38,044 bases of DNA, taken from Chloroflexota bacterium. GTDB lineage: Bacteria > Chloroflexota > Anaerolineae > J102. This document shows, piece by piece, positions 1-38,044 of this stretch. The notes beneath the pieces were generated by a model. It had not been told where the DNA came from and searched no databases. It worked only from the letters and a program-made list of their open reading frames with translations. The first letter of the stretch is position 1. Every line of letters begins with the position of its first letter. Location of the stretch: assembly GCA_013151415.1 (NCBI GenBank), contig JAADII010000158.1:1-38044 (forward strand), read 5' to 3'. Position numbers and translations under genes: made by a program.

Positions 1-51
1 ATGATCCTGGACCGCATGACCCAGGGCTGGGCGCGGCGGTGGAGGCGCTGA
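1..51 (+). CDS. possible 3' end of an upstream gene
   Basis: The first reading frame is open from the window edge to a TGA at 49-51 and codes for an Arg/Trp-rich tail. The third frame is also open from the edge and runs into the response regulator that follows, so it is not certain which frame is coding. Nothing here allows a family assignment. It could be the tail of a gene co-transcribed with the regulator. Confidence 0.2.
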   Translation: MILDRMTQGWARRWRR

Positions 52-110
52 AAACGCGACCCCCATGCCCAAATTTGCCATACAGGCGAAAAATGTGTAT
101 AGATAAAAGC

Positions 111-764
111 ATGATTCGCGTGATTCTCGCCGACGATCATCCCATTGTGCGCGCGGGCACCCGCATGTGGCTCGCGCGTGACGGCGATGTGGAGATCGTG
201 GGCGAGGCCGAGGATGCATTGCAAGCGTTGGGCTTGGCCAAGGGCTGCGGGGCCGAAGTGTTGTTGCTGGATGCGCGACTTCCGGGAATGCGCACCAAAG
301 CATTGGTCGAGGCGGTGAAGAAAGAGTGTTCTCATTTACGCATTCTCGTGCTGTCGGCCTATAAAGACGCGGACCTGGTGATGGGGCTTTTGAGGGCGGG
401 CGTGGATGGGTATCTGCTCAAAGAAGAGCCGCCGGAGGCCATCGCGGCCGGGATTAAGGCCGTAATGCAAGGCGGACGCCCCTTGAGTGGAGAAATCGTT
501 GCCCTGTTGCAGACGGCCGCGTTGGGGGAAGCGCCATCGGTTTCCAAGCGCGATTTGCTAGAGGAATTGACGGAGCGCGAGCGAGAAGTTTTGTTGCTGA
601 TGGTCGAGGGAGCGAGCAATGCGGCCATTGCCCAGGCGTTGTTCATCAGCGAACGCACGGTGAAATTTCATGTGGGAAACATCTATCAAAAGTTGGGCGT
701 GAAGAATCGCACCGAAGCGGTGCTGTTGGCGTTGGAGCGCCGCGAGGAATGGATGAGCGGGTGA
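111..764 (+). CDS. NarL/LuxR-family two-component response regulator
   Basis: This is a 217-residue DNA-binding response regulator. Residues 1-120 are a receiver domain with the acidic pair D8-D9, the phosphoacceptor D54 (in LLLDARLPG) and the conserved Lys in YLLKEE. Residues about 150-215 are a LuxR/GerE helix-turn-helix (LTEREREVLLLM, then ISERTVKFHVGNIYQKLGV). The ATG at 111 is preferred because receiver domains begin at this RVILADDH strand; an ATG at 93 would add six residues, and neither start has a strong Shine-Dalgarno. It has the same domain architecture as Bacillus ComA and lies at the head of the + strand block that ends with a ComP-like kinase, so it is the natural candidate partner for that kinase. 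That pairing is inferred from synteny only; a kinase lying upstream of the window is the alternative. Confidence 0.95.
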   Translation: MIRVILADDHPIVRAGTRMWLARDGDVEIVGEAEDALQALGLAKGCGAEVLLLDARLPGMRTKALVEAVKKECSHLRILVLSAYKDADLVMGLLRAGVDGYLLKEEPPEAIAAGIKAVMQGGRPLSGEIVALLQTAALGEAPSVSKRDLLEELTEREREVLLLMVEGASNAAIAQALFISERTVKFHVGNIYQKLGVKNRTEAVLLALERREEWMSG

Positions 765-784
765 AAGAGGCCTGACCTGTACCG

Positions 785-804
785 CAGTTCAGGGGGAAAA
801 ACTG
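785..804 (+). promoter_or_regulatory. inverted repeat, candidate regulator site upstream of the RiPP promoter
   Basis: CAGTT and AACTG are separated by 10 bases, one helical turn centre to centre, and are flanked by partly matching GTAC on each side. The repeat lies just upstream of the -35 box at 817, where LuxR-type activators commonly bind. Assignment to the response regulator at 111-764 is inference. Confidence 0.35.
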
Positions 805-816
805 TACTGGGGATCG

Positions 817-845
817 TTGTAGGGATGCGAACAACTTGCTATATT
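817..845 (+). promoter_or_regulatory. sigma70-like promoter for the RiPP operon
   Basis: TTGTAG and TATATT are spaced by exactly 17 bases (4/6 and 5/6 consensus matches). The predicted start near 852 leaves a leader of about 75-105 bases before the radical SAM gene. The weak -35 fits a promoter that needs an activator. Confidence 0.5.
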
Positions 846-928
846 GAAAATCGTGAGACGGTTGGCTATCCTACTCTGCCAACTATTGAATGAAATCTTA
901 ATCCCGACCATATTTCATCCGTTCATCC

Positions 929-2998
929 ATGTTCGTTTGCACTCATTCTGAAGCAATGAAAACCTTTGATGCGTTATCGCCGACTGAACCTGTCAGCCGG
1001 GAAACAAAGTCTGTTGATGTGCTGCTTGTTTCGATGCCTTTTGCACCGTTGCTTCAGCCCTCAATCGGGCTGAGCTTGCTTAAAGCTGGGCTGACAAGAC
1101 TGGATGTAGCGAGCGAAGTGCTTTATTTGACGCTTCGTTTTGCCGAAGAGATTGGCATTGAAGCGTATACCAAAATTTCCAATGCATATCAGGGCACAAT
1201 CTTGGGTGAATGGATATTTGCGCATACACTGTTTCAACAGACCCATGAAGATGTGCAAAGCTATATTGAACAGGTTATATTGGGAGACCTGGATATATAT
1301 CGCTATATGAAATCTGCAAACGAGGATTTTGTCGAGGAGGTGTTGCGAGTCCGTGAGAAAGCAGAAGCGTTTTTAGATCTATGTCTAGAGATTATATCGG
1401 CCTATCGCTTTAGCATTATCGGGTTCACAAGTGTATTTCATCAACATGTGGCTTCGTTGAGTCTGGCAAAACGGATAAAGAAACGTTTTCCTGAGCGTTA
1501 CATTGTGTTTGGCGGAGCGAATTGTGAGGGGGTGATGGGCGTCGAGACATTGCAACAATTCAAGTTCGTAGATGCGGTTGTATCGGGTGAGGGCGATTTG
1601 GTCTTTCCACAATTGGTAGAGGAGGCGTTGGCGGGTCGGTGGCATAATGTTGGTGATTTGGAAGGGGTTTATGTGCGGGACAGTAAGCGTATTTTCGGCG
1701 TCAATGGAGGGTATCCCAACGCGCCCAAGCCTCAGTCGCTCGACGCACTCCCATATCCTGACTATAGCGACTATTTCCTCCAATATGAGGAAGCAGCGTT
1801 TGATAAACCGGAGAAAGGCGGAAGAATCTTGTTTGAGACTTCACGAGGCTGTTGGTGGGGTGACAAGCATCACTGCACTTTTTGCGGGCTGAATGGCTCA
1901 TCATTGACCTATCGCTCCAAGTCGCCCGATCGAGCATTGCGGGAATTGGAATCCTTGTTAGAGAAGTACCCTGGCTGGAGCATTTCGGTGGTGGATAATA
2001 TTCTCGACATGGGGTATTTCAACAACTTTATTCCAGAGTTGGCGTCGAGAAATCGTGATATCGAATTATTTTATGAAGTGAAAGCCAATTTACAAAAACA
2101 TCATGTCCGATTGTTGAAAGAAGCGGGCATCACCAGCATCCAACCGGGGATTGAAAGCCTATCGACGCCGGTATTGCGATTGATGAGAAAGGGCGTCAGC
2201 GCTTTGCAAAATATCCAATTATTGAAATGGTGCAAAGAATTTGGCGTGAGACCTTATTGGAATATTCTTTGGGGATTTCCCGGCGAGCCCGAGGAAGAAT
2301 ATCGCCGTATGACAGAACTTGTGCCCTTGATAACCCACCTACCCCCGCCCAAAAATGTAGGGCCTATGCACTTGCAACGCTTTAGTCCCAACTTCGACTA
2401 TGCAGACGCTTTTGGTTTCAAAGATGTACAGCCTTTCCCGGCGTATTACCATGTTTATGAAGGCCTCCCCAAAGAAGCCATCGCCCACATGGCCTATTAT
2501 TTTACATTTTCTTACAAAGAAAAACGAGATGTTGATGCGTACACCGCTCCTTTTGCCCAAGCGCTTGAAGAGTGGCAAGAAGATTACGTCAATTGTGATC
2601 TTTTCAGTGTGGATAAAGGTGACGTGTTGATTGTGTGTGACCTTCGTTTGCGCTCGCAGCAGCCACTCATTTATTTGAGAGGAGTGGCCAAAGAAGTGTA
2701 TCAGGCATGTGATAAAATCCACTCTATTAGACAGTTGTATAAAATCGGCCAATATGAGCCGGGCCAAATCGAACCGATTCTTGAGGGCCTTGTAAGTCTA
2801 GGTTTGATGTTGGAGGAAAATGGAAAGTATCTGAGCTTAGCCATACCCCTTGGGGTGTATTCCTTATCCAAACCTATTCTTCAAAGATTTCGTGAAATAC
2901 TGTCCAGTACGGCTCGAAAACTAGATGGTAAATATATTTTGAAGGTTGAGACGCCAGATATGCCGCTAAAAGACTCGACGCTTTCTTTAATTCGGTAA
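929..2998 (+). CDS. cobalamin-binding radical SAM RiPP maturase (RiPP maturation radical SAM protein 1 type)
   Basis: This 689-residue enzyme has a B12-binding-like Rossmann domain (about residues 30-290, with strands such as VDVLLVSMPF and YIVFGGANCEG), a radical SAM core and a C-terminal extension of about 130 residues. The [4Fe-4S] ligands are C308, C316 and C319 in the sequence CWWGDKHHCTFCG, a CX7CX2C variant rather than the classical CX3CX2C. As I recall it, this is the hallmark of the family called RiPP maturation radical SAM protein 1, whose members modify ribosomal peptides, often by C-methylation. The precursor peptide gene follows 69 bases downstream and a peptidase gene after that, which supports a RiPP role. 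The start is uncertain: the ATG at 929 lacks a ribosome binding site, and the ATG at 956 (MKTFDAL) is equally plausible and would give 680 residues. Confidence 0.93.
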   Translation: MFVCTHSEAMKTFDALSPTEPVSRETKSVDVLLVSMPFAPLLQPSIGLSLLKAGLTRLDVASEVLYLTLRFAEEIGIEAYTKISNAYQGTILGEWIFAHTLFQQTHEDVQSYIEQVILGDLDIYRYMKSANEDFVEEVLRVREKAEAFLDLCLEIISAYRFSIIGFTSVFHQHVASLSLAKRIKKRFPERYIVFGGANCEGVMGVETLQQFKFVDAVVSGEGDLVFPQLVEEALAGRWHNVGDLEGVYVRDSKRIFGVNGGYPNAPKPQSLDALPYPDYSDYFLQYEEAAFDKPEKGGRILFETSRGCWWGDKHHCTFCGLNGSSLTYRSKSPDRALRELESLLEKYPGWSISVVDNILDMGYFNNFIPELASRNRDIELFYEVKANLQKHHVRLLKEAGITSIQPGIESLSTPVLRLMRKGVSALQNIQLLKWCKEFGVRPYWNILWGFPGEPEEEYRRMTELVPLITHLPPPKNVGPMHLQRFSPNFDYADAFGFKDVQPFPAYYHVYEGLPKEAIAHMAYYFTFSYKEKRDVDAYTAPFAQALEEWQEDYVNCDLFSVDKGDVLIVCDLRLRSQQPLIYLRGVAKEVYQACDKIHSIRQLYKIGQYEPGQIEPILEGLVSLGLMLEENGKYLSLAIPLGVYSLSKPILQRFREILSSTARKLDGKYILKVETPDMPLKDSTLSLIR

Positions 2999-3067
2999 AA
3001 CTGCGCTAGCGCCGTTTAACGTTTGTTCCTTTTTCAACCCTCGCTCAACAACAGGAGGTAATGTGCA

Positions 3068-3259
3068 ATGGCTGAGAATCGCTCTCCCGAACAAAAGACG
3101 TTGACCGCCGATCAATTCACTTTTGATGAAGATGGCAATCTTGTCATCAAAGATGATGAAATCGTTGAGGCCTTGCGCTCGGCCCCGGACGTAGCCGGCT
3201 CCGCCAGCCCCGAAGAAGCGGGCGTCAGCGTCTCCGTCACCATTGGCGTAAGCATCTGA
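3068..3259 (+). CDS. RiPP precursor peptide
   Basis: A 63-residue acidic peptide is preceded by a near-perfect Shine-Dalgarno (AGGAGG at 3053-3058), the strongest in this block, as expected for a substrate made in excess. Residues 1-40 look like a leader (LTADQFTFDEDGNLVIKDD, then EIVEALRS). A flexible Ala/Ser/Gly/Pro/Glu linker follows (residues about 41-51). The last residues, VSVSVTIGVSI, are almost entirely beta-branched Val/Ile/Thr alternating with Ser. There is no Cys, so it is not a lanthipeptide or sactipeptide core. Its position between the radical SAM enzyme and an M16 peptidase marks it as the substrate of both. The core boundary (perhaps after EEAG) and the modification are inferred; methylation at the unactivated Val/Ile/Thr carbons would suit a cobalamin radical SAM enzyme. 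Confidence 0.85.
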   Translation: MAENRSPEQKTLTADQFTFDEDGNLVIKDDEIVEALRSAPDVAGSASPEEAGVSVSVTIGVSI

Positions 3260-3267
3260 GCGACACG

Positions 3268-3314
3268 ATGTGGCGAACCGGTGGACTGATTGCCAAACCA
3301 TCGGTTCGCCACAT
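3268..3314 (+). promoter_or_regulatory. large stem-loop between precursor and peptidase genes
   Basis: A perfect 13-base inverted repeat (ATGTGGCGAACCG at 3268-3280 with its complement at 3302-3314) is extended by four more pairs including one G-U, enclosing a 13-base loop. There is no U-tract after it, so it is a poor rho-independent terminator. It could be an mRNA-stabilising or attenuating structure that raises precursor output over the downstream genes, as seen in bacteriocin operons. Confidence 0.7.
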
Positions 3315-3341
3315 ACGGCTATATAGAACGAGAAACTCCTC

Positions 3342-4592
3342 ATGACAAGAGAAACCATCGTTCGCACGGTATTAAGTAATTGTTTACAAATCAAATTCAA
3401 ACGCTCTGAACAGCGAACCGTCAATATTGGTCTATTTATCAATCATGGCTCTAAGGATGAGGATGTGCATAAAAACGGATTGGCGCATTATATTGAGCAT
3501 GTTTTGTATAACCCCGCCCATATGGCGCCGAAAACGCGAGAGCTATATGAGGATTTGCTTAGCGTAGGGTTGAGCTATGAAGCTTACACCAGTAAGGAGT
3601 TCACCAGGATGGTGGTCACTTGTTTGCCTGAACAAGTGGAGCCGGCCTTGCAGATGCTGAGTCTGCTAATCCAGCGGCCCTCGGTGACAGTTGAGGCTGT
3701 TGAGCATGAACGCCCTATCATTTTGCATGAACACGCCATGCGTTTTTCATCCAGTTCGGTGTTAGGCGAATTGCTCGATAATGCATTTTGGGGAAATCGT
3801 TCTTTAGGTCTTTTTGTTATTGGCCGTAAGGAAAATATCCAACGTTTCACGGTAGACGAAATTAAGGAGCGTATTGAGGCATATTACATACCCGAACGCG
3901 TCCATTTAGTTGTTTTAGGGCCTATTGATGTGGAGCCCCTCAACAGGCTGGCCGAGCGTTATTTTGGTGAGTGGAATGGCCCCACTCGTTCTTTTCATGA
4001 TGTCGCCATTGTTACCGAACCGCGTATCTTGAGTGTTCCCACCAAGTCTCCGCGCGTTGATCTGCTGATTGGGTTTCTTGGCGTGCCGGCCTCCTCGGAG
4101 GAGCGTCCGGCTATTGAGCTTTTGGCAGACATCCTGGGCGGAGGACTCAAGTCGAGATTATTTGTCGAGCTTCGCGAGAAACGTAAATTGGCCTATTTGG
4201 TCCACGCCTATGCGCTTAGTTATATCTCAGGAGGCTATTTAGCTATCAAATTGAATTGTGATATCGCCCAACTCGCAGACGTCTTTCGCGTGATTCAAGA
4301 TGAAATCGAACATATTAAACGCGATGGCGTGACAGAAGCCGAGTTGGCTAGAGTCAAGGCGACGCGCAAAACCGCAATTTTACGCGTTCTTGAGAATAGT
4401 CATCAACATATTCTGCTTATGGGTCAGCACTCCATCCAAAATGAGGAATTTTTCGTCGATTTGGTCATCAACGGTGTTGAATCTGTTCAAGTTCAGGATG
4501 TCCAGAATGCGGCTATCCGGGTTTTCAATCCTGACAACATGGCAGTCGCCGGATTTGGCCCGCAGGAACAAGATATCCTCGCACTTATTTGA
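3342..4592 (+). CDS. M16-family zinc metallopeptidase, candidate RiPP leader protease
   Basis: This 416-residue protein is of the M16B (PqqF / mitochondrial-processing-peptidase-like) family. The inverted zinc motif HXXEH is present as H49-Y-I-E52-H53, and the third ligand E130 lies 77 residues later in IILHEHAM, so the site looks complete. The C-terminal half carries the conserved substrate-binding stretch SRLFVELREKRKLAYLV and a downstream Tyr. There is no signal peptide, so it is expected to act in the cytoplasm. M16 enzymes usually work as pairs of two such halves, and only one is encoded here, so it would be a homodimer or use a partner elsewhere. The gene sits directly after the precursor and its stem-loop, and cleavage of the leader is the likely job (inference). 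Confidence 0.92.
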   Translation: MTRETIVRTVLSNCLQIKFKRSEQRTVNIGLFINHGSKDEDVHKNGLAHYIEHVLYNPAHMAPKTRELYEDLLSVGLSYEAYTSKEFTRMVVTCLPEQVEPALQMLSLLIQRPSVTVEAVEHERPIILHEHAMRFSSSSVLGELLDNAFWGNRSLGLFVIGRKENIQRFTVDEIKERIEAYYIPERVHLVVLGPIDVEPLNRLAERYFGEWNGPTRSFHDVAIVTEPRILSVPTKSPRVDLLIGFLGVPASSEERPAIELLADILGGGLKSRLFVELREKRKLAYLVHAYALSYISGGYLAIKLNCDIAQLADVFRVIQDEIEHIKRDGVTEAELARVKATRKTAILRVLENSHQHILLMGQHSIQNEEFFVDLVINGVESVQVQDVQNAAIRVFNPDNMAVAGFGPQEQDILALI

Positions 4593-4616
4593 ACTGCTCA
4601 CCAGAGGATTGTGATC

Positions 4617-5192
4617 ATGAGTAACTCCGTCTTACTTGCTAAGCCTATGATTCAGCACGCTTCTGCAGTACAAAAACATATCGATCCTCTTAAAAATGGC
4701 GGGCTGGATATTTTGAGCGCTCTCATTAATAGCCCGAGCACCACTAAACAGTTAGCTATTCGTTTTGGGCTTCCTCGCGCTCGCGTGCAGTTTGCCATCG
4801 ATGGTCTGCTAGAAAATGGTTTTGTATACGTTTACAAAGAGATTCAAGAAGGAGACGCGCTCGAAATATATTACGCAGCGGCTGCACAAGATATCGAACT
4901 AACTCTCAACGAGCGGTCTCCGCGACAGGCGCGCATCCTAGGCGCACAGATTATTCTTGACTCTTTACACACCAATTTCATCAAGGCCTTGTCGAACGCG
5001 CCGGAAGAGCACAAGCATGCATTCATAGCTACTTTGCGATTAGTACAGTGCCGCATGAATTCTGAAAAAGCCGCCCGTTTTGTTGCCGAGTTGGAAGATT
5101 TGGTGGCACGTTTCAACGAAGCTGAAGACTTAGACGCAGAGGACGAATTCGCATTGTGTGTTGCATTGTACCCCATTTTTGAGCTATCTTAA
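4617..5192 (+). CDS. winged-helix DNA-binding-like protein, unknown function
   Basis: This is a 191-residue protein. Residues about 30-85 form a predicted ArsR/MarR-like winged helix: DILSALINSPSTTKQLAIRF, then the recognition helix in LPRARVQFAIDGLLENGFV, then a hairpin with KEIQEGDALEIYYAAA. The C-terminal 100 residues are helical and acidic and I do not recognise them. The ATG at 4617 is chosen because AGAGG at 4603-4607 lies nine bases upstream; a GTG six bases earlier is possible. It follows the peptidase by 24 bases and is co-oriented, so it probably belongs to the RiPP operon as a local regulator or an accessory leader-binding protein. The winged-helix fold is also used by RiPP recognition elements, so a substrate-docking role cannot be excluded. 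Confidence 0.75.
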   Translation: MSNSVLLAKPMIQHASAVQKHIDPLKNGGLDILSALINSPSTTKQLAIRFGLPRARVQFAIDGLLENGFVYVYKEIQEGDALEIYYAAAAQDIELTLNERSPRQARILGAQIILDSLHTNFIKALSNAPEEHKHAFIATLRLVQCRMNSEKAARFVAELEDLVARFNEAEDLDAEDEFALCVALYPIFELS

Positions 5193-5346
5193 ATGGATTT
5201 CCTAAAAGAAATGTTTCACCGTTGAGATCACTGAGAGCGTTACAGTAAGGGTTGGGTCAACAAATCTAGCTTCTGCCCACCCGGCGTGTTCTGAAGTGAA
5301 CCTTTTGCAGTGAATCCTTAAATGCACTGAAACAAGGAGGAATGAG

Positions 5347-6582
5347 ATGGCAGCAGCGCCACAACACAACAAGTTATGGAATCGCAATTTCGCCGTGCTT
5401 TGGGCCGGTCAAACGCAATCCTATTTGGGCGACGCGTTTTTGAACATTGGTCTGATGTGGTTCGTGCTGGAATTGACCGGTTCCGCGGCCGCGGCGGCCA
5501 CTGTGCTGGTTCTTGGCGGATTGCCTAAATTGTTAGGACCATTGACTGGGATTCTTGTCGATCGCGCAGATAAGAAAACCCTTATGATAGCAAGCGATGT
5601 TTTACGCGGCGCGTTGCTCATCTTGATGTATTTGCTTTTTCTCTGGGACAAGCTTCAAGTCTGGCATTTGTATGCCTTAATTGTGCTTCTGAGCGCCCTT
5701 TCCATCATTTACGGCCCATCACTTCGGGTGTTGTTGCCAAGACTAGTGCCCAACGAGAGTTTGCCCGCGGCCAATTCCGCTTTGCAGGCGAGTTTGCAGG
5801 TGTCCACCATCGTTGGCGCCAGTTTGGCCGGCGTGGCGCTGGTGGCTTTTGGAGCGCCCATGGCGTTGTTGATCGATGGGATTTCGTTCTTGGTGGCGGC
5901 CGTCGCTATTGCATTGGTGCGACTTCCTCAGAAGAAAGAAGCGTCGTCGAAAACCCTACAACCCTCAGAGATCTGGCGCGACCTGCTTGATGGACTACGA
6001 TACATTTTGACAAGTCGAGAAGTCCTGGTGCTGACCGCTCTCGCATTCATCATCAATTTGGTTCTTAGTCCGGTGAACGTCATCTTCCCGGTGTTTTCCA
6101 AAGATGTGTTAGGCGCCGGCGTTGCTGGTTTTGGTTTGCTGGCCTCCACCATTGCCATTGGTTTGTTTTTGGGCAATATTGTTGTAGGCTCCATCGGCGA
6201 CCGACTGCATTACACGCGCTCCATCCTTACCGGATTAGCCATCATGTGCTTTGGACTGGTCGGGCTTGGTTTTTCCCTCTCCCTATTGACCGCGCTTCTG
6301 TTCACCGCTTTGCTCGGTTCGGGCGTTCCGTTCATCCAGGTTGCCCTGGTCACGAGATTGCAGAGAGCGGTCCCCCCGATGTTGCAAGGCCGCGTTTTTT
6401 CGACCTTGGAGGCCGTGGTCACTTTGGCTTTGCCCATTGCCGCCGGATTGGCCGGCCGCGCTTTGATGACCTACGCGGTTTCGTCCATCTTCTATGTCGC
6501 GGCTGCGGGCATCTTCCTCGTCGCAGTTGCATGGACGGGTTTCTCGGCCAAACACTATCAGCCCGATATGCAACCTTCTTGA
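5347..6582 (+). CDS. MFS transporter, candidate peptide/drug exporter
   Basis: This 411-residue protein has about 12 hydrophobic segments and the MFS motif A loop in GILVDRADKKTLM. It resembles the MFS proteins annotated as macrolide, enterobactin or multidrug exporters (first helix NRNFAVLWAGQTQSYLGDAF). AAGGAGG at 5334-5340 sets the start at ATG 5347; an ATG at 5342 is in another frame. A 154-base gap separates it from the winged-helix gene and I see no convincing promoter there. Export of the mature RiPP or of the pheromone, or self-resistance, is the likely role from context; substrate cannot be read from the sequence. Confidence 0.92.
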   Translation: MAAAPQHNKLWNRNFAVLWAGQTQSYLGDAFLNIGLMWFVLELTGSAAAAATVLVLGGLPKLLGPLTGILVDRADKKTLMIASDVLRGALLILMYLLFLWDKLQVWHLYALIVLLSALSIIYGPSLRVLLPRLVPNESLPAANSALQASLQVSTIVGASLAGVALVAFGAPMALLIDGISFLVAAVAIALVRLPQKKEASSKTLQPSEIWRDLLDGLRYILTSREVLVLTALAFIINLVLSPVNVIFPVFSKDVLGAGVAGFGLLASTIAIGLFLGNIVVGSIGDRLHYTRSILTGLAIMCFGLVGLGFSLSLLTALLFTALLGSGVPFIQVALVTRLQRAVPPMLQGRVFSTLEAVVTLALPIAAGLAGRALMTYAVSSIFYVAAAGIFLVAVAWTGFSAKHYQPDMQPS

Positions 6583-6607
6583 ATTGGAGTTTCCTTCTAC
6601 GTTTGAT

Positions 6608-6979
6608 ATGACGGTTCGTTTTTTGCTCGTCGATGATCATCTCCCTTCCCAAAATGCGTTCGATGAGATGATCAACAACCATCTGAGTTGGCAAGTCATC
6701 GGCAAGGCGCAAGACGGTGAGCAGGCCATTCGGAATGCCAGACGCTTGCGACCGGATGTGATTCTCATGGATGTGGCCATGCCTGAAGTCAACGGCATTC
6801 AGGCTGCCAAACGCATCAAAGAGCATTTGCCGGAAATTCGTATCATTCTTTACACCGCCTACAATACACAGTTCATCTCGCAACGAGCTCTCATGTCTGG
6901 TGCGGATGCATTCTTCGATAAAAGCGAGCTCGATCAGACTGCGCTCAAAGAATTGCTAGAGCGCTGGTTTCCCTCCTGA
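6608..6979 (+). CDS. stand-alone receiver-domain response regulator
   Basis: This 123-residue protein consists of a receiver domain alone: acidic pair D9-D10, phosphoacceptor D55 (LMDVAMPEV), the Thr-Ala switch in LYTAYNTQF and the Lys in FFDKSE. It ends with no output domain, so it must act by protein contact, compete for phosphate or serve in a relay. It starts 26 bases after the exporter and precedes the Trp-containing peptide. Its sequence start MTVRFLLVDDH matches the N-terminus of NarL-type receivers, so it could derive from a ComA-like regulator that lost its helix-turn-helix. Confidence 0.93.
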   Translation: MTVRFLLVDDHLPSQNAFDEMINNHLSWQVIGKAQDGEQAIRNARRLRPDVILMDVAMPEVNGIQAAKRIKEHLPEIRIILYTAYNTQFISQRALMSGADAFFDKSELDQTALKELLERWFPS

Positions 6980-7106
6980 TTTCAGTAGCTCGCATTTTGT
7001 CATGAGGTGTAAGGCGGTAGCTTCATGGCCAGGCGGCGGCGCGCAAATCCACTCAATTCGAATCCTGTTTCACACCATGACCAGTGCAAAAGGAGTTGCC
7101 ATCACC

Positions 7107-7367
7107 ATGAAAGACCTATCCACAGTCATCTACAAATTGGTGCACGATCCCCAGTTTCGGCATCAGCTGCAAAACGATCTTCACGTATCGCTGTCGCAGC
7201 ACGACATTGTTTTGAACGATGCTGAATTAGAGGCCATTCTTGAGGTTCTGGAGATGCTTCAAGAGGGCGACGAAGTCGAGCTGAACCAGGCTTTGAAATA
7301 TTCGGCTCCTACGGATATTTTCTGGCCTGCTATCAAGCCCGCTCACCCCGTTTTGCGTTCTGTTTGA
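7107..7367 (+). CDS. ComX-like pre-pheromone peptide (candidate prenylated signal)
   Basis: This is an 86-residue peptide. AAGGAG at 7090-7095 supports the ATG at 7107; in-frame ATGs at 7077 and 7002 have no such support. The N-terminal part (MKDLSTVIYKLVHDPQF, then ...DAELEAILEVLEML) is a helical leader of a style common to modified peptides. By eye it recalls Bacillus ComX, which also begins M-x-D-L and has a Pro about a dozen residues in. The only Trp, W73, sits in PTDIFWPAIKP, 13 residues from the C-terminus. ComX is prenylated on a single C-terminal Trp by ComQ, and here the next gene is a ComQ-like isoprenyl-synthase homologue whose ATG overlaps this stop codon. Function is inferred from this architecture; a RiPP leader for another modification is the alternative. 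Confidence 0.75.
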   Translation: MKDLSTVIYKLVHDPQFRHQLQNDLHVSLSQHDIVLNDAELEAILEVLEMLQEGDEVELNQALKYSAPTDIFWPAIKPAHPVLRSV

Positions 7368-8359
7368 TGGACCCGGCTTTACACAGCGTCCTACAATATC
7401 TTGATAACATCATTGCTTCAGCGCCGGTTGAGCCGAATTACGCCCAGTGTCTTTCTCAGGTTCACCACAGGGTGGCTGAAGCCGATGCCAGGGTGCTTAC
7501 TCTGCCCCTGAAAGCCTGTGAGGCCGCGGGCGCCGAGAATGCTCGCGCCATACCTGTTGCCGCCGCCTGGCATGGTTTGCGCACCGCGGCGCGGATTCTT
7601 GACGATGTGGAGGATGGGCATCACCGGGCCATGGATGGAGCGCCGCACCCAGCGGCATATCTTATCAATTTGGCGACCGGATGCATCGCTGTCGCTAATC
7701 TGGCCCTGAATCATGCAGCCTCTAAGTTGACCCCTGCTCAACGTTTAGCGTTGCTTTGGCGTTTCAACCAGACCATGGCGGTTATGGCCGGAGCGCAACA
7801 TCTGGATCTTGCAGAGAGCGGCGTCGCGACCGCAGACTCGTATTGGCGACATGTTCGCGAGAAGTCGGGCGCTTTTTTGGGCCTTGCTGTTCAAGGCGGG
7901 GCGCTATGCGCAATGGACGATGAAAAAGCCTTGGCTCGTTATTACGAATTTGGTTATAATGTGGGCGTAGCTTTGCAGCTGGTAAACGATTTTAATGGTT
8001 TTTTCACTGAAGAGCCTCTCTCCGACTTGGCTCTTGGAAAGCGTACATTGCCCATCTTTTTCATCGAAGAACAGGCGCCCTCATCGGTGAGCGGCTCGAT
8101 TCGCGTGTTGCTTGCTCGCGCGCATCATGATAGCGACGCTCGCGCTCGTATCCGACGAATAGCGCGAAGATGGGGCGCCGATGTATATATGGTGGCCGAA
8201 ATTTTGCGCCACCACGCTCAAGCGCGCCGCTCTCTTCGACCTTCGGACGATCCACACCATGTATTGAGGCGTTGGTCGAATGAAATATTAAAGATGCATA
8301 GGAGTTCTCTTGCGCATCAAATCGTCCTTCGTTCGACACTTCCCCTTCCTTCTTCTTGA
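7367..8359 (+). CDS. ComQ-like isoprenyl transferase (polyprenyl synthetase family)
   Basis: This 330-residue protein has the all-helical trans-isoprenyl diphosphate synthase fold. The first aspartate motif is intact as D79-D-V-E-D83, followed by the family's GAQHLDLAES and YWRHVREKSGAFLGLA segments. The second motif is degenerate: N207-D208-F-N-G instead of DDxxD, although the following DLALGKRTLP stretch is conserved. A weakened second motif is what one expects of ComQ, which transfers a prenyl group to a peptide rather than elongating isoprenoids. Its ATG shares one base with the stop of the Trp peptide (TGATG), so the two are translationally coupled, and its end overlaps the kinase gene by 50 bases. 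An ordinary geranylgeranyl diphosphate synthase is the alternative, but synteny argues against it. Confidence 0.85.
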   Translation: MDPALHSVLQYLDNIIASAPVEPNYAQCLSQVHHRVAEADARVLTLPLKACEAAGAENARAIPVAAAWHGLRTAARILDDVEDGHHRAMDGAPHPAAYLINLATGCIAVANLALNHAASKLTPAQRLALLWRFNQTMAVMAGAQHLDLAESGVATADSYWRHVREKSGAFLGLAVQGGALCAMDDEKALARYYEFGYNVGVALQLVNDFNGFFTEEPLSDLALGKRTLPIFFIEEQAPSSVSGSIRVLLARAHHDSDARARIRRIARRWGADVYMVAEILRHHAQARRSLRPSDDPHHVLRRWSNEILKMHRSSLAHQIVLRSTLPLPSS

Positions 8360-10757
8360 TATTGGCGTTTTACTTTTCATCGGTTACGCCGTATTTTTTC
8401 GCGTTTGGTTTCCTTACCCCGGCGTAGAAATCGAACCGCGCACCGGGGTGGTTCGGGGGGTGGCGAATGACGGCTTTTTTGCTGAATTGGGTTGGTTGTC
8501 GGGGGATCAAGCGCTCGCGGTTGGTGAAACGCCTTGGGTTAAAGCCGCGAGTTTGTATCACGGGGTGCGCGTTGGCGAAACCAACTCGTGGACCTTGCGT
8601 CGCGATGGGGAAGTGCTGGTGGTGAGCGCCCTGGCGCCCAAGCCCTTGTGGCAAGAAAGCGCTCGAAATCTGGCTCCTTTATTGGTCGCGTTCTTTTATT
8701 GGGCTGTGGCCACAATTTTGTGGTTGTTCAGCCCTGGGCATAAGATCATCCGGCTGTTTTTTCTGCTCGACCAACTTGTGGCGTTGGTGCTTGCCAGCGG
8801 AAGTTTGGCCGTCTATACGGTGCGCTGGGTGGATCCGCTTTATTATTTGGGTTACATCTTTGTGGCTCCGGTCACGCTTCATTTCTTTTCTCTCTACCCG
8901 TTGCGTCGCGATGCGCGCTACGTGAAGCGCCTTGTGCAAATCGCTTATATTGCAGCTGTTGTTCTAAGCATTCAATATGTGCTTGGGTGGGCGCTGGGCC
9001 AACGACCTTATCTCCTTTCAGACGCCTTATGGTCGCGTTTGCGCGCGTTTTTCTTTGTTGCGACCATGCTCTTGGCCTTTGGTCTGTTTGTGTGGCGATG
9101 GTTCGACGCGCCGCCTCGGGTGCGGCAGCGGCGCCGCGTCATCGCCGCGGGCGTGGCGGTGAGCATTTTGCCCATGCTCATGTTCTACTTTCTCCCATTA
9201 TTGCTCGGCGCCTCTCCGCTCGTTTCGCCTGAATGGCTCTTCCTTTCGCTCATCTTTCTCCCACTTGCCGTGGCTTATGCCTTACACAGCGGTGAATTGG
9301 GCGCGGTGGACTGGTTTCTCAACCGAACTCTGGCTCATGTTTTGCTCTTCTGCCTGGTGGCCGCGCTTTATGCAGGCCTTTTTTGGTTTCTCAACGCGGT
9401 GCTTCCCCAGAGTCCAAACCTTGTCTTGCCCATCGCCACGATTTCTGCGGTTTTATTGGCTGTGTTTTTCACGCCTTTACATCGCTTTTTGCAGCGCCAG
9501 GTGGACCGGCTATTTTACGGCGGATGGTATGACTATCACTCGGTTGTGGAGCAAACCGGAAATCGGCTGAGACAGGCCAAACACCCGCAAGAGTTGGCCG
9601 AAGTCTTGCTGGAAAACATCACCAAAAGCATGCATTTGCATTGCGCTTATTTGCTTCTCCCCACCCCCGCATCGAGCGACGAGGCCCAGCTTTTTGCTCT
9701 TGCACCGTCCGATTGCAAGCTTGCGCGTTTTTCCGGCGCGTCTTTTTCGTTGAGCAGCCCTCTTTTTCAGGCTTTGAGCCATTTCGATGCCCCGGTCGAC
9801 AACCTCACGCTGCGCGGTTGGACGCCCATCACCGCCCTCAATGAGCGCGAGCGCGCCTTGCTGCGCCATGCTCATGCTCGTTTGTGGCTGCCGGTTCATT
9901 TTTCCGATGAGGTTGCATCAGGAACCCGGCTCGCCGCGCTTATCTTGGGGCCAAAACTCGACGGTGAACCCTTCACCGATGAAGACAAAAACATCCTCAA
10001 AACCGTAGCCCGGCAAACCGCATTGATCATCGAAAATCTGCAACTATTGAGCCGCTTGCAACAACGAGAGCGCGAGCTCGAACACCTTTACAAGGACCTT
10101 ACATACACCCGTGAGGAAGAGCGCAAACGCATTGCTCGCGATTTGCACGACAACATCATTCAAAACATGCACATTGTTTACCGCCATATCAAGAACCATC
10201 GTCAGCTTCCTCCCGAAGTGGTTGACCTGCGTTTGCAGGAATCGGCTCAGTGGTTGAAGCAGACCATGAACGATGTGCGCCGCATCTGTGAAGATCTACG
10301 TCCCGCGGCTTTGGATGTGTTGGGTTTGGCCGACGCGATCCGCGCCCATGCCGAGCAATTCGCTCGCCATACCGGGATCGCTGTAGACGTGGTCATCAGC
10401 GGCAATGAACAGGCCCCATTGTCTTCGGAGACCGAAGACATGCTATTTCGCATTTTGCAAGAAGCGCTGTGGAACGTGGAAAAACATGCCCGCGCCCGGC
10501 AAGTGTGCATTCGTATGTCATTTCCCTCTCGAGACGCTCCTTCACCCGATGGACTCATCCATCTAAGCATTCAAGATGATGGCCAGGGTTTTCAGTCCAT
10601 TCCCACCCTCGAAGAATTGCTGGCGCGCAAGACATACGGCATTTTGAACATGTACGAGCGCGCCTCCATCATTGGGGGCCGACTGCGCCTTAGCTCACAG
10701 CCGGGGCGAGGAGTCCACATCGAAATCACCGCGCCGCTCAATCCTCCCTTGGTCTGA
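8310..10757 (+). CDS. ComP-like membrane histidine kinase (PDZ-like sensor, polytopic membrane domain, GAF, HisKA_3, HATPase)
   Basis: This 815-residue kinase starts at TTG 8310, set by AGGAG five bases upstream; no ATG fits. Order: TM1 (10-28); an extracytoplasmic PDZ-like segment (about 30-108, with GVVRGVANDGFFAELGWLSGD); about nine further membrane helices to residue 395; a GAF-like domain (410-580); a short coiled coil; HisKA_3 with phosphoacceptor H613 in RIARDLHDNIIQN; and HATPase_c with N-box (ALWNVEKHA), DDGQGF and YGILNMYERA. This is the layout of Bacillus ComP, which has a PDZ-like loop between its first two helices and reads prenylated ComX. It overlaps the ComQ-like gene by 50 bases. 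HisKA_3 kinases pair with NarL/LuxR regulators, matching the one at 111-764. Confidence 0.93.
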   Translation: MRIKSSFVRHFPFLLLDIGVLLFIGYAVFFRVWFPYPGVEIEPRTGVVRGVANDGFFAELGWLSGDQALAVGETPWVKAASLYHGVRVGETNSWTLRRDGEVLVVSALAPKPLWQESARNLAPLLVAFFYWAVATILWLFSPGHKIIRLFFLLDQLVALVLASGSLAVYTVRWVDPLYYLGYIFVAPVTLHFFSLYPLRRDARYVKRLVQIAYIAAVVLSIQYVLGWALGQRPYLLSDALWSRLRAFFFVATMLLAFGLFVWRWFDAPPRVRQRRRVIAAGVAVSILPMLMFYFLPLLLGASPLVSPEWLFLSLIFLPLAVAYALHSGELGAVDWFLNRTLAHVLLFCLVAALYAGLFWFLNAVLPQSPNLVLPIATISAVLLAVFFTPLHRFLQRQVDRLFYGGWYDYHSVVEQTGNRLRQAKHPQELAEVLLENITKSMHLHCAYLLLPTPASSDEAQLFALAPSDCKLARFSGASFSLSSPLFQALSHFDAPVDNLTLRGWTPITALNERERALLRHAHARLWLPVHFSDEVASGTRLAALILGPKLDGEPFTDEDKNILKTVARQTALIIENLQLLSRLQQRERELEHLYKDLTYTREEERKRIARDLHDNIIQNMHIVYRHIKNHRQLPPEVVDLRLQESAQWLKQTMNDVRRICEDLRPAALDVLGLADAIRAHAEQFARHTGIAVDVVISGNEQAPLSSETEDMLFRILQEALWNVEKHARARQVCIRMSFPSRDAPSPDGLIHLSIQDDGQGFQSIPTLEELLARKTYGILNMYERASIIGGRLRLSSQPGRGVHIEITAPLNPPLV

Positions 10758-10780
10758 AAGCATCGTAATCTCGCTAAGAG

Positions 10781-10819
10781 AAGGGGAGCGCGGAAATCCT
10801 TTCTTCCGCGCTCCCTTTT
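10781..10819 (+). terminator. rho-independent terminator closing the signalling/RiPP block
   Basis: A perfect 12-base stem (GGGAGCGCGGAA at 10784-10795 with 10804-10815), extendable by three more pairs, has an 8-base loop and is followed by TTTT. It lies 24 bases after the kinase stop and before a convergent gene. Confidence 0.9.
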
Positions 10820-10849
10820 CGCTTTATCTGTTTTCCTCAATCCGCGCCA

Positions 10850-11815
10850 TCAAGGCAACCAGGCCTTCCAGGTGGCCTCGTTGGCCTCGATCCAGGCTCG
10901 CGCGGCCTCTTCGGCCGATTTGTCCTCCAACTCGATATCGGCAATCATCTGGATCTGGTCTTCGGTGGTGTAATTGAAGTTCTTGAGGAACGTGTAGGCG
11001 TCCGGCGCGTAATCCTTCAGCCCGGCCCAGAAAATCTTGAAAAGCTCATCAGGCGGATAGCCGCAATCGATGCCGCCTTGGTCGGCCTTGGCATAACATT
11101 CATCGCTATATGGGGGCAATTCCACCTCATGCAATTCATACTTGGCGTGAACCGAGTGGGGCGTCCAGAAATAAAACAGGATGGGGTCTTGTCGGCTATA
11201 CGCCGCGTCCAGCGCGGCCAGCAGCGCCTCCTCCGAGCCGGCCACGACCACCTGCAAGTTTAGACCCAGGTTGGGGATGATTTGGTCTTCATATTGCACC
11301 CAACTGGGATCGCCGGCCAGAAACTGCCCTTTGTCACCGGTCTCGGCCGTCGCATAAAGCTTGGCCAGCTCAGGATCCTTGAACCCTTCCCATGTGGCCA
11401 AGGCGGGATATTGGTCCACCATGTACTTGGGGGTGTACCAACCGATTTTGCCCACCGGGCCGAGCAAGCCGCCGTTTTCCACCACTTTTTGACCCTCGAT
11501 ATACTCGGCCACATTCTCCGCATGTCCCGACGGCCACACCTCCAGGCTGGCGTGCAGGTCGCCGCTTGCCAGCGCGGCCCACTGCGCGTTTTCATCCACC
11601 GTGACCACCTCCACCGGATAACCGAGCTGCTCCTCCAGCAGAATCTTGGCCACGGCCACGTTCGCGGCCGAGCCCGACCAGGGATTCTCGGCCAGCTTGA
11701 TGACGGGTTTTTCCTCCTTCGGCGCGGCTCCGGGCGGCGCGCACGCAGTCGCGACTAACGCCAGCAAAACCAGCCCTCCCAGAATGAGCCACACAGGAGA
11801 TCGACGAGTTTGCAT
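10850..11815 (-). CDS. glycine betaine / proline-type ABC transporter substrate-binding lipoprotein
   Basis: This 321-residue protein has a type II signal peptide (MQTRRSPVWLILGG, then lipobox ATAC) and an OpuAC/ProX-like domain (ENPWSGSAANVAVAKILLEE near the N-terminus, GWYTPKY and FYFWTPHSVHAKYEL later). The family binds quaternary amines such as glycine betaine, choline or carnitine through an aromatic cage. The start is the ATG whose upstream GGAGG is at 11821-11825; a longer open frame upstream is non-coding leader. No permease or ATPase gene is adjacent, so the rest of the transporter must be encoded elsewhere. A strong promoter and palindrome lie about 100 bases upstream. Confidence 0.93.
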   Translation of the reverse strand: MQTRRSPVWLILGGLVLLALVATACAPPGAAPKEEKPVIKLAENPWSGSAANVAVAKILLEEQLGYPVEVVTVDENAQWAALASGDLHASLEVWPSGHAENVAEYIEGQKVVENGGLLGPVGKIGWYTPKYMVDQYPALATWEGFKDPELAKLYATAETGDKGQFLAGDPSWVQYEDQIIPNLGLNLQVVVAGSEEALLAALDAAYSRQDPILFYFWTPHSVHAKYELHEVELPPYSDECYAKADQGGIDCGYPPDELFKIFWAGLKDYAPDAYTFLKNFNYTTEDQIQMIADIELEDKSAEEAARAWIEANEATWKAWLP

Positions 11816-11898
11816 GATTTTCCTCCTTTCGAGAATGAAGAGAGGCGGCGCGGGCGGATTCCCATCCCGCATCCGGTGGAAATGGATGTTGATCTTGT

Positions 11899-11917
11899 GA
11901 TATATTAGAGATATATC
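11899..11917 (-). promoter_or_regulatory. palindromic operator at the transcription start
   Basis: GATATAT and ATATATC are separated by five bases, a perfect 7-5-7 inverted repeat. It starts two bases downstream of the -10 box and covers the expected start point near 11912, the usual place for a repressor site. The regulator is unknown. Confidence 0.55.
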
Positions 11918-11918
11918 A

Positions 11919-11946
11919 ATCATATACAATGTAACATATCTGTCAA
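11919..11946 (-). promoter_or_regulatory. sigma70 promoter of the binding-protein gene
   Basis: On the minus strand TTGACA (11946-11941) and TATGAT (11924-11919) are separated by 16 bases. The leader to the ATG at 11815 would be about 95 bases. Confidence 0.75.
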
Positions 11947-12012
11947 GAGATGGCAAGGACGAGACGCGCCTCATGGCGCGGGTGATGAGCTGGCGAAAAC
12001 GACGCCGCGCAA

Positions 12013-12041
12013 TTGACCTTTACCATCGCATCGCGTATAAT
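12013..12041 (+). promoter_or_regulatory. sigma70 promoter of the ygfZ operon
   Basis: TTGACC and TATAAT lie 17 bases apart, an almost perfect housekeeping promoter. The predicted start near 12048 gives a leader of about 30 bases. Confidence 0.85.
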
Positions 12042-12076
12042 GCGCGCATATCCTCCTCTGCATTGCATCTCCAGCT

Positions 12077-13033
12077 ATGCCTGTTTCCCCTTCCATTTCA
12101 TCGGCATACAACATGGCCCACGCGGGCGTGGTTTATTATCGCTGGCCGAATCCTGGTTTTATTCGCATCAGCGGAGACGACCGCGCCGACTTCTTGCAAC
12201 GACAGAGCACCAACGACGTGCGTTTACTCACACCCACGCGTGCGGTGACCACTGTGCTCACTTCGCCCACCGCGCGTATTTTGGATGTTCTGACCTTGCT
12301 GGATGAGGGGGACAGCATTGCGGCCACGACACTGGCGGGACGAGCCGCCAGCACCACGGCCATGCTGCAAGGGAAAATCTTTTTCATGGATAAGGTGTCG
12401 GTTCGCGATGAAAGCGCACGCGTTCACCAGGTGGATATTGAAGGCGTTGGCGTGGATGAGGTAATGCACAAGTTGGGTTTGCATCCTCTTCATCGCGATG
12501 ACGCAGTGCAAATGATGTGGGGCGGTGGAAGGCTTTGGGTGATTGGTCGCAATGGCTTAATGGGACGAGGACTCCGACTGGTGGCGTCGGCCGACGCCAC
12601 CGATGAACTCGTCGCCTGGCTCGAGGCCCAAGGGGCCGTTTCATTGACAGACGCCGCGCGCGAGGTGATGCGTATTGAAGCGCGTTTGCCCGAAGCGGAT
12701 CGCGAGCTAAGCGAAGATTACAACCCCCTGGAGGTGGGGCTGGCATGGACGGTGGCGGAAAACAAGGGCTGCTACACCGGTCAGGAAATCATTGCTCGCC
12801 AGATCACCTACGACAAGGTGACGCGGCGTTTGGTGCAGCTGGCGCTCGAGGAGCCGGTCGAGGCTCCTCTTCCCGTTTATTTGGATGGCAAACCCATCGG
12901 CCAGATTACCTCGGCCGCTGTCTCGCCCCGGCGCGGGCCTTTGGCTTTGGCCGTTCTCAAACGCCCTTATTGTGATCAGTCTGGCGCCGCTGTATTTGTT
13001 GGGCCTCGTGAGATCCCCGCGATTGTGCAATGA
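12077..13033 (+). CDS. ygfZ: YgfZ/GcvT-like folate-binding Fe-S cluster maintenance protein
   Basis: This 318-residue protein is related to the aminomethyltransferase of the glycine cleavage system. The YgfZ signature is present as KGCYTGQEIIARQ near residue 230, including the Cys needed in this family, and the N-terminus has the family stretch FIRISGDDRADFLQRQSTNDV. Family members use tetrahydrofolate to help assemble or repair Fe-S enzymes such as MiaB and lipoyl synthase. The next gene, overlapping by 4 bases (ATGA), is a lipoyl/octanoyl transferase, which fits a lipoate-related Fe-S role. ATG 12077 and ATG 12113 are both possible starts; neither has a clear ribosome binding site. Confidence 0.9.
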   Translation: MPVSPSISSAYNMAHAGVVYYRWPNPGFIRISGDDRADFLQRQSTNDVRLLTPTRAVTTVLTSPTARILDVLTLLDEGDSIAATTLAGRAASTTAMLQGKIFFMDKVSVRDESARVHQVDIEGVGVDEVMHKLGLHPLHRDDAVQMMWGGGRLWVIGRNGLMGRGLRLVASADATDELVAWLEAQGAVSLTDAAREVMRIEARLPEADRELSEDYNPLEVGLAWTVAENKGCYTGQEIIARQITYDKVTRRLVQLALEEPVEAPLPVYLDGKPIGQITSAAVSPRRGPLALAVLKRPYCDQSGAAVFVGPREIPAIVQ

Positions 13034-13902
13034 ATGGTGGACGCCCCGCTCTCTGGCGGCTCGTGATCACCCAGCCTGCGTCCGGCGCTTGGAATATGGC
13101 GGTCGATCAGGCCATCGCGCTCATGAGTGCGTCGGGCCACAGCCCCCCCACCTTACGATTTTACCAATGGCGCCCCCCAACGGTTTCCTTGGGTCGGCAT
13201 CAAGCGTTGTCTGAAATCGATCTGGCTCGCGTTCGAGAGCTTGGGTACGATTTGGTCCGGCGTCCAACGGGCGGTCGCGCGATTTTGCACATCGATGAGT
13301 TGACATATAGTATCGCCGGGCCAAAAGATGAACCCAGGTTGGCGGGCGCGGTGCTCGACTCTTATAATCGCATCAGTCAGGGGTTGGTGTTGGGTTTGCA
13401 GCGATTGGGCGTGGACGCGGTGAAAGCGCCCGCTTCTCAGCGGGCCGGCCCCGATGTGAGCGCGGTCTGTTTCGAGGTTCCCAGCGCATATGAGATTTTG
13501 GTCGCGGGCAAGAAAATCATCGGCTCGGCGCAAAGTCGTCGCGCGGGTTACATTTTGCAACATGGCTCCTTGCCTTTGCAAGGGGATGTGACGCGATTGG
13601 TCGAGGCGCTCGCTCTTTCCCCTGCAGAACGTCTCGCTTTGCGAGAAGCGGTGAGCGCTCGCGCGACGACATTGGAGGCGGTCATGGGGCGGCATGTCAG
13701 TTTTTGGGAAGCCGCCGTCGCGCTTATCGACGGCCTCACCTCGGCGCTCGACATGGAGCTTGAAGAGGGCGATCTCACGGCCGAGGAAATCGAGCTTGCG
13801 CAGCGTTTACAGCGCGAGATCTATGCCAACCCCGACTGGCTCGCCCGTCCGCGTTCGTTGAAAGAACGCGTCGACGTTCAATCGACAATTGTGCATTATT
13901 GA
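13030..13902 (+). CDS. octanoyltransferase LipM / lipoate-protein ligase A family
   Basis: This 290-residue protein has the BPL/LplA/LipB fold. Diagnostic stretches are VSLGRHQ, the RRPTGGRAILH loop (family RRxxGGxAVxH), the Cys in DVSAVCFEVPSAYE (C147), the Lys of AGKKIIGSAQSRR, and ILQHGSL. The Cys in the CFxxPS context suggests LipM (octanoyl transfer from acyl carrier protein through a Cys intermediate) rather than an ATP-using ligase, but the two cannot be separated with certainty by eye. It is translationally coupled to ygfZ by an ATGA overlap and followed two bases later by the DUF503 gene. Confidence 0.9.
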   Translation: MNGGRPALWRLVITQPASGAWNMAVDQAIALMSASGHSPPTLRFYQWRPPTVSLGRHQALSEIDLARVRELGYDLVRRPTGGRAILHIDELTYSIAGPKDEPRLAGAVLDSYNRISQGLVLGLQRLGVDAVKAPASQRAGPDVSAVCFEVPSAYEILVAGKKIIGSAQSRRAGYILQHGSLPLQGDVTRLVEALALSPAERLALREAVSARATTLEAVMGRHVSFWEAAVALIDGLTSALDMELEEGDLTAEEIELAQRLQREIYANPDWLARPRSLKERVDVQSTIVHY

Positions 13903-13904
13903 TC

Positions 13905-14189
13905 ATGGTTATTGGCTCTGCTATCATAGACCTCGACATGCCCGGCAACGCGTCGCTAAAAGACAAGCGACGCGTGGTCAAATCGATCATTGCCCGGTTG
14001 CGTCGCGACTATAACCTGGCCGCGGCCGAAGTGGACGCGCACGAGAGTTGGCGGCGCGCGGTCATCGCCATCGTTACGGTGTCCACCGATGCGGGTTATG
14101 CTCACGGACTGTTGGAAAAAGCTGTAACCGGTCTCGAAGAATCCCGTCTCGACTGCGTTTTGGCCGACTATCGCATTGAGATATGGTGA
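13905..14189 (+). CDS. DUF503 (YlxP-like) protein
   Basis: This 94-residue protein begins MVIGSAIIDLDMPGNASLKD and continues with the family stretch KRRVVKSIIARLRRDYNLAAAEVD, and a C-terminal helix and strand. DUF503/YlxP proteins are small ferredoxin-like-fold proteins usually found in the nusA-infB-rbfA region and of uncertain function. Here the gene is instead the third member of the ygfZ/lipoyl operon, starting two bases after the previous stop. Confidence 0.9.
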   Translation: MVIGSAIIDLDMPGNASLKDKRRVVKSIIARLRRDYNLAAAEVDAHESWRRAVIAIVTVSTDAGYAHGLLEKAVTGLEESRLDCVLADYRIEIW

Positions 14190-14384
14190 CCCATGTCATG
14201 CGTTTTTCCCGTCATCAGCGAAAAAGGTTCGTAAAAAACGCGCGCGCCTCATTGCGCAAGACGATGTTTTTGAAGACAACGGACGTCGGTTATTGGCCGG
14301 CCAAGGATAGAAGCGGCGGGATTCGCAATACGCAATAGCCATCATTCATTTTTCAATCTCTCGACCCTAGGAGAATATCTGACA

Positions 14385-15998
14385 ATGAAAGACGTACATC
14401 AATTTGGCGCGGCCGCCAGTCATTATGGACTGGAAAATCATGGATTGCGCAACCTGTGGGCGGCTTGGTGGAATCTCCCCAGTCCCGCACTGTATGATAC
14501 GGCTGTACGCAATCGTGAAGGCGTCACCGTGCATTTGGGGCCATTGGTGGTGCGCACGGGCCAACACACTGGTCGTTCTCCCAACGATCGTTTCATCGTG
14601 CGCGAATCCTCCTCTGAAGATAAAATCTGGTGGGGAGACGTCAATCGCCCCTTTGAGCGCGAGGCGTTTCAACGTTTGAAGGAGAAAATGCTCACCTATT
14701 TGGAGGGACGACAGGTTTTTGTTCAAGATTGTTACGCGGGCGCCGATCCCGAATACCGTCTGCCCATTCGCATTGTCACCGAAACTGCGTGGCATAATCT
14801 TTTTGCTCGCAATATGTTTATTCGCGAGTTTGATCGCGATAAACTGATGCGCCATATCCCTCAGTTCACCGTCATTCAGGTTCCCAGTTTTACGGCCACC
14901 CCAGAAGAGGACGGAACCAACTCACAGGCGTTCATCATTCTTAATTTCGCCGAACGCATGATCCTTATCGGCGGCACGGCTTATGCCGGCGAGATCAAGA
15001 AATCCATCTTTTCGGTGATGAATTATCTTATGCCTCAACGCGGGGTGTTGCCTATGCACTGTTCGGCCAATTTCGGGCCAGATGGCGATGTGGCCATCTT
15101 CTTTGGCCTTTCGGGCACAGGCAAAACCACGCTCAGCGCGGACCCAAATCGCACTTTAATCGGCGACGACGAGCATGGCTGGAGCGAGCGAGGCGTATTC
15201 AACTTTGAAGGCGGTTGTTATGCCAAGGTCATCCGGCTTTCGCCCGAAGCCGAGCCCGAGATCTATGAGACCACTCGCCGTTTTGGCACCATTTTGGAAA
15301 ATGTGGCTTACAACGCACACACTCGCCGCATTGATCTCAACGACGATTCTCTAACAGAAAACACGCGCGCGGCTTACCCCATCAGCCATATTTCCAACGC
15401 CACCCGCGATGGTCTGGGTGGGCATCCGCGCAATATCATTTTTCTCACGGCCGATGCGTTTGGCGTGTTGCCGCCCATTAGCAAGCTAACGCCCGAACAG
15501 GCCATGTATCATTTTATTAGCGGTTATACAGCCAAAGTGGCGGGCACCGAACGCGGGGTGACCGAACCGCAGGCCACCTTTAGCGCCTGTTTTGGCGCGC
15601 CCTTCTTGCCCTTGCACCCCTTCGTCTACGCGAAAATGCTGGGTGAAAAGATAGAAAAGCATAAGGTCAATGTGTGGCTTGTGAACACCGGCTGGACGGC
15701 CGGGCCTTACGGCCAGGGACGCCGCATGCCCATCGCCTACACCCGAGCCATGGTTTCCGCGGCCTTGAGCGGGCGTCTCGACGAGACCGAAACCACGCCA
15801 GATCCCATTTTTGGCGTTCATGTGCCCAAACATGTGCCAGATGTGCCCGATCAGGTGCTTTTCCCACGTCAGACATGGGCCGATGTCGACGCCTACGATG
15901 CACAAGCGCGTAAGCTGGCCGCGATGTTTCGGGAGAACTTCAAACAATACGAAGACGAAGTCGCGGCCGAGGTCGTGGCCGCGGGGCCGCAAGGCTGA
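14385..15998 (+). CDS. pckA: phosphoenolpyruvate carboxykinase (ATP)
   Basis: This 537-residue enzyme converts oxaloacetate and ATP to PEP, CO2 and ADP. Family landmarks are [18 protein letters not shown] near the N-terminus, the P-loop [16 protein letters not shown] (about residue 241), IGDDEHGW, the metal-binding region EGGCYAKVI, and [12 protein letters not shown]. Length and motifs match complete enzymes. AGGAG at 14369-14373 supports the start. It is monocistronic between a 195-base gap, in which I see only weak inverted repeats, and a stem-loop downstream. Confidence 0.98.
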
Positions 15999-16012
15999 TT
16001 TTGCTCGCCAAG

Positions 16013-16063
16013 GCGGGCGATGAGTTGCCGGATCGCTTGACGGGCCGTCCTCTCATCGCCCGC
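16013..16063 (+). terminator. stem-loop after pckA, terminator-like without a U-tract
   Basis: A perfect 12-base inverted repeat (GCGGGCGATGAG at 16013-16024 with 16052-16063) with a 27-base loop lies 14 bases after pckA. Only GCTTTG follows, so it is not a classical rho-independent terminator. Confidence 0.5.
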
Positions 16064-16077
16064 GCTTTGATCATCTC

Positions 16078-17307
16078 ATGCCTCCGGAGTCGTTTTCCAC
16101 GGATAAACCCCTGGTTATTTTTTATGAAGCGAATGACTTTCGCTTTTATGGCGCGGGACGGGTTTTATTGTGGCTGATGACGCGGCTGAAACAGATTCGG
16201 CCCCTTTTTGTTGCCCCGGGCGGGGGCGAACTGACGCGTCGGGTTCGGGCCGCCGGAGTCGAAACCGTGGTTTTGCCCCCTGCTGCGCCCTGGTTGCGAC
16301 TGGCGCGGCGAAGAGGACGAATGATCAAGTTGGCCAGGCGCGCCCTGTGGCCGCTATTGCTACGCGACGCCAACATGCTGGCGCAACTCGCCCGCGCGCG
16401 CGGCGCTCTGGGCATTCATGCCAACAGCACGCGCGCGGCCATCTACGCAGGGTTGGCTGCGCGGCGCGCGGGCATTCCTATGTGGTGGCACGTTCGCCGC
16501 GAGCGTCACCCGGGCCTATCTGAGCGATTGGCCTATTATCTAAGCGATCGCGTGTTGTGCGTGTCGGCTGCGGCGGCCCGGTCGTTGGCTTTCCCGAACA
16601 AAATTCGAGTCATCCCGGACGGCGTTCCCCTGGAGCGAATGAACCTCGATGCGGATGGCTCGGCCTTTCGCGCGGCCTTGGGATGGCCGCAAGACGCCGC
16701 GGTTGTGACCGCGGCGGCCTCGCTTGCGCCCAACAAGCGCCATGATCTCTTTATTCATATGGCTCACCGACTGGCCTCTCGTTTTCCTCGCGCTCGTTTT
16801 CTCATCTGTGGCGATCTGCCAGCCGGCGCGCCGCCGAACTACAAACAGGCGCTGGAATCAATGGCCGGTCCCTTGTTGGCCACCGGACGACTCGCCATGC
16901 CAGGATTTATCGAAAATATGGCCCAAGTTTATGCGGCCACCGATGTCTTGGTCTTTCCCTCCGATGTCGAAGGTTTTGGCCTGGTGGTGGTGGAGGCCAT
17001 GATGATGGGCGTACCGGTGGTGCGCACCAACACGGCGGGAGCGGAAGAGACTGTGGAGAACGGTCGCACGGGGTTCGTCGTTCCTGTGGGCGATTTGGAC
17101 GCCCTAACCGGTCGCGTGGCCCATCTCTTGGCGAATGAGGCGCTTCGCCAAAAGATGGGACGCGCAGCGCAGGAAATGGCTCGCCGCCATTTTACGGCCC
17201 GTCAGATGGCTCATGAGGTCGAAACGCTCATGTTGGAGCGCATGTCTTCGTCTGCTTTGGCGGCGAGCTCGAGGAACATTGAAAAAGAGCAAGCGGGCGG
17301 AGGGTGA
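16078..17307 (+). CDS. GT4-family glycosyltransferase
   Basis: This 409-residue GT-B fold enzyme has the N-terminal acceptor domain opening with KPLVIFYEANDF and a glycine-rich GGGELTRRVRAAG, and the C-terminal nucleotide-sugar domain with ASLAPNKRHD and the E-x7-E motif in EGFGLVVVEAMMMGVPVV. Such enzymes build exopolysaccharide, glycolipid or glycoprotein sugars; donor and acceptor cannot be read from the sequence. It stands alone, with pckA upstream and a convergent hydrogenase operon downstream. Confidence 0.93.
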   Translation: MPPESFSTDKPLVIFYEANDFRFYGAGRVLLWLMTRLKQIRPLFVAPGGGELTRRVRAAGVETVVLPPAAPWLRLARRRGRMIKLARRALWPLLLRDANMLAQLARARGALGIHANSTRAAIYAGLAARRAGIPMWWHVRRERHPGLSERLAYYLSDRVLCVSAAAARSLAFPNKIRVIPDGVPLERMNLDADGSAFRAALGWPQDAAVVTAAASLAPNKRHDLFIHMAHRLASRFPRARFLICGDLPAGAPPNYKQALESMAGPLLATGRLAMPGFIENMAQVYAATDVLVFPSDVEGFGLVVVEAMMMGVPVVRTNTAGAEETVENGRTGFVVPVGDLDALTGRVAHLLANEALRQKMGRAAQEMARRHFTARQMAHEVETLMLERMSSSALAASSRNIEKEQAGGG

Positions 17308-17332
17308 GCGTCCTATCTCGCCTCCGCCCGCT
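17292..17332. terminator. stem-loop between convergent glycosyltransferase and hydrogenase genes
   Basis: AGCGGGCGGAGG (17292-17303) is perfectly complementary to 17321-17332 with a 17-base loop. The 5' arm overlaps the last codons of the glycosyltransferase. It can fold on both strands; neither side has a long T-run. Confidence 0.55.
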
Positions 17333-17354
17333 CATCTGACGGTTTCAACAGGAT

Positions 17355-18665
17355 TTAGCTGGCCGCGCGCCCTGAGTGAGTGATATTCAGCTTGAGAAAG
17401 TGGGTGGCGCAAGAGATGCAAGGATCGTAATTGCGCACCAACTGCTCACAACGCAGGGTGGCCTCCTCTTCCGAGAGGTCGAGCACCGTTGGAACGAACG
17501 CCCACAAATCATCCTCCATGCGCCGCAGATTTTGCGTGGTGGGCGCATCGATGCGGGCCTCCTGAATGATGCCGTTTTCGTCCAGGCGATAACGATGATA
17601 TAACATCCCGCGTGGGGCCTCGGTGATATGCGAGGCTGATCCTGCTCGAGGAGGCGCTGTGATCCGGCTCGGTTCGGGGCGCTGGTAATGCTCTATAATG
17701 TCCAGGGCTTCTTCGTATGCGTGCACCAATTCGATGGACCGAGCCACGATGCTAACGAAGGGATTATTGTTGGGGAAGGGAATGCCGCAGTCGCTCAGCG
17801 CCTTTTGCGCCAAGGGCGACAACTGTTCGGCATTGAGATTGACTCGCGCCAAGGGGCCAACAAAGTAACTGCCTCCGCCTTTTCGCAAAACGTGCAGCGC
17901 GTTGGAGTGAGCCACGTGTTCATCGATAAAGAATTCTTCATACGCTTCCATTGGGATGTCCAGGCCCTTGGAGGAGATGATTCGGCCCTCATTCATCGGA
18001 TATTCGTCGGGATGTGAGAGCGAGACAAATTCGTAATCCGCGGTGAATTGCGGGAAATCCAAACCCGCCGCCCATTTCACTGTGTCTAGCGCGGCCTGCA
18101 AACCCCATTCCAAATCAGCTTTCAGGCTCATCAGTTCACGTTTGCGAGGGGCCTTATAGAAGCCGCCCACGCAAGGCGAGACCGGGTGGATTTCGCGGCC
18201 TCCTAAAAGAGCGAGTAAATCGTTGCCGATTTTTTTCAAACGCAGCCCTTGTTCAACAATGGGTCTGAGCTCGGGCGTCGCGGCCATGGCGATGGCGCTC
18301 TCATAGCCCAAGAAATCGGGCGCTGCAAGCAAGTAGACATGCAACGCATGGCTTTCGATCCATTCGCCGCAATAGAGCAGGCGACGCAGTGTTCGGATCT
18401 CGGGCGAGATCTCGATGCCTAAAATCTTTTCCATGGCATGCGTCGAGCTCATCTGATAGGCCACAGGGCAAATGCCGCAGATGCGCGCGGTGATGTCGGG
18501 GGCGTCTTGATACCCGCGCCCGCGCAAGAAGGCTTCGAAAAAGCGCGGGGGTTCGAAGATGCGCAACTCGAGATGGGTGATTTGACCATCCTCCACCACA
18601 ATATCCAACGCGCCTTCGCCTTCGACGCGAGCCATGTAATCCACTTTGATCCGTTGCGTTGTCAT
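17355..18665 (-). CDS. hyhL: group 3b NiFe hydrogenase large (catalytic) subunit
   Basis: This 436-residue subunit binds the NiFe centre. The two Cys pairs are C63/C66 in [10 protein letters not shown] and C416/C419 in DPCISCATH. The 14 residues after H422 (FLKLNI...) are the expected C-terminal peptide removed by the maturation endopeptidase. The start ATG at 18665 follows GGAGGTGA and overlaps the small-subunit stop by 4 bases; a longer open frame upstream is not coding. With hyhS, hyhG and hyhB it forms the cytosolic NAD(P)-linked bidirectional hydrogenase (sulfhydrogenase type). No maturation genes (hyp, endopeptidase) lie in the window. Confidence 0.97.
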
Positions 18666-19471
18666 GCCGTCACCTCCTCGAAGCGGTCGCTGGCCAGTCG
18701 AAAGGCCTCGGCGTAACCGCTGAAGCCGCGATAGAGTCGAGAAATCTCGTCCGCGCCCATTCCCAACGTTTGTAAGTGCAGGCCCAGGGATTCGGTGTTG
18801 GGCGCTTCCATGGGGCCGTAGCATCCATAACATCCCCGGTTGTAAGCTGGACAAATGGCGCCACAACCCGCTTGCGTCACCGGCCCCAAACAAGCCGTTC
18901 CCTGCGTGACCATGATGCAGGGCGTGGCGCGCCGTTTGCACTCGATACAAACGCTATGGGTGGGCGTGCGCGGTTGGCGACCTATGAGCAGCGAGGTGAT
19001 GACTTCGAGCAACTGGTGTTTGTTGATGGGGCATCCGCGCAGCTCGAAATCAACCTGTACATAGTCGCTGATGGGGACGGATGTGGCCAACGTGTCGATG
19101 TATTGCGGATGCGCGTATACGATGTTGATGAATTCGTCCACATCGCGCCAATTGCGCAGGGCCTGAATCCCGCCCGCGGTCGCGCAGGCGCCGATGGCAA
19201 TGAGGTATTTTGACTGACGCCGAATCTCGCGTATTTCTCTCGCCTGTTCAGGCGTGGAGATAGAGCCTTCGACCAGAGTGACGTCGTAAGGGCCGGAAAG
19301 GCGCCGGTCGCGCGCTTCGACAAAGTAGGCGATTTCCACCGCGCCGGCCACGTCCAACAGCGCTTCCTCCGCATCCAACAATGACAACTGGCAGCCATCG
19401 CAAGATGCAAACTTGAACACGGCTAATTTGGGTTTGCTTGGTTCGGCTCGCTTCGTCTTTTGGGTGCTCAT
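18662..19471 (-). CDS. hyhS: group 3b NiFe hydrogenase small subunit
   Basis: This 269-residue Fe-S subunit passes electrons from the NiFe site to the flavin subunit. The proximal-cluster CXXC is C24/C27 in [10 protein letters not shown], with [18 protein letters not shown] and the Cys-rich C-terminal region ([29 protein letters not shown]) following. There is no twin-Arg signal, so it is cytosolic as expected for group 3. It starts immediately next to the hyhG stop, behind GGAGG. Confidence 0.97.
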
Positions 19472-20353
19472 TTAAAAATCCTCCACCGCAAAGAAAGGCT
19501 CGATGGCGGCATAAGGATAGACAGGGCCATCCTTGCACACGAATGTGGGTCCCAGCTGGCAATGGCCGCACAACCCGATGCCGCATTTCATGTTTCTTTC
19601 CAACGACACAAAAATTCGCTCTTTGGGAATGCGTCGCGCCAATGCCTCGTAGATCACAAAGTGCATCATGATCTCGGGGCCGCAAGTTAGCACCACCGTC
19701 TTTCGCGGATCCAAACGAATGTGATAGAAGAGCATTGGCACCACGCCTACATGACCCTTCCAGGTGGGGGCGGCCCTATCCACGGTTTGCAACACGCGAA
19801 TGTCGCGCTTTTCCCACGCTTCAAATTCATCGGTGTAAAGCATATCGGCCGGAGTGCGAGCGCCATATAGCAAGAACACCCGTCCAAAATCTTGGCGCTG
19901 TTGCAAAATGGCGTAAATGACCGGCCGCAATGGCGCCAGACCGATGCCGCCGGTCACGATGCATACATCTTGCCCGCGTAGCTGATCGATAGGCCACGGC
20001 TGTCCATAAGGCCCGCGCACGCCGATCACATCGCCCACTTGCAAGCGTCCGATGGCTTGCGTCACGTTGCCTGCATAGCGGATGGTGTGACCCATGACGC
20101 CCGGTTGAGCGGGATCGGAGCTGAGCGAGATGGGCGCTTCGCCAATGCCGGGCAGGTAAAGCATATTGAACTGTCCTGGCTGAAAGTGATAACTCAAACG
20201 GACGCTTTCATCTTCGAACGCGAGTTCATAGGTGGCGATAGCGTAAGCCTCCTCGCGGATCCTGGTAATTCGCGCCGGATGCATGAGCATGGGGTAGGTT
20301 CGAGACATGGTTTCGCTTAATGTCGATGGGTTCATAAAGTCCAACATTTTCAC
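19472..20353 (-). CDS. hyhG: hydrogenase FAD/NAD(P)-binding (gamma) subunit
   Basis: This 293-residue ferredoxin-reductase-like subunit has a beta-barrel FAD domain ([15 protein letters not shown]), a NAD(P)-binding Rossmann part ([31 protein letters not shown]) and a C-terminal [2Fe-2S] motif ([14 protein letters not shown] with a later Cys in FVCKDG), like dihydroorotate dehydrogenase electron-transfer subunits. It exchanges electrons between the hydrogenase and NAD(P)H. Its start overlaps the hyhB stop by 4 bases. Confidence 0.95.
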
Positions 20354-21468
20354 ACCTCCCCTCGGATGGCGGTGATCTCTTCGGTGATGTCAATGCCGAC
20401 GGGGCACCAGGTGATGCAGCGGCCGCAGCCCACGCATCCCAACGTCCCAAACTGGTCCACCCACGAGGCCAGCTTGTGGGTCATCCATTGGCGATAGCGA
20501 GAGCGCACGTGTGGGCGGATATTGCCGCCATGGACATGAGAAAATTGGAGCGAGAAGCAAGAATCCCATACTCGCACCCGCTCATTGGTCTCACCAAGCA
20601 GATCGCTCACCTCTTGCACGTCGCTGCAGAAACAGGTTGGGCAGACCATGGTGCAGTTGGCGCATGAAAGACAACGTTCGGCCACCTGGTCCCAGCGCGG
20701 ATGCTCCAAATTTTGGTAGAGCAAGGCGGGTAGGTCGGAGATGTCCATATGGCGGCCCATGCTTTTTTCGGCCTGAGTCAGGCGTTCGCGCATGGTTTGC
20801 AACTCAAACGCGCCGGCTGGTCGCCACCGAACGCCGCTCATAATGCGTCTGCCCATTTCTGAGCCGACTTCGATCACAAAAACGTCATCCAATTCGGTTA
20901 AACCCAAGTCGAAGCCCGGCCCCGCCTTTGGGCCGGTGTCCATCGAGGCGCAAAAACAAGTGGCGCCGGGCTCGGTGCAATTCACCGCGAGGACAAAAGC
21001 CAATTGACGCCTGGCCTTATAGTCCGGGTCTTGATAAGGGCCGCCGAGAAACACTCGGTCCTGAATGTGAATGGCCTGCAGCTCGCAGCCGCGCACACCG
21101 ATGAACGCATATCGGGGCGGCTCCTCCACATGAGGCTCCACTGAGAATGAACCGTTTTGTTTTCGTATGGTCATTAGTTTTTGCACCGGCGGAAAGAGAA
21201 AACGTTTCCACGAGTGCGGCCCCACAACATAGCCAAAGACGGCCTGGTCATCGCGGCGATGCAACCGGTAGGTGGCGGCTTCTTGTCGGTCGGTCCAGCC
21301 AATAGGTAAATCGTCCATGCCATCGATTTCGTCGTAAACAATGGCGCCTTCCCCCAATGTGGGGCCAATCAGGGTGTAGCCTTCCTGCTTTAGGCCCCGA
21401 AAGATGCTTTCCAGCGCCTCCTTGTCAATGCTGACATAAGCGCCGATGTCGGGCGTCAGTTCGGTCAT
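20350..21468 (-). CDS. hyhB: hydrogenase 4Fe-4S (beta) subunit
   Basis: This 372-residue subunit carries two cubane clusters in its C-terminal half: [16 protein letters not shown] and [17 protein letters not shown]. The N-terminal part ([35 protein letters not shown]) is typical of the sulfhydrogenase beta / HyhB family. AGGAGG lies just upstream of the ATG. The gene order B-G-S-L is the same as in Pyrococcus sulfhydrogenase operons. Confidence 0.95.
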
Positions 21469-21525
21469 GGTGCCTCCTGGGAAATGGGAGTTCGGGTGTC
21501 GATAATGAAGAGCCGGAGTGCGTGC

Positions 21526-21993
21526 TTACGATGAGTGGGCGAAGATGTCGAGGAGCTGTAAGCGGGTGGCCTTGAGCCGGCTGGCGATGACGCTGGAAAC
21601 CCGCCATAGAATGGCCGATGCCAGCATGCAATCCTCATCCATGATCTCGCGCAATTGTGCGGCGTTCATGGCGATGGCCTTCACGGGCGTCATCGCCCGC
21701 GCGCCGGCGGTTTTGCGCGAGCCGGGAAAGATGGATGACCATCCCAGCAGTTCGCCCGGCCCCAGGGTGAGAATGGTTGTGCGGCCGCGACCGGGCGCAT
21801 AGATCTCTAACGCCACCTTGCCCTCATCGATGATATAAATGTATTCCCCCACATCCTGCTCCCGAAAGATGACTCGTTCCTCGTCGAATTGGACCAAGGC
21901 CGAGACCTTGGCCAGTTTTTCCAGTTGGTCTGGTTCCAAGTCGCGCGTGAATTCGAGCTCTTGCAACCGTTGTAAGATGGTGTCGGTGGTCAT
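21526..21993 (-). CDS. cyclic-nucleotide-binding-domain protein without DNA-binding domain
   Basis: This 155-residue protein consists of a single CRP-type cNMP-binding domain: FDEERVIFREQDVGEYIYII, the barrel end GPGELLGWSSIF and the P-x-R-like TAGARAMTPVKAI, followed by a helix and stop. The helix-turn-helix of CRP/FNR is absent, so it cannot act as a classical transcription factor. It starts behind AAGGAG and is the first gene of the hydrogenase operon, 57 bases before hyhB. By context it may tune hydrogenase activity or assembly in response to a ligand; this is inference. CNB-only proteins next to group 3b hydrogenases are, as I recall, a recurrent arrangement. Confidence 0.88.
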   Translation of the reverse strand: MTTDTILQRLQELEFTRDLEPDQLEKLAKVSALVQFDEERVIFREQDVGEYIYIIDEGKVALEIYAPGRGRTTILTLGPGELLGWSSIFPGSRKTAGARAMTPVKAIAMNAAQLREIMDEDCMLASAILWRVSSVIASRLKATRLQLLDIFAHSS

Positions 21994-22104
21994 GCGTATC
22001 TCCTTTCGAGAAGCGACGATAGACGGCGCGACGGCCGCGCGACAGAGCCTGACGCGGCGCTTTTTTCTCGCCGCCATCCACTTGCCTGGGCTTTGTGTTT
22101 TCTC

Positions 22105-22139
22105 TGTGATTATTGTAACAGCATTGGCGCATTTGTATA
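22105..22139 (-). promoter_or_regulatory. candidate hydrogenase operon promoter with CRP-like half-palindrome
   Basis: Minus-strand TATACA (22139-22134) and TACAAT (22117-22112) are 16 bases apart. TGTGA-N6-TAACA (22105-22120), one base off the CRP consensus TGTGA-N6-TCACA, overlaps the -10 box and would repress if bound. Confidence 0.35.
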
Positions 22140-22178
22140 TGAGCTACATCACTTTTTTATGAGAAATGCATGAACATG

Positions 22179-22187
22179 TGCTATACT
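22179..22187 (+). promoter_or_regulatory. extended -10 promoter candidate upstream of the DsbA-like gene
   Basis: TGC directly precedes TATACT, an extended -10 element; no -35 box is obvious. The leader would be about 140 bases. Confidence 0.4.
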
Positions 22188-22335
22188 TTGGCTCCCGCCG
22201 CCGCTCTCTCTTGCGGCGGCCTTGTTGCATCAACCCCCTTTGTCACTCCTCCAAAGCCCGATGCTCGAAGTCGGCCGGGCGGCCGTGATAAGGCGGTTGG
22301 ATCCATCAAAAACATACCCATATCAGGTGTTTCAT

Positions 22336-23076
22336 ATGGCCCGAAAAGCAACTGCCAGACCTCGTAAGAGAAGCAAGCCTTTATCGCAAAAGCGCACATC
22401 CGCCAGCCGTCGTTGGTTGTGGATTGCGATTGGCGCGGCCCTGGCGTTGATGGTTGCGCTTGTTGGCGCGGCCTTGATCAACAATCGTGATGAGAGCGCC
22501 GCGACTCAGGCTACAGCCGGCTCCACCCTCGCCGAGCAGATTGGTCAGCCCATCGATGGACGCATCATGGGCAGTCACGACGCCCCCGTGCTCATCGAGG
22601 CCTACGAAGATTACCAATGTCCGCATTGTCAAGAGTTCAACCGGTTGCTCGAAGACGTTATTCGCAACGACTTGGTGGCTTCGGGAAAGGCGCGTTTCCA
22701 GTTCATCAATCGTTTTGTGGTTAGCCCCGAATCCATCATCGCAGCCGAGGCGGCCGAATGCGCGCTGGACCAAGGTAGGTTTTGGGAGTATCACGATGTG
22801 TTGTTCGAGGCGCTGCGCAATAGCCGAGCCGCTGTTCGCACCGATAATCTGAAAAAATTGGCCGCGGAAATCGGATTGGACGAGGACGCGTTCAATCAGT
22901 GCCTTGATTCGCGAAAACATTACGAAGCATTGCTGCGTGAAGACGCCGAGTCCATGGCGCGCGGAGTGAACGCCACGCCCACCATTTTTATCAATGGCGT
23001 GCAATATCGCGGTCCGTTCGACCCCGTTCAATTCAAAGCCGCGGTTGAAGAAGCGGCCAAGCGCGCCGGCTTGTAA
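22336..23076 (+). CDS. membrane-anchored DsbA/DsbG-like thioredoxin-fold protein
   Basis: This 246-residue protein has a basic N-terminus (MARKATARPRKRSKP), one membrane helix (about residues 27-48) and an extracytoplasmic thioredoxin fold. The active site is C95-P-H-C98 in YEDYQCPHCQEF, with the cis-Pro loop NATPTIFINGV. The CPHC pair is that of oxidising DsbA. It is expected to form or shuffle disulfides outside the membrane. ATG 22336 is chosen because the basic/hydrophobic anchor begins there and AGGTG lies eight bases upstream. The partner DsbB/VKOR is not in the window. Confidence 0.93.
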   Translation: MARKATARPRKRSKPLSQKRTSASRRWLWIAIGAALALMVALVGAALINNRDESAATQATAGSTLAEQIGQPIDGRIMGSHDAPVLIEAYEDYQCPHCQEFNRLLEDVIRNDLVASGKARFQFINRFVVSPESIIAAEAAECALDQGRFWEYHDVLFEALRNSRAAVRTDNLKKLAAEIGLDEDAFNQCLDSRKHYEALLREDAESMARGVNATPTIFINGVQYRGPFDPVQFKAAVEEAAKRAGL

Positions 23077-23122
23077 CGATTTTTTGCCAATTTGCCTGCT
23101 CAATTTCATTGAAGGAGACGTT

Positions 23123-25129
23123 ATGCGGAAAGTTGACACTCTTTTGGTTGGCGGCGCCGTGGTCACCATGAATGCCAAGTGGGATATTTTTGATCCCGGG
23201 GCTGTGGCCATCGACGGCTCAGACATTGTGGCGGTTGGTCCGGTCGCGCGCGTTCGTCAAATCGTCAAGGCTGAAAACGAGATCGATTGTTCTGGACAGA
23301 TTATCATCCCTGGTTTGGTCAATGCGCATACGCACGCGGCCATGACTCTGTTGCGCGGGCTGGTGGACGATTTGCGCCTGGACGTGTGGCTATTGGGCTA
23401 TATGATGCCGGTGGAGCGGGAGTTCGTCGGCCCAGATTTTTGTGATGTGGGCACGCGACTGGCGTGCGCTGAGATGTTGTTGAGCGGCGTCACCACTTTT
23501 AACGACATGTATTATTTCGAAGAAGAGGTGGCTCGCGCAACCGCGGATGTGGGCATGCGCGCGGTGCTGGGCCAGACCATTCTCAAATTTCCCGCACCCG
23601 ACGCCGAGTCTTATGATCACGGCCTCGAGCGATGCCGCTCGTTCATCGAGGGCTGGAAAGACCACCCTCTCATCACACCCGCGGTCGCGCCTCATGCGCC
23701 ATATACCAGCACGGCCGAGATTTTGCAGGCCGCCACCTCATTGGCCTTGGAATTCGATGTGCCTTTGCACATACACTTGTCGGAAACCGCGCTCGAGGTG
23801 CAAAACGCGGAACGGGATTTTGGCGCGCCGCCTATCGAATATGTGTATGAACAGGGTTTGTTCAACGCCAAAGTGATTGCCGCGCACTGTGTTCATATCA
23901 CTCGAGGCGAGATTCCTCTTTTGGCTGATCACGGTGCTGGCGTGGCGCACAACCCCTCTTCGAACCTAAAATTGGCTTCAGGTTTTGCGCCGGTTCAACA
24001 AATGCGCGCGGCCGGCGTGCCTGTGGGCATTGGCACCGATGGCCCGGCCAGCAACAATGATCTCGATATGTTCGAAGAAGTGCGTTTGGCGTCGTTCTTG
24101 CCCAAAGCCGTGACCGGCGATCCAACTGCGTTGCCCGCGCGCGAGGCTTTTGCCATGGCCACCATCGAAGGAGCTCGCGCCTTGCACATGGACGCCATCA
24201 TTGGCAGTCTGGAGGTGGGCAAACGGGCCGATATCGTGGTGGTGGATCAGGATGGCGTTCATAGTACGCCTCGCTTCCATCTCAGCGACGCGAATATCTA
24301 CGGCCATCTCATCTATGCGGCCAAGAGCGAAGATGTGCGCCATGTCTGGGTGCATGGCCGGCAGTTGGTGCGCGATCGCGAATTGCTCACCATTGATTTG
24401 CCCGCGCTGCGAGCGCGCGCGATCGAGATCGCCGCGCGCATCAACGCGTTCATGACCGAGCGAGAGGGCAGCTTGCTCAACAAGACCGTCGCCATTGGCG
24501 GTTTTGCCCAACAAGAGACTTACGAAGTGCAGGTGAAGGTTCAGGTCGACGATATCGAGATGGTCGAGGCGCGGCTGCGCGCGATTGGTTTGGATGTGGT
24601 GAAAGAATCGGTTCGCCAGCAGTTCGACACCTATTTTCTTTTCGAGGGCGGCATCGAAGACCACTATTTGCGATATCGCGAAGACAACGAGATCGTGGGC
24701 GAGGATGGCCAAATGACCGGCTTGAATGTCGTGAAGCCCACCTACACCTTGACGCTGATTGAGGGGCTGCACGAGCGAGAATATCAGGATTCGGTCATCC
24801 TCAGTCGTTCACGTTACACGGCCCAGGCCACCTATTCACTGCGGTTTTATCGCGAGTATTTCAAGCCCCGTCGCGAGTATGAAGTGGTGAAATGGCGACA
24901 CCGCTATCGAGTCAAGTTTGAAGACACCGAGTTCGCCATCAATATCGATCGCGTGACGCGCCCGCAAGGACTGGGCAATTTCGTGGAGATCAAAGCGCGC
25001 ACCTGGTCGGCCAGCGACGCAGAGCGCAAGGCGCAGCTTATTTCAAAGCTTTTGCGTAAGCTGGGGCTTAGCACGCGGCGCGAAGTGCGCGGCGATTACA
25101 TTACGCTGGTGAGTCAGCCTGTGTTATAG
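23123..25129 (+). CDS. MtaD/SsnA-type amidohydrolase fused to a CYTH-like domain
   Basis: This 668-residue protein combines two domains. Residues 1-455 are a metal-dependent deaminase of the S-adenosylhomocysteine / 5-methylthioadenosine deaminase (TrzN/AtzA, MtaD) group: metal ligands H69 and H71 in NAHTHAAM, HIHLSET, AAHCVH and the Asp in GTDGPASNND. Residues about 462-668 have CYTH-like features: YEVQVKVQVDD (E468, Q470, K472, close to the ExExK signature, with Gln at the middle Glu), many charged beta strands, and FVEIKARTW. CYTH domains bind triphosphates (thiamine triphosphatase, class IV adenylyl cyclase). AAGGAG precedes ATG 23123. The coupling of a nucleoside deaminase with a triphosphate-binding domain in one chain is unusual. 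Confidence 0.9.
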   Translation: MRKVDTLLVGGAVVTMNAKWDIFDPGAVAIDGSDIVAVGPVARVRQIVKAENEIDCSGQIIIPGLVNAHTHAAMTLLRGLVDDLRLDVWLLGYMMPVEREFVGPDFCDVGTRLACAEMLLSGVTTFNDMYYFEEEVARATADVGMRAVLGQTILKFPAPDAESYDHGLERCRSFIEGWKDHPLITPAVAPHAPYTSTAEILQAATSLALEFDVPLHIHLSETALEVQNAERDFGAPPIEYVYEQGLFNAKVIAAHCVHITRGEIPLLADHGAGVAHNPSSNLKLASGFAPVQQMRAAGVPVGIGTDGPASNNDLDMFEEVRLASFLPKAVTGDPTALPAREAFAMATIEGARALHMDAIIGSLEVGKRADIVVVDQDGVHSTPRFHLSDANIYGHLIYAAKSEDVRHVWVHGRQLVRDRELLTIDLPALRARAIEIAARINAFMTEREGSLLNKTVAIGGFAQQETYEVQVKVQVDDIEMVEARLRAIGLDVVKESVRQQFDTYFLFEGGIEDHYLRYREDNEIVGEDGQMTGLNVVKPTYTLTLIEGLHEREYQDSVILSRSRYTAQATYSLRFYREYFKPRREYEVVKWRHRYRVKFEDTEFAINIDRVTRPQGLGNFVEIKARTWSASDAERKAQLISKLLRKLGLSTRREVRGDYITLVSQPVL

Positions 25130-25136
25130 CTGATCT

Positions 25137-25826
25137 TCAGAGTATGTCTGTTGGCTGAGTCCAGGCTTTGCTTCGGATAATGTAAATGATCTCTTCTTCG
25201 TAAAGGTGCAGAGTTTCGGCCAAGGCGTCTGTGGCCAGATCCATAATATCGCCATCGTAAGGCTGCTGGCCCTGCTTGTGCAGCGTCTGCTCGAGCTGTT
25301 CTCGCGTGATGCGCAACCGACGCGTGCTAGGCGGCTTCTTTTTCAGAACCTGTATCGCCACCTCGGCCAAACGAATGGCCAATTCTTGCTGTTGGCGTTC
25401 ATTCATGGGCTTGAGTTGCGTTGGATTCTGGATGAACGCCTCGTAGATTTCGTTGGCGAAATGGTGTTCGAGCCACTGCTCCCATGTGGGCGCTCCTCGA
25501 AAGAAACGTTCCGCCGGGATGAGCATTTCCGTTTCTTCCTCCTCATAACGCTGCTCCTCCCATTCATCTTCCAGGAGGTCGTCGAGAAGCGAGCGAGAAA
25601 GGTTGTTTGCGTCGATGTCGGGTTTTGTCATGAAGCGAAAGAAGCGAGCGGCCAGGGGAGCGGCTACGATGAGGGCGATAAACCCCAAAAGGGACCCCTC
25701 GAATAGCGTGAATGGCAGAAACTGCATTAACACCCAGCCAATGCCTATGGCCGCGGCCAGCGGTGCCGTCACCAAGAGCAGAAAGAAAAGTAAACTTAGG
25801 AGAAGGAGTAGGACAAGGCTCAACAT
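25137..25826 (-). CDS. membrane protein of unknown function
   Basis: This 229-residue protein has two hydrophobic segments (about residues 1-32 and 40-60), then a long acidic cytoplasmic-looking part (EDEWEEQRYEEEETE), a region AERFFRGAPTWEQWLEHHF and a helical C-terminus with basic patch KKKPPSTRRLRITREQLEQ. I do not recognise a family. It lies downstream of the APH-like kinase on the same strand (131-base gap) and converges on the amidohydrolase gene with seven bases between the stops. Confidence 0.7.
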   Translation of the reverse strand: MLSLVLLLLLSLLFFLLLVTAPLAAAIGIGWVLMQFLPFTLFEGSLLGFIALIVAAPLAARFFRFMTKPDIDANNLSRSLLDDLLEDEWEEQRYEEEETEMLIPAERFFRGAPTWEQWLEHHFANEIYEAFIQNPTQLKPMNERQQQELAIRLAEVAIQVLKKKPPSTRRLRITREQLEQTLHKQGQQPYDGDIMDLATDALAETLHLYEEEIIYIIRSKAWTQPTDIL

Positions 25827-25957
25827 GATGAACAGTCTTTTGTAAAGCGATCGGGTTTTGTTTTTTACAAAGCGATGGTGTTGTTGTTTTGAGCAGAGGA
25901 CGGCGTTTGGTGGGTTTGCCTCCGCGCGTCATTCTACAATGCGCTCGACATGTTCGC

Positions 25958-27121
25958 CTAAATCGATTCGTGCGAGAGCATCCTTTGCACAGTCGTGTAA
26001 AAATAGGGATGCACGAAAAGATGAAGCAGACCGCGAGCGATTCGGGGGCGAGTGGAAATGAGGTGAAGCGACAACTCGGCCCAGCGCTCCAGCAGGCGTA
26101 TGGCGGCGTATTGGTTGATCTCGCCGCGCGAGGGGAGCGCGCGTTCGCTTGCGTATCCGGTTAAGAAAGCGCGCTTCAAGTCATTCAGGGCGGCGTCGGC
26201 GTATAGGCGGCCTCGAGTGAGTGGTTGGCCGCGATCGATAAAGCGCAACGCGGCCAAGAAATGGCCGATGTCGTAAGCGGGGGGGCCGATCAAGGCGAGC
26301 TCGGTGTCGAAGACGGTGACGCCTTGCCCGGCATGGCAAATAATATTGCGCAAAGTGTAATCGCCATGAAGCGAGACCGTTGGAGTGGGGTGGGGGGCGG
26401 AGAGTTCGTTTCGCGTAGTCATCACCTGCTTCGCGAATGGATTTCTGGTTGATTGGCCAGGTGGGGGTTGATGGGGATGAGGCGAGATGGTGTTAGGGGA
26501 TGGGGTGAGCGCAAAAGCGTTTCGTATAGTCATTTGCCTATCCACACCAAGCCCACCCAACCCACTAAAAACGCCCAAAGCCCACTCCAAACGCGCTTCC
26601 AAATCCTCAACCAATCGAACGCGCGCCATAACAGGAAGACCATGTAGATGCGCCAACCAACGTCCGGCCTCGCCAGCGCAACGCATAGCCCGGACGCGCC
26701 CGGATTTAGCGCCTATATGCGCTCGACGAAACGCGCGAAATGCTTGATGCAAACGCACCCCCTCAACCATCTCCATGACCAGGGCCGGCGGCTCGTTCAA
26801 TGTGCACAGTGCGCGCGGAACATGAAGACGACGCCGTCCTGAAAAATGCGCCTCCAGTGTCTGTAGCGCTCGCAGCTCTTCTGCGGGATCCGCCCCTCGC
26901 TCGCCGTGCGGCCGTTTGACGACAACCCGCCGCCACAATCGATGGTTGTGCAGGATATCCAAAGTTTCCACTGTGGAGTGGGTGAATCTCTTCGGCGCGC
27001 CAACCGCGCGCACCGCCACCGAACCCTCGCTCAGTTGGGGAAATGTTTCTTTGAGTCGCCGCAACAATTCACAATGATAATCAGGGCCTGACGACGCGGT
27101 GATAAAACGCTTTGTTGTCAT
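25958..27121 (-). CDS. aminoglycoside-phosphotransferase-fold kinase
   Basis: This 387-residue APH-family protein has the catalytic loop HGDYTLRNII and the metal-binding Asp in VFDTELALIGPPAYDIGHF. The N-terminal lobe has a Lys in VVVKRPHG and the hinge LVMEMVEG. Such proteins phosphorylate small molecules such as choline, homoserine, sugars or aminoglycosides; the substrate cannot be inferred. Between the hinge lobe and the catalytic loop there is a Pro/His/Thr-rich insertion of about 55 residues with an internal near-repeat (MTIRNAF, MTTRNEL), unlike the rest in composition. AGGA lies before the ATG. Confidence 0.85.
   Translation of the reverse strand: MTTKRFITASSGPDYHCELLRRLKETFPQLSEGSVAVRAVGAPKRFTHSTVETLDILHNHRLWRRVVVKRPHGERGADPAEELRALQTLEAHFSGRRRLHVPRALCTLNEPPALVMEMVEGVRLHQAFRAFRRAHIGAKSGRVRAMRCAGEAGRWLAHLHGLPVMARVRLVEDLEARLEWALGVFSGLGGLGVDRQMTIRNAFALTPSPNTISPHPHQPPPGQSTRNPFAKQVMTTRNELSAPHPTPTVSLHGDYTLRNIICHAGQGVTVFDTELALIGPPAYDIGHFLAALRFIDRGQPLTRGRLYADAALNDLKRAFLTGYASERALPSRGEINQYAAIRLLERWAELSLHLISTRPRIARGLLHLFVHPYFYTTVQRMLSHESI
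26407..26533 (-). repeat. short in-gene duplication in the APH insertion
   Basis: Sixteen bases at 26407-26422 recur at 26518-26533 with two mismatches, 111 bases apart (37 codons, in frame), with G-rich similar sequence before each. It probably records expansion of a linker by local duplication or insertion of a small repeat. Confidence 0.6.
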
Positions 27122-27156
27122 AGATTTCCTGGCGAAATGGCCTCACGGCCCGCAGA

Positions 27157-28041
27157 TCATAATTTATCGGCGGGAATGTGGAAACGATGCAGCGCATCGA
27201 CGATCTGCGGCGGCAGAGGGGGCGGTTCGCAAGACTTCGATTTGCCCAAATAAGCCGTCAATTCGGCGCCAAGAAGGATGATGAAATTGGAAACATATAA
27301 CCAGAATATGAGCGCGATGACCGCGGAAATCGAACCGTAAATCACGCTGAAATCCTTGACGCCGACGCTAATCGCCCAGAACAAAACGCGAGTGGCAATG
27401 CTCCAGGCCACGGCGGTGAGGGCCGCGCCTAACAAAGCCGGGCCAGGCTTCGGGCGTTTCCAGGGGATGAAATGGTAAAGCAAAAAGAGCACAATGGTGA
27501 GAACCGCCAGGAGCACGAAAGCGTTGGAGCTGGTTGTGAGCGCTTTCCTTAGCGCCTCGGGTAAAAACGGCCGGTGCAACAACGCCTGACTTAATGAAGT
27601 TAAGATGACAGCAAAAAGAAGAATGGGCCCCATCAACAAGGCCATGGCCATGCCAATGCCTCGGCTCAGCCAGGTGGGGCGCAACTGTTCGGCGCCAAAG
27701 ATGCGATTTGTGGTGGTTTCCAACCCGCGAAAAAAGCCGGATGCAGCCCACAATAAACCAATAGCGCCAACAATGCCCGCGTTTCGTCCTGTATCGGCCA
27801 GACCCTGCAAAATGTCTAAGATCATCTGGCCTTGGTCTGGCAAAAATTGCAAGAATTCAAGCGTAATGAACTGCTCGATCTGTTCTACATCGGGAATGAA
27901 CCGCGACAAGAGGCTGGTGAGAAGAAGAATGAGCGGGAACAAAGAAAAGGTGGCGAAATAAGCCAACGCGCCCGCGCGCATACCCAGTTCATCCTCAGCG
28001 ATAGACTGGATATAGCAGCGAAGAAACCGAATGAATTTCAT
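27157..28041 (-). CDS. YihY/BrkB-family inner membrane protein
   Basis: This 294-residue protein has about six membrane helices and the family's N-terminal stretch DELGMRAGALAYFATFSLFPLILL, the middle RNAGIVGAIGLLWAASGFFRGLE, and the end GSISAVIALIFWLYVSNFIILLGAEL. The family was once called RNase BN; its real function (a transporter-like or envelope role) is unknown. The start at 28041 (MKFIRFLRCYIQS) is chosen because homologues start near this point; the open frame continues upstream into the tRNA promoter region. Confidence 0.9.
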   Translation of the reverse strand: MKFIRFLRCYIQSIAEDELGMRAGALAYFATFSLFPLILLLTSLLSRFIPDVEQIEQFITLEFLQFLPDQGQMILDILQGLADTGRNAGIVGAIGLLWAASGFFRGLETTTNRIFGAEQLRPTWLSRGIGMAMALLMGPILLFAVILTSLSQALLHRPFLPEALRKALTTSSNAFVLLAVLTIVLFLLYHFIPWKRPKPGPALLGAALTAVAWSIATRVLFWAISVGVKDFSVIYGSISAVIALIFWLYVSNFIILLGAELTAYLGKSKSCEPPPLPPQIVDALHRFHIPADKL

Positions 28042-28081
28042 GCCCCATAGTATAGCATCGAATCGCGATGGGGTCCCAACT

Positions 28082-28110
28082 TTGACGTCTCGGCCACTCT
28101 CTGTTAAAAT
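28082..28110 (+). promoter_or_regulatory. tRNA-Glu promoter
   Basis: TTGACG and TAAAAT are 17 bases apart; the -10 box ends 13 bases before the tRNA. Confidence 0.85.
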
Positions 28111-28123
28111 GCAAGGGTTGTGC

Positions 28124-28196
28124 GCCCCCATCGTCTAGAGGACTAGGATGTCAGCCTTTCAAGCTGAAGACAGGGGTTCGAATCCCCTTGGGGGCA
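28124..28196 (+). tRNA. tRNA-Glu (anticodon TTC)
   Basis: The sequence folds as a 73-base cloverleaf. The acceptor stem is GCCCCCA/TGGGGGC, the anticodon stem TCAGC/GCTGA holds loop CTTTCAA with anticodon TTC, and the T arm is AGGGGTTCGAATCCCCT. The discriminator base is A and CCA is not encoded. Confidence 0.97.
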
Positions 28197-28201
28197 TTCA
28201 T

Positions 28202-28229
28202 ATCCCGGCCCATCGCGGCCGGGATTTTT
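28202..28229 (+). terminator. rho-independent terminator of tRNA-Glu
   Basis: ATCCCGGCC and GGCCGGGAT form a perfect 9-base stem with a 6-base loop, followed by TTTT. It begins five bases after the tRNA. Confidence 0.92.
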
Positions 28230-28321
28230 CGCGCCATCTTTCCGGCATATCGGCCCGACCGCAAGAACGCGCGCTCATGAGAAGGCGGATGACCCAACCT
28301 TCGCCGGGTAAGAAACCGCTT

Positions 28322-28350
28322 TTGCACAGCAACAAAGAATGACGTACAAT
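28322..28350 (+). promoter_or_regulatory. promoter of the 6-phosphogluconolactonase gene (leaderless)
   Basis: TTGCAC and TACAAT are 17 bases apart. The start codon lies eight bases after the -10 box, so transcription should begin at or next to the A of ATG. Confidence 0.65.
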
Positions 28351-28357
28351 CCATTTT

Positions 28358-29101
28358 ATGAGGCCGGTTTACGAGATTCATCCGCTCCAAAAGTTGCCCC
28401 AGGTTGCGGCCGAGCGCGTGCGAGACGCGCTTCGGCGAGCTGTGGACGCTCGCGGGCGGGCGCATCTTGCGGTGTCCGGCGGTTCGACTCCGCGCCCCCT
28501 TTTTCGGCTCTTGGCGCAGCCGGTCTGGCGCAGCCGCATCCCCTGGGCGCATGTGCATGTGTGGTGGGTGGATGAGCGCTGCGTGCCGCCCGATCATCAC
28601 GAGAACAATTACGCAGCAGCTTATCAATTGCTCTTTCGTCATCTCAGCGTCATGCATTTGCACCGAATGCATGGCGAGTTGGAAGACCCCTGGGAGGCCG
28701 CAGCCGCTTACGAGAACGAGTTGCGCCGGACATTCCATCTTGGGCCCCGCGGCCGGCCTCACTTCGACCTGATTTTGTTGGGCATGGGCGAGGATGGTCA
28801 CACCGCCTCGCTCTTCCCGGGAACTCCGGCCCTCGAAGAACAAAAACGCCTGGTCACCGTGGGCGAAGCGCCGGTCTTTCCTCATCGTCGCCTGACGCTC
28901 ACCTTGCCCGTGCTCAATCGCGCGGCCAACGTTCTCTTTCTTGTGGCCGGCGCCAACAAAGGCCCGGCCCTGCGCCAGGTCTTTCATCCCGATCCCGACT
29001 TGCCTCTGCTTCCGGCCGCGCGCGTGCGCCCCGCCCGCGGCCGCTTGCTCTGGCTGCTGGATGAAAACGCCGCGCTCGCGGCCGGTCTTGATGGCCGATA
29101 A
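28358..29101 (+). CDS. pgl: 6-phosphogluconolactonase
   Basis: This 247-residue enzyme hydrolyses 6-phosphogluconolactone, the second step of the oxidative pentose phosphate pathway. DevB-type motifs are AVSGGSTPRPLF, VWWVDERCVPPDHHENNY and GMGEDGHTASLFPGTP. No ribosome binding site is needed if the transcript is leaderless, as the promoter spacing implies. It is grouped with transaldolase and glucose-6-phosphate dehydrogenase genes on the same strand. Confidence 0.96.
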   Translation: MRPVYEIHPLQKLPQVAAERVRDALRRAVDARGRAHLAVSGGSTPRPLFRLLAQPVWRSRIPWAHVHVWWVDERCVPPDHHENNYAAAYQLLFRHLSVMHLHRMHGELEDPWEAAAAYENELRRTFHLGPRGRPHFDLILLGMGEDGHTASLFPGTPALEEQKRLVTVGEAPVFPHRRLTLTLPVLNRAANVLFLVAGANKGPALRQVFHPDPDLPLLPAARVRPARGRLLWLLDENAALAAGLDGR

Positions 29102-29141
29102 CGTAGCAGTCCGACGGCGGACGAGCCCGCGGCGGATACGC

Positions 29142-29230
29142 ATGAAAATCGCTTGCGCCGACCAAAGTAGACCAAAGTAGACCAAGATAGACGATGGACC
29201 TATTGGTGGTCTATGTTGGTCCTATGGTCC
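29142..29230. repeat. intergenic decamer repeat with inverted repeat, copy 1
   Basis: After ATGAAAATCGCTT come tandem units GACCAAAGTA, GACCAAAGTA and GACCAAGATA (29160-29189). GACCAAGATAGAC (29180-29192) is complementary in 12 of 13 positions to 29209-29221, giving a stem-loop. The same opening and units recur at 34295. Confidence 0.75.
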
Positions 29231-29285
29231 ACCAAAGATTAACGCACATAGCGCCCATTCTGACCAAACGACAAGGAAACCCGCC

Positions 29286-30386
29286 ATGACTACATTGCAC
29301 GATTATTACCAACAATTCGGCCAGTCCATCTGGCTTGATTTCATCAGTCAGGACATCATCAACGACGGAACGCTCGCCCGGCTCATCGATCTGGGCCTGC
29401 GCGGGGTGACCTCGAACCCCACTATCTTCGACAAAGCCATCAGCGGCAGCCATGCTTACGATGATTTGCTGGCGCAACTGGTCGCCTCAGGCGCGGACAC
29501 GTTCGCGATTTACGACGAGTTATCGCGACGAGACGTGGCCGCGGCCGCAGATGCGTTCAGGCCCCTTTATGAGGCCAGTGAAGGCAGCGACGGTTTCGTC
29601 AGCATCGAGGTCTCGCCCGACCTGGCCTACGACACCGAAGGCACCATCGCCGAAGCGCGGCGCTTGTGGCGGGCGCTGAACCGGCCCAACATCATGATCA
29701 AGGTTCCGGCCACGGCCGAGGGCATTCCCGCCATCCGCCAGCTTATCAGCGAAGGGGTTAATGTCAACGCCACGCTCATGTTCTCGCTGCAAGATTACGA
29801 CAACGTGGCCTTCGCCTATATCGAAGGTCTGGAACAGCGGATCGCGCGGGGCGAAGACCCCGGACGGGTGGCGTCGGTGGCCAGCTTCTTCGTCAGTCGC
29901 ATCGATACGGTGGTGGATAAACAACTCGCGGCCAAAGGCGTGGGCGATTTGCAGGGCAAAATCGCCATTGCCAACGCCAAACTTGCGTATCAGCGGTTTC
30001 AGCAAGTCTTCGCAGGCCCGCGCTGGGACGCGCTAGCGGCCAAAGGCGCGCGCGTGCAACGGCCTTTGTGGGCCAGCACCAGCACCAAAAACCCGGCCTA
30101 CTCCGATGTGCTCTATGTGGACAATCTCATCGGTCCCCACACCGTGAACACACTCCCCCTGGCCACCATCGAAGCGGCCATGGACCACGGCGTCCTGGCC
30201 CGCACCATCGACCGCGACGTGGAGGAGGCCAAGGCCATGATTGCGCGCCTCGCCGAATACGGCATCGATTTCGACCAGATCACGGCCGACTTGCAAACCG
30301 CGGGCGTCAAATCTTTCGCCGACTCCTTCCACAGCTTGCTCGACACCATCGCCGAACGAGCAGCCGCGCTCCAACCCGCGAGTTAG
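29286..30386 (+). CDS. tal: transaldolase
   Basis: This 366-residue enzyme transfers a dihydroxyacetone unit between sugar phosphates in the non-oxidative pentose phosphate pathway. It is the longer bacterial/cyanobacterial type: SIWLDFISQDIINDGTLARL, GVTSNPTIFDKAI, the catalytic Lys in PNIMIKVPATAEG, and WASTSTKNPAYSDVLYVDNL. AAGGAAA lies upstream of the ATG. Its stop overlaps the convergent antitoxin stop. Confidence 0.97.
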   Translation: MTTLHDYYQQFGQSIWLDFISQDIINDGTLARLIDLGLRGVTSNPTIFDKAISGSHAYDDLLAQLVASGADTFAIYDELSRRDVAAAADAFRPLYEASEGSDGFVSIEVSPDLAYDTEGTIAEARRLWRALNRPNIMIKVPATAEGIPAIRQLISEGVNVNATLMFSLQDYDNVAFAYIEGLEQRIARGEDPGRVASVASFFVSRIDTVVDKQLAAKGVGDLQGKIAIANAKLAYQRFQQVFAGPRWDALAAKGARVQRPLWASTSTKNPAYSDVLYVDNLIGPHTVNTLPLATIEAAMDHGVLARTIDRDVEEAKAMIARLAEYGIDFDQITADLQTAGVKSFADSFHSLLDTIAERAAALQPAS

Positions 30387-30637
30387 TCCACCGGCAATTC
30401 ATCGCCCTCGACAGTGATATCCGTCCCGGCCTTTTCCAGAATGGCGATGAAGTCTTCGGGGCGCGCGCGTTTCATTCGCTCACGAAAATATCGCTCGGTG
30501 CGCAATGCAGCCAGCTTTTCAGCCACGGCGATGTTGATGAACTGATTGATGCTCGTTCCCTCTTCTTTTGCCACTCGACGCAATTCATTCAGTAATGATG
30601 CCTGCAAGCGCAGGGCATAATTGCTCATTTGGGTCAT
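30383..30637 (-). CDS. ribbon-helix-helix antitoxin
   Basis: This 84-residue protein begins with a beta strand and two helices of ribbon-helix-helix type (YALRLQASLLNELRRVAKEEG, then TSINQFINIAVAEKLAAL), as in CopG/HicB/Arc DNA-binding antitoxins, and an acidic tail likely to neutralise the toxin. It starts within the PIN gene's stop (4-base overlap), so the two are one operon, with the toxin first. The stop overlaps the transaldolase stop on the other strand. Confidence 0.85.
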   Translation of the reverse strand: MTQMSNYALRLQASLLNELRRVAKEEGTSINQFINIAVAEKLAALRTERYFRERMKRARPEDFIAILEKAGTDITVEGDELPVD

Positions 30638-31056
30638 GATCTAATCCTCCGCAAAGCCTCGCCGGGTCGCACCACATCGATGCCAAACCTGGCGGCTGCA
30701 TATTGAAAATGTCGAAGGTTGAACGTCACAATGGCGTCAGCGCCGCCATTGACAGCCGCTTCTAACACATGTTCATCAGCCGGATCACGCAACTGCGGAC
30801 GCCAGAGAAAGAAAGGAGTCACTGGAACGATCAAATACGAAAGGCTGTCTAAAAATAGCTCCACTTCTTGCAGCGAAAGATTGAAGGCCTGCAAGTTTTG
30901 GCTTCGAGTGAGCACAGCCTCATATTCCAGCATCATGGCAACGCTGGCGACAGCTTCGTATCGGCCCTCGTAAAGATAAAGCAACAGGCGGCGCGACGCC
31001 CCTGTTCGGCTACGCAATCCTGCTACAAGGACATCTGTGTCCAAAACATATCTCAT
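30634..31056 (-). CDS. PIN-domain toxin (putative RNase)
   Basis: This 140-residue PIN protein begins MRYVLDTDVLVAGLRSRTGA; acidic residues in LDTDVLV, MLEYEAVL and RDPADEHVLEAA form the metal site, with VTFNLRHF near the end. It belongs to the PIN family of putative toxin-antitoxin toxins that cleave RNA. ATG 31056 is preferred over an in-frame ATG at 31080 because the promoter's -10 box lies between them and the protein then begins where PIN domains do; the mRNA would be nearly leaderless. Unusually the toxin precedes the antitoxin. Confidence 0.88.
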   Translation of the reverse strand: MRYVLDTDVLVAGLRSRTGASRRLLLYLYEGRYEAVASVAMMLEYEAVLTRSQNLQAFNLSLQEVELFLDSLSYLIVPVTPFFLWRPQLRDPADEHVLEAAVNGGADAIVTFNLRHFQYAAARFGIDVVRPGEALRRIRS

Positions 31057-31093
31057 ATCATATATGATATTCTTATCCATCTAGTTTTGTCAA
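31055..31093 (-). promoter_or_regulatory. toxin-antitoxin promoter overlapped by a 16-base palindrome
   Basis: On the minus strand TTGACA (31093-31088) and TATCAT (31069-31064) are 18 bases apart. The perfect palindrome ATATCATATATGATAT (31055-31070) covers the -10 box and start site, as expected for autorepression by the RHH antitoxin. Confidence 0.65.
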
Positions 31094-31127
31094 GTCATGT
31101 GTCATTCATTCCTTTCCATCACTACCT

Positions 31128-32660
31128 ATGCCAACTGAATTCGAACCCTTCCCTCATCTCGACGGCATCCGCAAACCGCCGCCCGCGACCATTGTCATCT
31201 TCGGTGCGTCCGGCGACCTGACGCGACGCAAACTGGTGCCCGCGTTGCACAGCCTGGCCTGCGCGGATTTACTGCCCGACCGTTTCCTCATTATCGGCGC
31301 CGCGCGCAGCAAACTAAGCGATGACGATTTTCGCAGCCGCATGAAAGAGGGCGTGGCTTCTTTTGGACGCTTGGGCCTGGAAGAATGCGGCGCGTGGGAT
31401 GATTTCGCTTCTCATCTTCACTACTTGCCCATCCAATACGACGATCCCGCGAGCTATCGCGATCTGGCCGCGTTTATCGAAAAACTGGAAGCCCAACACG
31501 AAGTCCCGCCCAACCGGCTTTTCTATCTTTCCACCCCACCCACGCTTTATGTCCCCATCGTCGAGCGCCTGGGCGAGACGGGGCTGGCCCGCTGTGTGGG
31601 CGATTTCACCCGCATCGTGGTGGAGAAGCCTTTTGGCCGCGACCTGGAAAGCGCGCATGAGCTGAACGAACGTTTGCACGAAGTCTTTGGGGAAGACCAG
31701 ATATATCGCATCGACCATTACCTGGGCAAGGAAACCGTCCAGAACATCATGGTCTTCCGCTTTGGCAACGCCATCTTCGAGCCAATCTGGAACCGAAGAT
31801 ATATCGATCATGTGCAGATTTCGGTGCTCGAAGATGTGGACGTGGGGCGTCGCGGGGGATATTATGATCAGGCCGGGGTGTTGCGCGACATGTTTCAGAA
31901 CCATCTCATGCAACTGCTCACTCTGGTGACCATGGAGCCGCCCACAGCCTGGGATGCGACGCTTTTGCGTGACGAAAAAGTGAAGGTGTTGCGCGCGGTG
32001 CGACCGCCCCAAGGCGCGGCCGTGCGCACAAACACGGTGCGCGCGCAATATCGTTCGGCGCATGGCGATGGCCCAACCTATCGCAAAGAGCCGGGCGTGG
32101 ATCCTAAATCGGAAACGCCAACCTATGCCGCATTGGAGCTTTATATCGACAACTGGCGCTGGCAAGGCGTGCCTTTTTATCTGCGCTCGGGCAAGGCCCT
32201 TGCCCGCAAGGTCACCGAAGTAGTGATTCAGTTCAAGGAGGTGCCGCATCTCCTATTCGATGAACACACCCCAGACGCGGTCGCGCCCAATCAGCTTTCC
32301 TTTTGCCTGCAGCCGGATGAGGGGTTTCATCTCCGTTTCCAAACCAAGGTGCCGGGCGCGGGCATGCGCACCCGTTCGGTGCAGATGACCTACATGTTCG
32401 CGTCCACCTTTGGCGAAAAAGCCCTGCCCGAAGCCTATGAACGGTTGCTGCTCGACGCGTTGCTGGGCGACGCGTCGCTCTTCTCCCGCGCGGATGGCAT
32501 CGAATTTTCCTGGCGCATCATCGACGCGATTCAACAGGCCTGGGAGCGGGGCGAGGGACCGCCGCTGACCTTTTACGAGCCGGGGACCTGGGGACCGCCA
32601 GCAGCCGATGTCATGCTGGCCGCCAGCGGCCGCGAGTGGTCGCTGAGTTGCGTAGACTGA
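31128..32660 (+). CDS. zwf: glucose-6-phosphate 1-dehydrogenase
   Basis: This 510-residue enzyme oxidises glucose 6-phosphate with NAD(P) as the first step of the oxidative pentose phosphate pathway. The coenzyme fingerprint is IFGASGDLTRRKLVPAL and the active-site motif is RIDHYLGKETVQN, followed by FRFGNAIFEPIWNR. Length and motifs are complete. No ribosome binding site is evident before ATG 31128. It diverges from the toxin gene with 71 bases between starts. Confidence 0.98.
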   Translation: MPTEFEPFPHLDGIRKPPPATIVIFGASGDLTRRKLVPALHSLACADLLPDRFLIIGAARSKLSDDDFRSRMKEGVASFGRLGLEECGAWDDFASHLHYLPIQYDDPASYRDLAAFIEKLEAQHEVPPNRLFYLSTPPTLYVPIVERLGETGLARCVGDFTRIVVEKPFGRDLESAHELNERLHEVFGEDQIYRIDHYLGKETVQNIMVFRFGNAIFEPIWNRRYIDHVQISVLEDVDVGRRGGYYDQAGVLRDMFQNHLMQLLTLVTMEPPTAWDATLLRDEKVKVLRAVRPPQGAAVRTNTVRAQYRSAHGDGPTYRKEPGVDPKSETPTYAALELYIDNWRWQGVPFYLRSGKALARKVTEVVIQFKEVPHLLFDEHTPDAVAPNQLSFCLQPDEGFHLRFQTKVPGAGMRTRSVQMTYMFASTFGEKALPEAYERLLLDALLGDASLFSRADGIEFSWRIIDAIQQAWERGEGPPLTFYEPGTWGPPAADVMLAASGREWSLSCVD

Positions 32661-32729
32661 GGAAGAAAAACCCCAAAAGAAAGCCGCAGAACACGCGCGC
32701 GGAACCAAATCGCCTCTTCTTGCGTCTTC

Positions 32730-32735
32730 TATAAT
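32730..32735 (+). promoter_or_regulatory. -10 box candidate for the DUF4139 gene
   Basis: A consensus TATAAT lies 97 bases before the start codon; no matching -35 is apparent. Confidence 0.3.
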
Positions 32736-32832
32736 AGCGTAAACGCACCGCCGCAAATTTCGAGTGCGCGGTTCTGGCTCTCGGCAATGGATTTACATAA
32801 ACCTCAGTCAGCCCCAAAAAGGAGGGGAATCT

Positions 32833-34287
32833 ATGAAAACATATCGATTTTTCCGCCTCGGTTTGCTTGTGTTGCCACTCACCATGGTCGGAGTCGCGTT
32901 TTTGCTGACGACGGCCGCGCCTGCGCCTCTCGCGGCCCAAACCGCCGGCGTAGACCTCACCGTCTACAACAGCGACATCGCGCTGGTGCGCGAGTCGCGT
33001 GAGTTCGATCTGGAAAAAGGGCTCAATGCGGTTCAGGTCACCGACGTGCCCTCCAGCATCATCCCCGAAACCGTTTATTTCCGCTCACTGACTGATCCCG
33101 ACGCCGCGGTGCTGGAGCAGAATTACGAATACGACATCGTCGGAAGCCAGAAGCTGCTGGAGAAGTACGTGGATCAACCCATCCAAATCATGACCAAAGA
33201 TGGCACGGTCTACGAAGGGACCCTGCTCAGCGGCGCACAGGATGTCATCTTGCAAGATGAAGAGGGCGGGGTGGTTGTGGTCAAATTCGACCAGATCCAG
33301 CAATACAGCTTCCCGGCCTTGCCCGAGGGTCTCATCACCAAACCCACCCTGGTCTGGATGGTGGACGCGACCAAAGCGGGCAAACACGAGACCGAAATCG
33401 CCTATCTCACCAACGGGTTGAACTGGGAGGCGAACTATGTGCTGGTGTTGGCCCAGGATGACGAGAGCATGGATCTCACGGGTTGGGTCACGCTGGACAA
33501 TCGCAGCGGCGCCACATATGAAGACGCTCGGCTCAAACTGGTTGCTGGCGATATCGGCCGCGTGGTCGAGCCGGAGATGATGCTCAAAGCCATGCCTGAA
33601 ATGGCGATGGGTGGCGGCGGACCTCCACAGGTTGAGCAGCGCGAGTTCTTCGAATATCACCTTTATGAGGTTCAGCGCCCCGTCACCATCAAGAACAATC
33701 AGACCAAACAGATCGAGTTCGTCAGCGCAAGCAATGTTCCCGCCAAAAAGACCTTCGTCTATGAAGGCTCGCCTCGCTTCGTTGGTCTGTATAGCCCCAT
33801 CTTCGATCCGGGTTACGGTCTCACCGGCAACAAGAAAGTGGATGTGGTGCTCACCTTCAACACGGGCGAAGATGGCGTCGATGCGCAATTGCCCAAGGGG
33901 GTGATCCGCATGTATCAGGCCGATGTGGACGGCGCGCCTCTGCTCATCGGCGAGGACCGGATCGACCACACTCCCAAAGGCGAGGACGTGAATCTGATCA
34001 TCGGCCAGGCCTTCGATCTGGTGGGGGAGCGCACTCAGACCGACTTCAACCGCATTGGCGAGAAGGTCATCGAAGAGAGCTACAGCATCGAGCTGCGCAA
34101 CCGCAAGGAAAGCGAAGATGTGAGTATTCGCGTCATCGAGCACATGTTCCGCGGAACCGATTGGGAGATCACCGAGACCTCGCATCCCGACTACAAGAAG
34201 GTGGACAGCAACACCGTCGAATGGACGGTGGAGGTCCCGGCCAAAGGTTCGGTGACCATCACGTACACGGTGCGGTACAGTTATTGA
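32833..34287 (+). CDS. secreted DUF4139-domain protein
   Basis: This 484-residue protein has an N-terminal signal peptide or membrane anchor (about residues 1-35, ending near APLAAQTAG), then a beta-rich body matching the DUF4139 style: VDLTVYNSDIALVRESREF, EIAYLTNGLNWEANYVLVL, GWVTLDNRSGATYEDARLKLVAG, and C-terminal ESYSIELRNRKESEDVSIRV. The function is unknown; it is probably a cell-surface or secreted adhesive/structural protein. AAGGAGGGG lies directly upstream of ATG 32833. There is a Met-rich patch (MMLKAMPEMAMGGGG) in the middle. Confidence 0.88.
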   Translation: MKTYRFFRLGLLVLPLTMVGVAFLLTTAAPAPLAAQTAGVDLTVYNSDIALVRESREFDLEKGLNAVQVTDVPSSIIPETVYFRSLTDPDAAVLEQNYEYDIVGSQKLLEKYVDQPIQIMTKDGTVYEGTLLSGAQDVILQDEEGGVVVVKFDQIQQYSFPALPEGLITKPTLVWMVDATKAGKHETEIAYLTNGLNWEANYVLVLAQDDESMDLTGWVTLDNRSGATYEDARLKLVAGDIGRVVEPEMMLKAMPEMAMGGGGPPQVEQREFFEYHLYEVQRPVTIKNNQTKQIEFVSASNVPAKKTFVYEGSPRFVGLYSPIFDPGYGLTGNKKVDVVLTFNTGEDGVDAQLPKGVIRMYQADVDGAPLLIGEDRIDHTPKGEDVNLIIGQAFDLVGERTQTDFNRIGEKVIEESYSIELRNRKESEDVSIRVIEHMFRGTDWEITETSHPDYKKVDSNTVEWTVEVPAKGSVTITYTVRYSY

Positions 34288-34294
34288 TACTTGG

Positions 34295-34410
34295 ATGAAA
34301 ATCGCTTCGCCGACCAACGTAGACCAAAGTAGACGATGGGACCATAGGACGAAGAGACCATGGCCGAACCTAACCCCATCGTCCTATCGTCTTATGGTTA
34401 TCGTCTATTT
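34295..34410. repeat. intergenic decamer repeat, copy 2
   Basis: ATGAAAATCGCTT followed by GACCAACGTA and GACCAAAGTA (34312-34331) matches the copy at 29142. GACGATGGG (34332-34340) is complementary to 34375-34383, and ATAGGACGA (34344-34352) to 34379-34387, giving alternative stem-loops between the DUF4139 and transketolase stops. Confidence 0.7.
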
Positions 34411-36432
34411 TCAAAGCAGTTCTCGCGCCGCGTCGGCCACGGCCTGAGCGGTGAGGCCGAATTTTTCGTAGATGACCTTGTAAGGTGCGGACGCGCCGAA
34501 GCGATTGACGCCGATGACCCGGTTCGCGTAGCGTTCCCAGCCAAAGGATACGCCGGCCTCGACAGCCAGCACGGGAACGCCTTCCGGAAACACTTCCCGA
34601 CGATATGTCTCGGGCTGCGCTTCGAACTGCTCCCAGCACGGCATGCTCACGACCCGAGCCGCGACGCCTTCATGGGCCAGCATTTCTTGAGCTGCAACCG
34701 CGAGCTGGAGCTCGGAGCCAGTGCCTACAAGAATGACCTGGAGTTCGCCCTCGGCCTCGCTCAGCGTATACGCGCCTCGCTGCAGCCCCTGGGCCTGCTC
34801 GGGCGTGGTGAGGGTGGGAACGCCCTGTCGGGTCAGCAGGATGGCGGTGGGGCCGGATGTGCGCTCGAGGGCCAGTTTCCAGGCCTGGGCCGTCTCGTTG
34901 CCGTCGGCCGGTCGCACCACCCACAAGTTGGGCATGGCCCTTAAAGAGGCCGCGTGCTCCACCGGCTGATGGGTCGGCCCATCCTCGCCCAGGCCAATGC
35001 TGTCGTGTGAAAACACATAAATGACGCGAATACCCATAAGCGCGGCCAGACGGATGCTGGGACGCATGTAATCGCTGAACACCAGGAACGTGCCGCCGTA
35101 GGGGATGAAGCCTCCATGCAAGGCCATGCCGTTGAGAATCGCGCCCATGCCATGTTCGCGCACGCCAAAGCGAATATAACGACCGTCGAACTGGCCTTTT
35201 TGCACATCTTTGGCGCCGGTGATGGCGGTCTTGTTGGAGCCGGTCAGGTCGGCCGAGCCGCCGACGAGTTCGGGAATGGCGGGAGCAATGGCGTTGATGA
35301 CTTTACCTGAGCTGGCGCGCGTGGCTTCGGTCACGTCCGCAGCGAACACAGGAAGACTTGCTTCCCAATCCGCGGGCAGCTCCCCGTTCATCACGCGTCG
35401 CAACTCGGCAGCTTCGTCGGGATAAAGCTCCGCGTAGGCGGCCAGCTTCTGCTCCCATTCCTGTTCCCAGCCCGCGCCGCGCTCCAGGGCCTGTCGATAA
35501 AACGCCAGCACATCGTCTGGAATATAGAAATATGCGTCCGGGTCCCAGCCGAGATTGATTTTGGCCAGCCTTAGCTCCTCCTCACCTAAAGGCTCGCCAT
35601 GCGCCTTGGCCGTATCTTGCTTGTGCGGCGCGCCGTAGCCAATGTGGGTGCGGCATATGATGATGGTGGGGCGGTCGGTCTGGCCGCGGGCCTGGCCAAT
35701 GGCGTGGGCGATAGCCAAACGGTCGTGACCATCGACGCGCAGGACTTCCCAGCCATAGGCCTGAAAACGCATGGCTCGGTCCTCGGTGAAGGTGATGTCG
35801 GTGGAGCCATCGATGCTGATGCGATTGTCATCATAAAGCCAGATCAGTTTGCCCAAACCCAAATGCCCGGCCAGAGACGCGGCCTCGGACGCGACGCCTT
35901 CCATGAGGTCGCCGTCCGTAACCAGGGCATAGGTGAAATGGTTGATGATCGCGTGGCCGGGGCGGTTGTAGCGAGCGGCCAACATGGCCTCGGCCAATGC
36001 CATGCCCACCGAACTGGCCGCGCCTTGCCCCAACGGCCCCGTGGTGATTTCCACGCCCGGCGTGTCGCCATATTCGGGATGGCCGGGCGTCTTGCTATGC
36101 CATTGCCGAAAACGCTTGATCTCCTCTAATGAAAGATCATAACCGGTGAGATGGAGGAGCGAATAGAGGAGCATGGAGCCATGGCCGCCACTGAGGACAA
36201 AACGATCGCGATCGAACCACTGAGGATTGGAAGGATTGTGTTTGAGAAATTGGGTCCAAAGCACATAGGCCATGTCGGCCGCGCCCATAGGCAAACCGGG
36301 ATGACCGCTATTCGCCTTTTGCACCGCATCGGCCGAAAGAAAACGAATTGTATTGACCGCTCGATCGGCCAGTTCGCTGGTGAGCTGCTCGTCACTTGCA
36401 TCGAAATCTTGAGGTTTCGGCGCTTTTGTCAT
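34411..36432 (-). CDS. tkt: transketolase
   Basis: This 673-residue thiamine-diphosphate enzyme moves two-carbon units between sugar phosphates in the pentose phosphate pathway or Calvin cycle. Motifs: [39 protein letters not shown], the ThDP-binding GDGDLMEG with [26 protein letters not shown], and [19 protein letters not shown]. The start is ATG 36432, preceded by GAGG; the upstream open frame is not conserved-looking. It is the only pentose-phosphate gene of the group on the minus strand. Confidence 0.97.
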
Positions 36433-36553
36433 GATGATTGCCTCTTTTTTTGAGTCATGATTAAAGACGGAGATGCCATTGAGGAGATGGACGCACAGAC
36501 AGATGATTCGGTCTTGCGGCATGGGAGCAATTGGATCTCATAAGCTGAAATCC

Positions 36554-36582
36554 TTGGTTTTAAGGTGACTTTGGTTTAGAAT
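36554..36582 (+). promoter_or_regulatory. weak promoter candidate for hslO
   Basis: TTGGTT and TAGAAT are 17 bases apart (3/6 and 5/6 matches), predicting a leader of about 150 bases. Confidence 0.35.
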
Positions 36583-36663
36583 ACAATTCGTCATCCTATG
36601 GTTCCTATCGTTTCGTCGTCCATCACGCGACTCTACCATGTTACTGAATCTCTTCCCGCAGGT

Positions 36664-36707
36664 CAACTGTCCAATGGGGTGAGAATCCCACCTGTTGGGG
36701 TGAGTTG
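36664..36707 (+). promoter_or_regulatory. structured segment in the hslO leader
   Basis: Nested pairs CAACT/AGTTG, CCAA/TTGG and TGGG/CCCA fold this segment into one long interrupted hairpin ending 30 bases before the start codon. It matches no riboswitch class I can name. Confidence 0.3.
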
Positions 36708-36737
36708 TCAAGCGCTTTCCTCCAAACGCCTTATCTT

Positions 36738-37619
36738 ATGACCGATTATTTGCTCCGAACACTAAGCGCTTCGGCCGGATTGCGCGGGTTGGCTTGCGTC
36801 AGCACCGACGTCGTGGACGAAGCCGCTCGCCGACATCGCACATCGCCTCTGGCTACGGCGGTCTTGGGCTATGGCCTGACCGGCGCCGCATTGCTGGGCG
36901 CATTGCTCAAGGTGCGACAACGCGTGGCCGTCAAGGTCGAGGCCAATGGCCCAGTGGGCAAAGTGGTGGCCGAATCGGACGCCTATGGCCGATTGCGGGG
37001 CTATGTCCCTGTGGCCAACGTCAGTGGTCCAAGCCAACCGACAGCCGAAGACGTCGCGGACGCATTAGGCCGCCATGGCGTTTTGCTGGTCGTCAAAGAT
37101 TTACGCTTAAAACATCTGTACGAGGGCGCGGTCGAGTTGCAAACCGGACGATTGGACGATGACTTGACATATTATCTCGAGGAGTCGGAACAAATCCCAT
37201 CCATAGTGCGCATTGGGGTGGAAATGAGCGAATCGGGCGAGTTGGTGGCCGCGGGCGGCGCGTTGTTTCAGGTCATGCCGGGGTTCGATGAAAAAGCCTG
37301 GGCGCAGGTGTTGGCGCGACTGGACGCGCTCGATGTGGGGAAGGCGTTGGCCGAGGGTGGAACGCCTGAAGAGATATTGACCCGCGTCTTCGGCGACATC
37401 GAATATGAGGTGTTGGAAAAGCGCGAGCTTCGATTCGAGTGTCATTGCTCGCGCGAGCAGACGCTCGCGGCCCTCAAATTGCTGGACCGGACGGATCTGG
37501 AAGCTCTCATCGAGGAGGGGGAGGCCGAAGTCACGTGCCAGTTTTGCGGCCAGGTTTATGCGTTCGACCGAGAGGAGCTGGAGGAAATCCTGGCGGAGGT
37601 GACGACCGATGCCGGATGA
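36738..37619 (+). CDS. hslO: Hsp33 redox-regulated chaperone
   Basis: This 293-residue holdase is activated by oxidation of a zinc-binding Cys tetrad. The tetrad is present at the C-terminus as CHC and CQFC (in ECHCSREQT and VTCQFCGQVY). The N-terminal part (LLRTLSASAGLRGLACVST, then ATAVLGYGLTGAALLGALLK) and the Gly-rich VKVEANGPVGKVVAESDAYG are typical. ATG 36738 matches the usual Hsp33 start; a TTG upstream would only add 11 atypical residues. It overlaps the NUDIX gene by 11 bases. Confidence 0.96.
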   Translation: MTDYLLRTLSASAGLRGLACVSTDVVDEAARRHRTSPLATAVLGYGLTGAALLGALLKVRQRVAVKVEANGPVGKVVAESDAYGRLRGYVPVANVSGPSQPTAEDVADALGRHGVLLVVKDLRLKHLYEGAVELQTGRLDDDLTYYLEESEQIPSIVRIGVEMSESGELVAAGGALFQVMPGFDEKAWAQVLARLDALDVGKALAEGGTPEEILTRVFGDIEYEVLEKRELRFECHCSREQTLAALKLLDRTDLEALIEEGEAEVTCQFCGQVYAFDREELEEILAEVTTDAG

Positions 37620-38044
37620 GGACAAAGTCCATCTCAAACCCTGGCGCAAGTTGAATGGTCGCACCGCGTTCGCCAACCGTTGGATTCAGGTGGACGTCGA
37701 CACATTGGAGCTTCCGGACGGTCGCATCTACGATTACACCGTGATCCGGCGACAACAGCATGGCGCGGCCGTGTTCGCGTTCAACCAGGCCGGCCAGGTG
37801 CTATTGGAGCAGGAATACCGTTATCCGGTCGATGAAATCATCTGGCAAATGCCGGGCGGGCTCATCGACCCCGGCGAAACCCCTCTTGAAGCCGCGCAAC
37901 GCGAATTGGCCGAAGAAACGGGCCATGTGGCCGACAACTGGCGTCTGCTCGGCTCATTTTGGGACAACCCCGCCTATGAAGACATGTTGATCTACGTATT
38001 CGTGGCCGAGAATGCGCGGCCCGATGGTCGCGAAAACCGCGATC
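37609..38044 (+). CDS. NUDIX hydrolase, ADP-ribose pyrophosphatase-like (cut by window end)
   Basis: The first 145 residues are present; the 3' end lies beyond the window. The Nudix box is complete: GGLIDPGETPLEAAQRELAEETG fits GX5EX7REUXEEXGU and follows QEYRYPVDEIIWQMPG, the ADP-ribose pyrophosphatase style of start. It overlaps the end of hslO by 11 bases, so the two are co-translated. Exact substrate is unknown. Confidence 0.92.
   Translation, partial: MPDEDKVHLKPWRKLNGRTAFANRWIQVDVDTLELPDGRIYDYTVIRRQQHGAAVFAFNQAGQVLLEQEYRYPVDEIIWQMPGGLIDPGETPLEAAQRELAEETGHVADNWRLLGSFWDNPAYEDMLIYVFVAENARPDGRENRD

Follow-up and report, generated by a model that had tools for sequence, protein, structure and literature searches.

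Three overlapping genes in the window, by which we mean the whole 38,044-nucleotide stretch of Chloroflexota DNA analysed here, are best read as a prenyl-peptide signalling operon of the ComQXPA/PalXQP type. We assign a probability of about 0.75 to this reading, which comprises a precursor peptide (X), a ComQ-like enzyme (Q), a sensor histidine kinase (P), in most loci also a response regulator (A), and the adjoining RiPP operon as the target.

All features discussed for the window lie on the forward strand. As outlined in a preliminary description of the locus, the genes follow one another in the order X-Q-P, each overlapping the next (7107–7367, 7367–8359 and 8310–10757). X starts at ATG 7107, preceded by AAGGAG, and stops at 7365–7367; it encodes a small peptide of 86 residues whose one Trp, W73, does lie in the C-terminal region. 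The start codon of Q (ATG 7367) uses the last A of the X stop codon in a TGATG overlap, the stop codon of Q ends at 8359, and the product is a synthase homologue (Pfam polyprenyl_synt, 2.9e-15). P starts at TTG 8310 with GGAG before it, overlaps Q by 50 bases and ends at 10757. A lone receiver domain is encoded just 5' of X (6608–6979), and a REC-LuxR (NarL-type) response regulator gene, A, was found where it had been placed, at the far end of the locus (111–764).

The arrangement recurs in 29 loci, and chance can therefore be dismissed as its origin. Upstream of Q, 26 of the 29 loci have an X with a Trp close to its end, P stands beside Q in 27 of the 28 that can be evaluated (L013 ends inside Q; L146 is without P, and in L152 P lies upstream), and 25 of the 29 have a REC-LuxR gene. 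Synteny thus bears out the supposition that X, Q and P are conserved together. Two relatives from the same family (L013 and L014) have a receiver-X-Q(-P) cassette in which the Trp is kept and the cores otherwise differ. Five loci (L017–L020 and L027) are compact A-X-Q-P loci, in which the LuxR gene adjoins X or P and no exporter, peptidase or immunity gene was found between A, X, Q and P.

Q groups with ComQ and not with the chain-elongating GGPP and FPP synthases. In an earlier tree of 31 synthases, Q and ComQ fell together with a separation of 100/100; in the present tree, 29 Q and 4 ComQ sequences (L034, L035, L038 and L039) stand apart from 16 chain-elongating synthases with support of 100/99. 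The reference ComQ, ComX and ComP sequences were drawn from plasmid records, among which the window Q, used as query, led to ComQ genes adjoining annotated comX. Chain-elongating synthases keep GGKxxRP, a His before the FARM, RR after the FARM and the loop that follows the SARM, whereas ComQ and the aligned Q lack all three motifs and have a six-residue deletion in this loop. Altogether, GGKxxRP, HDDxxD, RR after the FARM and the GKPxG loop of the chain-elongating synthases are absent from Q, and a chain-elongating role was rejected on the evidence of tree and motifs. Genome G000 carries two further synthase genes, so that Q is not needed for elongation. Structure prediction also agreed with what had been proposed: the AlphaFold2 model of the window Q (pLDDT 88) has a trans-IDS fold and matches Ord1, a Trp prenyltransferase, as well. 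This fold and the polyprenyl_synt match are what can be said for Q as an ordinary prenyl diphosphate or terpene synthase, with its adjacency to X and P merely incidental; lacking the IPP-binding motifs, grouping with ComQ and lying in a conserved X-Q-P operon, Q is most improbably an enzyme of that kind. We retain it as a predicted Trp prenyltransferase.

The aspartate-rich motifs of the window Q are DDVED (FARM) and NDFNG (pseudo-SARM), and they fit the criterion of a DDxxD FARM combined with NDxxx or GDxxx. ComQ needs NDxxx at the pseudo-SARM, where mutagenesis disfavours DDxxD (PMC5331326). Among the relatives, L014 has NDLNG, and DDxxD is found in L013 and in the Q of tandem-core loci. DDxxD at this site does not exclude Trp prenylation, because the SARM of PalQ from Paenibacillus alvei is intact but dispensable, and the enzyme is active (PMC10853753). 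The SARM rule was rejected as a family-wide test, since the DDxxD relatives also have Trp precursors and PalQ tolerates DDxxD.

Two further observations concern Q-like enzymes. The FARM is degenerate in four loci (DSVQD in L078, DGVQD in L083, NDAAD in L092 and DSLED in L129), with X and P mostly intact; these enzymes may have a different substrate or activity. An unannotated ComQ-like gene with NDFQD at the SARM is located on a 1.08-Mb Priestia megaterium plasmid (L033, 3983–4990), and no comX was seen beside it.

P was described as a polytopic histidine kinase with a PDZ-like loop after its first helix, and both its Pfam domains (HisKA_3, 4.3e-11; HATPase_c, 1.2e-6) and the AlphaFold2 model of the sensor agree with this. 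The model predicts one helix, a beta-rich domain (residues 39–108) and then more membrane helices, and in the PDB the beta domain is matched best by the PDZ domains of DegS/DegQ/HtrA (E ~0.006, probability 1.00). A profile of five P proteins was compared with a profile of three ComP proteins using hhalign. The sensors aligned collinearly from end to end (322 columns, E 1.4e-16), and the PDZ part (8.9e-10) and the membrane part (4.6e-8) also aligned separately, against 0.07–0.42 for the controls (reversed ComP, an MFS transporter and an ABC permease). Judged by these profiles, the whole P sensor, PDZ loop and membrane helices alike, is homologous to that of ComP, and the likeness in architecture is confirmed.

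The comparison of X with ComX could be upheld only in part. The Trp is conserved, as expected: it is found in 27/27 X peptides read, with the last Trp 2 to 19 residues from the C-terminus. In eight relatives it is the 2nd to 7th residue from the end, and the C-termini are WG or WF in four loci (L079, L080, L082 and L130) and WVP in L088. The leader and the exact Trp position are not those of ComX. The window X has a leader of about residues 1–50 and a core with the single W73 (...PTDIFWPAIKPAHPVLRSV), which is the 14th residue from the C-terminus. It is thus neither the last residue, as in PalX, nor within about 10 residues of the end, as in ComX. In Pfam, the window X scores 13.9 bits against ComX (PF05952), below the cut-off of 25, and ComX membership was rejected on this basis. 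The score against NCBIfam Os1348/NHLP is 29.7 bits (cut-off 40), and the relative in L079 exceeds this cut-off with 46.1 bits. A match of the X leader profile to four ComX sequences (E 0.0008, probability 24%) is only suggestive. On these scores the leader appears to be of the NHLP/Os1348 type, nearer in kind to that of PalX (Paenibacillus alvei) than to ComX. The known ComQ and PalQ favour a Trp at or close to the peptide end. The offset of W73 counts against the proposed reading, and a C-terminal cut or another specificity is needed.

X candidates had first been listed with a Trp filter, and a Trp-blind control was therefore run. Under the blind rule, the nearest upstream ATG open reading frame was taken and scored for a Trp in its last 20 residues. 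This was the case for 22 of 28 Q loci, compared with 12 of 67 housekeeping synthase genes (Fisher p 3e-8). The rule chose the wrong frame in L018, L019 and L020, and it found no open reading frame in three loci.

Tandem multi-core precursors, which are new here, were found in six loci, with 3 to at least 11 Trp cores each: three in L018 and in L090 (GPQEAWAVSP), four in L020 and in L027, five in L019, and at least 11 in L017, where the count is a lower bound with cores on both sides of an assembly gap. The Q next to the L090 precursor (Q_L151 in the tree) falls outside the clade of the other five tandem-locus Q, and on this account the tandem cores probably had two independent origins. Cores are less alike than leaders in 6 of 7 pairs, as in pherotypes.

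Many core copies would also suit bulk production. Prenylated X might then be an antimicrobial or surface-active RiPP, which P would sense for self-protection or autoregulation. The apparent NHLP-type RiPP leader and the place of the window cassette next to an exporter and a RiPP cluster fit this idea as well, which we nevertheless consider unlikely: the compact A-X-Q-P loci contain no interposed gene for an exporter, a peptidase or immunity, P has a ComP-type sensor, and the cores vary in a pherotype-like manner. We therefore continue with the signalling operon.

The presumed target lies between the LuxR gene and the cassette (929–6582). It encodes a B12-binding radical SAM RiPP maturation C-methyltransferase (929–2998; TIGR03975, 6.8e-200), a 63-residue candidate RiPP precursor without family match that was inferred from its position (3068–3259; MAENRSPEQ...VSVTIGVSI), an M16 peptidase (3342–4592), a winged-helix regulator-like protein with weak HTH matches (4611–5192) and an MFS exporter (5347–6582). 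Between the LuxR gene and the cassette of L013/L014 lies another cluster, in which a radical SAM protein, an M50-like membrane protein, an ABC transporter and short MTYIDL... peptides were read from the translations. The peptides at the head of these clusters, MTYIDL(S/T)DLEAIEE...CAGG(W/A)CGL... (L013, ~3755–3880; L014, 18067–18291), have no NCBIfam match and are candidate precursors of another RiPP.

A palindrome, GTWCAG-N8/9-CTGTAC, follows the LuxR gene and precedes the first RiPP gene in the window, L013 and L014. In the window it reads GTTCAG-N9-CTGTAC (787–807) and precedes, by about ten bases, a -35/-10 pair (TTGTAG 817–822, 17 bases, TATATT 840–845) that is the putative RiPP operon promoter (817–845), recognised only by its promoter-like consensus. 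Each of the three genomes has exactly one exact match, at the RiPP promoter, and this single copy before the RiPP operon is likewise new. The motif was derived from these same three loci, and its weight therefore rests on the conserved place and the lack of other copies. We predict 787–807 to be the binding site of the LuxR regulator.

It could be argued that X and Q give a prenylated peptide, but that P answers some other cue and the LuxR regulator serves the RiPP cluster independently. P and the LuxR gene are 7.5 kb apart in the window, with a lone receiver domain in between (such a domain is also found upstream of X in L013, L014, L080 and L082), and there are no phosphotransfer data. The LuxR gene lies beside X or P in the compact loci, however, the P sensor is homologous to ComP, and the RiPP clusters flanked by LuxR gene and cassette differ between the window and L013/L014. 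These points make the argument quite improbable in our view, and we keep to a regulator that is presumed to be paired with P.

The mechanism of the proposed signalling operon is an inference at each step from prenylation to RiPP gene regulation, and no product or signal of the operon has been observed. X would be made as leader plus core. With the leader bound, Q would use a prenyl diphosphate to attach a geranyl- or farnesyl-type group to the W73 indole. After excision and export, the modified core would be bound outside the cell by the PDZ/membrane sensor of P. P would then phosphorylate the LuxR-type regulator and not the lone receiver, a pairing that is itself inferred, and the regulator, on its palindrome, would activate the adjoining radical-SAM RiPP operon. 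Of the divergent X-Q-P version in Chloroflexota that the preliminary description had postulated, the gene order, the conservation and the kinship of Q and P thus stand; X falls short of ComX, and prenylation and signalling remain inferred only. None of the three outcomes named in advance as refuting that description came about, and its interpretation is supported.

Because X fails the ComX tests, the operon was not classed as ComQXPA. It shares with ComQXPA of Bacillus and relatives the grouping of Q with ComQ, the same motif losses and NDxxx, a P sensor homologous to ComP, a REC-LuxR regulator and a Trp in a variable core. In contrast, the order there is Q-X-P-A, whereas it is X-Q-P here with the regulator at the other end of the locus, and the window X is longer, with an apparently NHLP-type leader and a Trp further from the end, and with tandem cores in relatives. 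PalXQP of P. alvei likewise has three genes; they encode a precursor with an NHLP-type leader, which X appears to share, and a conserved core Trp, a trans-IDS-like Trp prenyltransferase (predicted for Q) and a histidine kinase (PMC10853753). It differs in phylum and in the C-terminal position of the PalX Trp, as opposed to the 14th residue from the end in the window X, and no tandem cores like those of the Chloroflexota relatives have been described. Cyanobactin prenyltransferases such as KgpF also prenylate the Trp of a ribosomal peptide, as inferred for Q, but they are alpha/beta barrels (PMC10853753) and do not have the trans-IDS fold of Q.

In a 2014 census, comQXPA-like loci were confined to Firmicutes (PMC4008528), and a KEGG-based study assigned only the HK-RR pair of this pathway to Chloroflexi (PMC8895600). 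A 2026 review treats ComQ, PalQ and ChrPC as trans-IDS-like Trp prenyltransferases without mention of Chloroflexi (PMC13290415). In the literature searched, which did not include subscription papers, no system of this kind is reported for the phylum. We lean slightly towards the broader view that Anaerolineae-type Chloroflexota hold a separate and diverse branch of prenyl-Trp signalling, in which NHLP leaders, repeated cores that free many identical prenylated signals per chain (with at least two origins), several parallel cassettes per genome and direct control of radical-SAM RiPP clusters would be combined. If the signalling reading is true, prenyl-peptide quorum sensing extends beyond Firmicutes to a phylum with hardly known cell-cell signalling, and ComX-like pheromones are linked to the NHLP class of RiPP leaders. 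Nearly 30 natural pairs of enzyme and precursor, six with repeated cores, would also become available for studies of Trp choice by trans-IDS-like enzymes, and the reading would predict which signal switches on silent RiPP clusters in mostly uncultured bacteria.

Profile searches of 396 sampled genomes of the class detected Q in 23, with calls at 182 bits or more where the best housekeeping synthase reached about 177 at most; outside the class, no convincing Q was obtained in a Chloroflexota sample of 400. When 84,980 GTDB genomes were scanned with the Q alignment, a search limited by its short patterns, 11 loci were obtained, almost all of them in Chloroflexota MAGs. L027, a contig of 3.3 kb, comes from a MAG labelled Deltaproteobacteria and may be misbinned. 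In a Terriglobia (Acidobacteria) MAG, a truncated Q follows an X gene (L031, 1971–2900); this is either what is left of a cassette passed between phyla or a case of misbinning. One genome, G021, contains at least four distinct Q cassettes (L077, L128, L129 and L130), each accompanied by a P of its own and possibly forming parallel signalling channels.
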